A stretch of 64,000 nt of DNA from Mucilaginibacter agri. GTDB lineage: Bacteria; Bacteroidota; Bacteroidia; Sphingobacteriales; Sphingobacteriaceae. The notes under the pieces were generated by a model. It saw only the letters and a list, made by a program, of their open reading frames with translations. It did not search any database and was not told the DNA's origin. Shown in pieces: positions 1-64,000 of this stretch. The translations under genes were made by a program, and so were the position numbers. Position 1 is the stretch's first letter; each line of letters begins with the position of its first letter. The DNA lies in NCBI RefSeq assembly GCF_009928685.1, contig NZ_WWEO01000042.1, forward strand, positions 62,001 to 126,000. The letters run 5' to 3'.

Positions 1-117
1 CGGTTTAAAAATATACGCGATGCCTGGCAAAAAGAAATTGAGTTATTGACTAACCAGTTATATGTGATCAATAAACCGGTAATGCACCGTTTCGAGATAA
101 TTTCAACTAACAATTAA
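1..117 (+). CDS. SGNH/GDSL hydrolase, C-terminal end only
   Basis: This is the last 38 codons of a gene that begins before the window. The peptide contains IRDAWQKEIELLTNQLY and closely matches the C-terminus of the full-length SGNH hydrolase at 5066-6457 (LRDAWQKEMDVLTDQIY), so the missing gene is very probably a paralogue of that enzyme. Its stop codon TAA overlaps the ATG of the following mannosidase by one base, so the two are translationally coupled in one operon. The catalytic part lies outside the window and its activity cannot be judged. Confidence 0.8.
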   Translation, partial: RFKNIRDAWQKEIELLTNQLYVINKPVMHRFEIISTNN

Positions 118-2678
118 TGACTAAGAAAATATACTCGTTGTTGTTTGCACTATGCCTGGCTACCATTCAGGCAGTAAATGCTCAAAACGCCTACTATATA
201 GATGGTTTTCACGGGGGGATTTGGGGTCATTATCCTGATTGGAATACCCGCTTTATGGCAGATATGCTCAAAGCTAATCCTGATTGGAAAATCAACATTG
301 AATTAGAACCCGAAACCTGGGACAGGGCGCGCGCGGTTGATCCGGCTGCTTATGCCGAATTCAAAGCATTGTTCGCAGATCAATCTTTAAAGGGCAGGAT
401 AGAGTACATTAACCCGGCCTATGCGCAAAGTTACATGTACAATATATCTGGCGAGAGTATCATCAGGCAATTAGGATATGGTATGAAAATGATCAAGGCG
501 CATTTTCCAGAAGCCGTTTTTACAACCTATTCTACAGAGGAACCTTGCTTCACCAGTGCTTTGCCGCAAATACTAAAATCATTCGGGTTTAAATATGCTT
601 CGCTTAAGAATCCGAATACTTGTTTTGGTGGTTACACACGTTCGCATAGCGGTGAATTGGTCAACTGGATAGGGCCGGACGGCACGGCAATTATTGCATC
701 GCCAAGATATGATGTGGAAAAGCTTTCGCCTAAATCTACATGGCAAACCATTGCGTGGGATAATTCTCCCGAATATATAAAAGGTGCTGTGGCTGATGGA
801 ATGGCACACCCAATTGGTATGACACTGCAAGATGCAGGGTGGAAAAATGGCCCATTTATTGGTAATGGGCAGCATGGCGATGTTAAAAGCACCTACGTAA
901 CCTGGCGAAACTATTTCACAAACATTGCCAAAAATGATCCACGCGAGAATTGGAAAGTATCGCAGGAAGACATGCTGGTGAACCTGGTATGGGGTTCGCA
1001 GGTTACACAACAGATAGCACAGAAGGTTAGGGTATCTGAAAACAAACTGGTCTCTACAGAAAAGTTGGCAGCTATAGCTAAATTATACGGAAATGCCAAC
1101 TGGCCACAGGCTGCTTTAGATTCGGCATGGCGTACCCTGCTGCTGTCGCAGCATCACGATTGCTGGATAGTGCCTTACAATGGCAAACCGGGAGATACCT
1201 GGGCCGATAAAGTTACCGGCTGGACCACCCACACGAATAATATATGCGATAGCATTATTTCCGCTGCAGGACATGCACTTAATCGCGCAAGTGATAAGGG
1301 CGAATTTATTACGGTTTATAACACAACCGGGGTTAACCGCAACGAAAATGTAGCCGTCGATTTGCCGGGTAACTATTCAGCTGTTAACACATCTATTGTT
1401 GATGGCAAAGGTAATGAAGTGCCGTCGGACGTTGTGTCTACAAATGGCGCAAACCGGATTATGTTTAAAGCCAATGTTCCTGCAATTGGTTACGCCGTTT
1501 ATCAGCTTAAACAAAAAACATCGAACCGAACAAAACTAGCCAGTATTACAAAGTTGAGCGATGGTATTTATCAGATAGAAACAGACCTGTATCGCATTAA
1601 ACTTGATACATTACACGGCGGTGTTATTAAAAGTTTGATTGCGAAAAAGCTAAATAACAAAGAGTTTATAGATCAGAACAATAGTCGCAGCTTTAACGAA
1701 TTGCGGGGCAATTTTTATAACAATGGTGGCTTTAAATCAACCGCCGATAGTATAGTAAACATTGAAGTGCTACAAAACGGGCCGCTCAATTTTAAATTAG
1801 CCATAAGAGGTAAAATTGCAGGTAACGATTTTACGCAGACTATTTCATTAGCACAAGGCCAGCCACGTATTGATGTTAACTTAAAAATAGACTGGAAGGG
1901 CAACCCTGGCATTGGGCAAGACACGAAACCCGGCACTTATAAAATGGAGCAACCCGCCAAAGCATTTTATGACGATCGTAATAAACTGCTAGCCATGTTC
2001 CCGCTTAACTTAAAACATCAAAAGGTTTATAAAAATGCACCTTTTGATGTAACCGAGAGCAAGTTGGAGAATACGTTTTTTACCCGTTGGGACAGCATTA
2101 AAAATAACGTAATACTTAATTGGGTAGACGTTACTGACAGCGATAACCAATACGGCATGGCCTTGTTTACGGATCATACCACCAGCTATGCTCATGGGGC
2201 TGATTTTCCGCTGGCGCTTAATGTACAGTATTCGGGTATGGGTTTGTGGGGCAGAAATTATACCATCAATGGGCCGACTGAAATTAGATACGCCCTGATG
2301 CCTCATGCCGGGAAATGGGATAAAGCGGACATTTGGGCAAAAGGCGCGGAATGGAACGAACCTCTACTGGCTATATTATCAAACGGACATCCGCAAGGTA
2401 TGAGCCGCTCGTTAGTTACTGTACCAGCAGGGTACGAGGTAACTACTATAAATTTCAAAAATGGAGATTTGTTGGTTAGGGTGTTTAATGCAGGTAGTGC
2501 TGCTGCAGGTAAAATTATCTTTAATTGCAATGCAAGCAGCGCACTACTAACCCAGCTTGACGGACGCTACACCGGCAAGCTGGGTTTGCATAAACATGCC
2601 AGTAAAATATATACAACGGTTAGGATACCGCAATTTGGTATCCGGACAATCAGATTAGCAAATGCAGTTAAGTTATAA
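117..2678 (+). CDS. GH38-type alpha-mannosidase, secreted
   Basis: An 853-residue protein with an N-terminal signal peptide ending near VNAQ. The first third resembles the catalytic domain of family 38 glycoside hydrolases: IDGFHGGIWGHYP near residue 30, EPETWD near 65, STEEPCFTSALP near 142, and the late QHHD motif near 347 (SQHHDCW), which resembles the QHHD of known GH38 enzymes. The remaining half is beta-rich, as in GH38 C-terminal domains. The family removes alpha-mannose from glycans and uses a zinc ion. This protein belongs to a divergent Bacteroidota subgroup, so linkage specificity is not predictable. It is the first complete gene of a mannoside locus and is followed five bases later by a GH92 enzyme. 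Likely periplasmic. Confidence 0.75.
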   Translation: MTKKIYSLLFALCLATIQAVNAQNAYYIDGFHGGIWGHYPDWNTRFMADMLKANPDWKINIELEPETWDRARAVDPAAYAEFKALFADQSLKGRIEYINPAYAQSYMYNISGESIIRQLGYGMKMIKAHFPEAVFTTYSTEEPCFTSALPQILKSFGFKYASLKNPNTCFGGYTRSHSGELVNWIGPDGTAIIASPRYDVEKLSPKSTWQTIAWDNSPEYIKGAVADGMAHPIGMTLQDAGWKNGPFIGNGQHGDVKSTYVTWRNYFTNIAKNDPRENWKVSQEDMLVNLVWGSQVTQQIAQKVRVSENKLVSTEKLAAIAKLYGNANWPQAALDSAWRTLLLSQHHDCWIVPYNGKPGDTWADKVTGWTTHTNNICDSIISAAGHALNRASDKGEFITVYNTTGVNRNENVAVDLPGNYSAVNTSIVDGKGNEVPSDVVSTNGANRIMFKANVPAIGYAVYQLKQKTSNRTKLASITKLSDGIYQIETDLYRIKLDTLHGGVIKSLIAKKLNNKEFIDQNNSRSFNELRGNFYNNGGFKSTADSIVNIEVLQNGPLNFKLAIRGKIAGNDFTQTISLAQGQPRIDVNLKIDWKGNPGIGQDTKPGTYKMEQPAKAFYDDRNKLLAMFPLNLKHQKVYKNAPFDVTESKLENTFFTRWDSIKNNVILNWVDVTDSDNQYGMALFTDHTTSYAHGADFPLALNVQYSGMGLWGRNYTINGPTEIRYALMPHAGKWDKADIWAKGAEWNEPLLAILSNGHPQGMSRSLVTVPAGYEVTTINFKNGDLLVRVFNAGSAAAGKIIFNCNASSALLTQLDGRYTGKLGLHKHASKIYTTVRIPQFGIRTIRLANAVKL

Positions 2679-2683
2679 GATAT

Positions 2684-5011
2684 ATGTTCAATAAAATTCG
2701 AGGGCTTCTTAAATTTTCAACAGTTGCCGCTGTTGTGATGCTTGTATCGACGGTTAAAGCACAAAGCCCGGCTTCATACATAAACCCATTCATAGGCGCA
2801 AGCAGCAGTGCATCTGCAGCAGGCATTTATCATGGGCTTGGTAAAACCTTTCCGGGCGCTGCTACGCCTTATGGCATGGTGCAGGTTAGCCCCAACACCA
2901 TCACTGGGGGAGATAACGGCTCGGGCTATAGCTATGAACATAAAAGCATAAAAGGTTTTGCTTTTACCCAAATGAGCGGAATCGGTTGGTTTGGCGATAT
3001 GGGCAACTTTTTGGTAATGCCAACCGCCGGCACGCTTAGAACAAGCGCTGGTACTTTAGTCAATCCAGAGGGGGGCTATCGCTCTGCCTATTTAAAATCG
3101 AGCGAAAAAGCTTCAGCTGGTTATTACAGCGTGCTGCTTACCGATCATTATATTAAAGCCGAAATGACGGCTGCCCCTCATAGCGGTATGCTTCGCTTTA
3201 CTTTTCCTCAAAACAAGCAATCGAGGATACAGGTTGATCTGGCGAGGCGAGTGGGCGGCACTTCAACATTGCAGTACGTAAAGGTTGTGAACGCTAACAC
3301 GATAGAAGGCTGGATGAAATGCACACCCGATGGCGGTGGCTGGGGTAACGGTGATGGCCATGCCGACTACACCGTTTATTTCTATGCCCAATTTAGCAAG
3401 CCGTTGAAAAACTTCGGTATTTGGAGTGCTGATATTCCAGATGGGCAAAGTCGTAAACGTGAAGACGTGGAGAGCGCCAAATATCAGGACATGGTTGCGC
3501 ACTCAAGCATTTTAAAAGGTGTCAAAGAAAAACAGGGAAAACACCTGGGCTTTTTTACCGATTTCGAAACTAAAGACAATGAGCAAGTTATATTAAAATC
3601 TGGTATCTCCTATGTAAGTATTGCCGGTGCCAAAAACAATCTGCTTACAGAACTTAAAGATTGGAACTTCGAGGCAGCTCATCAACGTGCGGTAAACTTA
3701 TGGAACCAAGCCCTTACAAAAGTGAGTATAGAGGGCGGAACACCGGAGGAGAAAACCGTTTTCTACACGGCTATGTACCATACCATGATAGATCCTCGGA
3801 TTATTAATGATGTCGACGGGAAATATTGGGGAGGCGATGGTAAAACTCATCAAAATGCAAATTTCAAAAAGCGAACCATATTTAGTGGCTGGGATGTTTT
3901 TCGCAGTCAGATGCCGCTTCAAACTATTATTAACCCCTCGCTGGTTAATGATATGATCAATTCGCTGGTAACATTGGCGGATGAGAAAAATAAGAATTAC
4001 CTGGAACGTTGGGAACTGCTTAATGCCTACAGCGGCTGCATGTTTGGTAACCCTGCCGTATCCGTTATAACGGACGCTTATGCAAAAGGCATCCGCAATT
4101 TCAACGTACCAGAGGCTTATGCCCTTTCAGTAGGTTCTGTCGAAAAGTTTGGTAACGGTGATGTGGGTTATACACCTGGATCAAATAGTATTGCTCTAAC
4201 ATTGGAGTATGCATATACCGAATGGTGCGTTTCGCAAATGGCCAAGTGGCTAAATCACCCCGCCGACGTAACCAAATATGCTGCCCGCAGTCAGGACTAT
4301 CATAACATTTTTGATAAAGAAAAGGGATGGTTTCGCCCTAAAGATAAAGACCGCAATTGGGTTGTCTGGCCCGATTCTGGCAGGCTAACGCAGTGGTACG
4401 GAACTTTTGAAACCAATCCCTATCAGCAAGGCTGGTTTGTACCACATGATGTTGACGGTATGGTTAAGTTAATGGGCGGCAAAGAAAAGGTAATTGCCGA
4501 TTTAAATAATCTGTTCGCTAAAACGCCGGAGAATATGATGTGGAACGATTATTACAATCAGGCAAATGAGCCGGTTCATCATGTGCCATTTTTGTACAAC
4601 CGATTAGGTATGCCTTGGCTCACCCAAAAATGGACGAGGGAAATATGTCGCCGGGCTTATAAAAACGGTGTTGAAGGTTTAGTGGGTAACGAGGATGTTG
4701 GCCAGATGTCGGCATGGTACGTATTGGCAGCTGCAGGTTTACACCCCGTTTGTCCGGGCGATACGCGGCAGGAAATAACCAGCCCCGTATTCAATAAAAT
4801 AACCTTCAAACTAGATGGTAAATATGCAGTTGGGAAATCTTTTACCATTGTGGCTAAAAATAATTCGGCCAAAAATGTTTACATCCAAAGCGCTAAGCTA
4901 AATGGCAAACCATATAACAAATGCCATATCGATTTTAAAGATGTAACAGCCGGAGGCGTGCTCGAACTAACCATGGCACCAGAGCCGAACAAAGATTGGG
5001 GGATAAATTAA
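2684..5011 (+). CDS. GH92 alpha-mannosidase (first copy)
   Basis: A 775-residue protein with a signal peptide (cleavage after VKAQ). It carries the GH92 signatures: PFIGA at the mature N-terminus, FPGAATPYGMVQVSP near residue 60, and the C-terminal ANEPVHHVPFLYN and GNEDVGQMSAWYVL that hold the catalytic acid region and the acidic pair plus calcium-binding residues of the family. GH92 enzymes are calcium-dependent exo-alpha-mannosidases that act on N-glycans and yeast mannan. Length is typical. It sits between the GH38 enzyme and an SGNH hydrolase, as expected for stepwise trimming of an acylated mannoside. The exact linkage (1,2, 1,3 or other) cannot be read from sequence. Confidence 0.92.
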   Translation: MFNKIRGLLKFSTVAAVVMLVSTVKAQSPASYINPFIGASSSASAAGIYHGLGKTFPGAATPYGMVQVSPNTITGGDNGSGYSYEHKSIKGFAFTQMSGIGWFGDMGNFLVMPTAGTLRTSAGTLVNPEGGYRSAYLKSSEKASAGYYSVLLTDHYIKAEMTAAPHSGMLRFTFPQNKQSRIQVDLARRVGGTSTLQYVKVVNANTIEGWMKCTPDGGGWGNGDGHADYTVYFYAQFSKPLKNFGIWSADIPDGQSRKREDVESAKYQDMVAHSSILKGVKEKQGKHLGFFTDFETKDNEQVILKSGISYVSIAGAKNNLLTELKDWNFEAAHQRAVNLWNQALTKVSIEGGTPEEKTVFYTAMYHTMIDPRIINDVDGKYWGGDGKTHQNANFKKRTIFSGWDVFRSQMPLQTIINPSLVNDMINSLVTLADEKNKNYLERWELLNAYSGCMFGNPAVSVITDAYAKGIRNFNVPEAYALSVGSVEKFGNGDVGYTPGSNSIALTLEYAYTEWCVSQMAKWLNHPADVTKYAARSQDYHNIFDKEKGWFRPKDKDRNWVVWPDSGRLTQWYGTFETNPYQQGWFVPHDVDGMVKLMGGKEKVIADLNNLFAKTPENMMWNDYYNQANEPVHHVPFLYNRLGMPWLTQKWTREICRRAYKNGVEGLVGNEDVGQMSAWYVLAAAGLHPVCPGDTRQEITSPVFNKITFKLDGKYAVGKSFTIVAKNNSAKNVYIQSAKLNGKPYNKCHIDFKDVTAGGVLELTMAPEPNKDWGIN

Positions 5012-5065
5012 ATAGGAATATTAGCGGAGTAAACAATCCGGTAACAATATAAAAATTGAGATCAT

Positions 5066-6457
5066 ATGAAGAGACTGTTTTGTATGCTGCTTGGTGGCAG
5101 TATGTTTTTTTCGACTGTAAAAGCGCAAACTGTAGCACCTTTTAGAGCGGGCGACCGTGTAGTTTTCGTAGGCAACAGTATAACCGATGGGGGGCATTAC
5201 CATTCGTATATCTGGCTTTACTACATGACACGTTTTCCCAATATGCGCATCACCTGTTTTAACGCCGGTATAGGCGGTGATGCTATAGGCCAGATAGCAA
5301 CCCGTTTTGACGATGATGTACTTGCAAAAAAGCCAACAGTTTTAACCCTTAGCTGGGGAATGAACGATAGCGGTTATTTTGAATGGAGCCGCCCGGATGC
5401 ACAAGCCACCTTCGACAAAAAAATGGTTAACAGCTATAAAACGTACGATACCATTGTTACTAAACTGAAACAAAGGCCACAGATCAGAACCATATTGATA
5501 GGTGGCTCGCCTTATGATGAAACTACAAAATTTACTACCAAAAATATATGGCCTCACAAGGGTGCTGCATTGGCAACCATAATTGCACATCAGCAGCAAT
5601 CTGCAAAAGACAACCATTGGGGCTTTGTTGATTTCTTCCACCCAATGTCGGAGATTAACAAGCGCGAACAGGCAAAGGATTCGACATTTAGCTTAACGCC
5701 CAATGACAGGGTTCACCCAGACAATGATGGTCACCTGGTTATGGCCGCTATTTTTCTGAAAGCACAAGGTTTAGAAAACAAGGCAGTAGCAGATGTCAAT
5801 ATCAATGCAACTACAAAAAGCGTTGATAAAACGGTTAATTGCAAAATAACCAATGTTACAGGCTCAACCAATGCACTCTCGTTTGACTACTTAGCAAACT
5901 CTTTACCTTATCCGTTAGACACCATCCCGCGCGGTTGGGGCAACCACAAAAAGCAATCAGACGCTTTAAAGGTAATTCCGTTTAATAAAGAGTTTAACCA
6001 GGAAGTATTAACTGTTAAAAACTTAAAAACTGGCTCATACAACCTGGTAATTGATGGCGACAAAATGGGTGCCTGGTCGGCAGAGCAATTTGCCAATGGC
6101 GTAAATATGGCGGAAATCAGCCAGACACCGCAGTATCAGCAAGCTATCCAAATCCGCGAACTTAATGAAGAACGTTGGGATATTGAACGTCGCCTGCGTA
6201 TGTACTTATGGATGGAATATGACTTTTTGAAAGGGAAAAACCTGTTGTATAAAGACAACATTGCCGCCATGGACAGTGTAAATAAGTATGCCCCCAAAGA
6301 CCTGTTTGTTAACGGCAATAAAGATAACTACATGCGTGCCCGTTACAAAAGCCTGCGCGATGCCTGGCAAAAAGAAATGGATGTGTTAACAGACCAGATC
6401 TACGCTATCAACAAACCGCGCACGCACCGTGTACAAATAATTGCAGCCGATAAATAA
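5066..6457 (+). CDS. SGNH/GDSL hydrolase (463 aa form)
   Basis: A secreted 463-residue hydrolase with signal peptide. Block I is VGNSITDGG near residue 31 (the GDS-type serine motif, here GNS), block III is WGMNDSGY near 96, and block V is DRVHPDNDGH near 213 with the catalytic Asp/His. SGNH enzymes deacylate sugars or act as carbohydrate esterases. A C-terminal extension of about 220 residues follows the catalytic domain and is shared with the partial gene at the window start, so the locus contains at least two paralogues of this long form. Context suggests removal of acyl groups from the mannoside before GH92 attack. Confidence 0.88.
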   Translation: MKRLFCMLLGGSMFFSTVKAQTVAPFRAGDRVVFVGNSITDGGHYHSYIWLYYMTRFPNMRITCFNAGIGGDAIGQIATRFDDDVLAKKPTVLTLSWGMNDSGYFEWSRPDAQATFDKKMVNSYKTYDTIVTKLKQRPQIRTILIGGSPYDETTKFTTKNIWPHKGAALATIIAHQQQSAKDNHWGFVDFFHPMSEINKREQAKDSTFSLTPNDRVHPDNDGHLVMAAIFLKAQGLENKAVADVNINATTKSVDKTVNCKITNVTGSTNALSFDYLANSLPYPLDTIPRGWGNHKKQSDALKVIPFNKEFNQEVLTVKNLKTGSYNLVIDGDKMGAWSAEQFANGVNMAEISQTPQYQQAIQIRELNEERWDIERRLRMYLWMEYDFLKGKNLLYKDNIAAMDSVNKYAPKDLFVNGNKDNYMRARYKSLRDAWQKEMDVLTDQIYAINKPRTHRVQIIAADK

Positions 6458-6472
6458 TAATCTATTTGATTG

Positions 6473-7312
6473 ATGAAGAGCACCAAGACCTTTATTCTGT
6501 TTTTACTACTGCACATTTGTTTGGGTATCAAAGCCAAAGCAGCTGTTGTAGACACGGTTATCACCCATAGCGCCGCTATGCATAAGGATATTAAAGCTGT
6601 TGTGATAAAGCCAGCCGATTATTCTACCGGTAAAAAACTACCGGTATTATATCTGCTGCACGGCTTTAGCGGCAATTACAGCGACTGGATTAAAAAGGTA
6701 CCGGCCATCACAGAATTGGCCGACACCTATCATATATTGATAGTTTGCCCGGATGGCGATTATGCCAGCTGGTATTTTGACAGTCCGGTAAACAAGGATT
6801 CGCAATACGAAACGTATGTTGCCTCGGAATTGGTAAAATACATCGATACACATTTTGCTACTCTTGCCGATAGAAAATCGCGTGCTATAACCGGTTTAAG
6901 CATGGGGGGCCACGGGGCTTTATTGCTGGCATTTAAACATCAGGATATTTTTGGCGCTGCGGGCAGCATGAGCGGTGGGGTAGACATCAGGCAATTTTCA
7001 GACAGATTTGGGATTGAACAGGTACTAGGTAAATACATCGACAACCCGCAGCGTTGGGAACAGAACAGTGTGGTAAATATGTTATATCTGATCAAACCTA
7101 ACTCGCTTGCTATTACCTTTGATTGTGGCTACGATGATATGATGTATGCCTCAAACCAAAATCTGCATCAGCTATTGCTTTACCGTAAAATACCACACGA
7201 TTATACTGTTAGGCCGGGTGGTCATAGCTGGGATTATTGGGCAAACTCTATAACCTACCAGGCAATGTTTTTTAGCAAATACTTTGGCAACGGCGCGTCT
7301 GTAAAGCATTAA
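6473..7312 (+). CDS. Esterase of the esterase D / feruloyl esterase-like family
   Basis: A 279-residue alpha/beta hydrolase with signal peptide. YLLHGFSGNYSDW near residue 60 is the oxyanion region, GLSMGGHGALL near 142 is the nucleophile elbow with the catalytic Ser, and GGHSWDYW near the C-terminus supplies the His. This is the pattern of the PF00756 family, which includes acetyl-xylan and feruloyl esterases and S-formylglutathione hydrolases. Here a secreted carbohydrate esterase role is more likely because of the signal peptide and glycosidase neighbours. I chose the ATG at 6473; a TTG lies directly before it. Confidence 0.82.
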   Translation: MKSTKTFILFLLLHICLGIKAKAAVVDTVITHSAAMHKDIKAVVIKPADYSTGKKLPVLYLLHGFSGNYSDWIKKVPAITELADTYHILIVCPDGDYASWYFDSPVNKDSQYETYVASELVKYIDTHFATLADRKSRAITGLSMGGHGALLLAFKHQDIFGAAGSMSGGVDIRQFSDRFGIEQVLGKYIDNPQRWEQNSVVNMLYLIKPNSLAITFDCGYDDMMYASNQNLHQLLLYRKIPHDYTVRPGGHSWDYWANSITYQAMFFSKYFGNGASVKH

Positions 7313-7344
7313 ATTTATTAACTATGTGAATTAAATTTAGTGAG

Positions 7345-8538
7345 ATGCTTAATATTAGAAGTATTCGGTTTGTTAGTTTGTTAACCTGCTTATTGTGGGT
7401 TGAAGCGCACGCTCAGGTTAAAAAAACGCCTGATCTCACCAAGATCAAATTCACTGTTGAGGAGGCGCCCGAGTGGTCGGCCTTATTGAAGCGAACTAAG
7501 GGCTGGTTTGGTGGCGATGGTATTTATACGATACCATTTACCGGACTTGAAGGCAAGCAAACAAATCCGACCGATAGCGTGCTCTTTATTTTTAGCGATA
7601 CCATGGTAGGTGAAATTAAAGACAACACCATGCAGCCTGGTTATAAAATGATTCACAACTCAGTGGCTGTTTTAAGAGGCAATAAACCAGCAAATGAGAA
7701 AATGAAGTTTTACTGGGATAAGGACAGCAAAGGAGAAGCGGAGTCGGTTTTCATCCCTAAAACACCTAAAACCGATACAGCCGACTATTATTGGTTGGGC
7801 GACGGTTTTGTAAACCAGGCGCTAAATAACAACCTATACATCTTCGGTTACAGGGTGCGAAACGTAAGCACCGAAGCATTTGGATTTAGAGAGGTGGGCA
7901 ACACGCTTATTAAAATTCCGGCTGGAAGCAAACCGCCTTTTAAGAAAGTTGAGCAAATGGATACTCCGTTTTACTTAACAGACGAGCAGGGCGACATCGG
8001 CTCATTTGGTGCAGGCATCTACGTAAATACAATGCAAGCAGGAGCGCGGAAGCCCGACGGTTATATTTACGTTTATGGCGTTAAAGGCAAAGCCAAAAAA
8101 TTGTTGGTTGCCCGGGTGCTCCCGAAAGAATTTGAGAATTTTGAACAGTGGAAATTTTGGGATGGCAAAGCCTGGGTAGGAGATATGTATGCTGCCGCAA
8201 CCCTTACCAATGGCGTATCTAACGAGTTAAGCCTTTCAGCTTTGCCAGACGGCAGGTATGCATTAATATTTCAGCTGGATGCAATGAGTACCACGGTGGG
8301 CATGCGTATAGGTGCTAGCCCAACAGGTCCATTTGGCCCCGTAATTAAGTTGTGGGATTGCAAGCCGGATTTGATCGAGAAAACTTTTGTGGTCTATAAT
8401 GCCAAAGCACATCCGAGCATCTCGAAACCCGGAGAGTTGCTAATTAGCTACAACATCAATTCTATAGAATTTATAAAAGATCTTAAAGTACATCCTAACT
8501 TGTACAGGCCAAGATTTATCCGGGTGAAGTTCCAATAA
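7345..8538 (+). CDS. DUF4185/DUF5005-like secreted beta-propeller protein
   Basis: A 397-residue protein with signal peptide. GWFGGDGIYTIPF followed by LFIFSDTMVGE (residues about 52-90) matches the GDG...FSDT pattern of DUF4185/DUF5005-like proteins, which are common beside Bacteroidota glycan genes and are thought to adopt a glycosidase-like beta-propeller. FGAGIYVN and GMRIGASPTGPFGP are later blade-like segments. The function is not established. The neighbours suggest binding or cleavage of the same mannoside substrate. I recognise the fold pattern but not a specific activity. Confidence 0.55.
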   Translation: MLNIRSIRFVSLLTCLLWVEAHAQVKKTPDLTKIKFTVEEAPEWSALLKRTKGWFGGDGIYTIPFTGLEGKQTNPTDSVLFIFSDTMVGEIKDNTMQPGYKMIHNSVAVLRGNKPANEKMKFYWDKDSKGEAESVFIPKTPKTDTADYYWLGDGFVNQALNNNLYIFGYRVRNVSTEAFGFREVGNTLIKIPAGSKPPFKKVEQMDTPFYLTDEQGDIGSFGAGIYVNTMQAGARKPDGYIYVYGVKGKAKKLLVARVLPKEFENFEQWKFWDGKAWVGDMYAAATLTNGVSNELSLSALPDGRYALIFQLDAMSTTVGMRIGASPTGPFGPVIKLWDCKPDLIEKTFVVYNAKAHPSISKPGELLISYNINSIEFIKDLKVHPNLYRPRFIRVKFQ

Positions 8539-8581
8539 AATAACAATATCAACTTAATGATAAGTAATTGTATCAAATAAC

Positions 8582-8593
8582 TAAATCGATTTA
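8582..8593. promoter_or_regulatory. Palindrome TAAATCGATTTA, candidate LacI-family operator
   Basis: A perfect 12-bp palindrome with a central CG, 17 bases before the ATG at 8610. The identical palindrome occurs at 13006-13017 upstream of the LacI gene. LacI-family operators are typically short palindromes centred on CG, so this is a candidate binding site for the LacI protein encoded at 13081. The position also argues against the TTG start at 8568, which would place the site inside the coding region. Confidence 0.5.
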
Positions 8594-8609
8594 TAAACTA
8601 TCATACATT

Positions 8610-9272
8610 ATGAAAAAAGTACTTTTTTTATTGCTGGCGTTCTCCTTATTCTCCTTCAAAGAAAAAAGACCTCTAAACGTTGTCTTTTTCGGCGATTCGA
8701 TAACCGAATATGCGGTACAGCCAAAGGGTTTTATCACCCTTATACAGCAACGTTTGAAAGACGAACATAAAGATGCCGATTATACCGTGGCAGGTGCAGG
8801 TATAGGTGGCGACAAAATTTACGACCTGTATCTGCGCTACGAAAACGATGTGCTTACTAAAAAGCCCGATGTGGTAGTAATATGGGTAGGCGTTAACGAT
8901 GTTTGGCATAAGCGTTTGGCTGGTACAGGTACAGACTATGTTAAGTTTGGACGTTTTTATACCGCGCTAATCAAAAAATTCCAGGCTCAAAACATTAAGT
9001 TAGTATTGTGTACACCCGCTTCTGTTGGCGAAAAAACAGATTATACTAATGAACTGGATGGTGATCTGAATAAATATTCGCAATACATCCGTGATATCGC
9101 TAAGGAGTATAACTGTGGTTTGGTAGATTTTCGTGCCCTGTTTCACGAGTATGGCCTCAAGAATAATCCGGAAAATAAAGAGAAGGACATTTTAACCAAA
9201 GATGGCGTGCATTTAAATGACGAGGGCAACAAATACGTTGCAGACCTGATGTACAAAGCAACTATCAAATAA
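8610..9272 (+). CDS. SGNH/GDSL hydrolase (short, single-domain form)
   Basis: A 220-residue secreted hydrolase with a hydrophobic N-terminus. VVFFGDSITEY near residue 26 carries the catalytic Ser, GAGIGGDKIYDL near 60 the conserved Gly, WVGVNDVW near 90 the Asn, and DGVHLNDEGN near 201 the Asp/His. It resembles the GDSL lipase/acylhydrolase family used as carbohydrate esterases. It lacks the C-terminal extension of the enzyme at 5066. I start at the ATG at 8610; an in-frame TTG at 8568 exists but would run through the palindrome at 8582. Likely removes acyl groups from the glycan. Confidence 0.85.
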   Translation: MKKVLFLLLAFSLFSFKEKRPLNVVFFGDSITEYAVQPKGFITLIQQRLKDEHKDADYTVAGAGIGGDKIYDLYLRYENDVLTKKPDVVVIWVGVNDVWHKRLAGTGTDYVKFGRFYTALIKKFQAQNIKLVLCTPASVGEKTDYTNELDGDLNKYSQYIRDIAKEYNCGLVDFRALFHEYGLKNNPENKEKDILTKDGVHLNDEGNKYVADLMYKATIK

Positions 9273-9303
9273 CTGTTGAATCTGTTACGGAAAGTTCAAA
9301 AGG

Positions 9304-11583
9304 ATGCGAATAATAAAAGGCTTTTTTGCTGGCGCCGCATTATTGTGGTGTAGTGCTGTTTTTGGTCAGCAGCTTAATTTGGTTAAGTATGTTAATACCC
9401 GGCAGGGCACTAATACTAAATACGAGTTTTCGTACGGTAATACGTATCCCGCTACATCGCTGCCATTCGGCATGAATACCTGGACGCCGCAAACCGGTAA
9501 GAATGGCGATGGTTGGAAGTATCAATACGCTGAGAAAACCATTCGGGGGTTCCAGCAATCGCATCAATGCAGCTCATGGGTTAATGATTACGCTGTATTT
9601 AGCCTGATGCCCGTAACCGGCAAGTTAGAGGTTGATGAGAACAAGCGGGCTACTGCATTTAACCACGATAATGAAATTGCCCAGCCAAGCTATTACCGGG
9701 TTAAACTCGATAATAATATTACTACGGAAATGAGCCCTACAGAGCGCGGAGCGCATTTGCGGTTTACTTTTCCCAAAGGGGCGGCCTCATACCTTGTACT
9801 CGACGGTTATACCAAAATGAGTATGGTGAAAATTGATGTGGCCAGGCATCAGATAACCGGCTGGGTAAATAATTGCCGCTGGGCTCCGGAAGGTTTCAAA
9901 AATTACTTCGTGATCACGTTTGATAAACCTTTTGTGGCTTATGGTACCTGGGAGAATAAAAATAATACGATAAGCACCAAAAATACTTCTGCCGAAGGTG
10001 AGGGGGTGGGTGCTTATCTCCAATTTAAAAATGGCGATTTGGTGCAGGCTAAAGTTGCATCTTCATACATCAGCCCGGAGCAGGCGCAAACAACATTAAC
10101 CGCAGAATTAGGACATTTCCGCTCTTTTGACGATACCCGAAAAGCTGCAGACCAGGTTTGGAATAAACTACTTGGCCGGATGTTGGTTGAGGGTGGCACG
10201 GAAGAACAGAAAGCCACATTCTATTCATGTCTTTACCATGCCAACCTGTTCTCGCACCAGTTTTTTGAGTACGATAAAAGTGGCAAGCCATATTATTACA
10301 GTCCTTATGATGGTAAGCTGCACGATGGCTACATGTATACCGACAATGGTTTTTGGGATACCTTTAGAGCGCAATTTCCGCTTAATACCATTATGCATCC
10401 CAAAATGGAGGGCCAATATGCACAGGCCCTGTTAGATGCGCAGGAACAATGTGGCTGGCTGCCCGCATGGTCATTTCCTGCTGAAACTGGAGGCATGCTG
10501 GGAAATCACGCTATATCATTATTGGCAGACGCCTGGGTTAAAGGCATTCGTACTTTTGATCCCAAGCGTGCTTTAGATGCCTATTATCACGAAGCCACCA
10601 ATAAAGGCCCTTGGGGAAGTGCCAATGGTCGCCCCGGATGGAAAGAATATTTTACAGATGGCTATGTTCCATTTAGTCAGCAAACGCAAGGCGCAACAGC
10701 CTGGACGCTTGAGTTTGCTTACGACGATTTTTGTGGCTACCAATTAGCTAAACAAACCGGAAATGCTCATTACGAAAATGTATTTGGGAGGCAAATGTAT
10801 AACTACAAAAACCTGTTCGACCCCAAAACCAGGTTTATGCGGGCCAAAGATGCCAAAGGTAATTGGATAGAGCCTTTTGATCCGCTGGATTGGGGCGGGC
10901 CATACACTGAGGGTAATGCCTGGCATTGGACCTGGTCGGTGTTTCAGGACGTACAAGGCTTGATAAATTTAATGGGCGGAGATAAGGCATTTGTTGGCAA
11001 AATGGATTCAGTTTTTACCGAGCCGGGCACGATAAAGGTAGGAGGATATGGTGCAGTAATCCACGAAATGACCGAGATGGCAGCCTTTAAAATGGGGCAA
11101 TATGCACAAGGGAATGAACCTATACATCACATGCTTTATATGTACAATTATGCGGGGCAGCCCTGGAAGGCACAACAACATTTACGTGAGGTGATAGACA
11201 AGATGTATAATGCCACAGAAAACGGTTATCCCGGCGATGAAGACGAAGGGCAGATGTCATCGTGGTATGTTTTAAGCTCGGCGGGTTTTTATAGCGTTTG
11301 TCCCGGTACTGATCAATATGTGATAGGTAGCCCGGCGTTCAATAAGATGACTATTACGCTGGAGAATGGCAACAAGTTTACGATAGAAGCCAATAATAAC
11401 AGCAGTAAGAATGTATACATCCAGTCGGCAACGCTAAATGGCAAGCCATATACACACAATTGGATAAGCCATAAGGATATTATGAATGGCGGGGTGCTAC
11501 ACTTTGAAATGGGAGATAAACCGAACATGCAAAGAGGGCTTGCATTGGAAGATAAGCCATTTTCATTATCAAAAATAGAATAG
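9304..11583 (+). CDS. GH92 alpha-mannosidase (second copy)
   Basis: A 759-residue secreted GH92 enzyme with signal peptide ending near VFGQ. It has YPATSLPFGMNTWTP near residue 48, GNEPIHHMLYMYNYAGQPW near 607 and PGDEDEGQMSSWYVL near 645, the family's catalytic and calcium-binding blocks. The acidic block reads GDEDEGQ, compared with GNEDVGQ in the copy at 2684, so the two probably differ in linkage preference. Several central segments (FWDTFRAQFPL, GCWLPAWSFPAETGGMLGNH-like region) also fit the family. The gene follows the small SGNH hydrolase by about 30 bases and ends the enzyme part of the locus. Confidence 0.92.
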   Translation: MRIIKGFFAGAALLWCSAVFGQQLNLVKYVNTRQGTNTKYEFSYGNTYPATSLPFGMNTWTPQTGKNGDGWKYQYAEKTIRGFQQSHQCSSWVNDYAVFSLMPVTGKLEVDENKRATAFNHDNEIAQPSYYRVKLDNNITTEMSPTERGAHLRFTFPKGAASYLVLDGYTKMSMVKIDVARHQITGWVNNCRWAPEGFKNYFVITFDKPFVAYGTWENKNNTISTKNTSAEGEGVGAYLQFKNGDLVQAKVASSYISPEQAQTTLTAELGHFRSFDDTRKAADQVWNKLLGRMLVEGGTEEQKATFYSCLYHANLFSHQFFEYDKSGKPYYYSPYDGKLHDGYMYTDNGFWDTFRAQFPLNTIMHPKMEGQYAQALLDAQEQCGWLPAWSFPAETGGMLGNHAISLLADAWVKGIRTFDPKRALDAYYHEATNKGPWGSANGRPGWKEYFTDGYVPFSQQTQGATAWTLEFAYDDFCGYQLAKQTGNAHYENVFGRQMYNYKNLFDPKTRFMRAKDAKGNWIEPFDPLDWGGPYTEGNAWHWTWSVFQDVQGLINLMGGDKAFVGKMDSVFTEPGTIKVGGYGAVIHEMTEMAAFKMGQYAQGNEPIHHMLYMYNYAGQPWKAQQHLREVIDKMYNATENGYPGDEDEGQMSSWYVLSSAGFYSVCPGTDQYVIGSPAFNKMTITLENGNKFTIEANNNSSKNVYIQSATLNGKPYTHNWISHKDIMNGGVLHFEMGDKPNMQRGLALEDKPFSLSKIE

Positions 11584-11751
11584 TTTTCGATTGGGAAAGA
11601 CCGTTGATTTTCAATGCTTACCACTAAGACGTATTAATACAACTATAGGGAATATTGGGCATTTTTATGATTAAATCGGTAGCAGACTTTTGCAACCTGT
11701 AAAGATTTGAGTTAATTTACATAACCAAATTAACCAAAGCAAGCGCTATTG

Positions 11752-12987
11752 ATGGATGCTAAACCCCGGTTTACCGAGCGTAAATACCTTTTGATTTTGT
11801 TGTTCATGGCATTGCTGTTTATGCTATGGGGCCTTGCCCTAACGCTGGGCGATGTGCTGAACAGGCATTTTCAAAATGTGTTGCACGTTTCAAAGTCCCG
11901 TTCATCATTAGTGCAATTATCGATGTTTGGGGCATATGCAGTAATGGGGATTCCGGCGGGAATATTCATGAAAAAATTCGGTTACAAAAACGGCGTGCTG
12001 CTCGGTCTGTTTTTATATGCTGCCGGGGCATTTTTGTTTATCCCTGCTGCCGATGTAGAGTCATTTAACTTCTTCAGGTTTGCTTTATTTATACTGGCTT
12101 GCGGCCTGGCAACGCTCGAAACTGTTGCGCATCCGTTTGTAGCATGGTTAGGCGACCAGCGCACAAGTGACCAACGCATTAATTTTTCGCAAGCGTTTAA
12201 TGGTTTAGGAGGTGTGATAGGCCCCTTGGTTGGCAGCTACTTTATTTTAAAGGCTGGTCAGGAGCATTCTAATGATCTTGTCTCTGTAAAGCACCTTTAT
12301 ATCGTTATTGGTAGCGTAATAGCCATTATCGGTGTAGCATTTGCATTTGTGAAGGTGCCTGTGTTAAATGATCCTCATCAAACTTCGGCGGTACCCGATG
12401 TAGCAACGGCATTAACCCATACCGATAAAAAGCTTTTTCAACATAAGCACTTTGTATTTGCCGCTATAGCCCAACTATTCAATGTGGCAGCTCAGGGCGG
12501 CACATGGGCATATTTTATTAACTACGGACACGAGATAATGCATATGAGTGACGAAAAGGCCGGCTACTTTTTTTCGCTTAGTATGATTATGATGGTTGTT
12601 GGCCGTTCGGTAGGCACAGTGGTTATGCGTTATATTGCTCCCAATAAACTATTGGCGGCATTTGCTTTATGTAATATTATGATGTGCCTTATTGTGGCAC
12701 AGGGTTTTGGTTGGGTATCCTTTATCGCACTACTGTTCATCAACTTCTTTTTCAGTATTATGTTCCCAACCATATTTAGCTTGGGCCTAAAGGATATGGG
12801 ACGAAAAACCCAGCAGGCAGCCTCATTTATTGTGATGGGGGTTGTGGGGGGCGGTATTTTCCCCCCATTGATGGGGCTTGTAGCTAACCAAAATGTAGCT
12901 ACAGCTTATTACGTTCCGATAATATGTTATGCTGTGATATTTTTATTTGGTTATACTTATAACAAATTAAATAAAAATACGCTATAA
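11752..12987 (+). CDS. FucP/GGP-type sugar:H+ symporter (MFS)
   Basis: An inner-membrane protein of 411 residues with about 12 hydrophobic segments. FLFMLWGLALTLGDVLNRHFQ at the first helix is the signature of the fucose/glucose/galactose symporter group (FHS family), as is NFSQAFNGLGGVIGPLVGSYF near residue 142. It is expected to import a monosaccharide released by the upstream glycosidases, plausibly mannose. The start is the ATG at 11752 directly after a TTG. It precedes the LacI gene on the same strand. A separate promoter in the 168-base gap is plausible: a TTTG at 11689 and a degenerate TAATTTAC at 11713 are 20 bases apart, but the -7 match is weak. Confidence 0.87.
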   Translation: MDAKPRFTERKYLLILLFMALLFMLWGLALTLGDVLNRHFQNVLHVSKSRSSLVQLSMFGAYAVMGIPAGIFMKKFGYKNGVLLGLFLYAAGAFLFIPAADVESFNFFRFALFILACGLATLETVAHPFVAWLGDQRTSDQRINFSQAFNGLGGVIGPLVGSYFILKAGQEHSNDLVSVKHLYIVIGSVIAIIGVAFAFVKVPVLNDPHQTSAVPDVATALTHTDKKLFQHKHFVFAAIAQLFNVAAQGGTWAYFINYGHEIMHMSDEKAGYFFSLSMIMMVVGRSVGTVVMRYIAPNKLLAAFALCNIMMCLIVAQGFGWVSFIALLFINFFFSIMFPTIFSLGLKDMGRKTQQAASFIVMGVVGGGIFPPLMGLVANQNVATAYYVPIICYAVIFLFGYTYNKLNKNTL

Positions 12988-13005
12988 GGTGTGTTAGGAT
13001 GTCGA

Positions 13006-13017
13006 TAAATCGATTTA
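13006..13017. promoter_or_regulatory. Palindrome TAAATCGATTTA before the LacI gene
   Basis: The same perfect 12-bp palindrome as at 8582-8593, here 63 bases before the LacI start. A Bacteroidota-type -7 element TATATTTG lies downstream at 13056-13063, with no well-spaced TTTG -33 element. An operator at this place would fit autoregulation by the LacI protein. Binding is inferred from position and symmetry only. Confidence 0.5.
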
Positions 13018-13080
13018 ATACTGTTTAATTGACATTTTATTTGTGATATATATTATATATTTGATTTATAACTAAAGCAC

Positions 13081-14097
13081 TTGAAAAAACTATCAATCGC
13101 CGATATCGCAAAACACCTGCATGTTTCAAAAACCACCGTATCATTTATATTAAATGGCCGCGCCCAGGAAAAGCGCATTGGTAGGGAAGTGGTTGAGCGG
13201 GTGCAAAAATTTGTAGACGAGGTAGGTTACAAGCCAAACCCGCTTGCCAAAAGCTTACGTACCGGTAAGTCTAACACCATAGGTTTGATGGTTGAAGATA
13301 TTTCCAACCCTTTTTTTGCCTCTATAGCTCGCTTGATAGAAGATCGCGCTTATAAAAACGGTTATAAAATAATTTATTGCAGCACTGATAACGACACAGC
13401 AAAGACCCGCGATTTAATAAGCATGTTTCGGGACAGGCATGTCGATGGCTACATTATTGCCCCTCCAGAGGGTATAGAAGATGATATCAGTTCTTTAGTA
13501 AAAGCGGGTATGCCCGTAGTATTGTTCGATAGACATTTGCCGAATGTTAGCACCGATTTTATTGAGATAGATAATCTTTTTAGCACTTATAATGCCACCA
13601 GGCATCTGATACAGCAAGGTTATAAAAAAATTGCATACATAACCTTCGCTAATAACCAAACCCATATGCTGGCGCGGTTGGAAGGATATCACAGGGCTTT
13701 GGGCGAGAGTGGATACGAATCATTTGTTAAAGAAATAGATTTTAACCAAAATGACGATCTCATTACGGCCCCCATAGCCGCATTCCTGAAGAAAAATAAG
13801 AATCTCGACGCTGTTTTTTTTGGAACTAACCACGTGGGGGCTTGTGGGTTAAAAGCTATTACCGAACTGGGTATAAAAGTTCCGACAGATTTGGCAGTTA
13901 TCTCTTTTGATGATTATGATGTGTTTAAACTTTTCTCGCCGCCAATTACGGCAATAGCCCAACCCATAGAAGCAATAGCTGATAGCGTTATTACTGTACT
14001 GCTGAATAGATTAAATACCTCATCGCAACATATCAGTTCGCAATCCATCATTCTGAAAACTGATCTCAACATCAGGAGATCTTCTAAAACAGAATAG
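13081..14097 (+). CDS. LacI-family transcriptional regulator
   Basis: A 338-residue regulator starting at a TTG codon; no in-frame ATG lies close upstream. The first 25 residues are the LacI helix-turn-helix (SIADIAKHLHVSKTTVSFILNG) and the hinge region reads VGYKPNPLAKSLRTGKSNTIGLMV. The rest is a periplasmic-binding-protein-like effector domain (DGYIIAPPEG, LAVISFDDYD). Family members bind a sugar and release or bind operator DNA. It lies downstream of the symporter and probably controls the mannoside locus; the palindromes at 8582 and 13006 are its most likely sites. Confidence 0.93.
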   Translation: MKKLSIADIAKHLHVSKTTVSFILNGRAQEKRIGREVVERVQKFVDEVGYKPNPLAKSLRTGKSNTIGLMVEDISNPFFASIARLIEDRAYKNGYKIIYCSTDNDTAKTRDLISMFRDRHVDGYIIAPPEGIEDDISSLVKAGMPVVLFDRHLPNVSTDFIEIDNLFSTYNATRHLIQQGYKKIAYITFANNQTHMLARLEGYHRALGESGYESFVKEIDFNQNDDLITAPIAAFLKKNKNLDAVFFGTNHVGACGLKAITELGIKVPTDLAVISFDDYDVFKLFSPPITAIAQPIEAIADSVITVLLNRLNTSSQHISSQSIILKTDLNIRRSSKTE

Positions 14098-14135
14098 CGC
14101 AAACCCCGTAATTATGGTTGGCGGCTTATTATTCT

Positions 14136-14157
14136 GTATTGGTTTGCAAACCAATAC
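14136..14157. promoter_or_regulatory. 22-bp perfect palindrome between LacI and the sensor kinase
   Basis: GTATTGGTTTG is followed immediately by its exact reverse complement. With no loop bases and no T-run after it, it looks more like a protein-binding site than a terminator, although a cruciform or weak terminator is possible. It lies 39 bases after the LacI stop and about 90 bases before the sensor kinase start. The TTTGCAAA core differs from the TAAATCGATTTA element, so a different regulator may use it. Confidence 0.45.
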
Positions 14158-14248
14158 GAGATTAAAGCGCTAGTTCTTTGTTGATTAGCATTTCAAAACT
14201 AATATTATTCAGAAATGTATAAGTAACTTAACGTTTCAAAGAATTGTT

Positions 14249-17161
14249 ATGGTGCGTGCGTCGATATTCTTTTACCTCGTAATGGTTAACCTGCTAATCT
14301 GCCAAACGCAGCCTTCGTATGGTCAACATACTGTGATAATAGACCGCGCCAAGTTTAATGAAGTACATGAGATAGGATTGCAGGATTCGCTTTGGTACTT
14401 CCATGTCGGGCCGTTAAAGAACCAAAGCTCTCCACTAAACACTACAGGTTGGGACACCCTGCAAAATACCAGTTTTGGAGCGTCGAATCGTCCTCGCCAC
14501 TGGCGCGGACAAGGATGGTTTGCCATCTGGCTATGCGCTACTCCCGACCTGGTTAATCAAAAATTAGCTCTCCGTATAAACCACGATGGTGCTTCCGAAA
14601 TATTTTTGGATGGCCAACCTATTGGTGGTTACGGCAAAATTGGAAATTCAGCGTCTACGATGGAAGCAGCCCGGGCACCGAGGGATATTATCCCGTTGTG
14701 GCTTAGCGACGGCCGTCCGCATTTGCTTAGTATCCATTACACTAACTATGTTGCTACATATGCAGATTTCTACGGTTTCCAGGTCAATATAGGAGATTAT
14801 CCCTCTGTATCGAATCGGATGCGGCAGAATAACCTCTTTCTGGACACCGTTCCCTGGTTTGCGGCCGCACAGTTGATCCTCGGCCTTTTGCATTTCTTTT
14901 TATTTCTGTTTTATCCTAAAAGAAGGATCAATTTTTATTATGCGCTATTTGTGCTCATGGTTGGAATCAATGGCTTTGGGATATACCTTTATTATCAAAC
15001 CAGGATGCCTTCTGTGCAGCTAATTGCCGAATCGGCAACCTATGTTTGTAAAGTACTGATCATGTGGTCGGCCGTGACATTGCTTTATGCTTTGAATAAT
15101 GAGCGCTTGCCGAGACGCAGAATGTTGGCTTTAAGCTTGATAAGCTTAGCATATATAATTAAATACATCTTTTTCCCATTCAGCAACTGGAATGATTATT
15201 TTTCGCTGACGTTCCTTATTTGTATTGCAGATGGCGGCTGGTCAGCATACCAGATTATCAGGAAAAAGCAAAAGGGCGTGTGGCTGGTTGGGGTAGGTGT
15301 AACTGCCGTATTTGTACTCTACGTTTTTGCCTGGGCGGATGTATTCAGTCTTTGGCCTTATTACCTTAGCTCGTTAAGGGTATTTGTTCTTAGTGCCGGT
15401 GAGTTGGTACTTCCTATTTGCCTATCGCTGTACTTAGCCCTCGATTTTGCCCGAACTAACCAGAATCTGGTGAGCAAACTAACTGAAGTAAGGGCGTTAT
15501 CAGCACAAGCCATTACCCAGGAAGCCGAAAAAACAGAACTGATTGCCGGCGAAGCAAAGCGTTTAGAGCAATTAGTGGCTTTGCGCACTTCTGAGTTGCA
15601 CGAAAAAGCGAATCGATTAAAAGAGTTAGACGCAATAAAATCTCGCTTTTTCACCAACCTTACCCACGAATTTAGAACGCCGTTAACGCTGATCATTAAC
15701 CCGGCAAAGCAAATGCTGAAAGAAAATGATAACGGGGAACAACAGCAATATTTACAATTGATTCTTCAAAATGCTACTCGTTTACTTGGGCTAATTAACC
15801 AGTTACTTGATATGAGTAAACTGGACAGCGGGTTGATGGAAATTGACAACAGGCCGTTTGATCTGGTAGCGGTCATTAAAACACATTTGCAGGCTTACGC
15901 TTCTATAGCCATTCAAAAACAGAACACGATTAACTTTACATCCCAATCCGACTCACTTTGGCAACTCGGCGACAACGGCAAAATGGATATGATTGTGCTC
16001 AACCTGCTATCTAATGCTATGAAATTTACTAGCGGAGGAATGATAGAGGTAGTCTTAGAAACCACGATTGACAAATCAACCCCTGTTTTTTTATTAACCG
16101 TTAGAGACAATGGCAGCGGTATTTCGTCTGAAAAATTACCATACATTTTTGAACGGTTTTATCAGGCCGACCCTTCAGATACACGCTCGGCAGAGGGCTC
16201 GGGCATCGGCCTCGCGCTTACCAAAGAACTGGTAGAGTTATTAGGCGGCGAAATTAAAGCCGAAAGCGTGGAAGGATTATTCACGGAGATACAGATCAAA
16301 TTATCATATCAGCCAACCGATGCTTATCTGCAAATAGAAAGCAACTCTGCGCCGGAACCAATGATTGAACTATCGGTAAACTATCCTCAACCAGAGCAAC
16401 CCGATGATGAGAAGCCACTGGTTTTATTAATTGAGGATAACGATGAACTGCGGCTTTTTATGAAGCAATTGCTATGCGATAGCTACCGTATAATCACTGC
16501 TACAGATGGGGCAGAAGGGGTTTCTTTTGCGATTGAGCAGATCCCTAACCTGATTATTACTGATTTGATGATGCCCAACCTCAACGGGTATCAGGTAACC
16601 GATCAGCTTAAATCCGATGAAAAAACCAGTCATATCCCCATTATTATTCTCACCGCGAAAACTGATAAAGATAGTCGGATTGATGGTATTAAAACCGGTG
16701 CAGATGCCTACCTGGCCAAACCGTTCGACGAGCCTGAATTGATGGCGCAGATCGAAAACCTTCTGCGTACCCGCAACCAACTGCGCGAACGATACAGCAA
16801 GGAAGATCAGTGGTTTAACGATACGTTAAGACTCCCTTCGATGGAGCAGGATTTTGTTGCACGCATGAGAAAGACGGTAGAAGAGCACTTGCCGGAGGAA
16901 GGCTATAACGCCGAGAGCCTTGCGGCAGATATGGGGTTAAGCCGCACACAACTGCACCGGAAATTGAAAGATTTGATTGGCCAGGCACCAGGCGAATTGA
17001 TACGGACTATTCGCTTACAATACGCACATGATTTGTTGAAACGACAAATTGCTACTGTTGCCGAAGTGGCCTATATGGTTGGATTTAGCAATCCGGCCAG
17101 TTTCTCCGCCAGCTTCTCGCGCCATTTTGGTTTTCCGCCTAAAAAGGTTGACATTCTTTGA
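14249..17161 (+). CDS. 7TM hybrid sensor histidine kinase / response regulator with AraC domain
   Basis: A 970-residue one-protein two-component system. Order: signal peptide (1-25), extracellular jelly-roll-like sensor with sugar-hydrolase-type ligand fold (about 40-185), a block of about seven membrane helices (about 200-400, 7TMR-DISM type), a coiled segment, HisKA with the phosphoryl His at 473 (LTHEFRTPL), HATPase with NGSGIS and GSGIGLAL, a receiver with Asp772 (ITDLMMP) and a C-terminal AraC HTH (about 870-970). The usual Bacteroidota HTCS has a periplasmic propeller; this one senses through a 7TM module instead. It follows the LacI gene and probably activates the mannoside genes. Its ligand is unknown. 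Confidence 0.88.
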   Translation: MVRASIFFYLVMVNLLICQTQPSYGQHTVIIDRAKFNEVHEIGLQDSLWYFHVGPLKNQSSPLNTTGWDTLQNTSFGASNRPRHWRGQGWFAIWLCATPDLVNQKLALRINHDGASEIFLDGQPIGGYGKIGNSASTMEAARAPRDIIPLWLSDGRPHLLSIHYTNYVATYADFYGFQVNIGDYPSVSNRMRQNNLFLDTVPWFAAAQLILGLLHFFLFLFYPKRRINFYYALFVLMVGINGFGIYLYYQTRMPSVQLIAESATYVCKVLIMWSAVTLLYALNNERLPRRRMLALSLISLAYIIKYIFFPFSNWNDYFSLTFLICIADGGWSAYQIIRKKQKGVWLVGVGVTAVFVLYVFAWADVFSLWPYYLSSLRVFVLSAGELVLPICLSLYLALDFARTNQNLVSKLTEVRALSAQAITQEAEKTELIAGEAKRLEQLVALRTSELHEKANRLKELDAIKSRFFTNLTHEFRTPLTLIINPAKQMLKENDNGEQQQYLQLILQNATRLLGLINQLLDMSKLDSGLMEIDNRPFDLVAVIKTHLQAYASIAIQKQNTINFTSQSDSLWQLGDNGKMDMIVLNLLSNAMKFTSGGMIEVVLETTIDKSTPVFLLTVRDNGSGISSEKLPYIFERFYQADPSDTRSAEGSGIGLALTKELVELLGGEIKAESVEGLFTEIQIKLSYQPTDAYLQIESNSAPEPMIELSVNYPQPEQPDDEKPLVLLIEDNDELRLFMKQLLCDSYRIITATDGAEGVSFAIEQIPNLIITDLMMPNLNGYQVTDQLKSDEKTSHIPIIILTAKTDKDSRIDGIKTGADAYLAKPFDEPELMAQIENLLRTRNQLRERYSKEDQWFNDTLRLPSMEQDFVARMRKTVEEHLPEEGYNAESLAADMGLSRTQLHRKLKDLIGQAPGELIRTIRLQYAHDLLKRQIATVAEVAYMVGFSNPASFSASFSRHFGFPPKKVDIL

Positions 17162-17278
17162 TTTTATAAATACCTGGGTTTAATTCAAGCTATGGTAAGC
17201 GTTATAAAGCGTCTAATTTCAATTTTTCGGCCACAATGCAAATCTGAAATTTTCGATTTTTTATTTATAACTATTAAA

Positions 17279-17295
17279 TCTATGGAAATAGTATA
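17279..17295. promoter_or_regulatory. Shared 17-bp motif, copy A (S10 promoter)
   Basis: TCTATGGAAATAGTATA, preceded by AAA. It matches copies at 26609-26625 and 29238-29254 (consensus about TCTATRGAMWTAGTAKA, a TCTA-N9-TAGA imperfect inverted repeat). It lies five bases upstream of the TTTG -33 element of the promoter before the S10 leader, a position typical for an activator. The binding protein is unknown; the Rrf2 protein at 29500 is the nearest candidate. Confidence 0.55.
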
Positions 17296-17300
17296 TTTAT

Positions 17301-17331
17301 TTTGATTCGATTAAATAAATCGATACGTTTG
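17301..17331 (+). promoter_or_regulatory. Bacteroidota-type promoter for the S10 leader and gene
   Basis: TTTG at 17301-17304 and TACGTTTG at 17324-17331 are separated by 19 bases, an exact fit to the TTTG-N19-21-TAnnTTTG sigma-ABfr consensus. Transcription would start near 17337, just before the polycysteine leader ORF. Confidence 0.72.
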
Positions 17332-17368
17332 CATATATATGCTTTTTAAAGGTATCAAAAACGATTTA

Positions 17369-17416
17369 ATGCGAATGCCGCTTGCTAAAGCGGCGATGTG
17401 TTGCTGCTGTTCTTAA
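17369..17416 (+). CDS. Polycysteine leader peptide before the S10 carboxypeptidase
   Basis: A 15-codon ORF encoding MRMPLAKAAMCCCCS. The four Cys codons (TGT TGC TGC TGT, 17399-17410) stand just before the stop. An in-frame ATG at 17339 would extend it to 25 codons. It begins about 30 bases after the predicted transcription start and ends 61 bases before the S10 start. Inverted repeats flank the Cys codons: GCCGCTT (17377) pairs with AAGCGGC (17388), and AAAGCGG (17387) can instead pair with CCGCTTT (17432), which can also pair with GCGG at 17424. This is the layout of an attenuator, in which ribosome stalling at Cys codons decides between alternative hairpins. Function is inferred; polycysteine attenuator uORFs are known from mycobacteria. 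Confidence 0.6.
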   Translation: MRMPLAKAAMCCCCS

Positions 17417-17477
17417 CTCCCAGGCGGCTTTCCGCTTTCCAGCTGTTCCATCATACATTAAAATCGAATACCCTTAA

Positions 17478-18938
17478 ATGCCACTTCCTCGTAAACGTTT
17501 TACATCTATTTTATACCCGAACGCCAGTATTTTTGCAGTTTTTGTATTACTGCTGTTTAGCTCATGGGCAAAAATACCCAGCCACATACCATTGCATGAT
17601 TTAACAGAGTCATTGGCTTTCAAAAAGGCAGTTGGATTACACTCGCTTAGGTTAGATGGTGCTGTGGTGAACTATCAGTCAACAGCGGGCTATGTGAATG
17701 TTGAAGATAGCCAACATCGTAAAGCTCAAATTTTTTACACAGATTATCTTGTACGAAGAGCAAACAGGCCTGTTACATTCGTTTTTAACGGCGGCCCCGG
17801 CTCCTCATCTATTTGGCTCCATATGGGGTCTTTTGGCCCGGTTAGGGCAGTTCCAGGAAAAAATGGCTATCAAAATAATCCTAATACCTGGCTAGGCTTT
17901 ACAGATCTGGTTTTTATTGATCCTGTGGGCACGGGGTTTAGTCGCGCTTCTAATAGTGCAGATGAAAAGTGTTTTTATGGTTATCAGGAAGACGTTGAGA
18001 TAATTGGACAGTTTATTAAAAAATACCTGACTGATAACAACAGGCAGAATAGCCCTTTATTCCTGGCGGGCGAAAGTTATGGTGCGGCCAGAGCAGTAGG
18101 GCTAACGGCCTACATAAGAACCGCTTTTAAAATTCCGGTTAAGGGATTAACGCTTATATCGCCGGCGCTGAATTACAAATTAGTTACTTTCCGTAAAAGG
18201 AATGATGCGCCTTACCCTTATTATTTGCCTACCTATGCAGCAACCGCTCAGTATCACAATCAATTAACACCCGAGTTACAGCAAATTACGCCTGAACAAC
18301 TGAGTAAAAAGGTGACTGCATTTGCATTTGGCACTTATCGCAACGCCTTAACGGGCCTCAATGTGCTACCTGCAAATGTTATCGATACGCTGAGCTACTT
18401 TACGGGGATAGACACTGGTACATTGCGCCGTTTAAACGGGCGTGTTACAGATGTTCAGTTCAGTCGCTTAATACTTAAGAAAAAAGGTGAAGTAACCGGA
18501 ACTTACGACAGCCGAGCAACGGGAAAAGCGTCTGCCGTGGCCGATCCCAGCGAAGTTGCTTTGCGTGCTGTTTTCCCGCAGGCTTTTCAGCAATACCAGC
18601 AAAACGAATTACATTATAAGACCCCGTTAGCCTACCTTGCAACAATAGCAACACCAAATTGGAACTATGGGCCGGCGAAAGCAGCGGGTGGTTATCTGGA
18701 TGTTGTGCCGGTTTTAAGAAAACTGTTAAGCGGCGATACTGATCTTAAAGTACATATTGTAAGTGGCGACTATGACCTTGCAACGCCATCATCCACTGTC
18801 AATCTATATGCAAATCAAATAAGGAGCCATAGCGTTTCTGTACACCGTTATTTATCCGGACATATGCTTTACACGGATAGCCAGGCCAATGCAAAATGGT
18901 ATGAGGATACCAAGGGTTTTTATCAAATGGCGTTGTAA
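17478..18938 (+). CDS. Serine carboxypeptidase, peptidase family S10
   Basis: A 486-residue exported protein with a hydrophobic N-terminal segment. FNGGPGSSSIW near residue 105 is the S10 oxyanion/substrate block, GESYGAAR carries the catalytic Ser200, SGDYDLATPS near 433 the Asp, and SGHMLYTD near 457 the His. S10 enzymes remove C-terminal residues from peptides at acid pH. It is transcribed alone behind a polycysteine leader and faces the SusCD-M14 operon across a shared terminator. With an M14 carboxypeptidase nearby, it probably trims peptides in the periplasm, inferred here to serve sulfur or cysteine supply. Confidence 0.9.
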   Translation: MPLPRKRFTSILYPNASIFAVFVLLLFSSWAKIPSHIPLHDLTESLAFKKAVGLHSLRLDGAVVNYQSTAGYVNVEDSQHRKAQIFYTDYLVRRANRPVTFVFNGGPGSSSIWLHMGSFGPVRAVPGKNGYQNNPNTWLGFTDLVFIDPVGTGFSRASNSADEKCFYGYQEDVEIIGQFIKKYLTDNNRQNSPLFLAGESYGAARAVGLTAYIRTAFKIPVKGLTLISPALNYKLVTFRKRNDAPYPYYLPTYAATAQYHNQLTPELQQITPEQLSKKVTAFAFGTYRNALTGLNVLPANVIDTLSYFTGIDTGTLRRLNGRVTDVQFSRLILKKKGEVTGTYDSRATGKASAVADPSEVALRAVFPQAFQQYQQNELHYKTPLAYLATIATPNWNYGPAKAAGGYLDVVPVLRKLLSGDTDLKVHIVSGDYDLATPSSTVNLYANQIRSHSVSVHRYLSGHMLYTDSQANAKWYEDTKGFYQMAL

Positions 18939-19104
18939 TAGTATTAATAAGGTTTATCTCGGTTCCGAAAATACAAGTTTATACTACAGCTCAAATGGTT
19001 CGGCCGAAGAGTAGAAGTAAAGTTGCTCGTTATTCATGCCCTTAAAATAAGCTATTCGAAGAGGCGTGAGGGCGCCTAATCCATTCGGTTTATACTAGCA
19101 ATAT

Positions 19105-19146
19105 AATAGCTATCAAAGCTGCAATTGGGCAGCTTTGATAGCTATT
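19105..19146. terminator. Bidirectional terminator between S10 and M14 genes
   Basis: An 18-bp perfect inverted repeat: AATAGCTATCAAAGCTGC, loop AATTGG, then its exact complement. On the + strand GTTATTTTT follows. It stands between the converging S10 and M14 genes and probably ends both transcripts. The 165 bases before it show no gene. Confidence 0.8.
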
Positions 19147-19153
19147 GTTATTT

Positions 19154-21910
19154 TTACTGTTCTTCTTCTTGTTGAGCACCGGCTCTGCCACCCGAAAGGT
19201 TAGCAAAGAATAATGAGTTCAGGAATATCCTGCCTGTACCTAACCAATAACCGCGATAGGTGGGGTCATCGGCAAACAAAACTACTTTCCCCCGGCCACT
19301 GCTGGCCAGAATAATAGCCGCAGAATTGGCCACACTGCTAACACTTTCTTTTGGTGCATAGCCGTTAACAAAAGGCTTTGCATTGTAAAGTGCCACTGTG
19401 CTATAGCGGTTTGCACTTTGCTGCAGAATAGTCGCCCCATTTTTATTGATAAACAACTTACGGGTAGTTATACCGAATGCAAGAGGATTAGTAATATCCA
19501 GATCTGCCTGGAAAATAGCGCCATTGATCCGTTTAGAACCTTCCACTTCTTCCTGACGGTTATAATCCAGCCTGCTGCCATTACCACGCCTGCGAGGTGC
19601 TGCATTATTGGCTATCGCGCTGCTGTCGCGCTGGCCACCTGTAGCAGGTTTACCGTTTGCGGCTGCTGGTCTGCGTGCCGGCGTTTCGGTGGCTTCTCCA
19701 GAAGTTGTCGGCGCGGCTGTTACTTGTGCCGTCGGAGCATTACCTCCGTCGCGACCGCTAAATGCCGCCGGTGCAACTTTTTCGTTTGAAATGCCATGCT
19801 CTATAGCCCATGAACTTGCGGCCTGAAACGTTATAAGCGTACCTCCGTCATTAACCCAGTCTTTGATCTTGTCGACAGTGGCCTTGTCCCAGGCATTATA
19901 GACGCCCCCAGGAAGAATCAGTACCGTATAACGGCTCAGGTCAGCTCGTTGGAAACTTGATGGGTCGATCTTGGATACCGGTAAATCAAGCTGCTGATTA
20001 AGCAAAAACCAAACCTGGCCTGCTTCAGAAGAAGTCACACCCTGGCCAAAGGCTAGTGCCACTTCAGGTTTTTTGATTGCGCGGATATTGCTGCTGCCTA
20101 AGTCGATACCCTCGAGGCTATACCCTGTGCCTACCGCTGTGAAGTTTAGATGCGTATCAGCTGCAACATCTTGCAGGGCTTTGTATAAGGAGTCTGGCGA
20201 AATGGTTTGCCCTTCTACCGGGATTACCAATGAACCACTGCCGTAACTGCGCTTCCCAGCTGCTGTATTGGCGGTAAATGGTTTAAAGGCTGCACGAACA
20301 ATAACCTGCTTTGTTAACAGATGATACAACGCACGGCTCGCATTATAGTCTGTATAATTGAGTAAGTAAGCCAGGGTAGACCTTCCACCTTCTACTGTAC
20401 CTTTAGGAACATTAGTGCTGCTTACAATATTGCCTTTAACTACCGGAGTTGTTAACCTTGCATATTTTAGCCCATAAGCATGGATAATACTCCAGCCGGT
20501 GTTATCGTAATATATACTATCAGTAAGCGCATTTTCTTCGAATATAGAATGCACGATGAGGTAGTTTGGCTGATCCGACGGCACGATATAAGCTTTGTCC
20601 TTTTGGAATGTTTTGCCTTCCTGGCTTAGATTGTCATTCAGAGCATATACTTTAATACGATGCTCTAACAGCAGCCCAAGGAATTTCTGTGTAAGGTTCA
20701 CATCCTTTGCATCGCCAAACACATAGCCCTTGGTTGGGCTTTTTTGCCCTTGTTCTAAAGCGTATTTAAAAAAGTCTTTTTGTGTTTTAAACAAGCCAGC
20801 TTTCTCTGCAACGGATGCTCTTATAGTAGAGAAACTTGTGGTTAGGTGATTACGGATACTGAATGCAAACGTAAGCGGGATGCCGTTTGCCGATTCCTGT
20901 ACAATACCCCGCGAGCTTGCCTGTTCATATGTAGCAGCTACCGCGCCATAGAATTTAGGGTAAGTGGAACCATAGATTGGCGAAAGGTTATCGTAACCTT
21001 CCTTAGTGAAATAAAGTGAGCCGATATCATCAAGCGCCTGTGCATTGTATTTAGCCAATACTATACCTTCATCATATAGAAATTGTGGAATAATAGGACT
21101 GTAATGGCTTTTGGGAGTAGGTTCGAAATAATAGGTAGCGTTGGTGCCCTGCTCATGGAAATCAATCTGAACGTTTGGATACCACTGGTGAAAAAACTCC
21201 ACGCGGTTGCGGCTTTCTAACTGTACCAGGTTTAGCCAATCGCGGTTAAGATCGGTGTAATAGTGGTTGGTGCGCCCCGCAGGCCAAGCTTCCTGGTGCT
21301 CTTTGTCGATAGGATCTGCCACCGGTGGGTTAGAGTGGAAAGCGTTATGCCAATTCGCTGCGCGATCACGCCCATCGGGATTAAGGGAAGGGTCGATAAA
21401 GATCACTGCTTCTTTCAACCATTTTAAAGTTTCGGGATCATTGCTGGCTGCGAGGTAATAACCTGTAAGTAAGCTTACTTCGGTGCTCGAAGTCTCATTG
21501 CCGTGTACACCATACCCAAGATCAATAATAACCGGGGCACTGCTGCTGATGGCTGGTTTAGCCGGATCAATCTGATTAAGGTGTTCCTGTCTGATCTGTT
21601 CCAGGCGGCTATAGTTCTCAGGTGAGGTTGCCGTAACGATAATTTGTTCGCGGTTCTCATAAGTGTGACCGATAACTTGTACATGGATGCGGTTGCTTAC
21701 CCGTGCCAGTTCGCGAAAGTAAGCCACTACCTGATCGTGCCGGGTGTAAAATGAGCCGATGGGGTAACCCAGGAACTTTTCGGGTGAAGGGATACTGCTA
21801 TCAAGTGTGGCCCCGGTTTTAGGGAAATAATAACTGGTTTGCGCTGATGCCAGTTGCAGGGAGATAACCAGTGCCGTTAGTGCACTGGTTATTTTACGGA
21901 TTGTTTTCAT
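19154..21910 (-). CDS. Zinc carboxypeptidase, peptidase family M14, secreted
   Basis: A 918-residue protein starting at the ATG at 21910 (MKTIRK, signal peptide ending ASAQ). A 17-codon upstream extension lacks signal-peptide character and overlaps the SusD stop, so I reject it. The M14 zinc ligands are visible as HGNE (His136, Glu139) and His252 in QIDFHEQG; NPDGRDR near 177 and LNRDW near 221 are the substrate-binding Asn/Arg blocks. The C-terminal part has a glutamine-amidotransferase-like segment (LPGGVYNAWDKATVDKIKDW) and a low-complexity stretch rich in Ala, Thr, Pro and Arg near 730-790. It is the last gene of the SusC-SusD-M14 operon, so it probably processes peptides handled by that uptake system. 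Confidence 0.88.
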   Translation of the reverse strand: MKTIRKITSALTALVISLQLASAQTSYYFPKTGATLDSSIPSPEKFLGYPIGSFYTRHDQVVAYFRELARVSNRIHVQVIGHTYENREQIIVTATSPENYSRLEQIRQEHLNQIDPAKPAISSSAPVIIDLGYGVHGNETSSTEVSLLTGYYLAASNDPETLKWLKEAVIFIDPSLNPDGRDRAANWHNAFHSNPPVADPIDKEHQEAWPAGRTNHYYTDLNRDWLNLVQLESRNRVEFFHQWYPNVQIDFHEQGTNATYYFEPTPKSHYSPIIPQFLYDEGIVLAKYNAQALDDIGSLYFTKEGYDNLSPIYGSTYPKFYGAVAATYEQASSRGIVQESANGIPLTFAFSIRNHLTTSFSTIRASVAEKAGLFKTQKDFFKYALEQGQKSPTKGYVFGDAKDVNLTQKFLGLLLEHRIKVYALNDNLSQEGKTFQKDKAYIVPSDQPNYLIVHSIFEENALTDSIYYDNTGWSIIHAYGLKYARLTTPVVKGNIVSSTNVPKGTVEGGRSTLAYLLNYTDYNASRALYHLLTKQVIVRAAFKPFTANTAAGKRSYGSGSLVIPVEGQTISPDSLYKALQDVAADTHLNFTAVGTGYSLEGIDLGSSNIRAIKKPEVALAFGQGVTSSEAGQVWFLLNQQLDLPVSKIDPSSFQRADLSRYTVLILPGGVYNAWDKATVDKIKDWVNDGGTLITFQAASSWAIEHGISNEKVAPAAFSGRDGGNAPTAQVTAAPTTSGEATETPARRPAAANGKPATGGQRDSSAIANNAAPRRRGNGSRLDYNRQEEVEGSKRINGAIFQADLDITNPLAFGITTRKLFINKNGATILQQSANRYSTVALYNAKPFVNGYAPKESVSSVANSAAIILASSGRGKVVLFADDPTYRGYWLGTGRIFLNSLFFANLSGGRAGAQQEEEQ

Positions 21911-21935
21911 TGAATATTGATTTTCAGAATGTGAG

Positions 21936-23279
21936 TTAGTAGCCTGGGTTTTGGGTAACATCCGGATCTGATTGGATATCCGACAACGGAATAGGGAATA
22001 AATAGCGATTAGGGTTAGTGATGCCTAAAACCACCCCGGCTCGTCCGGTTCGCACCAAATCGAACCAGCGGTGTGCCTCAAAGGCAAATTCAACACTGTT
22101 TTCATCTTCTATTGCCTGCAGCAGGTCGGCCTGTGTGGTTGCTGTAGTTGGCGCCAGGCCTGCACGATCGCGAATAATGTTAAGATCTGATGCCGCGCTA
22201 TTGGCACCGGTAAGCTTACCCTGTTGGGCACGGGCCTCGGCACGGATAAGGTAGAGTTCAGCTATTCGGATAACATACGACGGATCTGTACTGGTAGCTA
22301 CGGTGTTATACAAAACACCATAAACACTTGGGCTGGTGCCGGCTATAAGTGCGTTGCGCGAGCCGCCGATAAGTGGATTGTTTAGTTTAGCCACAATACC
22401 ATCTGATGGCTTCAGTGTAAACGACCCACCCGAAGAGCTTGGGTACCAGCTGCTCCAGTACCCGTTCTTATCATTAGCCGAGAAAGTAAGTTCAAATACG
22501 GATTCGGTAGTAAGGAAAGGAGACGCAAAGAATGATTTGTAAGGTTTAACCAGGGCATACTTGGTGTTTGCAATTACCTGTGTTGCGTATGCTTCAGCGT
22601 CTGCCCATTGTTTGCGGTACAGGTGCAGACGCGCGCGCAGAGCACGTGCAGTGCTTTTTTGCGCACGGTTACGGGTAGTGGCATCTTCGGGTAGTAACTG
22701 CTCGGCTTGGGTAAGATCGGCCAATACCTGATCGTAAGTTTGATCGAGGGTGCTTCGCTTTATACCTTTTAATCCGTTTAGGTCGGTGGTTGGTTTCAAC
22801 TGCAATTGTACACCGCCCCAGCCACGTGCCAAATCGAAATAGGAGAGCGCACGGATAAAGTATGCTTCGCCCAAAATTTTCGTCTTTTCAGCGGAGGTAA
22901 GCAAAGGGTCATTTACCGCCGGTACATAGGCAATAACACTATTAGCAGAATTTATGGCCCGATAGATGCCCTGGTAGGTTGCAACGGTAATTACGTTATC
23001 TGTCGGTATAGCGTCCTGGTCCAACTGTAGGTATTCGCTTAACGTACCGTTGAAAATTACATTATCGGCAGTGATGGTCCCCAGCGTTGGGTAGTTGGCC
23101 GCGTAATAACTTTGAATGCGATCATAAGCTCCAATTATCGCCGCACGTGCTGTGCCCGCATCTACAATGGCGTCCTCGGTTGCAATGGCATTATTGGGCT
23201 TCTCGTCCAGGTATTTTTTGCAGGATACTGATGCCGAAAGTATGATCAGTAATAAGCTATATAGATATATCTTTTTCAT
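21936..23279 (-). CDS. SusD/RagB-family outer-membrane lipoprotein
   Basis: A 447-residue lipoprotein: SASVSC puts the lipidated Cys at residue 20. KKYLDEKP after it, AEAYFIRALSYFDLARGWGGVQL near 137 (TPR region) and the C-terminal EFAFEAHRWFDLVRTGRA and YLFPIPLSDIQSDP are classical SusD features. SusD caps the SusC barrel and binds the ligand on the cell surface. It lies eight bases after SusC. The neighbouring peptidases suggest a peptide or oligopeptide-like ligand rather than a glycan, which is inference. Confidence 0.95.
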   Translation of the reverse strand: MKKIYLYSLLLIILSASVSCKKYLDEKPNNAIATEDAIVDAGTARAAIIGAYDRIQSYYAANYPTLGTITADNVIFNGTLSEYLQLDQDAIPTDNVITVATYQGIYRAINSANSVIAYVPAVNDPLLTSAEKTKILGEAYFIRALSYFDLARGWGGVQLQLKPTTDLNGLKGIKRSTLDQTYDQVLADLTQAEQLLPEDATTRNRAQKSTARALRARLHLYRKQWADAEAYATQVIANTKYALVKPYKSFFASPFLTTESVFELTFSANDKNGYWSSWYPSSSGGSFTLKPSDGIVAKLNNPLIGGSRNALIAGTSPSVYGVLYNTVATSTDPSYVIRIAELYLIRAEARAQQGKLTGANSAASDLNIIRDRAGLAPTTATTQADLLQAIEDENSVEFAFEAHRWFDLVRTGRAGVVLGITNPNRYLFPIPLSDIQSDPDVTQNPGY

Positions 23280-23287
23280 GGCTTTAA

Positions 23288-26200
23288 TTATAAGGTTACG
23301 TTAACACCTACTTGAATGGTACGTGGTTGAGGCACTGTGGCCCAATCGTACCCCGCGGTATTCTGATTGGCACTTTGTGAACTTACTTCCGGGTCCAGGC
23401 CATCGTAGTGGGTAAAGGTGAGCAGGTTGGTTGCTTGCAGGTAAATTCTCGCCCGGCTTACGTCAATACTTTTAGTTAGGGCCGATGGGAGAGTATAACC
23501 GAACGTGAGTGTTTTAAGGCGTATAAATGAACCGTCTTGCAGGTAGCGACTACTTAAGCTCGCCACATTACCGCCATAGTTATTTGCCGAACCGCCATTT
23601 TGGTCTGGATTGCCGCTATAGGTGGTCATTCTTGGGATGTCGGTAACCTGTCCCGGTGTTGTCCAACGGTCTAGCTGGCGAGGTACAAAACCGATGTTTG
23701 CTTGTGTACCGCCATGGATCATAAAGAAATCGTTCATGTTCATGATCTTATTACCCTGCTGGAAATAGAAGAAGAAGTTGAGATCGAAATTTTTATAATT
23801 CAGATTATTAGTAAACCCACCTGTAAACTTCGGCAACGCGTTACCCACAATCTGCCTGTCAGCCGAAGTGATCTTGCCGTCTTTGTTTACATCGTCATAA
23901 ATGGCATTACCTGTTTGTGGGTCTACAGACAATTGCTTGTAAAGCCAGAATGAGTTAACAGGATAACCCTGGCGTAGGAGGGAAATATTACGGCCCGAAG
24001 CACCTTGTGCAATATCCGAAGCCAGTTTTTCAATCTTATTAGTATTAAATGAGATGTTAAAATCAGTGGTCCATTTAAAGCTGGTTGTGTTAATGTTTAA
24101 AGAGTGTATGGCAGCTTCAAATCCTTTGTTCCGTACCGCACCATAATTTTGCAGGTAGCTGGCGAAGCCGGAACGGTAGGGCACAGGTACATTCAGCAAA
24201 AGGTCATAGGTATATTTATTATAGTAGTCGAAGTTAATGGTCAGCCTCCTTTTAAGAATGGTAAACTCGGTACCGATATCTATTTGTCTGGTAGTTTCCC
24301 AGGTTAGGTCGGGATTAGCCAATTGCGAAGGCGCTGTACCAGCATTCTCCAGGTAGTTGGCACCGGACGACCACAGGCCTAAGGCTGCATAGGAACCAAT
24401 GCCGTTTTGGTTACCAGATAAACCAATGCTTCCGCGAAATTTCAACTCATCAAAAAAGTTGAGTTTCTTGATAAAATCCTCCTGACCGGCGCGCCAGGCA
24501 ATACCGCCGGATGGAAAATAACCCCATTGCTTGTTTTTGCCGAATTTTGACGAAGCGTCTGCACGTATACTACCGTCGATAATATATTTATCGTCATAAG
24601 CGTAGCTTGCTTTGCCAAAAAACGATACCAGCTTAGAGGTTTGCTGAGTTGAAGTGCCAGAGCGGGTAGCTGCCGAGCTTACGGAAGTTAGGCTGTTGGT
24701 GGCAAACCCGGTGCCGCTGCTGCCCGTAGAATTATTGGTGACAGTATTCAGGGTATTGCCTATCAGGGCATTAATATTATGCCTGTTGTCCCGGCCGAAA
24801 GATTTGATATAGGTTAAAACCTGTTCATTAGTGTAAACATAGTTTTGGGTGATAGACGATGTAGCAGAGCCGTTTGTTGCGATACCTGCGCTGATGAGCG
24901 TATTGGCATAGCTGTTATAATTTTCGGTTTCGCCGTCTATGCTCCAGCTGCTTCGTAATTTTAAGTTTGGCGTAAAAGAATATTCGCCAAATAAATTGCC
25001 AATGGTGCGCCAACCGATACTGGTATTATCAAGATTATTGATTAGCGCCAGGTGGTTGTCGAAACTGCCATACCGGGCGTAGGTTCCATCAGCGTTATAA
25101 ACGGGCAGATACGAGCGCACAAATAGAGCAGAGTTGATAACGCCCTGGGGGTTGTTGTCGCTACCACTCAAGTTGCGGTCAGACCGGCTGATGTTAATGC
25201 TGGTACCAACTTTTAATTTGCTGGTTATGTTATTATCGTAATTAAGACGGCCTGTATAACGTTTATAGTTAGATGGCTTAATAATAGACTCTTGATTTAG
25301 GTATCCCAGCGCTACATAATAATCGCTGTTTTCGGTACCGCCTTGCGTAGAAAGATCATAGCTCTGTGAGCGTGCAACTTTGAATAGATCATCCGTACGA
25401 TCGTAAGTAGGTTGAGAAGCCGGATCAGCGATCAACCCGGTAGGAGCGGTGTTATTTTCTGCCGCGGTATTGATCTTAGCCTCATTTGCAAGCAACGCTG
25501 TTTGGGGGCCGTCGGTAACCTCAAACTTTTTAATTGCCGAAGACCAGCCCTGGTACGTATTAAAGTTGATCTTTCCTTTTGTATTGCGCTTGCCGCGTTT
25601 GGTGGTTACAATAATAACACCATTAGCCCCTAATGATCCGTAGATGGCTGTAGCATTAGCATCTTTTAACACTTGTATGCTTTCGATGTCGTTCACATTC
25701 AAATCGGCAATTGGGTTGGAGCCGGATTGGTTACCAAATGACGTAACCGGGTCGTTATTGCTTAGAAAAACACCATCGACGATATAAAGCGGGTCTACCG
25801 AAGCATTAATAGAGTTGTTACCACGTACGCGGAAAGTAATACCTCCGCCCGGAACGCCAGAATTGGTGAGCACTTGCACACCGGTAGCTTTACCCTGTAG
25901 TAATTGGTTAAACCCGGCTGCTGGCTGGTCTTTTATCACATCACCGCTTACACTGGTGATAGAACCTGCAATGTATTTGCGTTCCTGAGTACTGTAACCC
26001 GTAATTACCACATCATTTAACTGGCTGATATTTTCTTTAAGCAGCACATCTATCGGGCTGCCAGTTGCCACAACTTCTTGGGTAAGGTAGCCGGTATAGC
26101 TTACCACAATGGTGTAGGGGAGTGCCTGGCCGGTAACCAGGGTAAATTTCCCCTCATTGTCGGTCGAAACGCCGTTGGTAACCCCTTTAATGCGGATTAC

Positions 26201-26347
26201 CGCACCGGGAAGGGGCTGTTTATTTGCTGCGTCGAGTATGCGGCCGGATAGCCTCGACTTGATAGTAGGTTGTGTTTGTGCCCACGTTAACTGAGTTACG
26301 GTTAGGCACAGAAAGAGTAACGCACTTATTTTGTAAATGTGCTTCAT
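23288..26347 (-). CDS. SusC/RagA-family TonB-dependent transporter
   Basis: A 1019-residue outer-membrane transporter. Start is the ATG at 26347 (MKHIYKIS, signal peptide ending TWAQ); an earlier start lacks signal-peptide character. A CarboxypepD_reg-like domain follows (ILDAANKQPLPGAVIRIKG, near 40), then DVVITGYSTQ and the plug (LLQGKATGVQV, FRVRGNNSINASVDPLYIVDGV, ATAIYGSLGANGVIIVTTKRG). The rest is beta-barrel with a C-terminal aromatic-rich end. It is the first structural gene of an operon with SusD and M14 and is preceded by a polycysteine leader ORF. Confidence 0.95.
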   Translation of the reverse strand: MKHIYKISALLFLCLTVTQLTWAQTQPTIKSRLSGRILDAANKQPLPGAVIRIKGVTNGVSTDNEGKFTLVTGQALPYTIVVSYTGYLTQEVVATGSPIDVLLKENISQLNDVVITGYSTQERKYIAGSITSVSGDVIKDQPAAGFNQLLQGKATGVQVLTNSGVPGGGITFRVRGNNSINASVDPLYIVDGVFLSNNDPVTSFGNQSGSNPIADLNVNDIESIQVLKDANATAIYGSLGANGVIIVTTKRGKRNTKGKINFNTYQGWSSAIKKFEVTDGPQTALLANEAKINTAAENNTAPTGLIADPASQPTYDRTDDLFKVARSQSYDLSTQGGTENSDYYVALGYLNQESIIKPSNYKRYTGRLNYDNNITSKLKVGTSINISRSDRNLSGSDNNPQGVINSALFVRSYLPVYNADGTYARYGSFDNHLALINNLDNTSIGWRTIGNLFGEYSFTPNLKLRSSWSIDGETENYNSYANTLISAGIATNGSATSSITQNYVYTNEQVLTYIKSFGRDNRHNINALIGNTLNTVTNNSTGSSGTGFATNSLTSVSSAATRSGTSTQQTSKLVSFFGKASYAYDDKYIIDGSIRADASSKFGKNKQWGYFPSGGIAWRAGQEDFIKKLNFFDELKFRGSIGLSGNQNGIGSYAALGLWSSGANYLENAGTAPSQLANPDLTWETTRQIDIGTEFTILKRRLTINFDYYNKYTYDLLLNVPVPYRSGFASYLQNYGAVRNKGFEAAIHSLNINTTSFKWTTDFNISFNTNKIEKLASDIAQGASGRNISLLRQGYPVNSFWLYKQLSVDPQTGNAIYDDVNKDGKITSADRQIVGNALPKFTGGFTNNLNYKNFDLNFFFYFQQGNKIMNMNDFFMIHGGTQANIGFVPRQLDRWTTPGQVTDIPRMTTYSGNPDQNGGSANNYGGNVASLSSRYLQDGSFIRLKTLTFGYTLPSALTKSIDVSRARIYLQATNLLTFTHYDGLDPEVSSQSANQNTAGYDWATVPQPRTIQVGVNVTL

Positions 26348-26430
26348 GACATTAAGTTTTGATTTTGAGCAATACAAATGCTTGCCGCGGAGCAGCTACA
26401 TTTTTAAATTTTGAGCAAATTGAGGGAGTT

Positions 26431-26449
26431 GTTATCCGTTAGATAACGG
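26431..26449 (-). promoter_or_regulatory. Overlapping inverted repeats after the SusC leader ORF
   Basis: Two mutually exclusive inverted repeats overlap here: GTTATC-N5-GATAAC (26431-26447) and CCGTTA-N2-TAACGG (26436-26449). On the - strand they begin six bases after the stop codon of the polycysteine leader and lie before SusC. Overlapping alternatives fit a leader-controlled switch, but neither is followed by a T-run, so intrinsic termination is not obvious. Confidence 0.4.
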
Positions 26450-26454
26450 GGAGA

Positions 26455-26589
26455 TCAACAACAGCAGTTGTTGCACATGACGGCAGGAATGCTTTTGTAT
26501 AAAGAAGTAGTAAGTGCAGAATTAAGTCGTAAAAGACTCTGATTTCCCTGTCGGGAAATACGATAGAGCGAAAGTTGTTTCGGGTTCAT
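26455..26589 (-). CDS. Polycysteine leader peptide before SusC
   Basis: A 44-codon ORF on the SusC strand, from the ATG at 26589 (MNPKQLSLYR) and ending SIPAVMCNNCCC. Four of the last six codons are Cys (TGC, then TGC TGT TGT), directly before TGA. It ends 107 bases before the SusC start. A 7-bp hairpin (ATTTCCC, loop, GGGAAAT, 26542-26559) lies inside the ORF, and overlapping inverted repeats follow the stop. The ending resembles the S10 leader (AAMCCCCS). The reading frame is open further upstream to 26727, but the ATG at 26589 lies just downstream of the shared motif copy B and is preferred. A regulatory peptide that reports cysteine-tRNA supply is the best explanation. Confidence 0.6.
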   Translation of the reverse strand: MNPKQLSLYRISRQGNQSLLRLNSALTTSLYKSIPAVMCNNCCC

Positions 26590-26597
26590 TTTGATAA

Positions 26598-26629
26598 TGT
26601 ATATAAAATCTATAGAAATAGTAGACAAA
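26598..26629 (-). promoter_or_regulatory. Shared 17-bp motif, copy B, with possible SusC promoter
   Basis: TCTATAGAAATAGTAGA at 26609-26625 (written on the + strand) matches copies A and C. On the - strand a TTTG at 26629-26626 and a partial -7 element TATATACA at 26605-26598 are 20 bases apart and enclose the motif, so a repressor bound here would block the promoter. The -7 match is poor, so the promoter part is tentative; the motif itself is clear. Confidence 0.5.
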
Positions 26630-26724
26630 AAAACTAAATTTAATTGAGGTATGCAAGTTGTTTTAAAATAAATCGCAAAAAGACCACATTTTTCGATCCT
26701 TATTTTGTTGGAAATGAGATAAAA

Positions 26725-26753
26725 CAAAAAAGCCGCAAATCTCTCCGCGACTT
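26725..26753 (-). terminator. Intrinsic terminator after the monooxygenase gene
   Basis: On the - strand AAGTCGC, a ten-base loop, then GCGGCTT and a run of T. It lies about 20 bases after the stop of the flavin monooxygenase gene and separates that operon from the SusC leader. Confidence 0.7.
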
Positions 26754-26773
26754 TCTTGCTTTATAGCTTCGGA

Positions 26774-27805
26774 TCAAACACTAATTTTGGCATCTATGAT
26801 TGTCTCTGCAAAGCGTTCCATTTCTTCTAATTGAGGGCTGCATTGCAGCAGAAAGAAATCGACGCCCGCTTTTTCAAATTCGGCCACACGGTCTTGCACC
26901 TGCCACGGCGTGCCGGTTAAACCAGAACGCAAGCCACGGTTGGACACCGAATAATCATATAAAGATACCTGCTGCTCTAACTGCGTACCGGATAACCATT
27001 GCTGATAATTCTTGTATCCCGAGCTGCCTTCCTTAACATTAGTTATGCGTTCGATCTCGTGTTTTACTTCCTGTTCCGAATTGCGAATGATGCTGTAAGC
27101 CGCTACACCATACTTCATAGGAGGCAAACCTTTTTTATCACGTCTCTCGCGCATGTCGGCAATACGCTTTCCAATCAGTTCGGGCGAATCGCCGTGCATA
27201 ACATAGCCATCACAGGTAGAAGAGATCAAGTCTTTAGCGGCTTCAGATTCTCCCCCGGCGTATATAGGTGGGCGAGGATCGGAAACTGGTTTGGGTTGCA
27301 GCACATTATCTTTTACCTGGTAATATTTTCCTTCAAAATTAAAGTGATCCTGTTTCCATAAATGATCTACAATATTAAGCCACTCTGCTGTACGTGCATA
27401 ACGGTCGTCGTGTTGTTCAAAAGCTATCCCGTATTTCTCCGCTTCGTCCTTCCACCAGGAAGATACTACGTTTAGTGAAAGTCTACCTCCACTAATGTGA
27501 TCGATATTTGCAGCCTGCTTAGCGAGCTGAGCAGGGTTATGGAATGTGGGCCTTACGGCTACCATCAACTCCTGCTTTTCTGTAACGGCGGCCAGCGCCG
27601 CAGCTGTCGACCATGCATCAAGCGAGTCAACCTCCTCACCTTTAATATCATTTAGGTATAATTCTGCAATTAGCGCCAGGTCAAAGCCGATTTGTTCGCT
27701 TTTAACGGCCAATTTTTTTACGTAATCCCAGGTTGGCTGCATTTGTTCGTCGTCAACGTTGCGCAGCCAGCCGCCAAATACAGGCAGCCAATAGCCATAT
27801 CTCAT
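26774..27805 (-). CDS. LLM-class flavin-dependent monooxygenase, SsuD/SfnG-like
   Basis: A 343-residue cytosolic bacterial-luciferase-like protein. Its N-terminus (GYWLPVFGGWLRN), AVRPTFHNPAQLAKQAANIDHISGGRLSLNVVSSWW near residue 83, DDRYARTAEWL near 132 and YAGGESEAAKDL near 182 match the alkanesulfonate and dimethylsulfone monooxygenase branch. These enzymes use reduced FMN and oxygen to cleave C-S bonds and release sulfite. No flavin reductase or ABC sulfonate importer is encoded nearby. It is the last gene of a three-gene operon with an ATP-grasp ligase and a small unknown protein. The exact substrate is uncertain. Confidence 0.82.
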   Translation of the reverse strand: MRYGYWLPVFGGWLRNVDDEQMQPTWDYVKKLAVKSEQIGFDLALIAELYLNDIKGEEVDSLDAWSTAAALAAVTEKQELMVAVRPTFHNPAQLAKQAANIDHISGGRLSLNVVSSWWKDEAEKYGIAFEQHDDRYARTAEWLNIVDHLWKQDHFNFEGKYYQVKDNVLQPKPVSDPRPPIYAGGESEAAKDLISSTCDGYVMHGDSPELIGKRIADMRERRDKKGLPPMKYGVAAYSIIRNSEQEVKHEIERITNVKEGSSGYKNYQQWLSGTQLEQQVSLYDYSVSNRGLRSGLTGTPWQVQDRVAEFEKAGVDFFLLQCSPQLEEMERFAETIIDAKISV

Positions 27806-27814
27806 AGGTAAAAA

Positions 27815-28795
27815 TTAAAAGGTTAAAGATTCATTTTTGGTGAGTTGTGTTGCCAACTGTTGTTCTATAAAATCTACCAGTTTCTCGTGCGGATTAAAGC
27901 CAATCACATTTACTGCGTCGGCAACGAAATTGGATAGCGCGTTTACATCATAGAACAATATTTCCCCATCGCGGTCGTCTATGATGTATTCAATACCGCC
28001 CACATCAATTTTGCTGTGTTGCATAATGGTTTCAATTTGATCAATAACCTCTTGTGGCGGTGTATAAGCCTCCACCCTGAGGCCATTCTTAGGGGCATCA
28101 ACCGCGCAGGCGTTTCGTACCAGTTCTGTTCCTGCAGTAGTCTGGCAGATGTCGGCAGGGCAAAGGTTAAAGCTTTCACCATTGGTGTAAACACGGATAG
28201 CATATAGGTATTTACCGCCGAGTGTTTCTACCCTGGTTATATACCCGCCTCGCGATGGAATAAACTCCTGAACCAGCGCTGTATGATCGATGCCCAAATC
28301 GATTTGATTATTGCCGATCGCCTCGCGAACTTCCTCTATCGAATCGAACTTCTCGATACCGGCTCCGCTGCCTCCAATATTGGCTTTAACTACTATCGGA
28401 AAACGCAGTCCCTTTTTTGCTTCTTCGATCTGCGAAACATGGTTAATTACACTGGCTTTAGGGTATTTGATACCCAATTTTTGTAGTAATTGCAGCTGAA
28501 GAGCTTTGGAGGTCTCGTAGGTGAAGGCTTGGTATCCGTTCAACACCTTTACGCCCTGATCTTCTAAATGTTTAAGATAGTTAAGGGTATAGAAGGTGCC
28601 CTGTACGCCATCCCGCAAATAGGCTGACGGGCTCATCCTGTTAAAGAAGACACTGAATTCAGGTCTCGGTTCGTCGATCCGATAGTTATGTTGTGTTGGA
28701 TTTACCGTTTCAAAAGGTATGCTCCGTTTTTCGAGTTCTGTAAAAAGAGGCTTGAACCAATCCGGGTGCTCATGTGATATAACAAGTGGATTCAT
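27815..28795 (-). CDS. ATP-grasp ligase, RimK/glutathione-synthase-like
   Basis: A 326-residue cytosolic protein. PIVVKANIGGSGAGIEKF near residue 133 is the ATP-grasp glycine-rich loop with its Lys, LVQEFIPSRGGYITRVETL near 170 the adenine/ribose region, and VGGIEYIIDDRDGEILFYDVNALSNF near 265 the metal-binding Glu/Asn block. The fold makes amide bonds from a carboxylate and an amine with ATP. Substrate is unknown. It lies nine bases before the flavin monooxygenase. Place in a putative sulfur operon suggests a sulfur-containing amino acid or peptide, but sequence does not show this. Confidence 0.78.
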   Translation of the reverse strand: MNPLVISHEHPDWFKPLFTELEKRSIPFETVNPTQHNYRIDEPRPEFSVFFNRMSPSAYLRDGVQGTFYTLNYLKHLEDQGVKVLNGYQAFTYETSKALQLQLLQKLGIKYPKASVINHVSQIEEAKKGLRFPIVVKANIGGSGAGIEKFDSIEEVREAIGNNQIDLGIDHTALVQEFIPSRGGYITRVETLGGKYLYAIRVYTNGESFNLCPADICQTTAGTELVRNACAVDAPKNGLRVEAYTPPQEVIDQIETIMQHSKIDVGGIEYIIDDRDGEILFYDVNALSNFVADAVNVIGFNPHEKLVDFIEQQLATQLTKNESLTF

Positions 28796-28854
28796 GATGA
28801 ATAATAATTAGTAGTTTTTGATAATGTATATGGGCGACACTGTAGCGGATACCG

Positions 28855-29184
28855 CTAAAGTATGTGGCTGCGATCTTGTAAATAATTATGGGCAAGTTGC
28901 GGTTGCTGGGTGTATATTAATGTTTCATCGCTACCGTGATATGTTGCATACCAACGCACGGCACCAGCCATATCCCGTGCATCGTCGGGTTTTATAGCAA
29001 TAGTTTCAAAAGCCAGCATCTCATCCCCAATAAGGCAATACAGCTGAACCTCGCGTGGGGTAGGTATCCAGCTGTAACCGTTTAATCTACACACCCGGAT
29101 ACGCAGACCCGATCCTTGCGCATAAATAATATCTCCATCGGGGCATCGCTGGCTGCTCGTGATCCAGAATATTTTTTCTCTCAT
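28855..29184 (-). CDS. Hypothetical small protein heading the ATP-grasp/monooxygenase operon
   Basis: A 109-residue protein I do not recognise. It has no signal peptide or membrane segment. ITSSQRCPDGDIIYAQGSGLRIRVCRLNGYSW at the N-terminus contains two Cys residues, and the middle (QLYCLIGDEMLAFETIAI) looks beta-rich. It is the first gene of the operon, 59 bases before the ATP-grasp gene, and is transcribed away from the Rrf2 gene. On the - strand a -7 element TAGATTTG lies at 29221-29214, about 30 bases before its start. It may be an accessory or carrier protein of the ligase. Real coding status is supported by place and length only. Confidence 0.6.
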   Translation of the reverse strand: MREKIFWITSSQRCPDGDIIYAQGSGLRIRVCRLNGYSWIPTPREVQLYCLIGDEMLAFETIAIKPDDARDMAGAVRWYATYHGSDETLIYTQQPQLAHNYLQDRSHIL

Positions 29185-29213
29185 AATAACTAAATGCTTC
29201 AGTAGATATGGGA

Positions 29214-29269
29214 CAAATCTATATAAATTATATAAAATCTATAGACTTAGTAGAATAAATTTATATTTG
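29214..29269. promoter_or_regulatory. Divergent promoter region with shared motif copy C
   Basis: Copy C, TCTATAGACTTAGTAGA, lies at 29238-29254. A -7 element for the + strand (TATATTTG, 29262-29269) and one for the - strand (TAGATTTG, 29221-29214) flank it. The place of both -33 elements is covered by the motif and neither has TTTG, which suggests that the motif-binding protein controls both promoters. The + promoter serves the Rrf2 gene, the - promoter the small-protein/ATP-grasp/monooxygenase operon. Confidence 0.6.
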
Positions 29270-29309
29270 CAACGATTCTTTTTTTAATTCTATCGGTTAT
29301 GGCGAGGGA

Positions 29310-29366
29310 ATGTGTTGCAAGGAATTGATTGCCATAGAGTATGAAGGCTCACGGCTCATAATATAA
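29310..29366 (+). CDS. Possible short leader ORF (MCCKE...) before the Rrf2 gene
   Basis: An 18-codon ORF beginning ATG TGT TGC (MCCKELIAIEYEGSRLII), about 35 bases after the predicted + strand transcription start. It shares ATGTGTTGC with the S10 leader, but has only two Cys codons, at its beginning. An overlapping ORF at 29299 (MARECVARN) is also possible. The rest of the 29185-29499 gap shows no other gene. Confidence 0.25.
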   Translation: MCCKELIAIEYEGSRLII

Positions 29367-29499
29367 GGTGGTGAGTTTGATCAACCTTCGGACAAGGATT
29401 ATCGACAAGCCTGTTTGGCGATTGATTATGATATCGTTGTCACCATGGTTAATTCTGGCCTTGTTATGAAATTTTACTTTTTAAAGGAACAAACAAAAT

Positions 29500-29952
29500 A
29501 TGTTGTCAAAGAAAGCTAAGTATGTTATCAAAACGTTGATCCTGCTTGGCAAGCAAGCAGAGGGTGTGCTTTTATTAGGCTCACAGATTGCTGAAATGGA
29601 GAATATCCCTAAAAAGTCCTTGGAAAGTATTTTAGTGGAATTGAAAAAAGCCGGTTATATATTTAGTAAAAAGGGTACTGGTGGGGGATATCTTCTCGCT
29701 AAACCCCTAACAGAAATTTTTTTGATTGATGTGGTGCGCTTCGCCGACGGCCCCATTGCGCAGGTCTCGTGCGCCAGTGCGTTTCATTACCGTCGTTGTG
29801 AAGAGTGTTCGGTTGAAGAAACCTGTAGTATCAGGGACCTCTACCTCGAAATTTGGGCTGCAGACGTCAAAATTTTATCCAGTACCAGTATTGCTGATAT
29901 GATTAAAAAAGAGGTAAGCCTGTCGAAAAAAATGGAGCTTGTTTTAAGTTGA
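29500..29952 (+). CDS. Rrf2-family transcriptional regulator with cysteine cluster
   Basis: A 150-residue regulator. The N-terminal winged helix ends in KKGTGGGYLLAKP (residues 57-69), the family's wing. Four cysteines (91, 100, 103, 109) in VSCASAFHYRRCEECSVEETC are placed like the cluster ligands or thiol sensors of IscR/NsrR-type proteins. Family members control iron-sulfur, nitric oxide or cysteine metabolism (CymR). It stands beside the monooxygenase operon and downstream of motif copy C. I infer that it is the regulator of the three motif sites and may sense iron-sulfur status or a thiol; this is not shown directly. Confidence 0.88.
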   Translation: MLSKKAKYVIKTLILLGKQAEGVLLLGSQIAEMENIPKKSLESILVELKKAGYIFSKKGTGGGYLLAKPLTEIFLIDVVRFADGPIAQVSCASAFHYRRCEECSVEETCSIRDLYLEIWAADVKILSSTSIADMIKKEVSLSKKMELVLS

Positions 29953-29987
29953 AACCCAGCTAATGCTATTAAGATATTCTGAAGTTA

Positions 29988-30023
29988 CAATAGCCCACAT
30001 GGCATGCACCATGCGGGCTATTG
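29988..30023. terminator. Bidirectional terminator between Rrf2 and hydrolase genes
   Basis: CAATAGCCCACATGG, six-base loop, CCATGCGGGCTATTG: a 15-bp stem with one mismatch, between converging genes. CTTTATT follows on the + strand. Confidence 0.75.
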
Positions 30024-30028
30024 CTTTA

Positions 30029-31078
30029 TTAGAAATTGTCTGCCTCAATAATGGCGTCGGCAAAAGCTTGTGGCGCTTCTTGCGGCAAATTATGGCCTAT
30101 GCCACCACTAATGGTGTGATGTGCATATTTGCCTTTAAATTTGGCGGCGTAATTTGCCGGAGCTGGATGTGGCGCACCGTTAGCGTCGCCTTCCAGCGTA
30201 ACAGTAGGAACGGTGATGGCCGGCGCGGTAGCTAAGACCTTTTCAAAGTCGTCATATTTTGTTTCACCCTCTGCAAGGCCTAAGCGCCAACGATAATTGT
30301 GAATTACAATGGCAACATGATCTGGGTTATCAAATGACGCAGCCGATTTTTCGAAAGTAGCATTATCGAATTTCCAGTTAGGAGATGCGGTTTGCCAAAT
30401 CAGTTTATTAAAATCACGGCGATTGGCCTCGTAACCCTCGCGGCCACGCTCGGTCGAGAAATAGAATTGGTACCACCAGGTTAATTCAACTTTAGGCGGC
30501 AGCGGAGTTTTGTTTGCTTGTTGACTGCCGATAAGGTAACCGCTGACAGAAACCATAGCTTTAACGCGCTCTGGCCACAATGCAGCTATAATGTTAGCCG
30601 TACGCGCACCCCAATCGAACCCACCGACAATGGCTTTCTCTATTTTAAGGGCGTCCATCAATGCGATAATATCTGCGGCAATGGCAGACTGTTGGCCGTT
30701 TCTTGCAGTTTTTGCTGATAAAAATTGAGTGCTGCCGTGGCCGCGCAGGTGAGGTACTATTGCCCGGTAACCTTTGGCCGCCAGCAAGGAGGCTACCTCG
30801 GTATAACTATGGATATCATAAGGCCAACCATGTAATAGGATAACAGCAGGACCATTTGCAGGGCCTACTTCAGCGTAACCAACATCGAGCACGCCGGCTT
30901 TTATTTGTTTAATCTGACCGAACGATGAGTTGGTAGACAAGGCGGTGCTATTGCTAATTTTCGAAGCAGCTTTGCCTTGTGCTTTTAGCGGGTTCAGTAC
31001 GCCAAACTCAGCTGCTGCAATGGTAAGTGCAATAGTGTTTAAGAAGCTGCGACGGCCATACTTTGATGTAGTTTCCAT
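30029..31078 (-). CDS. Alpha/beta hydrolase, epoxide hydrolase/haloalkane dehalogenase-like
   Basis: A 349-residue exported hydrolase. The N-terminus GRRSFLNTIALTIAAAEFG has a twin-arginine-like motif, so Tat export is likely. ILLHGWPYDIHSY near residue 81 is the HGWP oxyanion motif, GGFDWGARTAN near 151 the nucleophile elbow with Asp in place of Ser (typical of epoxide hydrolases and dehalogenases), and GGIGHNLPQEAP near 325 holds the His. The substrate is unknown. It is a single gene facing the Rrf2 gene across a shared terminator. Confidence 0.82.
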   Translation of the reverse strand: METTSKYGRRSFLNTIALTIAAAEFGVLNPLKAQGKAASKISNSTALSTNSSFGQIKQIKAGVLDVGYAEVGPANGPAVILLHGWPYDIHSYTEVASLLAAKGYRAIVPHLRGHGSTQFLSAKTARNGQQSAIAADIIALMDALKIEKAIVGGFDWGARTANIIAALWPERVKAMVSVSGYLIGSQQANKTPLPPKVELTWWYQFYFSTERGREGYEANRRDFNKLIWQTASPNWKFDNATFEKSAASFDNPDHVAIVIHNYRWRLGLAEGETKYDDFEKVLATAPAITVPTVTLEGDANGAPHPAPANYAAKFKGKYAHHTISGGIGHNLPQEAPQAFADAIIEADNF

Positions 31079-31584
31079 AGTTTTTAAGATGATTTTGGGT
31101 TAATGATTATCCTGCAGATTGTTTTTTTTCCGGCAGGCACTACAAAAGTAACTTCCCTCCGCGCTGTAGTAATTAACATCGGTATGAACCAGGCAGAATG
31201 TTGCTTCAGTTAGACATTCTTGCTCCCGAAAGCGTCAGGAAGAGATAAGGCTCAGACTAAGATACTGTTCCCGATCCGTTCCTTATGAGTTTGCCTATTT
31301 AGTCGCCTTTAATTTGGTCTCGCCAAAAAAATGGCAGTATGTTGCGAACCAACGTTATTTCATCAGATTAAATAACCATCAACGAAATAAAGCTGATTTT
31401 ATACTCTTTGTTTAACTATAAAATATTGATTTATAAGTTTTTGACTATTGGCATGAATGTTTCTTATGTCATTTCGGTACCTGTCATATAAGTCCAAGCA
31501 TCAGCCTTATTTGTCCATGTACTGGCGTTACAAGTCGGGCTACTTTTGACATGTAATACAATCACAGTTTTTAACATAAATATC
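31079..31584. other. Intergenic region, divergent promoters
   Basis: This 506-base AT-rich stretch separates the - strand hydrolase from the + strand DUF417 gene. I see no convincing gene. TATTGGCATG at 31446-31455 and ATTTGTCC at 31509-31516 also occur, in reverse orientation, upstream of the MDR gene near 36904-36925, so they may be binding sites of a local regulator. A TTTTGACA-TAATAC-like stretch precedes 31560. Confidence 0.35.
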
Positions 31585-32151
31585 ATGAACAAATTATTCA
31601 TCAATATTATAGCAGTCCTTGATCAGTTTGGCAAAAAAGCCATCAGGTTTGGTATAATAGTCGTATTTTTTTGGATAGGTAGCCTAAAGTTTTTTGCATA
31701 CGAAGCAGATGGTATTGTGCCTTTTGTGGCTAATAGTCCATTTATGTCTTTCTTTTACAATCACCCTAAAGAATATAAGACCCACAAAAATAAGGAAGGC
31801 GAATTGGTGAAAGCCAATAGAGATTGGCAGGAGCAAAATAATACCTATGGCTTTTCTAAGGGTTTGGGATTATTTCTTATCTCGTTGGCAATATTCGTAG
31901 CCCTTTATAAAGTAGCCCCACTACCAAGTATGATAGCCAGTTTGCTGGTCGCGCTGATGACGCTTGGTACCCTATCTTTTCTTATTACCACGCCCGAAGC
32001 TTGGGTACCCAAGCTGGGAGGTGAGGACTGGGGCTTCCCATTTCTATCAGGAGCAGGTCGATTAGTAATTAAAGACCTTGTGATATTTGGCGGCGCTGTT
32101 ATCACCGCGAGCGAATCCGCCCGGATCTATTTAAGTCGTAAATCAAAATAA
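31585..32151 (+). CDS. DUF417 (YkgB-like) membrane protein
   Basis: A 188-residue inner-membrane protein with about four hydrophobic segments. FGIIVVFFWIGSLKFFAYEADGIVPFVANSPFMSFFY is the family signature, and PEAWVPKLGGEDWGFPFLSGAGRLVIKDL near residue 140 is also typical. YkgB/RclC-type proteins are linked to reactive chlorine or envelope stress in enterobacteria; the biochemical role is not known. I use the ATG at 31585 instead of a TTG at 31546. It heads a + strand cluster of redox-related genes. Confidence 0.85.
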   Translation: MNKLFINIIAVLDQFGKKAIRFGIIVVFFWIGSLKFFAYEADGIVPFVANSPFMSFFYNHPKEYKTHKNKEGELVKANRDWQEQNNTYGFSKGLGLFLISLAIFVALYKVAPLPSMIASLLVALMTLGTLSFLITTPEAWVPKLGGEDWGFPFLSGAGRLVIKDLVIFGGAVITASESARIYLSRKSK

Positions 32152-32165
32152 TAAAAACTATAAAA

Positions 32166-32702
32166 ATGAAAAAAATAGCAGTTCCAACAGCGGAGCAAGT
32201 CAGTGCCGAATCACAGGCAATATTTGAGCAGCTGCAAAAAAGATTAGGTAAAGTACCAAATCTTTATGCTACAGTAGGTTACTCGGCTAACGCATTAAAA
32301 GGATTTCTGGAATTTGATGCTACACTAAGTAAAGGGGCTTTTAATGCTAAAGAACGAGAGTCCATAGCATTGGCGGTATCCGAAGTTAACCGTTGCGAGT
32401 ATTGTTTAGCAGCTCATACAATGTTGGCCATAAAAAATGGATTGACCACGGACGATACCCTAGCCGTGCGTCGCGGGCAGGTTGCCGACGCCAGGCTTAA
32501 TGCCATTGTGCAACTGGCAAAGTCAATTGCCGAAACTAAGGGTAAACCGGGCGAAGGACTAGTTGATAACTTTTTCAACGCTGGTCTTGATGAAGCCGCG
32601 TTAATGGAACTCATTGGCTTGGTTACCGTGCGGATATTTACCAATTATGTATTTGCTATTACCAACGTTCCGGTTGATTTTCCGGCGGCGCAGGTACTAT
32701 AA
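32166..32702 (+). CDS. AhpD-like / carboxymuconolactone decarboxylase-family protein
   Basis: A 178-residue cytosolic protein. NRCEYCLAAHTMLA near residue 78 is the CxxC...H peroxidatic motif of AhpD-like alkylhydroperoxidases, and ESIALAVSEVNRC before it fits the CMD fold. Such proteins reduce peroxides with a thiol relay. It follows DUF417 by 14 bases. A peroxide or electrophile stress role fits the neighbours. Confidence 0.88.
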   Translation: MKKIAVPTAEQVSAESQAIFEQLQKRLGKVPNLYATVGYSANALKGFLEFDATLSKGAFNAKERESIALAVSEVNRCEYCLAAHTMLAIKNGLTTDDTLAVRRGQVADARLNAIVQLAKSIAETKGKPGEGLVDNFFNAGLDEAALMELIGLVTVRIFTNYVFAITNVPVDFPAAQVL

Positions 32703-32724
32703 CAACATATAACCAAAGTTAAAT

Positions 32725-33110
32725 ATGAATTCGAGAGGAATTATCATTCGGGAAAGTAAGCTTACTGTAAAAGCAACCATCGATCATTTAGAATCAAAAC
32801 TAAAGCAGAACGGGGTTACAGTTTACGCTCGTATCAATCAACAGGCGGAGCTAAGCAAAAATGGAGTGAAGATAGATCCGCTCGAATTTATCATGTTTGG
32901 CAACCCGGCTAAGGGAGGGTTGCTGATATCTGCCAACCCTGTTACGGCGCTCGACCTGCCGCTCAAGGTAATAGCCTGGCAGGATGATAAAAAACGGTTT
33001 GGGTAGCTTATAACGAGGCATCGTACATTCTTGAAAGATACTCGCTCGACTCAGGCCTCTCACAGGTTATCGATATAGATAGTTTGGTGGTTAACTTTCT
33101 AAAGCAATAA
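32725..33110 (+). pseudogene. DUF302 protein interrupted by a frameshift
   Basis: The first 93 codons (32725-33006) match the N-terminal part of DUF302 proteins, including FMFGNPAKGGLL-like and ALDLPLKVIAWQDD segments, and stop at TAG. In the -1 frame the missing C-terminus continues without a gap: TVWVAYNEASYILERY through to FLKQ and a stop at 33108-33110. The shift point is a run of six A (32989-32994, GATAAAAAACGG). One A too few would explain it. It may be a true frameshift mutation, a sequencing error in a homopolymer, or -1 slippage on AAA AAA. Neighbours are intact. Confidence 0.75.
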
Positions 33111-33142
33111 AATCATTTTTTACCTAATCTAATTTCTTCCTC

Positions 33143-33568
33143 ATGCATAGCATAAACCAAATTAGCACCCCGTCAACAGAAGAGCAGAAATTCGAAATAG
33201 CGAACACTTTCTTAACCGCCATGCGTGGTAACGATTGGTCGCTGATGCGTACGCTTATGGCCGAAGATGTAGTGTGGACACTTCCGGGAACCAGTTTACT
33301 ATCCGGGCCAGCTAAAGGGGTAGACCCAGTGATCAACAGAGCGCAATCCTTAAAAAAGTTTGGTGTAATGTTTCAGTTGCAGCATATCCTCTACGGCATG
33401 GAGGGCGTAACCCTGTCATTACATAACACTGCAAGCCGGGAAGATTTAATTCTCGACGAATATGTTGCAATTATATTCCTGTTGGAAGAAGGTAAAATAT
33501 CATCCATTACCACTATGCTTTCTGATGTAGAAGGTATAAATAACTTTTTTGTTCCGGGTATAATTTGA
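33143..33568 (+). CDS. NTF2-like/SnoaL-like protein
   Basis: A 141-residue cytosolic protein with the cone-like NTF2 pattern: an N-terminal helix pair (EEQKFEIANTFLTAMRGNDWSLMRTLMAEDVVWTLPG) followed by beta strands. ALMAEDVVW is typical of the ketosteroid-isomerase-like superfamily. These proteins bind or isomerise small hydrophobic compounds or act as scaffolds. No catalytic residue can be named with confidence. Member of the + strand stress cluster. Confidence 0.75.
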   Translation: MHSINQISTPSTEEQKFEIANTFLTAMRGNDWSLMRTLMAEDVVWTLPGTSLLSGPAKGVDPVINRAQSLKKFGVMFQLQHILYGMEGVTLSLHNTASREDLILDEYVAIIFLLEEGKISSITTMLSDVEGINNFFVPGII

Positions 33569-33607
33569 GTTAAAGGAAGCGCAATTAAAACAATTATTGA
33601 TATTACT

Positions 33608-34162
33608 ATGAAAACCTTAAAAAACTCTTTTAAAGTTATTTATTCTTTAGTAGGGCTACTGTTAATTGCAGCAGGCGCTAACGCACAGCAGCACAATAAT
33701 GATATACCAAAACCCAAGTTGCTTACCGTAGATAAAAGCCTTACTAAAGCTGAAGCCGACCAACTAATGCAAGCCAGCCTGATGTTTTATGCTTTCTGGA
33801 ATACCGGAAATGAAAAATATCTGAGACAGGCTGTATCGGCTGATTTTCACGACAATACCTTGCCCGATGGCAGGCCTCAAGGCTATAAGGGCATTCCGTT
33901 TGCATCAGCAAATTTTAGGAAAGCGGTGCCCGATTTGCGGTGTAGCGTAGAAGACCTCATTATAACAAAAGACAAGGTGGTTTGCCGCCAAATCTATACC
34001 GGCCATAACACGGGTGCAATTATGAGGCATAAGGCATCGGGAAAAGCTATACAATTTTTTGCTATTGACATTTTGCATATCCGCAAAGGCAAAATCTATG
34101 AAGATTGGCACCTCGAAGATAATCTGAACTTTTTATTGCAAACGGGAGTTGTAAAACTTTAA
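33608..34162 (+). CDS. Secreted SnoaL-like ester cyclase-family protein
   Basis: A 184-residue protein with a signal peptide (VGLLLIAAGANAQQ). The mature part has the SnoaL pattern: LMFYAFWNTGNEKYLRQAVSADFHDNTLPDGRPQGYKGI near residue 60 and FFAIDILHIRKGKIYEDWHLEDNLNFL near the end, which is the usual ester-cyclase family C-terminus. Function in this context is not known. It is separated by 22 bases from the HxlR gene. Confidence 0.78.
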   Translation: MKTLKNSFKVIYSLVGLLLIAAGANAQQHNNDIPKPKLLTVDKSLTKAEADQLMQASLMFYAFWNTGNEKYLRQAVSADFHDNTLPDGRPQGYKGIPFASANFRKAVPDLRCSVEDLIITKDKVVCRQIYTGHNTGAIMRHKASGKAIQFFAIDILHIRKGKIYEDWHLEDNLNFLLQTGVVKL

Positions 34163-34184
34163 CAACATTCTTTTAAAAACTAAG

Positions 34185-34553
34185 ATGCGTTTGAAGGAAA
34201 GAAAGATCCCGATTCAGCAGGAGTGCGGATTGGATTTGATAAGAGAAGTGTTATTTGGCAAATGGAAAATTCATCTTCTATATTATATCGGCCAGGGCAT
34301 AATGCGCCCTGGCCAGTTACATAAAGAAATCCCTGAGGCTTCCAGGCGGGTAGTTAACATGCAGCTAAAGAGTCTTGAGGAAGATGGCTTTGTTTCAAAA
34401 ACGATTTATGATCAGAAGCCGCTGAAGGCGGAGTATCGCCTCACCTATATTGGCTTTTCTGTGTTGCCCATTATTACCGCCTTTGGCAATTGGGGCGATA
34501 ACAATAGGGAACATCTGAAAAGGGTTATTTCACAAAAGGTTAACTTTCTGTAA
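34185..34553 (+). CDS. HxlR-family transcriptional regulator
   Basis: A 122-residue winged-helix regulator. CGLDLIREVLFGKWKIHLLYYIGQGIMRPGQLHKEIPEASRRVVNMQLKSLEEDGFV is the HxlR DNA-binding domain; family members often respond to aldehydes or electrophiles through a Cys (here Cys13). It ends the + strand stress cluster and its stop is only three bases from the stop of a converging gene. Likely regulates the cluster. Confidence 0.88.
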   Translation: MRLKERKIPIQQECGLDLIREVLFGKWKIHLLYYIGQGIMRPGQLHKEIPEASRRVVNMQLKSLEEDGFVSKTIYDQKPLKAEYRLTYIGFSVLPIITAFGNWGDNNREHLKRVISQKVNFL

Positions 34554-34556
34554 GCG

Positions 34557-34886
34557 TTATTTGATTTCGAGTTCGGCAATTAAACCATTGTTGATTTTAA
34601 AACGCTGATCAACATCAATCGGGTTTTTACCGGGGAAACTTCCCGACAGTGTCGTAGTAACAACGAACCCGTTCTCAATTTCTATTATCTGTTTGGCCTC
34701 CATTCTAAAATCATAGGCCTTATGTATTTTGGTTTGCCAATTTACAATTTCTTCAACGCCTGCGTACTTGGCGCCCTCGTCTTTAACCACCGCATCTTTC
34801 GCAAAAAGAGAAGCAACAGTAGAGATATCTTTAGCGTTTGAAGCGGTTATATACGCGGCAATTATCGTGGGAATTTCCGTTTTCAT
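34557..34886 (-). CDS. SnoaL/NTF2-like protein
   Basis: A 109-residue cytosolic NTF2-fold protein: TIIAAYITASNAKDISTVASLFAKDAVVKDEG at the N-terminus and GSFPGKNPIDVDQRFKINNGLIAELEI at the C-terminus. Family proteins of this size are often annotated as nuclear transport factor 2 family protein with no known activity. It follows the SDR gene by 11 bases, so they are probably co-transcribed. Confidence 0.8.
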   Translation of the reverse strand: MKTEIPTIIAAYITASNAKDISTVASLFAKDAVVKDEGAKYAGVEEIVNWQTKIHKAYDFRMEAKQIIEIENGFVVTTTLSGSFPGKNPIDVDQRFKINNGLIAELEIK

Positions 34887-34897
34887 GTAGCTGTAAA

Positions 34898-35698
34898 TTA
34901 AATGGTAGGCACGCTACCGCCGTCAATAGTAAACTCACCACCGTTAAGGTAAGCCGCGCGGTCTGAAACCAGAAAGGCAACCAGCTCTGCAACTTCAGCA
35001 GGTTCGGCAGGTCGGTTCATAGGTATGCCACCTAACGAGTCCATAATGGTTTTCAATGCAGCTGTTTTATCTCCGCCATTTTGTTTAGCGATATTATCGA
35101 TCATACCTTGTGCGCCATCAGTATTGATAAAGCCGGGTGCCACAGAATTTACGCGGATACCCTTTGGTGCCAGTTCTTTCGAAATAGCTTTGCTATAATT
35201 GGTTAGCGCTGCCTTAGCTGCGGCGTAGGCTATAGTTGCTTCCCATAAAGGCATTTTTCTTTGGATGGAAGAAATATGCAAAATAACCCCCGATTTCTGT
35301 TGGAGCATTTGAGGTAAAAATCCTCTGTCTAGTCTTACTGCTGCCAGCAGGTTTTTGTTTAATGCATCTTGCCAGTCGTCATCGGTTAATACCATAACGC
35401 CACCGCTTGGGGCTGATGAGCCGCCCAGTGTGTTGATGAGTATATCGATGCTCCCCAGGCGTTTTTGTGTTTCTGCAATGAGCTTTTGAGTACCTTCCAC
35501 TGTTGTGATATCTGCTTCAATGAATTGTTCGGGCTTAATACCTTCGGAAATGGAGCGAGCTGTAGTTACTATGCTGGCGCCGACTTTCAGCAGTCGGTCA
35601 AATATGGCTCGGCCCGCACCTTTAGTACCGGCGGTTACCAAAATGCGTTTACCGGCAAATTCTTTTTCGTCGATCTTTAAATATGCTTTTTGTTCCAT
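34898..35698 (-). CDS. Short-chain dehydrogenase/reductase
   Basis: A 266-residue cytosolic SDR. VTAGTKGAGRAIF near residue 21 is the nucleotide-binding loop (TGxxxGxG variant), NTLGGSSAPSGG near 88, and SSIQ...YAAAKAALTNYSK the catalytic Ser-Tyr-Lys set. VNSVAPGFINTDGA and GGEFTIDGGS complete the family pattern. Substrate unknown. Together with the MDR and NTF2-like genes it looks like a detoxification group. Confidence 0.9.
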   Translation of the reverse strand: MEQKAYLKIDEKEFAGKRILVTAGTKGAGRAIFDRLLKVGASIVTTARSISEGIKPEQFIEADITTVEGTQKLIAETQKRLGSIDILINTLGGSSAPSGGVMVLTDDDWQDALNKNLLAAVRLDRGFLPQMLQQKSGVILHISSIQRKMPLWEATIAYAAAKAALTNYSKAISKELAPKGIRVNSVAPGFINTDGAQGMIDNIAKQNGGDKTAALKTIMDSLGGIPMNRPAEPAEVAELVAFLVSDRAAYLNGGEFTIDGGSVPTI

Positions 35699-35798
35699 GG
35701 TAGTCGTAGTATTAATTAAAATACAAAGTTGGCGGATTGGGGGAGAAGGGTCAAGTAGGGAGAAATTTCTCCCTACTATTTTGTCTTTTTTGTCAACC

Positions 35799-36779
35799 TT
35801 AATGTTCTATATCGATAACTACTTTGCCCTTAGCGCCGTTCATATGCGCGTATGCTTCTTCAACAGTGTTAAGCGTAAAAGTTCCAGGGGCAACATTGGG
35901 TGTTAGCTGGCCATTGTCAATTAGCTTGGTAGCCTCTTGCAGTATTTCTGCGTGATGTGCACGGCCTTTGCCCGAAATTAACGGATATAAAGTAAACACC
36001 CCCGAATAGGTTGCACCACGGAAAGAAAGCGGTGCTAAAGAGTGCGAACCCCAACCCAATATGCTAATCACATGACCAACATATTGTTTAGCTGCCTTAA
36101 ATGATGCGTCTAACACTTCGCCACCAACAGTATCCAGTACTACGTCAAACCCTTCGCCATGGGTATATTTGTCCACGTATTCTTCTACTGAAAGGTTCTT
36201 GTAATCAATAGGAATAGCCCCATAGCCAGTTATCAGGTCGACTTTTGATGGATCAACTGTAGTATACACCTCAGCACCGAGTGCCTTGGCAATTTGTACT
36301 GCAATATGCCCAACGCCGCCGGCCCCGCCATGTATCAACACCTTTTTTCCAGGGCCAATGTTGGCCCGGTCCACCAAACCTTCCCATGCAGTAATAAAAA
36401 CAAGTGGTATTGAGGCTGTTGCTTTCATAGAAAGATTGCGCGGCTTAATAGCCAAAAGCGCTTCGTCTACAGCAGCGTATTCTGCCAACGAACCCGGTAC
36501 ACCGGCTATGCCGCCTGTCATCCCGTATACTTCGTCGCCTGCTTTAAATCGTGTTATGCCTTCGCCAACTGATTCAACCACGCCAGCCATGTCGATACCT
36601 AGAATACCAGGTAATTTAGCCTTGGCATGCGCAGCCTGGCCCGCTTTAATCTTCAGGTCGAGCGGATTAACGGCGCTTGCTAATATTTTAACTAATACTT
36701 CTCCTTTGCCAGCAAGGGGTTTATCAACCTCTTTTAATAGATAAGGTTTACCAAACTCTTCTAATATGAGTGCTTTCAT
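35799..36779 (-). CDS. NADP-dependent quinone oxidoreductase-like MDR protein
   Basis: A 326-residue medium-chain dehydrogenase without the structural zinc loop. KALILEEFGKPYLLKEVDKPLAGKGEVLVKILASAVNPLDLKIKAG is the family N-terminus, DMAGVVESVGEGITRFKAGDEVYG follows, and GGAGGVGHIAVQIAKALGA near residue 150 is the NADPH-binding motif. Family enzymes reduce quinones or enals. The MDR gene and the AraC gene share the - strand with a 193-base gap that holds candidate binding sites (TATTGGCTTG and ATTTGTCC on the - strand). Confidence 0.9.
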   Translation of the reverse strand: MKALILEEFGKPYLLKEVDKPLAGKGEVLVKILASAVNPLDLKIKAGQAAHAKAKLPGILGIDMAGVVESVGEGITRFKAGDEVYGMTGGIAGVPGSLAEYAAVDEALLAIKPRNLSMKATASIPLVFITAWEGLVDRANIGPGKKVLIHGGAGGVGHIAVQIAKALGAEVYTTVDPSKVDLITGYGAIPIDYKNLSVEEYVDKYTHGEGFDVVLDTVGGEVLDASFKAAKQYVGHVISILGWGSHSLAPLSFRGATYSGVFTLYPLISGKGRAHHAEILQEATKLIDNGQLTPNVAPGTFTLNTVEEAYAHMNGAKGKVVIDIEH

Positions 36780-36972
36780 AACTATTTAATAATCAATTAT
36801 TATTCGTGACAGAAACTGCGATGTATTTTGGGTCTTGGTTAATTATAAATCAAAGGTAGCCTAGCTAATAATGCCATAACATGGATTAAAAGAGCAAACC
36901 TTTGGACAAATGTGACAAGCCAATAAAAAGATTTATCGGCGCAATGATGTTAATAAGTTAAAGGAACGAGTA

Positions 36973-37830
36973 TTACTCGGGCATATCGGCTACGATGGAT
37001 ATTCCGGCCTTTTCGCGGAAGCTTTGCGGAGATACCTGGGTGAATTTTTTGAAGAATCTGCTAAAATAAAATTCGTCTGAAAAGTTGAGGCTGTAAGCTA
37101 TTTCTTTAATGCTTAACCGTGTAAGGTGAAGTTTTTTCTTAGCCTCCAAAATAATTCGCTCCTGTATCAGTACCGAAGGCGATTTTTTAAAATACCGCGT
37201 ACACCGTTTACTAAAGTTATTGGGCGTCATAGACAGTAAGTTGGCGTAATCGGTAGGTTTGTGGAGCTGCAGGAAGTGTGTATTCAGTAGCTTGCTAAAC
37301 TGCTCCATCTGCTCGTCGCGTTCGTTTTGCTGATTTGCTGCATCCATAGAGCGCATTTTGATACTACTTGATTTAGCCAGGAATAATTGGAGAAACGAAC
37401 GCAAAACAATATCGTCGGCCGGGTTTGCTGTAAATTCTTGCTCCATATCGGCAAGTAACCGCTCAAATGCTAACGCTTCGTGGTTGGTTAGTTTTACGGA
37501 TGGTTCGATATAAATGTTGTTGAATAAGAGTCCGTTGCAAGATACTTGTGCCTTGTGATATTCTATGCAATAAAAGTCGCCATGAAATTGCAACATTTGA
37601 TAAGTAAAAGCGCTGTCGGCGCTAATGTGGATCTGTTGTAACGGAGTCGAAAATAAAAGCATTTGACCGGCGAATGGGAAGTTCCCAAAATCAGCATGAT
37701 AAATGCCGCTGCCCTCCATAATTAAAATTACGGTGTAAAACGGAAAACTTGTCGGTACCGAAAGGTCGTCACTATGTGCTTGTTTCAACCCAAGCAAAAC
37801 TTCATTATCGGCAGAAAGAATATTCTTCAA
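36973..37830 (-). CDS. AraC-family transcriptional regulator
   Basis: A 285-residue regulator starting at a TTG; no in-frame ATG is close. The N-terminal half is a cupin-like effector domain (FYTVILIMEGSGIYHADFGNFPFAGQMLLFSTP). The C-terminal 100 residues hold two helix-turn-helices (NLLSMTPNNFSKRCTRYFKKSPSVLIQE and SIKEIAYSLNFSDEFYFSRFFKKFTQVSPQSFRE). It lies upstream of the MDR-SDR-NTF2 gene group on the same strand and likely controls it. The effector is unknown. Confidence 0.9.
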   Translation of the reverse strand: MKNILSADNEVLLGLKQAHSDDLSVPTSFPFYTVILIMEGSGIYHADFGNFPFAGQMLLFSTPLQQIHISADSAFTYQMLQFHGDFYCIEYHKAQVSCNGLLFNNIYIEPSVKLTNHEALAFERLLADMEQEFTANPADDIVLRSFLQLFLAKSSSIKMRSMDAANQQNERDEQMEQFSKLLNTHFLQLHKPTDYANLLSMTPNNFSKRCTRYFKKSPSVLIQERIILEAKKKLHLTRLSIKEIAYSLNFSDEFYFSRFFKKFTQVSPQSFREKAGISIVADMPE

Positions 37831-38413
37831 TTTTTTTCGACTTAATGGTATTACAATATTAATATATCTGTGCTTAACTATTGTTTTTACAGCCTTGATA
37901 TCTGAACGTCGACAGGTAGTAGCTTATTTGCGGCTCAACCATGCAATATTCGGCTACATCTGTTAATCGATCCCACTATTGGTGTTCACCCTGGTACGGC
38001 CCGCAGGTGCCTATTGTTTGTGGTGCCACAATCAACCAAAATCGCAAGTATACATACTAGGAATTCGCATAGTCAAGTAATAATTATGCCAATCTGTAAG
38101 GTGTTTATTTTTAGATTTTTAATTCTTTACATGGAGGTTTTAAGCAGCGTTATTTCGTTAATGTGCTTTCTGCCGATGATATATCAGTAAAATTGGTTGC
38201 GAGCTTTAATGCTTTCCGTCGAAACCTTTTTTCTGGATAACAGCACTTAAAATAATATAAACTTAACCTGCAATTTTTGATATGTTTGTAAACTAAGTTT
38301 AGTTTTGCTAAACATTAGATTGCGTGTACGATTGATGGCTTTAGATTTATCTGTTGAATAAAAGCCAATGCGGGTAGGCGTTAAATTAGAATAGTTGATA
38401 TTAAAGCAGAACT
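37831..38413. other. Intergenic region without recognisable gene
   Basis: 583 AT-rich bases between the AraC gene (-) and a HAD gene (+). I see no gene. A small inverted repeat, GTTTAG-N5-CTAAAC, is at 38297-38313, preceded by GTTT-GT-AAAC; this could be an operator for the HAD gene. Confidence 0.4.
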
Positions 38414-39097
38414 ATGCAAAATAAAACACAAATGGTAGTATTTGATATGGCAGGTACCACCGTAAACGAAAATAACCTCGTTTACAAAACCTTACAGAAA
38501 GCAATCAACAAAGCCGGATTTGAAATTTCTCTTGAAGAAGTATTAGCAGAAGGTGCTGGAAAAGAAAAAAAGCAAGCAATACGCTCGATACTTTCGGTAT
38601 TTGCCGGTGTAGAAGACCCTGCGCTCACAGATCGTATATACCAAAGCTTTATTTTACAGCTTACGGAGGCTTATAAGCGCGAGGAGGTACTGCCACAAAA
38701 CAATGCCAAAGAGTTGTTTGCCGCATTAAAAGAGCGTAATATACTTACCATTTTAAATACCGGGTACGACAGAACTACAGCTCAGTCCATTATAGATAAA
38801 CTTGGTTGGAAAGAAGGTGTAGAATTTGATGGGCTAGTGACGGCAACTGATGTGGATAAGAACAGGCCCGACCCAGACATGATTGTATTTGCGATGCAAA
38901 GGTTTGGAATTACAAATAGCAATAACGTAGTAAAGGTAGGTGATTCGACTATTGATATTGAGGAAGGCCAAAATGCCGGATGCGGATTAAATATAGGTAT
39001 CACTACAGGTGCTCATACTGCAGAGCAATTGCAAACCGCTAATCCTGATAAAATAATTGATGATTTGATAGATTTGCTCCCACTTTTAAATTATTGA
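38414..39097 (+). CDS. HAD-superfamily hydrolase, phosphonatase-like
   Basis: A 227-residue cytosolic HAD protein. FDMAGTTV near residue 10 is motif I (Asp nucleophile, DMAGTT as in phosphonoacetaldehyde hydrolases), LNTGYDRTTAQSIIDKLGW near 112 holds motif II, and KVGDSTIDIEEGQNAG near 175 motifs III/IV. The catalytic Lys used by true phosphonatases for a Schiff base is not obvious, so phosphonatase-like hydrolase is the fair name. No phosphonate transport genes are nearby. Confidence 0.82.
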   Translation: MQNKTQMVVFDMAGTTVNENNLVYKTLQKAINKAGFEISLEEVLAEGAGKEKKQAIRSILSVFAGVEDPALTDRIYQSFILQLTEAYKREEVLPQNNAKELFAALKERNILTILNTGYDRTTAQSIIDKLGWKEGVEFDGLVTATDVDKNRPDPDMIVFAMQRFGITNSNNVVKVGDSTIDIEEGQNAGCGLNIGITTGAHTAEQLQTANPDKIIDDLIDLLPLLNY

Positions 39098-39192
39098 TAA
39101 TATCAGCAGCTTAACAAGCTCTTGCTTTCACCAGTAACTATTTAGGCTAGTTGGATGAACGAGTTATAATTTAACCCTACTTTAATATCAGT

Positions 39193-40344
39193 TTGGTATT
39201 TTCGGGCTTATTCCTTTCTATGACTGTAATCGCTGCCGCAAAATACAATACGCCTGTAATCAAAAAGAACCAACCCGACGATAGCTTTAATTTCCGGCCT
39301 TTGCCGCAGCCAACAGGCAATTATCCTTATCATTTGGCTTTGCAACAGGTTTGCCCAGAAATCGGTGAACAACAAATTGTATTTCATATGGTAGGGGATA
39401 CAGGAAGCATTCGTAATACCAATTTTCAGCAATTGATTGCGGCAGTAATGGAAGAACAGTATAATGCGAATTTACCTGAAGAACAACCAAAGTTCTTATA
39501 TCACTTGGGCGATGTGGTATATCTGCACGGCGAGGCCTCGGGTTACAAGAGCCAGTTTTTTAAACCTTTTCATAATTACCCGGGTCCGATTCTGGCTATC
39601 GCTGGTAATCACGATAGCGATGTTAACCCAGATAGCCTGGAACGTTACGACAGCCTGGATGCTTTTAAAACGGTGTTTTGCGATACCGTGAGCCGACACG
39701 TTATCTTTAGCGGGGAAGATGCCCGGAAGAGTATGATACAGCCAAATGTTTACTGGACCCTGGAGATGCCCCTGGGTACCATAATCGGGCTGCATAGTAA
39801 TGTGCCGAAGTACGGCGTAATTACCAAGGAGCAAAGAGAATGGTTTATCAATGAACTTCGAACGACCAAATTAAAAAGGCCTGGCAAAGCACTTATTATT
39901 TGTTTGCATCATGCCCCTTATTCGGCCGATATAAATCACGGATCGAGTATACCGATGATCGAATTTTTAGAGGGAGCTTTTTTGGAAACGGGCATTAGAC
40001 CCGATATTGTTTTTAGTGGGCATGTGCATAACTATCAACGATTTGCCAAGACTTATGCCGATGGTTTAGCTGTGCCTTATATTGTTGCCGGCGCTGGTGG
40101 TTTTGACGAGCTACATGCTGTCGCATCGAAAGCCGATGAACGTTTCACGGCGAACAGCACCTTATTTGATGGGGTTAAACTTGAGCATTATTGTGATAAC
40201 AAACATGGCTTTTTAAAGATCAGTATTAAAAAGACCGAAAGTGGAATGGACTTAACAGGCGAATATTATACATTGTCGCATGAAACACAACCAGGCCCTG
40301 AACTGACCGCCATATTAGAAGATCGTTTCGTAGTGCATATTTAA
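39193..40344 (+). CDS. Metallophosphoesterase (calcineurin-like)
   Basis: A 383-residue protein with a hydrophobic N-terminus, starting at TTG (39193) or at the ATG at 39220. MVGDTG near residue 67, YHLGDVVYLHG near 104, AGNHDSD near 136, CLHHAPYSADINH near 237 and GHVHNYQ near 275 are the five metal-binding blocks of calcineurin-like phosphoesterases. Substrate is unknown. The gene converges with the SMR-like gene. Confidence 0.85.
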   Translation: MVFSGLFLSMTVIAAAKYNTPVIKKNQPDDSFNFRPLPQPTGNYPYHLALQQVCPEIGEQQIVFHMVGDTGSIRNTNFQQLIAAVMEEQYNANLPEEQPKFLYHLGDVVYLHGEASGYKSQFFKPFHNYPGPILAIAGNHDSDVNPDSLERYDSLDAFKTVFCDTVSRHVIFSGEDARKSMIQPNVYWTLEMPLGTIIGLHSNVPKYGVITKEQREWFINELRTTKLKRPGKALIICLHHAPYSADINHGSSIPMIEFLEGAFLETGIRPDIVFSGHVHNYQRFAKTYADGLAVPYIVAGAGGFDELHAVASKADERFTANSTLFDGVKLEHYCDNKHGFLKISIKKTESGMDLTGEYYTLSHETQPGPELTAILEDRFVVHI

Positions 40345-40396
40345 TAAGGCATCAACTTCTCGTGAACTCCAATAGGTGGGCAATTCAATATACCGG

Positions 40397-40771
40397 TTAC
40401 TTAGCTATTGCGAAAAATTTCAATCCTAGAATCCCCGTCATGATGAGTAACATAAAGAAAACTTCAATCCAGGAGATGGACTCCTTAAACCAGAGCACGT
40501 CTGCAAGCTTTAAAAGTGCGAGGGTAGCAGCCGTCCAAACGGCAAAGGCGGTTGCGGTTGAGAGCTGTTTAATGGCCAAAGAAAAGAAATAGACGTTTGC
40601 TATACCGAAAATAATGTAACCGATAAGCGGTGCAATAACGAGCAGGCCGGTATTGGTTTTATAAAAGTTGCCCCAGCTTAACGACTTAAAATTGCCGAAA
40701 TTGAGGTACTTAACCGAATAGGTCCAAGCCGTTTCGAAAACTGCAGCTATTATTAAATAAATCCAGGCCAA
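40397..40771 (-). CDS. SMR/EamA-like small membrane transporter
   Basis: A 124-residue inner-membrane protein with four hydrophobic helices. AWIYLIIAAVFETAWTYSVKY carries the conserved Glu of small multidrug resistance proteins, and AFAVWTAATLALLKLADVLWFKE matches the family's third helix. It starts at a TTG three bases after the preceding stop. It is the last gene of the long - strand operon, so it may export or flip an intermediate of the sugar pathway rather than a drug. Confidence 0.75.
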   Translation of the reverse strand: MAWIYLIIAAVFETAWTYSVKYLNFGNFKSLSWGNFYKTNTGLLVIAPLIGYIIFGIANVYFFSLAIKQLSTATAFAVWTAATLALLKLADVLWFKESISWIEVFFMLLIMTGILGLKFFAIAK

Positions 40772-40774
40772 TGG

Positions 40775-41737
40775 TTATGAGTTAGGATAAGGTTTATGTT
40801 GATCAGCGGCGTTGGTGGTATAGGCCTTTTGCAGCTTGTAACGGTTATATTTTAAACGAACAGGGGCTTTGTTCCACCATGCAGCCATTTGTTTTATAAT
40901 ATTGGGGCGAAGGTGGTAGTACTTCTTAAACCACTTGTATTTAAGTAATTTCTGCTCATCAAAGCGTTTTACCGAGAAAGCGTGCTGTAAAAAGTAATCT
41001 TTAGGGTAAGCATATCCCAAACCCCAATTCTCAGGTTTATCACCGGGAGCATGGCCGGGGTTATAAACTGTTTTAAACATATAATCCCAAATGGAAAGTT
41101 TAGTGCCAAAATTGGCATGAAAAACCTCCTGGTAGTTGGCATGGTGCCATAGATGCAACTCGGGCGAGTTAAGAACGTAACGTAGCTTACCCATTTTAAC
41201 ATTCACGTTTGCATGGATAAACATGCCGAACATCGCATCAAGTAAGGCCTTAATAGGAATTACCTCCGGGGCCGCTCCTAACAAAATGATGGGAGCAAAT
41301 TCGATTGTTTGGTTAATAATGATCTCCATTACATGCGAGCGAGAACCCGCTAAGAAATCAACTTCTTTTCCCGAGTGATGGGCTTCATGTATTCGCCAGA
41401 AAAACTTGTTGCTATGCTGAAAGCGATGAAAGAGATAGATATATAGATCGTGAATCACTACAAAGAATATCACCTGCACGGCTATCGGCCAGTTTTTTAC
41501 AAACTGAAAATGATCCCAATTAAAATGATGCTGCAACGGAGCGATGATGTAGTCGAAGATCAGGATTTTTAAAAAATAGCTTTGAATCAGCGTATACCAT
41601 ACCAAATCAATCCAAAAGCCTTCCCTGAAAAAGAGAAGGCCTTTACGGTACGGACTGATGCGTTCCCAGGCGATTATGAAAATTACCCAGCAAACCAGTA
41701 TAGTAGTGGTGATTGTTAGTAGTTTATCCTGTGACAT
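40775..41737 (-). CDS. Sterol desaturase / fatty acid hydroxylase-family protein
   Basis: A 320-residue membrane protein. HDLYIYLFHRFQHSNKFFWRIHEAHHSGKEVDF (residues about 115-148) and LHLWHHANYQ near 200 form the eight-His di-iron motif of the family. Members hydroxylate or desaturate lipids. It follows the NeuB gene by two bases and shares its operon, so its substrate may be a lipid or lipid-linked part of the surface glycan. Confidence 0.85.
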   Translation of the reverse strand: MSQDKLLTITTTILVCWVIFIIAWERISPYRKGLLFFREGFWIDLVWYTLIQSYFLKILIFDYIIAPLQHHFNWDHFQFVKNWPIAVQVIFFVVIHDLYIYLFHRFQHSNKFFWRIHEAHHSGKEVDFLAGSRSHVMEIIINQTIEFAPIILLGAAPEVIPIKALLDAMFGMFIHANVNVKMGKLRYVLNSPELHLWHHANYQEVFHANFGTKLSIWDYMFKTVYNPGHAPGDKPENWGLGYAYPKDYFLQHAFSVKRFDEQKLLKYKWFKKYYHLRPNIIKQMAAWWNKAPVRLKYNRYKLQKAYTTNAADQHKPYPNS

Positions 41738-41739
41738 TA

Positions 41740-43170
41740 TTAAATAACAGGTTTCTCTTTATACTCGGGGCTGATGTTTACACGCAGGCGTTTCATCGGG
41801 CCAATCTCAGATTCGTATACTTTTTTAACGCCGTCGCCGGCTGCAATTTCCACGTCGCGGATATCCCGTACCATACGTTGAAACCCTTGCGGCTCAACAG
41901 ATGCTGCATGATCAGATCCCCACATGGCGCGATCGAGCGTGAAATGCCTTTCAACAAAAGTGGCACCCATAGCTACCGCGGCAACAGTGGTTGCCAAACC
42001 CGTTTCGTGACCAGAATAGCCGATTGGTATACCCGCGTATTTGGCCTCCAGCGTTTGGATCATCTTTAGGTTTAACTCTTGCGGAGGGCAAGGATAGGCA
42101 GAGGTGGCATGAGCGATAAACAACGGATAATTAGGGTCAAATTCATCGATATAAGCCATGGTATCCTCAATCTCTTTCATGGTAGACATACCTGTTGAAA
42201 GCATCAGTGGTTTGCCTGTTTCCAGGATCCGTTGAATCAGTTCAAAATCTGTTAACGATGCCGAAGCCAGTTTGTAGATCACGGTATCAAAGCGTTCCAT
42301 AAAATCAACCGATGGCGCATCCCAGGCAGATACAAACCAGTCGATACCCAGTTTTTTACAGTACTGGTCAATTGCCGCATATTCTGCAATGCCAAATTCT
42401 GTTTTGCGCTTGTAGTCGATGTAGGTTATGCGTCCCCAGGGGGTATCGCGCATTAACTCCCATTGGTCTTTAGGTACGCAAATTTCTGGCGTGCGCTTTT
42501 GGAATTTAACAGCATCCGCTTTAGCAGCTACCGCTTCGTCAATTAACTTTTTGGCCGTTTCTAAAGATCCGTTGTGGTTAATTCCGATCTCCGCAATAAT
42601 ATAGCAGGGATGTCCCTTACCAATTACCCGGCCGTTGTTTAAGGTAATTGTTCCGTCTTTAACTTTCAGATTGTTCTTAGCGTCGATAATCAGTTCTGCA
42701 AACTCCCTGAAACAGCCTTCGCCACCCTTAGCTTCGCAAATAAAATCAGCATATACTTTTACATAAGGCAGCGCATCAGCCGGGCAGGCTGTAAGGCCAG
42801 CCAGTTGCATAATCTCAATATCGTTATAATCATCGCCGATGTAGGCAATTTCATGCGGCTCTAAACCAAGGCGCTCTGTTATTTCTTTAAAAATGGCAGG
42901 CTTATCTTTAATACCTAAATGTAACTCGGTGATCTGCAATTTTTCTGCACGTTTAACCACTGAAGGCGAGCGTTCGCCGGTGATAATACCAACATTTACA
43001 CCTGCAAATTTGCGTAGGCGTTCTGCCCCCATGCCATCGCGCATGTTAAATTTTTTAAGGCTTTCACCATGCTCATCATAATAAACACCAGCGTCGGTTA
43101 ACACTCCGTCGCAATCTGTAAGCAGTAATTTAATGGCCGAAGCCTTCTGTTTTAAAATCTCGTTTATCAT
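41740..43170 (-). CDS. HAD phosphatase fused to NeuB-type ulosonate synthase
   Basis: A 476-residue fusion starting at ATG 43170. Residues 12-165 are a KdsC-like HAD phosphatase: LLLTDCDGVLTD (Asp19, Asp21), MRDGMGAERLR, IGDDYNDIEIMQLAG. Residues about 175-476 are a PEP-condensing NeuB domain: CYIIAEIGINHNGSLETAKKLID, AVKFQKRTP, IDWFVSAWD, STGMSTMKEI, IGYSGHETG and ATFVERHFTLDRAMWGSDH. The protein ends soon after the usual linker (MKRLRVN), so the C-terminal SAF domain of typical NeuB proteins is absent. A phosphatase fused to the synthase implies a phosphorylated product, as in the KDN-9-phosphate pathway of Bacteroides. Product identity is not known. Confidence 0.88.
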   Translation of the reverse strand: MINEILKQKASAIKLLLTDCDGVLTDAGVYYDEHGESLKKFNMRDGMGAERLRKFAGVNVGIITGERSPSVVKRAEKLQITELHLGIKDKPAIFKEITERLGLEPHEIAYIGDDYNDIEIMQLAGLTACPADALPYVKVYADFICEAKGGEGCFREFAELIIDAKNNLKVKDGTITLNNGRVIGKGHPCYIIAEIGINHNGSLETAKKLIDEAVAAKADAVKFQKRTPEICVPKDQWELMRDTPWGRITYIDYKRKTEFGIAEYAAIDQYCKKLGIDWFVSAWDAPSVDFMERFDTVIYKLASASLTDFELIQRILETGKPLMLSTGMSTMKEIEDTMAYIDEFDPNYPLFIAHATSAYPCPPQELNLKMIQTLEAKYAGIPIGYSGHETGLATTVAAVAMGATFVERHFTLDRAMWGSDHAASVEPQGFQRMVRDIRDVEIAAGDGVKKVYESEIGPMKRLRVNISPEYKEKPVI

Positions 43171-43186
43171 AATTAAATTAAAGAGT

Positions 43187-43990
43187 TTAAATTGCTGTCC
43201 AACCACCGTCAATTACCAGGTTAGCTCCCGTCATGTAAGCCGAAGCTTCACTTGCCAGAAATATTAATGCACCCTGATAGTCATTAGCCTGTGCCATGCG
43301 GCCCAAAAGCGTTTTAGCTGAATAGTTAGTGATAAAAAATTCATTCTGATTATTCTCTACACCGCCCGGAGAAAGGGTATTTACCCGCACTCCCTGGTTA
43401 CCCCAGTACGAAGCCAAAAACCTTGTAAAATTGATTACAGCTCCTTTGGTTACGGGGTAAGCGGCCGACTTATAAAAGGTTTGTTCGCCGCACTCGTTAC
43501 GATAGATGGACTGATCGGGCCCAACCATGCCATAGGTTGAGGCTACGTTGATAATGCTTCCGCTATTTTGTGCGGCCATTATAGCGCCAAATATCTGCGA
43601 GCATAAAAACACACCGGTTATATTTACGTCGATAGACTTTTGAAAGGCATCCAAGGGATAATTCTCAAATGCGGAAAGTTCTTTGGCCATTGCCGGGTTT
43701 TCGAACATGTCGTTAATAGCGGCGTTGTTTACCAGTATATCTATCGATCCATATTTGTCTACAACGGCATCGCGTACTTTTGTTACTGATGCCTTGTTTG
43801 TTACATCTAATGCAATACCCAAATGGTTGTCGCCAAGCTGAGCGGCAAAGGCAACGGCAGCTTCTTCATTTACATCGGCAACCACTACATGGGCACCGGC
43901 CTGCGCTAATGCTTCACAATGTTTTTTGCCGATGAGGCCCAAAGCTCCGGTGACAATAGCGGTTTTTCCGTTTAACGAAAACAGGTCCAT
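43187..43990 (-). CDS. Short-chain dehydrogenase/reductase of the ulosonate operon
   Basis: A 267-residue SDR starting at the ATG at 43990, one base after the preceding stop; a start at 44005 would overlap it. KTAIVTGALGLIGKKHCEALAQAGAHVVVADV is the nucleotide-binding fold, NNAAIND near 85, and NVASTYGMVG...YPVTKGAVINFTRFL the Ser-Tyr-Lys set. It probably oxidises or reduces a hydroxyl of the sugar before or after amination. Related SDRs (PtmA type) occur in legionaminic acid loci. Confidence 0.85.
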   Translation of the reverse strand: MDLFSLNGKTAIVTGALGLIGKKHCEALAQAGAHVVVADVNEEAAVAFAAQLGDNHLGIALDVTNKASVTKVRDAVVDKYGSIDILVNNAAINDMFENPAMAKELSAFENYPLDAFQKSIDVNITGVFLCSQIFGAIMAAQNSGSIINVASTYGMVGPDQSIYRNECGEQTFYKSAAYPVTKGAVINFTRFLASYWGNQGVRVNTLSPGGVENNQNEFFITNYSAKTLLGRMAQANDYQGALIFLASEASAYMTGANLVIDGGWTAI

Positions 43991-43991
43991 A

Positions 43992-45338
43992 TTATGCTTC
44001 GGCAACTGCCTTTGGTTTAATATTATAGTTGCTTACCTTACGGAAAACGGCTTCCAATACTTCACCTTTTAAATAGCCTTTAACATTGTTGGTTAAAATG
44101 GCCTCTTTCACTATTGGCAACACCTCATGATAGGCCGATAAGGTGTAAGCAATATCCTGATCTGTGTGGCTATAACACATGTTATGGAAACCAGCCCATA
44201 GTACGCCACGCTTAATCATTTCCTGCTGCATCAGCGTTTTCAGCTCGAGCGCATTACCAGCCTGAGGGGTAAACGTTACCATGCTGCGGCAGTTATAGCC
44301 TACGCATTTGGTGTACTGCTCCATGCCGAATAGTTTGGCCAAACTGTTATACCCGTCTTTTAATAAAGCACCTTTTTTATTGAGGTATTGAGGCACATCT
44401 TTATCGCGCAGCTCATTAATGGTAGCCACGCATGCCGCTAATGATAAAGCCTCACCGCCGAAGGTGGTATAGCTAAACACTTCCGAGTTAAACAACTCCA
44501 TTACATCGGCCCTGCCGGTTAATAAGGCGATAGGCATTCCGTTAGCGCAGGCTTTCGAAAAAACAGCCAGATCGGCTTTTACATCAAAATATTCCTGTGC
44601 ACCTCCTAGAGCAATGCGGAAGCCCGTCCACATCTCATCAAAAATGAGCAGCGTGCCATTTGCTTTGCACGCCTCTGCCAGTTGTTGTAAAAAGCCCGGG
44701 GCTGGTGCTTCGAAAATAAATGGCTCCAGTATTAAAGCTGCCACGGTTTCGTCGAGCGCGGCTTTGATGGATTCTATATCGTTATACTCGAAAGTATAGG
44801 TCATGTCTTGAATAACCTCAGGAATGCCCGCGTTACGGCTGGTGATGCCGATATACCAATCGTGCCAGCCATGATAGCCACAGCAAAACACTTTATCCCG
44901 ACCGGTAAAGGCACGTGCGACGCGAATAGCTGCAGAGCAAACATCAGCGCCTGTTTTAGCAATTTTAACGGCTTCGGCATTCGGGATTACCTCTTGTACC
45001 AGTTCGGCCAGTTCAACCTCGAGCGGATGCATTAAAGAGAAGGTAATGCCATCTTCTAACTGACGGCGGATTGCCTCGTCGACAGCAGGGTAGGCGTAGC
45101 CTAATGAAACCGGGCCGATAGCCGCGTTAAAGTCAATAAACTCATTACCGTCAGCGTCCCAAACGTGAGAGCCCTTGCCCTTTACCAGGTATTTTGGCGC
45201 TATGCCTTTAGTAAACTGACCTGGGCCCTTAGCCAGGGTTTGGGTAACAGGTTTCTGGACTTTTAAAGCACGTTGGTACAAGGCATCGGACTCGGCGATG
45301 CTTGGGTAATTGTTGGTTAGCTGTATTTTGTTAGCCAT
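43992..45338 (-). CDS. GSA-aminomutase-like class III aminotransferase
   Basis: A 448-residue PLP enzyme. NEFIDFNAAIGPVSLGYAYPAVDEAI near residue 66, CCGYHGWHDWYIG near 153, LILEPF near 205, LLIFDEMWTGFR near 231 and VFSKACANGMPIALL near 262 (with the PLP Lys) place it with glutamate-1-semialdehyde aminomutase-like aminotransferases. In surface-sugar operons such enzymes aminate keto-sugars. It is not hemL: the context is a sugar operon. The start is ten bases after the transketolase C-subunit stop. Confidence 0.85.
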   Translation of the reverse strand: MANKIQLTNNYPSIAESDALYQRALKVQKPVTQTLAKGPGQFTKGIAPKYLVKGKGSHVWDADGNEFIDFNAAIGPVSLGYAYPAVDEAIRRQLEDGITFSLMHPLEVELAELVQEVIPNAEAVKIAKTGADVCSAAIRVARAFTGRDKVFCCGYHGWHDWYIGITSRNAGIPEVIQDMTYTFEYNDIESIKAALDETVAALILEPFIFEAPAPGFLQQLAEACKANGTLLIFDEMWTGFRIALGGAQEYFDVKADLAVFSKACANGMPIALLTGRADVMELFNSEVFSYTTFGGEALSLAACVATINELRDKDVPQYLNKKGALLKDGYNSLAKLFGMEQYTKCVGYNCRSMVTFTPQAGNALELKTLMQQEMIKRGVLWAGFHNMCYSHTDQDIAYTLSAYHEVLPIVKEAILTNNVKGYLKGEVLEAVFRKVSNYNIKPKAVAEA

Positions 45339-45347
45339 GCTAATAAT

Positions 45348-46286
45348 TTATTCTGAAAACTGAGGTGTTAAGACTGGTGGTTGCTGATAGCGGGTTTTAT
45401 AACCCAATATTTTTTCGGCGATTTGTTTGCCGGTGAACCCTTCGTGCTGCAATACGTCGGGCAATAAAGCCGGTTTAAACCATTTTTCGCTTAAGGCTAT
45501 CGGAAGCACTCGTGCAGTGGAATAGTATTTCAATAATACCTCGGCTACTATAGTGTATAAGCCTCCGGTTAAAAAATGATCTTCCAGTGTAACCAGCAGC
45601 TTGCTTTGCGAAGCTGCATTTAATATCGCTTCCTCATCAACCGGTTTTAAACTGCGCATATTAATAAGGCCGACTGATAAGCCTTCTTTCCTAAGAAACT
45701 CAAGCGCAATTAAAGCTTGTTCAAACAATAAACCATAGGTGAGAATAGTTACATCGCTGCCTTCGGCAACAACCTCGGCTTTGCCTATTTCAAATGGGGT
45801 ATGCTCATAACCGGTTTGGCGTGTATTGATCCGCGTGTAAGCAGGGTCGTCTGATGCCCAGATCTCTGGTAGCATTTTAATCAGGTCGTCTTCATCTGCC
45901 GGTGCAAATACGGTGAGGTTTGGAATGCCGCGCATAATCGAAATGTCCTCAATAGCCTGATGTGTTGGCCCGTTGGCGTCTGATAAAAAACCGGGGATAA
46001 AGCCGCTTAGCTTAACCGGCAGATTAGCGATACCTACATCTGTACGTACAAATTCGAAAGCACGCATGGTTAAAAAAGCGGCCAATGCATGTACAACAGG
46101 TACCCGATCGCGCAAGGCTAAACCTGCTGCTGCGCCAATCATGGTTTGCTCGGTAATGCCGGTATCTATAAAACGTTTGCCTAAAATGCCGGGCAGGTTA
46201 CGCACCAGCGCACGGTTTTCAGCCGTCATTACAATAATCTGCTCGTCGGCTAAGGCTGTTTGGGTGAGTAGTTCTTCGTATGTCAT
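45348..46286 (-). CDS. Transketolase, C-terminal subunit
   Basis: A 312-residue protein: pyrimidine-binding domain (DTGITEQTMIGAAAGLALRD, with the catalytic Glu) and C-terminal transketolase domain (LLVTLEDHFLTGGLYTIVAE). It is the partner of the N-subunit encoded just upstream. Split transketolases of this kind occur in secondary metabolite and polysaccharide clusters as well as central metabolism. The start is the ATG at 46286, one base after the preceding stop; an in-frame TTG start at 46298 would overlap. Confidence 0.88.
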   Translation of the reverse strand: MTYEELLTQTALADEQIIVMTAENRALVRNLPGILGKRFIDTGITEQTMIGAAAGLALRDRVPVVHALAAFLTMRAFEFVRTDVGIANLPVKLSGFIPGFLSDANGPTHQAIEDISIMRGIPNLTVFAPADEDDLIKMLPEIWASDDPAYTRINTRQTGYEHTPFEIGKAEVVAEGSDVTILTYGLLFEQALIALEFLRKEGLSVGLINMRSLKPVDEEAILNAASQSKLLVTLEDHFLTGGLYTIVAEVLLKYYSTARVLPIALSEKWFKPALLPDVLQHEGFTGKQIAEKILGYKTRYQQPPVLTPQFSE

Positions 46287-46287
46287 A

Positions 46288-47151
46288 TTATCTGACAATT
46301 AAAGTTTCTGATGTTAAAGATGTAGTGTCGTGGCCATGCAGTTCTAAGAGCAGCTGACCGACTTCCTGCGCAGAAAAATTACAGAACCAGCGGTCTGCGC
46401 GCTCCTGTATGCTGGGCAATCCTTTACCTCTGATAGTATCGGCAATTACCACATTCACTTTTCCTTCCTGAAACGGGTAGCTGCTAAAAGCTTGATGCAA
46501 GGCATTAAAATCGTGTCCGTTGATACGTTTTACCGAAGCGCCGAATGCTTCAAACTTATCGGCAAGTGGTTCCAAGGGGATCAGATCTTCGGTACGAACA
46601 TTGGCCTGGAAGTGGTTGCGATCTACTACGAAGATTAGGTTATCAAGCTTATAGGCATTTGCCACCAGCATAGCTTCCCAGCAAGTACCCTCGTTCAGTT
46701 CGCCATCGCCGAGGATACATACCACTTTATTACTGCCTCCGCAAATCTTAATATCCATAGCCACACCTACGGCAACCGAAGGTAAATGGCCCAGGGAGCC
46801 TGAATGAAATTCGACCCCCTGAATACGGGTATTAGGATGCCAGTAGATAGAATCATCAATAGAAAGATGATTGTCCAGGCGTTCTTTATGAATAATTCCA
46901 AGCTCGGCGAGGGTGCCATATAAGGCAGGTACGTCGTGCCCCTTGGATAAGAAAAGATAATCGCGCTCGGGGTCGTTCAAGTTAGCCTGTGTGATATTCA
47001 AAAAACGGCCGTACAAATACACAATGAGGTCGACGGCCGAAAGCGACGCGCCGGTAAAACAGCCGCCACCTGTAGACATGCGTATAATATGCGCTCTCAC
47101 TTTCAAGGCAATTGCCTCTAATTCCTTGTCGTTATAATTATTTTGATGCAC
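46288..47151 (-). CDS. Transketolase, N-terminal (TPP-binding) subunit
   Basis: A 287-residue protein starting at GTG (47151). FLSKGHDVPALYGTLAELG near residue 70, SGSLGHLPSVAVGVAMD near 118 and GDGELNEGTCWEAMLVANAYKLDNLIFVVDRNHFQ near 148 form the thiamine diphosphate and metal site. With the C-subunit it would transfer two-carbon ketol units between sugar phosphates, giving the operon an unusual carbon backbone supply. Confidence 0.9.
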   Translation of the reverse strand: MHQNNYNDKELEAIALKVRAHIIRMSTGGGCFTGASLSAVDLIVYLYGRFLNITQANLNDPERDYLFLSKGHDVPALYGTLAELGIIHKERLDNHLSIDDSIYWHPNTRIQGVEFHSGSLGHLPSVAVGVAMDIKICGGSNKVVCILGDGELNEGTCWEAMLVANAYKLDNLIFVVDRNHFQANVRTEDLIPLEPLADKFEAFGASVKRINGHDFNALHQAFSSYPFQEGKVNVVIADTIRGKGLPSIQERADRWFCNFSAQEVGQLLLELHGHDTTSLTSETLIVR

Positions 47152-47183
47152 TATTTACCAGTTTATTATTGGTGATATAATTT

Positions 47184-48002
47184 TTAAACAGTATGTAAGT
47201 CTATCTGCCGGGTTTGTTCGGAGGTTACAGTTTTAAGTTCTTCTAAATGATGGCGGTACCAGTTTACGCCGGCATACCGGGCATTAAGTTCATAGATCTC
47301 GGGTTTACGTTGCAGCAGGTCGAGAATATCCTGGCAAGAAAAATTATCGCGGGTGCGATATAACTCTGCATACACCCGTTCGATAAACTGATAATCCTCA
47401 GGATAGTCAATGGTGAACCTGTGCGACATCGAATAATCCAATCCTGTATCCCAAGTCACATTCCCGGTCCTAAACAACTGCGGGTTTTCCCAGATATATG
47501 GAGTAGTGTGCTCTAATTCCAGGGGCCGGGCGGCATTTTCCCAGGCTTTTTGTAAACAGTCCATCGTCATTACTTCTACATCATTACCATCGGGATGCGT
47601 AGCGGGGTGCAGGTTGCTTACATAATCAAACTTGCCTTTGTTGTTGAAGAAGTGATCTAGCACATCGTCAACAATCCGCGGATCTATTAGCGGGCAATCC
47701 GAAGGGATCTTCAATACCACATCTGCGTTATACATTTTAGCGGCTTGGTAATGCCGATCGAGTACATTTTCAAGGCTCCCTCTGTAATAAGGGACTTTTA
47801 ATAGATTAGCCTCGTTTACAATAACATCATCTTCGGCATTGGTAGATGTGGCAATAACTACAGTAGCACGGTGACGGATAATAAGCAAGCGTTCTATCAT
47901 GCGGGCAAGCAAGCTTTTGCCTAAAATGGGCATCATTATTTTGCCTGGTAGTCGGCTCGACGCCGTACGAGCCTGTACAATAATTACAACGTTATCTGCC
48001 AT
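47184..48002 (-). CDS. SpsF-type cytidylyltransferase
   Basis: A 272-residue nucleotidyltransferase of the CMP-KDO/CMP-NeuAc synthetase superfamily. VVIIVQARTASSRLPGKIMMPILGKSLLARMIERL is the nucleotide-binding N-terminus, and KIPSDCPLIDPRIVDDVLDHF near residue 98 the metal-binding Asp region. SpsF-like proteins activate sugars for surface polysaccharides, and here the likely substrate is the ulosonic acid made by the NeuB fusion. Start is the ATG at 48002; a GTG at 48008 is just upstream. Confidence 0.82.
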   Translation of the reverse strand: MADNVVIIVQARTASSRLPGKIMMPILGKSLLARMIERLLIIRHRATVVIATSTNAEDDVIVNEANLLKVPYYRGSLENVLDRHYQAAKMYNADVVLKIPSDCPLIDPRIVDDVLDHFFNNKGKFDYVSNLHPATHPDGNDVEVMTMDCLQKAWENAARPLELEHTTPYIWENPQLFRTGNVTWDTGLDYSMSHRFTIDYPEDYQFIERVYAELYRTRDNFSCQDILDLLQRKPEIYELNARYAGVNWYRHHLEELKTVTSEQTRQIDLHTV

Positions 48003-48008
48003 CTTCAC

Positions 48009-49067
48009 TTAATCTTTAGATAATAATACCTCCGCGTACTCGTGTACAGTCTTCTTAGGCACGGGAATCATTTGCGGATTAAAGTCGGCTTTGTCGCCAT
48101 TGTGTTTTAAATATCTGCGGCATATACCGGCAATTGTTTGAGCCGATATTCCGCCATTTTGTTCGGGGCAAAGTTGTTCCAGTTGCTCCAGGTCAAACCA
48201 CGAATGCACCTTTTTACCTAAAGCAATACCGGTATACACCACGGTTGAATATTGGGTGATGAGCTCACAGCAATTGGCAATCATATGATTGGTGTTGCCC
48301 GACTTATAAATCATCGTGTCGGCAGGCGCGTGCTGACGAATCTCGATTTCTGCTCTTTCAAAGTTTTCGTTGGGGTGTAGTTTAAACAGCAGCGGTCGGC
48401 CATTGGCTATCTGCACCGCTTCTCTTATAAAAGCGGGACGGTTTTCGAATCGAAAGGTTTCGCGCATATCGGTAGTGGCTACCATTACATAATTGCGGTG
48501 TGGAAAATCGTTATCCAGAAATTGCTCTATATCATCGTAATTAGGCATCCCGGTTACAACTATTTTGTGGGCATCGGTGCCTTTTTTTACGAAGTAACTT
48601 TTATAACCTTGCGAGGCTGCGCAATATATATCACAAACGTTTGATGAGCCATTTAGCGAAGTATTACCGCATAGCGAGGGTGGCAAGCCCAGTTTCTTAA
48701 CTATTTTACTTAGTATGGTATATTTATCAACCATGCCCTCTTGCACCCAGATAGTTTTAGTCTGTCGCATACGGACAGGCACTATCATGTCAGAACAATA
48801 AACTACCAGATCGTAGGTATGGAGTTGGGCTCTATAATCTATCTGCAAATCATACTGTCGTAAATAAGCTTCAGACTTTAATCTGAACTTATCAGACATA
48901 ATGACGCCATTAAAAATGGAGGTTCGGTGAAGCAGAAAGTTACCGATGCGCGAGTCTGTAAACAGCTGGCTAAACCAACAATCCATATCAGGAAGTTCGC
49001 TTGCAATCTGGTGCATTTGCAAAGTTTGATTAAGAGAACCGGTAATAAATAGTACCTTTTTCTTCAT
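48009..49067 (-). CDS. Probable glycosyltransferase-like protein of the ulosonate operon
   Basis: A 352-residue cytosolic protein with a GT-B-like layout. KKKVLFITGSLNQTLQMHQIASELPDMD opens a Rossmann fold, and the C-terminal half has PLLFKLHPNENFE, a His/Glu segment, and CCELITQYSTVVYTGIALGKKVHSWFDLEQL, a pattern like CDP-glycerol/capsule-type transferases. I cannot name its substrate. It is the first gene of the - strand operon and would transfer the activated sugar or an alcohol phosphate. Confidence 0.5.
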   Translation of the reverse strand: MKKKVLFITGSLNQTLQMHQIASELPDMDCWFSQLFTDSRIGNFLLHRTSIFNGVIMSDKFRLKSEAYLRQYDLQIDYRAQLHTYDLVVYCSDMIVPVRMRQTKTIWVQEGMVDKYTILSKIVKKLGLPPSLCGNTSLNGSSNVCDIYCAASQGYKSYFVKKGTDAHKIVVTGMPNYDDIEQFLDNDFPHRNYVMVATTDMRETFRFENRPAFIREAVQIANGRPLLFKLHPNENFERAEIEIRQHAPADTMIYKSGNTNHMIANCCELITQYSTVVYTGIALGKKVHSWFDLEQLEQLCPEQNGGISAQTIAGICRRYLKHNGDKADFNPQMIPVPKKTVHEYAEVLLSKD

Positions 49068-49185
49068 GCGGTGGCTTAATAGCTTATAGGCTGGTTGTTG
49101 TAATAATTAAAAGTAAATGCGCAACCTTTAAATAATAAGAAGTTAAGATTATCAAATTATGAAGCGGCTAAATGATGGTTATTAA

Positions 49186-50019
49186 CTAGTCGGCTTTTGC
49201 GTAGTTTTTAGAATCGGAAAGTAGGAAGTCCCTTAGTATAACCAGTTTGTCTGTGTTAATTAAGTCTACACCGCAGTTTAATAGCTCCTTCCAAACTATC
49301 TCATTTTCTGGCGATGCCCACAACCTCACCTTTTTTCCAAACCGGTGGGCTATTTGCACTAAAGCACATAATCGCTGGCGTTCCATGAGGGGCATGCTGC
49401 CATTGCCCGTCCACCTCAATACTCTCGAATATTTGCAACTTGCCGTTTGATATACATTTTTTGCCAGGGTATCTTGTTGTGCACGCATTAGGTCTTCGTC
49501 AATAAAGGCTAAACGGTTTTGCTGGGCTTTGAGTAGGGTATAGGGTTTGTGCCCCGTTAAAACAACGGTAATTTGACGCTGAATAAAAATGCCATTCTCA
49601 TAACCCGATATAATGGATCTATATTTATTAAACACTTGCTCCAAAGCTTCATAGGTTTTATTGGCTTCAGATTTTATGTCTATCATTAACATTACCGGAT
49701 ATTCGGGGCAGGTTTGATTTTTACCGTTAATACATTCTTCTAAGGGTTCAAAGTAAAGGCGCTCCAGCGTACGGCTTCTTTTAAAAATAGGGAGCATATG
49801 AGCCACTACCAATCGCCCGTTCCGTAAGTAAACATCTGCTTCGATATGCGTATACCCGTTGTCTAATGCGTCATAAAGCGGTCGCTTGTGCCAGTAATCG
49901 TTGTGAGCAAAAGCGTTTAATAACGAATGATTTTGGGGGTAGCAATTAAGGCTGACTAAAATCAGCAATGAGAAAAGGGATAATGTCAGGTGCTTAGGGC
50001 AAAAATTTGCTGTTCGCAT
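49186..50019 (-). CDS. Secreted GDPD/PLC-like phosphodiesterase (AIM6-like)
   Basis: A 277-residue exported protein with signal peptide. FAHNDYWHKRPLYDALDNGYTHIEADVYLRNGRLVVAH (residues about 37-75) carries the His, Glu and Asp residues of the glycerophosphodiester phosphodiesterase-like barrel; NTDKLVI near the end is the closing block. It is a stand-alone paralogue of the N-terminal half of the fusion at 50534-52384 (AHNDY versus SHNDY, HIEADVYL versus SIEADVFL). It may hydrolyse phosphodiesters from lipids or teichoic-like material. Confidence 0.82.
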   Translation of the reverse strand: MRTANFCPKHLTLSLFSLLILVSLNCYPQNHSLLNAFAHNDYWHKRPLYDALDNGYTHIEADVYLRNGRLVVAHMLPIFKRSRTLERLYFEPLEECINGKNQTCPEYPVMLMIDIKSEANKTYEALEQVFNKYRSIISGYENGIFIQRQITVVLTGHKPYTLLKAQQNRLAFIDEDLMRAQQDTLAKNVYQTASCKYSRVLRWTGNGSMPLMERQRLCALVQIAHRFGKKVRLWASPENEIVWKELLNCGVDLINTDKLVILRDFLLSDSKNYAKAD

Positions 50020-50275
50020 CGTCTATCTGGGGTTATGGAACAAATTTACCCTTCTAGTATTTCCAAATTATTACATTAAAATGAATTATTTGCCAAGCTT
50101 AGCGCCGTGAAAAGTAACATTCTGGTGAACGCATGTATATAATGTGTGTTTATGATATAGCCACCTGGAAATAGCCGGCCTATGTGCTTGAATTTTAATT
50201 AATTATTTAATGCTCGCTTTCTATTGAATTCACAGGCGGTATGCATATTGTAATTCACCCAATAAAAGCGAACCC

Positions 50276-50467
50276 ATGAAAACTTATTTTGAAACAGAGA
50301 CAGAGGTTGCAGAAAACGATGTTTTTTTTGCGCAATTTCCAGACGAAGACGAGGACCAAGAATCGGATGTTGACCAGACTGTTGTTGACGATGATGACGA
50401 TTTTCTGTTCGATGATGAAGATGGCGAAGTTGACGGCCCTGTAAATGACACCGACGAAGAGGAGTAA
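50276..50467 (+). CDS. Very acidic 63-residue protein
   Basis: About 29 of 63 residues are Asp or Glu and only one is Lys, with runs such as DEDED and DDDDD. No domain, signal peptide or membrane segment is visible. It has a good ATG, its own terminator, and a 256-base upstream gap, so it is probably real. Likely unstructured; could bind cations or basic proteins. No function can be assigned. Confidence 0.7.
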   Translation: MKTYFETETEVAENDVFFAQFPDEDEDQESDVDQTVVDDDDDFLFDDEDGEVDGPVNDTDEEE

Positions 50468-50480
50468 TCCTTCGGTTTAA

Positions 50481-50513
50481 AGGGATACAGCTGAACTAGT
50501 CAGCTGTATCCCT
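50481..50513. terminator. Bidirectional terminator after the acidic protein gene
   Basis: AGGGATACAGCTGA, loop ACTAG, then its exact complement: a 14-bp perfect stem. It lies between the acidic protein gene (+) and the alkaline phosphatase fusion gene (-). Confidence 0.75.
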
Positions 50514-50533
50514 CTCAGTAAGTTTGTGTAGTA

Positions 50534-52384
50534 TCACTTGCTTAGCAAGTTCAATATTTTGTGGTATAGCTCTGTATTTTGGTAAGTGCCCTTAAACTCC
50601 TGGGCGTGTGGCCCGTAAGCAAATACCGGCACGTTTATGCTGGTATGATCGTTTGTGCTGAATGACCCTAAGACCATTCCATTGCTGGTAGAGGCATCGA
50701 GCAGGCTTAAGCCACCGGTTTCATGGTCTGCCGTGATAATTACTAATGTTTCTCCGTCTTCGTCGGCAAATTTCAAGGATTCGGCTACGGTTTTATCAAA
50801 ATCATGTAGCTCGGTAACTACGTAAGGCAAATTGTTAGCGTGGCCGCCGTAATCTATTTGTGCGCCTTCGGTCATAATAAAGAACCCTTTTTCGTTTTGT
50901 GATAAAAGGTGTATTGTTTGCACCAGAGCTTGTTTCAACATATCGCCACGACCATCTTTTATGGGTCGGGTATCAGCGTCTTGAAGTAATACTAACTGCT
51001 TGCCGTTGCCTGTAGTTTGCATGTTGGCCAGTGATGTAGACAGGTGATATTGTTTAGCTGACAGTTTACTCATTAAACTTTGATCGGGGTTATTAAGAAA
51101 ACTTTTTTGATTGGAGCCTATCAATACATCAACGTGGCTGGTCAACAGATCGGCTGCAATGTTTGTAGACTGCTCCCGGTCGAGCACATGCGCATAATAG
51201 GCTGCGGGGGTAGCGTCGGTTATGTCGCCGCTGCTGATAATGCCGCTTTTAATACCGTATTGAGCCAATATGTCGGGAAGGTTGGTAATAGATTTTCCGG
51301 AGGCATCTTTTCCGATATACCGGTTATTAGTTTTTTCGCCGCAAGCCATCGCAGTAGCACCCGCTGCAGAATCGGTATTATCCGAATTGGCGGCCCGGGT
51401 TTGTGAGAAACCTATGTTGCTGCATTGATAAATATTAAGCTTACCATGGTTTGCGGTTAATCCGGCCTGAATTTGTGCCAGCCCCATACCATCGCCAATT
51501 AACAAGATAACATTTTTAACTTTTTTATCTGTGCCGTCTGTTTTGTAGGTAGGCTGGTAAACGGGATAGGGAGTTGGGTTGATATATTCTAATTTGCTGC
51601 GATTGGATAGAAAGTCCTGTAATTGTTGCGGATGATCTGTATTGATCCAATCTGCACCTAATTTCTCCAGTTGGATCCAGGTATTTGGACTGTCTTGCGT
51701 TGCCCAAAACCGGAAAGGCTTGTGCATTGCGTGGGCCGCATTGATCAAACCACTTAGTTTCGCCGAATCTGGCGGTGTAGGGGTGCCCTTGCCATTCCAC
51801 TTGGTGTAGTTGCCCAGATCATCGCTAATCATGGCAACGTGCTTTAATTCTTCATTAGTGTAAGGTATATTAGGCCTGCCGTCGAAATAGATGTAAGAGG
51901 GATAGTCTTTAAATTGAGCAGGAGCTGGCATGTCTCCGCTTAACACTACTTTTACCGCCCATTTATTGACTGGGTTGTTAAATACCCTTTGATAAGGGGC
52001 CAGTTCTTTAATCAATGCGGGTATTACATGTTCGTGATCTTCTTTAACATCGATAACCAGTTGCAATTTTTGAGCGGTATCGGCATATGGCCTGTTGCCA
52101 TGTTGAGCAAAGAAAGTTGCCAGTGGCTTTAGGTACATATTATTTAAGGTCCGATCTGGAGCGATCTCTTTCTTTTCGTGCGCTACGTAAAGTTTGCCAT
52201 TCAGCAAAAATACGTCGGCCTCAATGGAACCCATGCCGGCAAAATAAGCCTGTAGAAAAGGAATATTTTGATGGTAATCATTATGACTGTGCCCTTTATT
52301 GGCGCTAAGGGTTTGCGCCTGTAACGCGCTTTGTATTAATCCGGTAGCAAAAAAGATAAGCAGCAGTTTCTTTCTAAATGTCAT
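50534..52384 (-). CDS. GDPD-like domain fused to alkaline phosphatase
   Basis: A 616-residue secreted fusion with signal peptide (ALQAQ). Residues about 30-275 form a GDPD/AIM6-like domain (GHSHNDY, SIEADVFLLNGKLYVAHE, NTDHPQQL). Residues about 290-616 are an alkaline phosphatase: ILLIGDGMGLAQIQ (metal-binding Asp), DNTDSAAGATAMACG (nucleophile Ser), SGDITDATPAAYYAHV, IDYGGHANN and ITADHETGGL. One protein could cleave a phosphodiester and then release phosphate. It is transcribed alone from a 274-base upstream gap. Confidence 0.9.
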   Translation of the reverse strand: MTFRKKLLLIFFATGLIQSALQAQTLSANKGHSHNDYHQNIPFLQAYFAGMGSIEADVFLLNGKLYVAHEKKEIAPDRTLNNMYLKPLATFFAQHGNRPYADTAQKLQLVIDVKEDHEHVIPALIKELAPYQRVFNNPVNKWAVKVVLSGDMPAPAQFKDYPSYIYFDGRPNIPYTNEELKHVAMISDDLGNYTKWNGKGTPTPPDSAKLSGLINAAHAMHKPFRFWATQDSPNTWIQLEKLGADWINTDHPQQLQDFLSNRSKLEYINPTPYPVYQPTYKTDGTDKKVKNVILLIGDGMGLAQIQAGLTANHGKLNIYQCSNIGFSQTRAANSDNTDSAAGATAMACGEKTNNRYIGKDASGKSITNLPDILAQYGIKSGIISSGDITDATPAAYYAHVLDREQSTNIAADLLTSHVDVLIGSNQKSFLNNPDQSLMSKLSAKQYHLSTSLANMQTTGNGKQLVLLQDADTRPIKDGRGDMLKQALVQTIHLLSQNEKGFFIMTEGAQIDYGGHANNLPYVVTELHDFDKTVAESLKFADEDGETLVIITADHETGGLSLLDASTSNGMVLGSFSTNDHTSINVPVFAYGPHAQEFKGTYQNTELYHKILNLLSK

Positions 52385-52658
52385 AGTGATATTATAAGGT
52401 AGTGGTGTTTAGTTGTTTCCCGAGAACCTCTCATGTTTTTGCTTTGAAGCTCAGTCGCAGTGCCATTTTGAACCAGCGTCAGAAACAAACTTACCATTAC
52501 TCGGGCAGCAAACTTATATTTTGCACTTTAACTAATTGTAAGTTTAGGATAAACAGATGGTTGGTACACAATAGGAACTATTTATATTCACCAAAATCTT
52601 GTTTAATCGAAATTAATGTCTACTTGGCTTCTGTTCGACAAATGAGACCCAAGTAAAC

Positions 52659-55037
52659 TTATTTGTTTTTCTGTAGGACAGTGAATTTTAATGAAACAGT
52701 ATTTCCGCTGGCGTCAACCAAGGTTAATATATGGTTGCCGGGTGGCGGCTCCAATGCCATTTGATGAAAATCGACCGTTGTGCCTACAAACTTATCGTCG
52801 AGGTGCCAGTATATCTTTACGCCTTGTTGGCGGTGTGCTGCATTGCAAATGATACGACCCCTGCTTCCGTCTGCTTCAATCGGTATGTACACTTTTGCGC
52901 CATCTTTGGGATATATCACCTCCAATGGCTGTTGCTTATCTGCATCGGTGCAATCGCTGCGGAAAGGAGGGAGTGTGTGATACAGATAGTTTTTGGTTTT
53001 GTAGTAATACTCCATTGCGGGCGGCAACACAAACCAATGCCGGTTGATGATTTGATCGGGTAATACACAGTCACTATTTACCTGGTATTGGCTTTTAAGA
53101 TCGAGATGTACCAGTTGATGATAAGGGCATACCGGAGATTTTAGTCCGGCAACAGGCACCCACATATCATCAGTATCATCGCAATATTCACCCGCCCGGA
53201 AACCGCTCTGATGACAAACCTTGATCTTCACCATTTCATTAACAGGTTTTTCAAACCAATCCCGTGCCACAGGCAATAAGCGAAAAATTTCAAAAAGTGC
53301 AGGTGCAGCGGTATTTACTCCCGTTAAATTAGGGCGGCCTTCGCCCGTGGTATTACCAACCCAAACACCCACAACATATTTAGGGGTAATACCTATTGCC
53401 CAACCATCACGAAAGCCGAAACTGGTGCCGGTTTTCCAGGCAATGCGTTGTGTAGAACCAAACTGTTGCCACAGCATTTCCTCGCCTGGCCGCATCACTT
53501 CTTCCATAGCTTCCAGCGTGTAAAAAATAGACCCGGCATCCAATAGGCCTGTTTTCTGTAATTTAGGTTTTTCTGGCGAGCTAAGCGCATATACCGGCGA
53601 ATGGTAATCTGCTGGGCTGTACAGGCCATTGTATTTTTTGTAGTGGTTAAGTATCCTTGCCATGTCTGCATAAGCGCCGGTAAGTTCCCAAAGCGAGTTT
53701 TCGCCGCCACCGAGGATGAGCGATAACCCGTAAAAATCAGCCGGCTGTTTTAGTGTAGTGATGCCTACTTTCTTCAGGAAATCGTAAAAACGTTCGTACT
53801 TATATTTCTGCAAAAGCTTTACCGCAGGCACGTTTAAGGAACGCGCAAGAGCCTTTGACGCAGGTACAGCGCCATCATACCCCAGATCAAAATTTTCGGG
53901 ATGGTACCCTGCAATTTGCGTAGGTATGTCGGGGATTAATGTATGTGGAAGAATTAATCCATCGTGCAACATCGCCGCATATAATAATGGCTTTAAAGTA
54001 CTCCCCGGACTACGCGGTGCGCCAATCACATCCACGCTGCTTTCCATCAACGGGTCGTTGGTATGGTAGATGTTACCGGCGTAGGCTAATGCTGCGCCGG
54101 TTTCTACATCGAGTACTATGGCAGCAATATTGTTGGTGTGATTAGCCTTTAGTACGGTGTGATGACGTTCAATAATGTCGCTTACCTGTTGTTGCAATGA
54201 TGCTTTAATGGTGCTGGTAATGCGGGTATGACCGGCTGGATTATCCCGATGCTCTGCAACGAATCTGGCAAGTAAATGGGGGGTATATTCGGGTAGGGGA
54301 ACGGGCTTATTGGGCATGGGCTCTAACTTGGCAAGCATAACCGTATTCTGATCAATAATGCCATTGGCACCAAGCTTGTCCAAAAGCAGGTTACGCTTTT
54401 TAAGCAAAGTCACACGGTTTTTGCCGGGATGAACCAATGAAGGCGAGTTAGGCAGAACCGCCATGGCCGCCATTTCGCCCCATGAGAGTTGATCTGGGCT
54501 TCGGCCAAAATACCGCCACGAGGCAGCATCGAGGCCGACCACGTTGCTGCCAAAGGGAGCATTACTTGCGTACAACGCCAATACCTCGCTTTTGCTGTGG
54601 GTTAGCTCCAGCCGTAAAGCCATTATCATTTCGAGTAGCTTATTCCAGTAGGTGCGTTTATGATGAGTAGCCAGGCGGATCACCTGCATAGTAATCGTAC
54701 TACCACCGCTACTTACGCGCCCGGACTTTATATTTTGACGGATGGCGCGGCTAAACGCCAATAGATCCACACCCGGATGATGCTCAAAACGTTTATCCTC
54801 AAATGCGATAATACACTGTTTAAATTTCTCCGGAACCTTCGCGTCATACGGAAACCGCCATTGCCCGTCTTTAGCGATGGATGCGCCCAATAAGACACCG
54901 TCGCTATCGTCTATCACATAAGATGTTGGACTGTTGAAGAGCGGCGAGGGCAGGCAAAACCAAAACAAGAGCAGCAATACCGATATTATTAATAGTATTG
55001 CTGCCCTTGATTTAGTAATTTTTGGCTTTTTAATCAT
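52659..55037 (-). CDS. pbpC: Penicillin-binding protein 1C
   Basis: A 792-residue inner-membrane protein with one N-terminal helix. AFEDKRFEHHPGVD and SSGGSTITMQV (residues about 80-118) are the glycosyltransferase 51 motifs; SPGSTLKPLLYA near 343 (active-site Ser, SxxK), GGGENSLWELTGAYADM near 452 and KTGTSFGFRDGWA near 536 are the transpeptidase motifs. A C-terminal BiPBP_C-like domain follows. It synthesises peptidoglycan and is paired here with alpha-2-macroglobulin, as known for many bacteria. The gene starts 21 bases after the macroglobulin stop, so it is in the same operon. Confidence 0.95.
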   Translation of the reverse strand: MIKKPKITKSRAAILLIISVLLLLFWFCLPSPLFNSPTSYVIDDSDGVLLGASIAKDGQWRFPYDAKVPEKFKQCIIAFEDKRFEHHPGVDLLAFSRAIRQNIKSGRVSSGGSTITMQVIRLATHHKRTYWNKLLEMIMALRLELTHSKSEVLALYASNAPFGSNVVGLDAASWRYFGRSPDQLSWGEMAAMAVLPNSPSLVHPGKNRVTLLKKRNLLLDKLGANGIIDQNTVMLAKLEPMPNKPVPLPEYTPHLLARFVAEHRDNPAGHTRITSTIKASLQQQVSDIIERHHTVLKANHTNNIAAIVLDVETGAALAYAGNIYHTNDPLMESSVDVIGAPRSPGSTLKPLLYAAMLHDGLILPHTLIPDIPTQIAGYHPENFDLGYDGAVPASKALARSLNVPAVKLLQKYKYERFYDFLKKVGITTLKQPADFYGLSLILGGGENSLWELTGAYADMARILNHYKKYNGLYSPADYHSPVYALSSPEKPKLQKTGLLDAGSIFYTLEAMEEVMRPGEEMLWQQFGSTQRIAWKTGTSFGFRDGWAIGITPKYVVGVWVGNTTGEGRPNLTGVNTAAPALFEIFRLLPVARDWFEKPVNEMVKIKVCHQSGFRAGEYCDDTDDMWVPVAGLKSPVCPYHQLVHLDLKSQYQVNSDCVLPDQIINRHWFVLPPAMEYYYKTKNYLYHTLPPFRSDCTDADKQQPLEVIYPKDGAKVYIPIEADGSRGRIICNAAHRQQGVKIYWHLDDKFVGTTVDFHQMALEPPPGNHILTLVDASGNTVSLKFTVLQKNK

Positions 55038-55058
55038 TTACAAATTCTGTCCCGCTGC

Positions 55059-58000
55059 CTACTTCACCACTTCTACCCATCTGCCTTTTTCTACTGCGTT
55101 GATAGAGGCATTATACATTGCCTCGCAATAAGTGGCCGGTAAATAGTAACGCCCCGTATAAGCCGCCGTAAGCATTACGTAATACGTATGTTCTTCGCGC
55201 TCGTCGAGTTTAAAATAGGTATAAACCCGGTCATCGCGAATGTCCTGGTAATCTGATAAAGATGATTTAAACACTTCATCGTTATTCAGCATGCGAGTGT
55301 TTAAAATTTCCCATCCAGAAGGGAAAATCTGCGACAGCGCCATATTATCGTACCGGCCCTTGTGCCCAGGATTCTTAATAGTGACTTTCGCGACAAAATC
55401 TGTACCCTGTTTCAGCGATGAAACATCAACAGTCTCGCCTTTAAGTGTGATATAACTTACGTTCATTTGCAGTACATCGCTGTTGTTTTCGGTCACTTGT
55501 TCTTGCCCCGGCGCTGGTTGCCCTCGCTGAATTAGTCGCAGATAAAGACGGTTATTGCCATTATTTTTCACCAGTGCCTGGCCGCCGGTAGGGGTAAGCG
55601 GCCCCTGCCATATAAATGCGGGCGAGGTAATGGTGCCTTTGGCGTTGCCATTTTGATAGCTAAACATCAGTTTATTGCCCGATTTATTTTGACCGCAATA
55701 TTGCGCAACCGCTAGTAAACCATACGCAGTAGTTTGTGTGCTATACCAGCTATCCTGCGACAAGTGCGCTGCCACGCTTTGCAATACGTTATTAGCCCGC
55801 TGATGATCTCCCAAAAGGGTAAGCGTTTCCAGAATCATGGCTTCGTCGCGCAGGTCCGAGCCATAAGTGCCGTAAAGTTGGTTGTATGGTTGAATGGTTG
55901 TACTTAAACCTTTGATCATCTGCAAACCAATCTCTGGCTGCCCGGAAAGCTTGTAAGCCGCCGCGAGCCGCCATTTACTTTGTACGCTCAGGTATTTAGA
56001 CTCCTTCAGTCTGTTCATAGCGCCAAGCTCAGGCGTGTGTGCCATAGCAAGCAGATATAAGCGATAGGCTTGAGTGAGATCGCCGTAAGGATCTTTATGC
56101 GGATCATAAACCCAATTTATAGCCCGTTGCTTTTGATAGCGTTTCCAGTTATCTAAAAAGCCTACAGGCAGGCTGTAACCTTTGGCCTGCACGGCCAGCA
56201 TAAAGTGCCCGGCATAGTTGGTGCCCCAGTCGTCGGGTTCGCCAACACCCGGCCAGTAGCTAAGGCCCCCGCCCGGAAGCTGGAATCCGCCGAGCCTGTT
56301 GACAGTGGATTTAATATTGCGCTGAACCTCTGCCTGCTGTTGTTGTGAAAGTTGCACCAATTGATCTAAATACAACTGCGGGAAGCCCGATGAGGTAGTT
56401 TGCTCTACACAACCGTAAGGGTAGTGGATAAGGTACTCTAGCCTTTTAGCCAGGTTTAAGGCTGGTATAGCAGAAATTTCCAATGTGGCCTTGTTGGTAC
56501 CAATCATACCGGCGGGAGTGTAGCTTGTGTTCCAGCTTTCGCCCGGGTTGAGCGTTTTTTCCAGTACGCGCGTCATCGGCGGGTTAGGGTTACGGATATT
56601 TAGTTCTACATCCTGAACCGCTGTTTCGCTGCCGCTTTTGGCTGTGATGCGCACCTTGCCAATGCCAACCATGCTCTTCACATCCAAATCGAAGGTTACT
56701 AACTGATCGCCGGGTTTAGCAAAGCTTACTATGCGCTGATTACCTGCATCGCTGTTAAACGCGTTAGACTGGATAGATACATTAACCGTTTTAATATTAT
56801 TCTCCATTGCGAAAACGGTAACCGGCAACTGGAACTTTTCTGATGGACCTAGCACCCGTGGTAAGGTTGCCAATATCATTAATGGCTTTTTAACGGCTAC
56901 AGCCTTCTCTGCAAAGCCATAGCCACCATCGTGCCCCGCTATCACCATCGCCCTTACAGAACCGATGTATTGCGGCAAGGTAAAATGCTGTGTCTGCCTT
57001 TCGCCTTTGCCTAAACGGAACGGCCCTAAAAATTTCACCACTGGTTTAAACCGGTTTACAGACACGTTCTTGTTGTTACCCAAAGATTGGTCGCCACCTA
57101 TGCTGAGTATTCTTTCCAGATCACCGCCGTAGGCGCCAATTACATAGTCGAACAGATCCCAGGTCTTAACGCCGAGCGCCTCACGGGCATAAAATGCTTC
57201 ATGCGGGTCGGGTGTTTTATAATTGGTGAGATCGAGTATGCCTTCATCAACAATGGCAATGCTATAAGTCATTTCCTTACCCGATGCTTCCGATACCGTA
57301 ATGGCTGATGCTGTCTCCGGTCTGATCTTATCCGGCATACTGATCACCGGCTTTAATACCGTCGCCGGATTATCAACTTTAAGTGGTATAGCACCATACA
57401 TGCGTATCGGTAAATCGTTTAAGGTTTGAGCATGCCGTTGCAGCAGGGTAACATTTACAAAAATGTTGGGTGCCATGGTTTCGTCAACCTTAAAGCGATA
57501 TTGGGTTTGGCCTTTGCGGGTATCAATCCAGGCAGATTTCACCACCTTACTGCCGTTCTCGAAACTAATCAACGCACGGCCATCATTGGCGGTAGGGATA
57601 GTGAGTACGGCTTCTTCGCCAACTTTATAAGCTTTTTTATCTGATGTGAAAGATAGCATGGCTGCCTCAGTCGGATTGTCCTGCTGCAAGCGCTCTGCCC
57701 AGTTTGGCCAGTCTATATAAACAATTTTGCCGGTAGAGTGCCCGCTCTGGCGGTCTTTAACTTTAATAAGATAGCGACCCCAATCTGCTTGGTTAACCCG
57801 TAAGTCCCATTTGGCTTTGCCATTTTCTACCACTACGGTTTGGGTTTGCACCAGTTTGTTATATTGGTTTTGGGTAAAGTTGCTCATCTCGTCGCCGGTT
57901 TGATCCCACCACCAACGCCACTGTATTTTATAAAGTTCTACATCCACATACCTAACGCCGCGAAAAGGGTTGCCATTAACATCAACATCGGCAATATCTA

Positions 58001-60656
58001 TGCTGTGCGTATTATCGGTAGTTAACATTCCGCTAAGTGAGCTGCCCTCGGGCACTTTGATGCCCACATAACCGTTGTAAACATTATAAGGCATCGAAAC
58101 CTGTTGAATGCTGAAATTACCTCCTGGTTCAAAAACCTTAACCAGGAAATTTGCTTTCAGCTGACCGGGTGCCTGCTTTTCAATATCCACGTCGGCATTA
58201 ACAGACGCGGTGCCTTCGGCGTTAAGCTTGCCATCAAAAATGGTTTGAGTTTGGGTTCCAAACGGTAGGGTGGGATCATCAAATACGTAGCCATTGTAAT
58301 TTTTGAACCTGGTATTTTGTGGCGATAAAAAGGCATCGACCTTGGCTTTAAGGTTCTGAGCGATACCACCGAACAGCCATTTTGCTGTAAGTACACCGTT
58401 GCTGCTGGCGCCTTTAATCAATTCGTCCTTATCGCCGAATGAGAGGTTAAGCTTTAAGCGGTTAGGCATAATTGTTTCCACTTTTAAGCTTTTTTCAAAT
58501 ACAGCACCACCTACCTTTACCTTGGCCATCCAATTGCCGGTTGGCGATGAAGTGGTGGTTGCCGTATGGAAACTATAGAACCCATCTACCGAATTTGTTT
58601 TGGTAATACGTTTGTATAGCTGGCCTTGCGGATTATAAAACTCAAACTCTACTGGGTGATCTGGTGGCAGGGTCCTTAATTTATCTTCCAGAATGAAGGA
58701 TACAAATATCGAATCACCCGGTCGCCACACGCCGCGCTCGCCGTAAATGAAGCCCTTTAATCCATTCTGAATTTGCTCGCCGCCCACATCAAAACGCGAT
58801 AAAGGCAATGCGCTACCATCATCCAGTTTTAAATAACCACGCTCTTTGCCACTTTTAGCAACCAGTAGATATGGTTTGCGTTTAAGCATAAATTTAGCGA
58901 ATCCGTCGCCGTCCGACGATCCTTTATAAATTACTTGCTTTTGAAAATCAAGTAATTCCAGATCAACATTGGCCATTGGTTGGGCAGTAAGAATATTGGT
59001 CACCGCTACCAGCATGCTATTATCATTCCCCCGTTTGGTAATAAGCCCTATGTTTGAAGCGATAACGTTGCGGGTTGCCCAGCGGTCTTTACTGTAATAA
59101 GAAGCAGTACAGGGATCGTCTTTTTCGTCCCAGCGATAACCTTCGGGGTAATAACTATCGTATCGTTGCCAAAACTGGTCATCGTCGTCGTGCACGCCAC
59201 TGTCATAGCCGCCGTATCCTTCATCTCCATCTTCGTCTGTATTGTTATCGGCTTCTTTAGCGGTAGTTTTTTGAACCTTACAGTTATATAACGAATACGA
59301 CTTACGGAAGCCAATCACCACCCGGTAAATCGCCCCCGGTTCGGTGCGCATTAGGTGGTCTATGTCCAGCATAAAGCGGTTCTTCTTGTTTAGGTTAAGA
59401 CTCTTGTCTTCGTCCAACCTGATGGTTGTTTCCACCACCGGACGTCCAACCTGCCTTAGCTGTTCCGAACCGTCGAACCCATTATTCTGGAAGTATTGCG
59501 GTACGTTGTTCTCGTAAATTTTAATGATGCTTACATCAACGGCATTAAGGTTAACAGCTTCGAAAGGCATCATCAGCTTGCCCGAATCTGGTAAAATAAC
59601 GCCTTTGCCGGGTATGGTTACTTCGGGTAAACGATTCTCGAAAAACAGGTTAGCGGTAAAGCTTTCGGTGAGTTTTTTGTGAGTAATATCTTCTATTCCT
59701 TCGCTTGCCGTGGCGGTATAATTTCCGTTTAGGCGGTCTGGTGCGTAGAGTTTTACCATACTGCCATCAATGGTATAGGCCAGGTCGGTTACATTACTCA
59801 GGCTTAGAAGTCCATTTAATTCCTGGCCGATTCTGATTGGATTAGAGAATTGGTAAAGCACATACTGATCTTGTTCCTGAATGGCCTTAATTGCCAGTAA
59901 TTTAAATACGCCTACCGCCGGAATCTCAAAATCAGAGCGCCCTTTTTTGTCAATATCCAGCGCGCTGCCATCCCAGTTGATGGCGAGGCTGGCAGAACCC
60001 CCGTTTGGCCTCGGTACATTATTTACAGTAAACTCGTGAGTTTTAGTTGCAGGATGATGTACCCAGGTAATTTTAACGTTGGAAGTGTAACTAGAGCTAA
60101 GCAGTTTTTCAATCTTCGCGGGTTCTTCATTGTCGGCAGTTTGTACAACACCGGTCAGTTTCATCTTATCGAGCGATGTGGAAGTTGCTGTTTGTAACCC
60201 ATCAAAATCAACAGTGAAATCGGGTTTGATCGTCTTAAAACCAAACACAAAATGCTCGTAATCATCGGGTACCTTAGTTACTTTCCCTAGGTTAAAATCT
60301 ACCTCATAGTTCTTGTCCGGATCCAGTTTCTGTTCGGGTCGAAATTCCACCGTTTGGGCGTCTACCCAATAAGCTTTTCCTTTTACCGATGGCGAGAAAT
60401 CGAAGGTGCCATCCTTTAAGGGTTCGTTTTGCGCATGAATGGTTTGCACCTCATTAGCCAACTTTATGCGGATGCTGCTTTCTTTAGAAATTACCCCCGC
60501 GGTATAAGATTGGATATACTTGCTAAAGGCACGGTCGACCTCAGTTTTGTGGCGATGTCTGAAAATTACAAATAAAGAAAAGGCTAAAATAAATACGGCT
60601 GCGCCTGCCCCAATCAAGCTGTTGCGACGAGTAAACCGGATGTTCTCGAGTGGCAT
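55059..60656 (-). CDS. Alpha-2-macroglobulin-family protein
   Basis: An 1865-residue protein with one N-terminal membrane helix (SLIGAGAAVFILAFSLFVIF), not a lipobox, so it is anchored by a transmembrane segment. MG-type beta domains run through the first 1100 residues, with an acidic low-complexity loop near 475-520. The thioester motif YGCVEQT has Cys1416, and an alpha-helical thioester domain follows (LDQLVQLSQQQQAEVQRNI). These proteins trap proteases in the periplasm and are typically paired with PBP1C. Length is above the usual ~1650 residues, mainly because of the acidic loop and linker. Confidence 0.93.
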   Translation of the reverse strand: MPLENIRFTRRNSLIGAGAAVFILAFSLFVIFRHRHKTEVDRAFSKYIQSYTAGVISKESSIRIKLANEVQTIHAQNEPLKDGTFDFSPSVKGKAYWVDAQTVEFRPEQKLDPDKNYEVDFNLGKVTKVPDDYEHFVFGFKTIKPDFTVDFDGLQTATSTSLDKMKLTGVVQTADNEEPAKIEKLLSSSYTSNVKITWVHHPATKTHEFTVNNVPRPNGGSASLAINWDGSALDIDKKGRSDFEIPAVGVFKLLAIKAIQEQDQYVLYQFSNPIRIGQELNGLLSLSNVTDLAYTIDGSMVKLYAPDRLNGNYTATASEGIEDITHKKLTESFTANLFFENRLPEVTIPGKGVILPDSGKLMMPFEAVNLNAVDVSIIKIYENNVPQYFQNNGFDGSEQLRQVGRPVVETTIRLDEDKSLNLNKKNRFMLDIDHLMRTEPGAIYRVVIGFRKSYSLYNCKVQKTTAKEADNNTDEDGDEGYGGYDSGVHDDDDQFWQRYDSYYPEGYRWDEKDDPCTASYYSKDRWATRNVIASNIGLITKRGNDNSMLVAVTNILTAQPMANVDLELLDFQKQVIYKGSSDGDGFAKFMLKRKPYLLVAKSGKERGYLKLDDGSALPLSRFDVGGEQIQNGLKGFIYGERGVWRPGDSIFVSFILEDKLRTLPPDHPVEFEFYNPQGQLYKRITKTNSVDGFYSFHTATTTSSPTGNWMAKVKVGGAVFEKSLKVETIMPNRLKLNLSFGDKDELIKGASSNGVLTAKWLFGGIAQNLKAKVDAFLSPQNTRFKNYNGYVFDDPTLPFGTQTQTIFDGKLNAEGTASVNADVDIEKQAPGQLKANFLVKVFEPGGNFSIQQVSMPYNVYNGYVGIKVPEGSSLSGMLTTDNTHSIDIADVDVNGNPFRGVRYVDVELYKIQWRWWWDQTGDEMSNFTQNQYNKLVQTQTVVVENGKAKWDLRVNQADWGRYLIKVKDRQSGHSTGKIVYIDWPNWAERLQQDNPTEAAMLSFTSDKKAYKVGEEAVLTIPTANDGRALISFENGSKVVKSAWIDTRKGQTQYRFKVDETMAPNIFVNVTLLQRHAQTLNDLPIRMYGAIPLKVDNPATVLKPVISMPDKIRPETASAITVSEASGKEMTYSIAIVDEGILDLTNYKTPDPHEAFYAREALGVKTWDLFDYVIGAYGGDLERILSIGGDQSLGNNKNVSVNRFKPVVKFLGPFRLGKGERQTQHFTLPQYIGSVRAMVIAGHDGGYGFAEKAVAVKKPLMILATLPRVLGPSEKFQLPVTVFAMENNIKTVNVSIQSNAFNSDAGNQRIVSFAKPGDQLVTFDLDVKSMVGIGKVRITAKSGSETAVQDVELNIRNPNPPMTRVLEKTLNPGESWNTSYTPAGMIGTNKATLEISAIPALNLAKRLEYLIHYPYGCVEQTTSSGFPQLYLDQLVQLSQQQQAEVQRNIKSTVNRLGGFQLPGGGLSYWPGVGEPDDWGTNYAGHFMLAVQAKGYSLPVGFLDNWKRYQKQRAINWVYDPHKDPYGDLTQAYRLYLLAMAHTPELGAMNRLKESKYLSVQSKWRLAAAYKLSGQPEIGLQMIKGLSTTIQPYNQLYGTYGSDLRDEAMILETLTLLGDHQRANNVLQSVAAHLSQDSWYSTQTTAYGLLAVAQYCGQNKSGNKLMFSYQNGNAKGTITSPAFIWQGPLTPTGGQALVKNNGNNRLYLRLIQRGQPAPGQEQVTENNSDVLQMNVSYITLKGETVDVSSLKQGTDFVAKVTIKNPGHKGRYDNMALSQIFPSGWEILNTRMLNNDEVFKSSLSDYQDIRDDRVYTYFKLDEREEHTYYVMLTAAYTGRYYLPATYCEAMYNASINAVEKGRWVEVVK

Positions 60657-61206
60657 ATTTTAATAAGGTTGATAATCAAATATACCTGAATAACAATAAA
60701 ATCAAATAATGGCTTTATATTCTTAAACTATTGCGTTAACCTTTTCTGGGAGGGTAGTGGAAGTGATTTTCGAACTTGTATGTGACAGCAGAATCAACCT
60801 GCCTAACGGACTGGTGCAATGGTTGAGCTTTGCTGACTTATTCGTTCCGAAAACATACTTAAAAGTATGCAGAAGTGGAACATTTTTTGAGTTCGAAATA
60901 AAGATATTTTTTTGTAATTATTTGATTTTTAGTTTACTGTAGCTTTAATAAGGTTGTGATACAGACTTATTAGTCCGCAAAGTGGAACACAGTGGTGCAG
61001 TTGGAACGCACCACTTAACTGTAGCTCTGTGAATTGATTTTTAATAGCCTCATCATAAATTTTAGCTAAACTGTGATCTTCCTAAATTTTAGTTTGGTTT
61101 AGATAACCAAACTAAAAATAGCTAATTTGCGATGCCAATTATTTTAGTAATTGGCGCATGCCAAGTGTATTTAAGCGGGGCAGGGAGAAAACATTAGTAA
61201 CGGTAA
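60657..61206. other. Intergenic region before the helicase gene
   Basis: 550 AT-rich bases between divergent genes. I see no convincing gene; a 61-codon ORF at 60757 lacks family features. Structures: CATACTT-AA-AAGTATG (60854-60869), AGTGGTGC with GCACCACT (60991-61015), and the 13-bp inverted repeat at 61087-61117. Confidence 0.4.
61087..61117. promoter_or_regulatory. 13-bp inverted repeat upstream of the helicase gene
   Basis: TTTTAGTTTGGTT, loop TAGAT, AACCAAACTAAAA, a perfect 13-bp inverted repeat about 90 bases before the helicase ATG. There is no T-run after it on the + strand, so an operator or 5-prime UTR hairpin is more likely than a terminator. Confidence 0.45.
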
Positions 61207-63291
61207 ATGACGAACGAAAATACACCTCAGGAGCTTATTTTAGACTTTATTAAATACACTAATCAGCCTATCTTTTTGACCGGGAAGGCGGGTACCGGTA
61301 AAACTACACTGCTCCGTAAAATTAAGAATGAGGTTACTAAAAATCTGGCCATTGTTGCGCCGACTGCGGTAGCCGCATTAAACGCAGGCGGGGTTACCAT
61401 GCATTCCTTTTTTCAGATTCCGTTTGGCCCATTGCCGCCTGTACCTGCCAGCGAGGATGCCGGTAACACCAATTATGCCCCCGATAAAATAAAACTGCTG
61501 AAATGCCTCGAACTACTGATCATAGACGAGATCAGTATGGTGCGTGCCGATATCCTAGACTACGTTAACCGAGTGCTGCAAAATATAAACGGTTCTACTC
61601 AACCATTTGGCGGGGTGCAGGTTTTAATGATTGGTGATCTTTACCAACTGCCCCCGGTGGCTAACCAGGATTGGTCGCTTTTGAGTGCTTATTATGCAAG
61701 CCCGTATTTTTTTGAGAGTCAGGTATTCAAGGCGTCACCACTAGTTACGTTTGAGTTAACTAAGGTGTACCGCCAGTCAGATCCTGTGTTTATCGATATT
61801 TTGAATGGCATCCGTAACGCTGCGCTGGATGCAGATTTGCTTGATATCCTGAACCAACGTTACCAAAATGCATCGGATACGATAGATAGGGAAGACCATA
61901 TTACCCTGACAACCCATAATCAATTAGTAGGAGAGATCAATCGTCAGCGATTGGAACAGTTGGACGGTGAGCTGCATCGCTTTAAAGCGATTGTTAGTGG
62001 CGATTTCCCTAAGGACGCTTACCCTGCGGATGAAGAACTCCAATTGAAAGTGGGGGCGCATGTGATGTTTACTAAGAACGATTCATCGGGCAAAAAACAG
62101 TATTACAATGGGCGTACGGCCAGTGTGGAGAGCATAAGTGGCGAAGCAATTACATTAAAGTTTTCGGACGATGGCTCGGAGTTTCTTGCAATACCCGAAG
62201 TATGGCAAAATATTAAATACGGGTTGGATCAAACCGATCAAAAAATAACGGAGAACAACTCCGGTTCGTTTTCGCAATATCCATTGAAACTGGCCTGGGC
62301 CATTACCATTCATAAAAGCCAGGGCCTAACTTTTGATAAGGCAATTGTAGATGTGAGTGCCGCATTTGCACATGGACAGGCCTATGTGGCCCTTAGCCGT
62401 TGCCGTAGCTTGGAGGGATTGATACTGAATGCCCCTGTGCAACAAAACAATATTATTACGGACCCTGCTGTGGTGCGTTTTATGAATGGTGCAGTTATTA
62501 GGCCACCGGATCAACAGCTTTTACAGCAATCTATCCATCTGTATGAACGTGGACTGGTTACCAACCTGATGGATTTCAAAGCCATTACCGCAAGCTGGAA
62601 ACAACTAGGTCAGCTATTGAAACTGCTGCCATTGGGGCCAATTATAGACCTCTATAATCAAGCCGATCCTGTTTTGACGACTGACGTAGCCAAAGTTGCC
62701 GATCGCTTTGTACGGCAGGAAGTAAACGCTTTATCGGATGACGAAGGTGTAAGCAACCAGCCGATTTTTTTAGAAAGGCTAAAAAAGGCCGCGGGGTATT
62801 TTATCCCGAAGATAGCTGAAGTAACGGCTGCCATGCACAATATGGTATCAGCGCCCTGGGACAATATTCCCGATCAACATAGGTTTACAGGCCTGTTGGA
62901 TAACTGTTTAAGCCTCTTGTTAACTAAACATGCTTTGTTTTTGGTAGCAAAAAGCAACTTCAATATAGATGCCCTGCTAACCGCTCGCCGTAAAACAGAT
63001 GCAGCTTATAAGCCTATTCAAAAGAGTAAAGTGCCTGACGAGAAGCCGTTGACGCACCCGCGCTTGTACGACGATCTGTTGCTTTGGCGTAAAATGGTTG
63101 CCGCAGACAGAAAGATGCTGGAGCACGCTGTTTTACCAGAAAAAACCTTGAAATTGATTGCCGAAAAACTGCCCCGCTCTACTGATGAGGTTGCAGCGAT
63201 CAAGGGGATTGGTAAAGGTAAGGCCTTAGATATTGGCGATAAGCTGGTAAGGCTAATCAATAACTACCTGGGAGCGCAATCGTTGTTTTAA
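61207..63291 (+). CDS. Helicase with HRDC domain, Pif1/RecD-like
   Basis: A 694-residue superfamily 1 helicase. FLTGKAGTGKTTLLRK (residues 23-38) is Walker A, LLIIDEISMVRADILD near 101 Walker B, and AITIHKSQGLTFDKAIVD near 364 motif V/VI. The C-terminus (LIAEKLPRSTDEVAAIKGIGKGKALDIGDKLV) is an HRDC-type nucleic-acid-binding domain. A DNA repair or replication helper role is likely. It is transcribed alone and converges with ychF. Confidence 0.9.
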   Translation: MTNENTPQELILDFIKYTNQPIFLTGKAGTGKTTLLRKIKNEVTKNLAIVAPTAVAALNAGGVTMHSFFQIPFGPLPPVPASEDAGNTNYAPDKIKLLKCLELLIIDEISMVRADILDYVNRVLQNINGSTQPFGGVQVLMIGDLYQLPPVANQDWSLLSAYYASPYFFESQVFKASPLVTFELTKVYRQSDPVFIDILNGIRNAALDADLLDILNQRYQNASDTIDREDHITLTTHNQLVGEINRQRLEQLDGELHRFKAIVSGDFPKDAYPADEELQLKVGAHVMFTKNDSSGKKQYYNGRTASVESISGEAITLKFSDDGSEFLAIPEVWQNIKYGLDQTDQKITENNSGSFSQYPLKLAWAITIHKSQGLTFDKAIVDVSAAFAHGQAYVALSRCRSLEGLILNAPVQQNNIITDPAVVRFMNGAVIRPPDQQLLQQSIHLYERGLVTNLMDFKAITASWKQLGQLLKLLPLGPIIDLYNQADPVLTTDVAKVADRFVRQEVNALSDDEGVSNQPIFLERLKKAAGYFIPKIAEVTAAMHNMVSAPWDNIPDQHRFTGLLDNCLSLLLTKHALFLVAKSNFNIDALLTARRKTDAAYKPIQKSKVPDEKPLTHPRLYDDLLLWRKMVAADRKMLEHAVLPEKTLKLIAEKLPRSTDEVAAIKGIGKGKALDIGDKLVRLINNYLGAQSLF

Positions 63292-63310
63292 CCTTGAATT
63301 ATATACGCAC

Positions 63311-63349
63311 AAAAAAGCGGGAAGATCAATCTGATTTTCCCGCTTTTTT
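63311..63349. terminator. Bidirectional terminator between helicase and ychF
   Basis: AAAAAAGCGGGAA, a 13-base loop, TTCCCGCTTTTTT. T-runs are present on both strands, so it serves both converging genes. Confidence 0.88.
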
Positions 63350-63366
63350 ATATAGATCGTTTTAAC

Positions 63367-64000
63367 TTATACGTTAAAACGGAAGTGCATAATGTCGCCA
63401 TCCTGCACAATGTAAGTCTTGCCTTCTACGCCCATTTTACCAGCTTCTTTGCAAGCAGCTTCAGAACCGTATTTCACAAAATCGTCGTATTTGATTACCT
63501 CAGCGCGGATAAAGCCCTTCTCGAAGTCGGTATGAATAACACCTGCCGCTTGCGGTGCTGTGAAACCCTGGGTAATAGTCCATGCGCGAACTTCCTGTAC
63601 ACCTGCAGTAAAATAAGTGCTCAGGTTAAGTAATTGGTATGCTGCCTTAATCAGTTTGTTTACGCCTGATTCTTCCAGTCCTAGATCCTCTAAGAACATC
63701 TCGCGTTCTTCGTAAGTTTCCAGTTGAGCAATTTCAGATTCAATCTGGGCAGAAATGATCAGTACGCGGGCGTTTTCATCTTTAACAGCCTCTCTAACCT
63801 TCTCTACGTAAGCGTTACCGGTGTTAACAGATTTCTCCTCCACGTTGCAAACGTACATTACTGGTTTAGCGGTAAGTAACCAAAGGTCTTCAATTACATC
63901 CTGATCTTCAACAGCAACTGGGGCAGTACGGGCAGATTTACCTGCCAGTAAATGGTTTTTGTAAACGTTTAAGATTTCCTGAGCTCTTTTAGCGTCTTTG
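63367..64000 (-). CDS. ychF: Redox-regulated GTPase/ATPase YchF, C-terminal part
   Basis: The reading frame stays open to the window end, and the gene start lies outside. The visible 210 residues contain LTAKPVMYVCNVEE, the coiled-coil-like LETYEEREMFLEDLGLEESGVNKLIKAAYQLLNLSTYFTAG, and the C-terminal TGS domain (VRAWTITQGFTAPQAAGVIHTDFEKGFIRAEVIKYDDFVKYGSEAACKEAGKMGVEGKTYIVQDGDIMHFRFNV). This is diagnostic of YchF/OLA1, an ATPase that binds ribosomes and is linked to stress responses. The nucleotide-binding domain is not in the window. Confidence 0.95.
   Translation of the reverse strand, partial: KDAKRAQEILNVYKNHLLAGKSARTAPVAVEDQDVIEDLWLLTAKPVMYVCNVEEKSVNTGNAYVEKVREAVKDENARVLIISAQIESEIAQLETYEEREMFLEDLGLEESGVNKLIKAAYQLLNLSTYFTAGVQEVRAWTITQGFTAPQAAGVIHTDFEKGFIRAEVIKYDDFVKYGSEAACKEAGKMGVEGKTYIVQDGDIMHFRFNV

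Follow-up and report, generated by a model that had tools for sequence, protein, structure and literature searches.

A conserved polycysteine leader ORF, probably cysteine-sensing, upstream of SusC in Mucilaginibacter

A short open reading frame (ORF) that ends in a run of cysteine codons lies just upstream of a SusC-SusD-M14 transporter-peptidase unit in Mucilaginibacter agri, is retained upstream of SusC in its relatives, and shares a 17-bp near-palindromic, operator-like motif (TCTACTANNTCTATAGA) with other genes of the same genome, several of sulphur type and one encoding a tRNA-Cys. The most likely reading is that the ORF encodes a leader peptide that senses cysteinyl-tRNA within a sulphur-limitation regulon, in the manner of the mycobacterial polycysteine attenuators but in Bacteroidota. 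The sequence analysed (the window) is a stretch of 64,000 nucleotides, in which the relevant features are as follows.

26455..26589 (-): 44-codon leader ORF ending MCNNCCC-stop
26609..26625 (-): 17-bp near-palindromic operator-like motif TCTACTATTTCTATAGA, matching 15 of 15 scored positions and ending 19 nt before the leader ATG
26599..26629 (-): inferred promoter, with TTTG (26629-26626) and TATATAC (26605-26599) around the operator
26456..26473 (-): hairpin between the Asn codons and the last Cys codons (CAACAAC/GTTGTTG)
26428..26462 (-): alternative pairing of the last Cys codons (26457-26462) with AACAAC (26428-26433), which excludes the GTTATC/GATAAC hairpin (26431-26447)
23288..26347 (-): SusC (TonB-dependent receptor with plug)
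21936..23279 (-): SusD
19154..21961 (-): M14 zinc carboxypeptidase-like protein
17279..17295 (strand not assigned): operator-like motif before the S10 leader (TATACTATTTCCATAGA on the - strand)
17339..17416 (+): 25-codon S10 leader ending MCCCCS-stop
17376..17395 (+): hairpin just before the ATG-Cys stretch of the S10 leader, with covariation among relatives
17478..18938 (+): S10 serine carboxypeptidase-like protein
29238..29254 (strand not assigned): operator-like motif between the Rrf2 gene and the divergent 109aa/ATP-grasp/monooxygenase operon, with no Cys leader found on either side
29500..29952 (+): Rrf2-family regulator, candidate binder of the operator (inferred from position)
26774..27805 (-): luciferase-like monooxygenase, with best NCBIfam scores to dimethylsulfone and alkanesulfonate monooxygenases, all below their cut-offs
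27815..28795 (-): ATP-grasp (RimK-like) protein

The observation made in the preliminary description, that a 44-codon polycysteine ORF lies 107 bases before the transporter gene and resembles a second leader before S10, is confirmed. The ORF starts with the ATG at 26589, reads MNPKQLSLYRISRQGNQSLLRLNSALTTSLYKSIPAVMCNNCCC-stop and ends 107 bases before the SusC ATG at 26347; the S10 leader (MLFKGIKNDLMRMPLAKAAMCCCCS) ends 61 bases before its gene. The motif said to be common to the two promoters is indeed shared, TCTACTATTTCTATAGA and TATACTATTTCCATAGA being identical at 15 of 17 positions; relative to its gene it lies one way round before SusC and the other way round before S10, as expected of a near-palindrome. 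By contrast, two details required correction. A hairpin had been placed before the Cys codons of both leaders; this holds for the S10 leader, where it lies just before the MCCCC stretch, but in the SusC leader the hairpin is made with the Cys codons, CAACAAC (mainly the Asn codons) pairing with GTTGTTG (the last two Cys codons into the stop), and GTTGTT can instead pair with AACAAC 23 nt downstream. That these pairings compete in the cell is inferred, and the folded regions are only moderately more stable than shuffled sequences (z = -2.0 for the SusC leader region, 7 of 200 shuffles being as good, and z = -2.7 for the S10 leader region, 2 of 200). Furthermore, the two transcription units had been called unrelated, which is wrong: S10 and SusC-SusD-M14 are convergent neighbours here and in two genomes of relatives (G030 and G046).

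The proposal that both leaders reflect a shared cysteine-sensing control is supported by comparison with relatives, and a condition that had been set in advance as capable of overturning it, a lack of conserved Cys codons at orthologous loci, was examined and did not apply. A scan of named genomes with SusC gave 46 loci (numbered here with an L): 30 orthologues at 54-79% identity (L145-L174; from Mucilaginibacter, Pedobacter, Hufsiella, Ferruginibacter, Deminuibacter, Flavisolibacter, Puia, Chryseolinea and metagenome genomes) and 16 more distant relatives (25-43% identity; L188 and L190 only in part), which served as controls. Two orthologues (L170 and L171) have no upstream sequence. Of the other 28, 25 have an ATG ORF of at least 8 codons with at least 2 Cys among its last 9 codons, and 16 have at least 3, whereas dinucleotide shuffles give means of 2.3 and 0.19, the antisense strand gives 3 and 1, and the 16 controls give 1 and 0; the conservation in the orthologues is thus beyond chance. 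The exceptions are L153 (one Cys), L159 (a run CCCC that is not at the stop) and L163 (no Cys). Of the 25 leaders, 22 are 35-49 codons long and end 91-125 nt before SusC, whereas those of L165, L167 and L174 are shorter and differently placed. Several Pedobacter-type leaders (L150, L151, L152, L154, L156, L162, L172 and L173) end in a variant CC..CxSxG rather than a plain Cys run, for example CCCLFCNSIGC, CPMCKSTGC and CATCMCDSNGK.

Within Mucilaginibacter, 28 of 30 SusC loci, the best-scoring of the hits in 103 of 149 genomes, show a Cys-ended ORF upstream (at L058 it ends MLCCCCL); of the remaining two, L063 has 144 nt of upstream sequence, and L054 is a broken copy read from its middle, whose true upstream end (L292) does show a leader. 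For S10, 16 of 30 loci show such an ORF, several as MRMPxxxxVMCCCC, and 14, on average the more distant, do not. Apart from its Cys end the peptide is poorly conserved: a tblastn search of 149 genomes with the whole leader returned only its own copy as a strong match (E = 3.3e-25), the next being at 0.037, and although 56 of 149 genomes match at E up to 1, all but the own one are weak, and few of the weak loci inspected looked like leaders, so orthologues were compared by position instead. The Cys codons are TGT or TGC and vary in spacing and number, so residue identity rather than RNA sequence is kept, which is what selection on Cys identity at the end of a leader would leave.

The consensus TCTACTANNTCTATAGA was read from these promoters; a strict palindrome, TCTACTANNNTAGTAGA, was considered initially but fitted few sites, and the asymmetric TCTACTANNTCTATAGA fitted better. 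Scored on 15 positions in a 200-nt stretch, 11 or more are matched in 16 of 16 S10 leaders, 22 of 28 SusC orthologues and 0 of 16 controls, and in 5-9% of shuffles. As the consensus was derived partly from the same loci, the S10 and the more distant SusC loci are the fairer test. Measured from the first in-frame ATG, the motif ends 9-56 nt upstream in 38 of 39 genus leaders (in the other, L086, a far-upstream ATG misplaces the stretch searched). In the 8 SusC loci of clade 1 it lies between a TTTG and a TATA-like element, as in promoters of Bacteroidetes; that these elements are the promoter is inferred. The first in-frame ATG lies 11-19 nt after the motif in 8 of 8 clade-1 SusC loci and 7-11 nt after a TAnnTTTG box in 7 of 16 S10 loci, but 21-28 nt after such a box in 13 of 15 clade-2 loci; with transcription start sites not mapped, these distances do not settle whether the ORFs are leaderless, as in the mycobacterial form. 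The motif patterns alone are not enriched genome-wide (20 sites against 16 for the control, and 84 against 103 when two mismatches were allowed), so only sites with a leader or telling gene context were used.

In the M. agri genome, such sites comprise the two window leaders, the space between the Rrf2 gene and the divergent monooxygenase operon, and three further units. One is a TonB receptor (L116, L257) with its own polycysteine leader (...ICLNGCCCC), whose convergent neighbours are CysN and CysD, both above NCBIfam subfamily cut-offs. In another (L120, L258; contig C17, 314000-323000) the motif is followed by an Rfam-matched SAM riboswitch, a NifS-like cysteine desulfurase (best model NifS, 391.9 against a cut-off of 530.75) and a peroxiredoxin. 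In the third (contig C12, 160716-161078; L256:716-1078; L109), the motif, a leader ending ...LLPGGCCCC and, about 150 nt later, a tRNA-Cys(GCA) gene (C12:161006) lie in a row; no ATG ORF of 20 codons or more begins between this leader and about 500 nt past the tRNA, where the opposite strand carries a 283-codon frame. Two motif-marked units, L113 and L120, have no Cys leader. A scan of the genome for CCC-stop gave 71 hits; leaving out one at a contig edge and merging repeats with identical flanks, 70 distinct sites were examined, of which 60 lie inside long frames, and of the 10 intergenic sites exactly 3 have the motif within 330 nt upstream, namely those before SusC, tRNA-Cys and the TonB receptor. 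The S10 leader ends CCCCS and so falls outside that scan. A separate Cys-run pattern gave 10 hits against 1 in the control, but only the two window leaders withstood inspection; a hit before a gene that looks TldD-like (L013) overlaps another frame and was discarded.

Genomes of the genus carry, besides a housekeeping tRNA-Cys behind a gene that resembles an RNA methylase on inspection, further tRNA-Cys genes (at least one match in 145 of 149 genomes, 1-5 each). In the stretches read, these lie at the ends of such units as M14-tRNA-Cys, S10-tRNA-Cys, SusC-SusD-sulfatase-sulfatase-x-tRNA-Cys (one genome; L293), NifS-like-thioredoxin-like-tRNA-Cys and SusD-tRNA-Cys, or directly behind a Cys leader; families were checked for 10 proteins and the rest were named by inspection. 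Among the named SusC orthologues, ARAGORN finds a tRNA-Cys, or in L145 a tRNA of unread type, behind M14 in 4 loci (L145, L146, L160 and L169), whereas none follows M14 in the window. Of 45 tRNA-Cys sequences from 41 stretches (L289-L328 and L109), 29 have the motif (12 or more of 15) and 22 a Cys tail upstream in the same unit, 33 having either; several have the motif but no Cys tail. This was not a random sample, some stretches having been chosen because they lay near SusC or S10 and several being cut before the promoter; one row (L310_4174) was assigned to the other copy on its stretch, and L306 is a housekeeping copy. Of 18 housekeeping copies, one of which (L283) has almost no upstream sequence, 0 had the motif (13 or more) within 800 nt upstream and 2 had a Cys tail at -529.

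In 35 of the 45 sequences, the acceptor stem pairs at 7 of 7 positions only if one A in the 3' strand is left out, with matching changes on both sides of it (GGTG/CACC, GGCG/CGCC, GGTA/TACC) and U73; three others (L304, L307 and L320) have bulged acceptors of other kinds. The role of these supernumerary tRNAs is not known. A copy that looks bulged, with the motif 179 nt upstream, was also seen in another genus of the family (L335). The bulged tRNA-Cys resembles the minor selC* tRNA-Cys (Mukai et al. 2017, as reviewed in PMC7609411) in U73, the GCA anticodon in many and one unpaired adenosine, but it is not selC*: here the extra A is in the 3' strand of the acceptor stem, with a 5-bp T-stem and a short variable region, whereas selC* has a modified 8/4 branch with the bulge at 51a and a longer variable arm.

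Evidence on RNA structure is mixed. In the S10 leader, the hairpin before the Cys stretch covaries: 86.8% of cells are paired, against 31-65% when the pairing is slid; covariation is 0.335 against 0.166 (0 of 500 shuffles as high) and cells with double change number 15 against 7.1 (1 of 500). Two of the five measures are weak (pairs with double change 5 against 3.5, 66 of 500 shuffles as high; pair types 13 against 10.5, 35 of 500), and the sequences are related, for which such shuffles do not allow. The alternative pairings of the window's SusC leader are not conserved among orthologues, and RNAalifold finds little common structure in ten of them, so that, although mutually exclusive hairpins are present in the window, conservation of such a switch among relatives is neither established nor excluded. 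A simple scan did not find intrinsic terminators consistently between leader and gene (5 of 26 spaces against 2.0 in shuffles, maximum 5; 22 orthologues with a leader plus four own-genome leaders, none of the latter having one), which speaks against a plain trp-type attenuator. No Rfam model matched a Cys-leader region at gathering threshold in the window or in 12 loci with a leader, the matches seen being tRNAs and the SAM riboswitch of L120, so no T-box or other known riboswitch was detected there. A different structured element occurs between leader and SusC in the second SusC clade: in an alignment of 15 loci (from L057 to L075) no Rfam match was found at gathering threshold in the five scanned, and 15 of 15 sequences show a hairpin ACCGGCAAGG...CCTTGCCGGT followed by a covarying stem around the near-invariant TAACGCCAATCACT.

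Taken together, we consider it likely that the terminal Cys codons sense cysteinyl-tRNA. In this view, under cysteine or sulphur limitation an Rrf2-type regulator would release (or activate) the promoter through the 17-bp operator, and the ribosome would translate the leader from a start codon near the 5' end of the transcript. With Cys-tRNA scarce it would stall on the Cys codons, change their pairing with neighbouring RNA and let expression run on into SusC-SusD-M14, a system that would scavenge a sulphur source (peptide or organosulphur compound); with Cys-tRNA plentiful the ribosome would finish and downstream expression would be cut. The comparisons establish the ORF, its Cys end, the motif and the sulphur character of other marked genes, whereas translation, stalling, the identity of the operator's regulator and the substrate are inferences; no expression, ribosome or 5'-end data were examined, and neither the response to cysteine nor binding of the operator was assayed. 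Whether the regulated genes belong to cysteine and sulphur metabolism is likewise not settled by the tRNA-Cys gene and the TonB receptor beside cysDN in the M. agri genome and the sulfatase and NifS-like units in relatives, since for SusC-SusD-M14 itself the link is only by association. The ATP-grasp and monooxygenase genes accompany SusC-SusD-M14 or SusC-SusD in 13 of 30 orthologous loci, which argues, by inference, for an organosulphur substrate.

The downstream step may be premature termination of transcription, perhaps Rho-dependent, which is favoured because one such leader stands directly before a tRNA-Cys gene with no plausible ORF after it; this is an inference, and Rho dependence, which would fit both this unit and the lack of consistent intrinsic terminators, was not tested. 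A variant in which the leader senses Cys-tRNA but acts on translation initiation of SusC (translational attenuation or reinitiation) is not exclusive of this reading and is possible, although less likely. It would suit the terminator result and the placement of 22 of 25 leader ends 91-125 nt before SusC, and regulation of cysteine genes in Mycobacterium smegmatis has been called translation attenuation (PMC13236596), but the leader-tRNA-Cys unit offers no obvious translation start to control and speaks for an effect on transcription or RNA fate.

Two further alternatives appear unlikely. The Cys-rich nascent peptide might be a metal or redox sensor (copper, zinc or Fe-S), as for Cys-motif regulatory peptides in Proteobacteria, stalling or releasing the ribosome by binding a metal rather than through Cys-tRNA supply. 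CxxC, CCCC and CMCMC ends could bind metal, in several Pedobacter leaders the Cys sit as CxxC, Rrf2 relatives often carry Fe-S clusters and the window's Rrf2 protein has several Cys close together. However, the arrangement of Cys is not fixed (CNNCCC, CCCC, MCMCMC, SGCC, HCCC), whereas a metal site would need a fixed one, and the marked genes that could be named are for sulphur and tRNA-Cys, none being for metal uptake or efflux. Slightly less likely still is that the Rrf2-type operator does all the regulation and the ORF is a small functional or incidental Cys-rich peptide. The motif-marked units without a Cys leader or tail would fit this, but the Cys end is kept while the body drifts, with 22 of the 25 leaders of similar length (35-49 codons), whereas a free peptide would be expected to keep more than its last residues, and leaders precede genes as unlike as SusC, S10, tRNA-Cys, an AhpC/TSA-like gene and, on inspection, a NifS-like gene.

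The closest described case is that of the polycysteine leaderless short ORFs of mycobacteria (Canestrari et al. 2020, Mol Microbiol; cited in PMC13236596), which place a Cys-codon run in a short ORF upstream of sulphur genes; in part of the present units the start codon lies close to the inferred promoter, although start sites were not mapped. The present leaders occur in another phylum, precede other targets (SusC/TonB transporters, a peptidase, tRNA-Cys) and are paired with a conserved 17-bp motif; of five leaders compared with NCBIfam none reached a cut-off, the only listing being a weak chance match of one (E = 0.07, 13.1 bits against 35). The trp/his-type attenuators share regulatory codons in a leader peptide and possible alternative RNA pairings, but differ in that no consistent intrinsic terminator was found here. 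As with the Rrf2-family sulphur and Fe-S regulators CymR and IscR, an Rrf2 gene lies next to the shared motif, and Rrf2 genes also occur near such units in L301, L169 and, on inspection, L318; the window's protein exceeds the Rrf2 superfamily cut-off (94.2 against 73.3) but is far below those of CymR (53.4 against 195) and IscR (49.8 against 207.55), and the motif is not one associated with either. Leader-peptide attenuation clues before amino-acid operons are reported in Flavobacterium psychrophilum (PMC9723704), without cysteine leaders being named in the parts consulted, and no report of polycysteine leaders in Bacteroidota was found in searches limited to the openly licensed PubMed Central literature. 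If correct, the present reading would extend cysteine-codon attenuation from mycobacteria to another phylum, and to outer-membrane transporters and a tRNA gene, and would give a way to find sulphur-scavenging SusC/SusD systems by sequence alone; the leader-tRNA-Cys unit gives a clean test of whether such leaders act on transcription.

A more far-reaching possibility, which is tentative and somewhat less likely than not, is that Mucilaginibacter, and in part other Bacteroidota, run a sulphur-limitation regulon built of three parts: a 17-bp Rrf2-type operator, polycysteine leaders, and dedicated minor tRNA-Cys genes with a bulged acceptor stem that are transcribed inside the very operons the leaders control. 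The minor tRNA-Cys would then feed back on the leaders or serve a role outside normal translation, so that the sensor's own ligand would be a product of the regulon. In one further genome of the set (G037; L349), a leader ending MVMCCCCCC lies at -1123 relative to a tRNA-Cys that looks bulged, before a gene that resembles a PhyH-like oxygenase on inspection.
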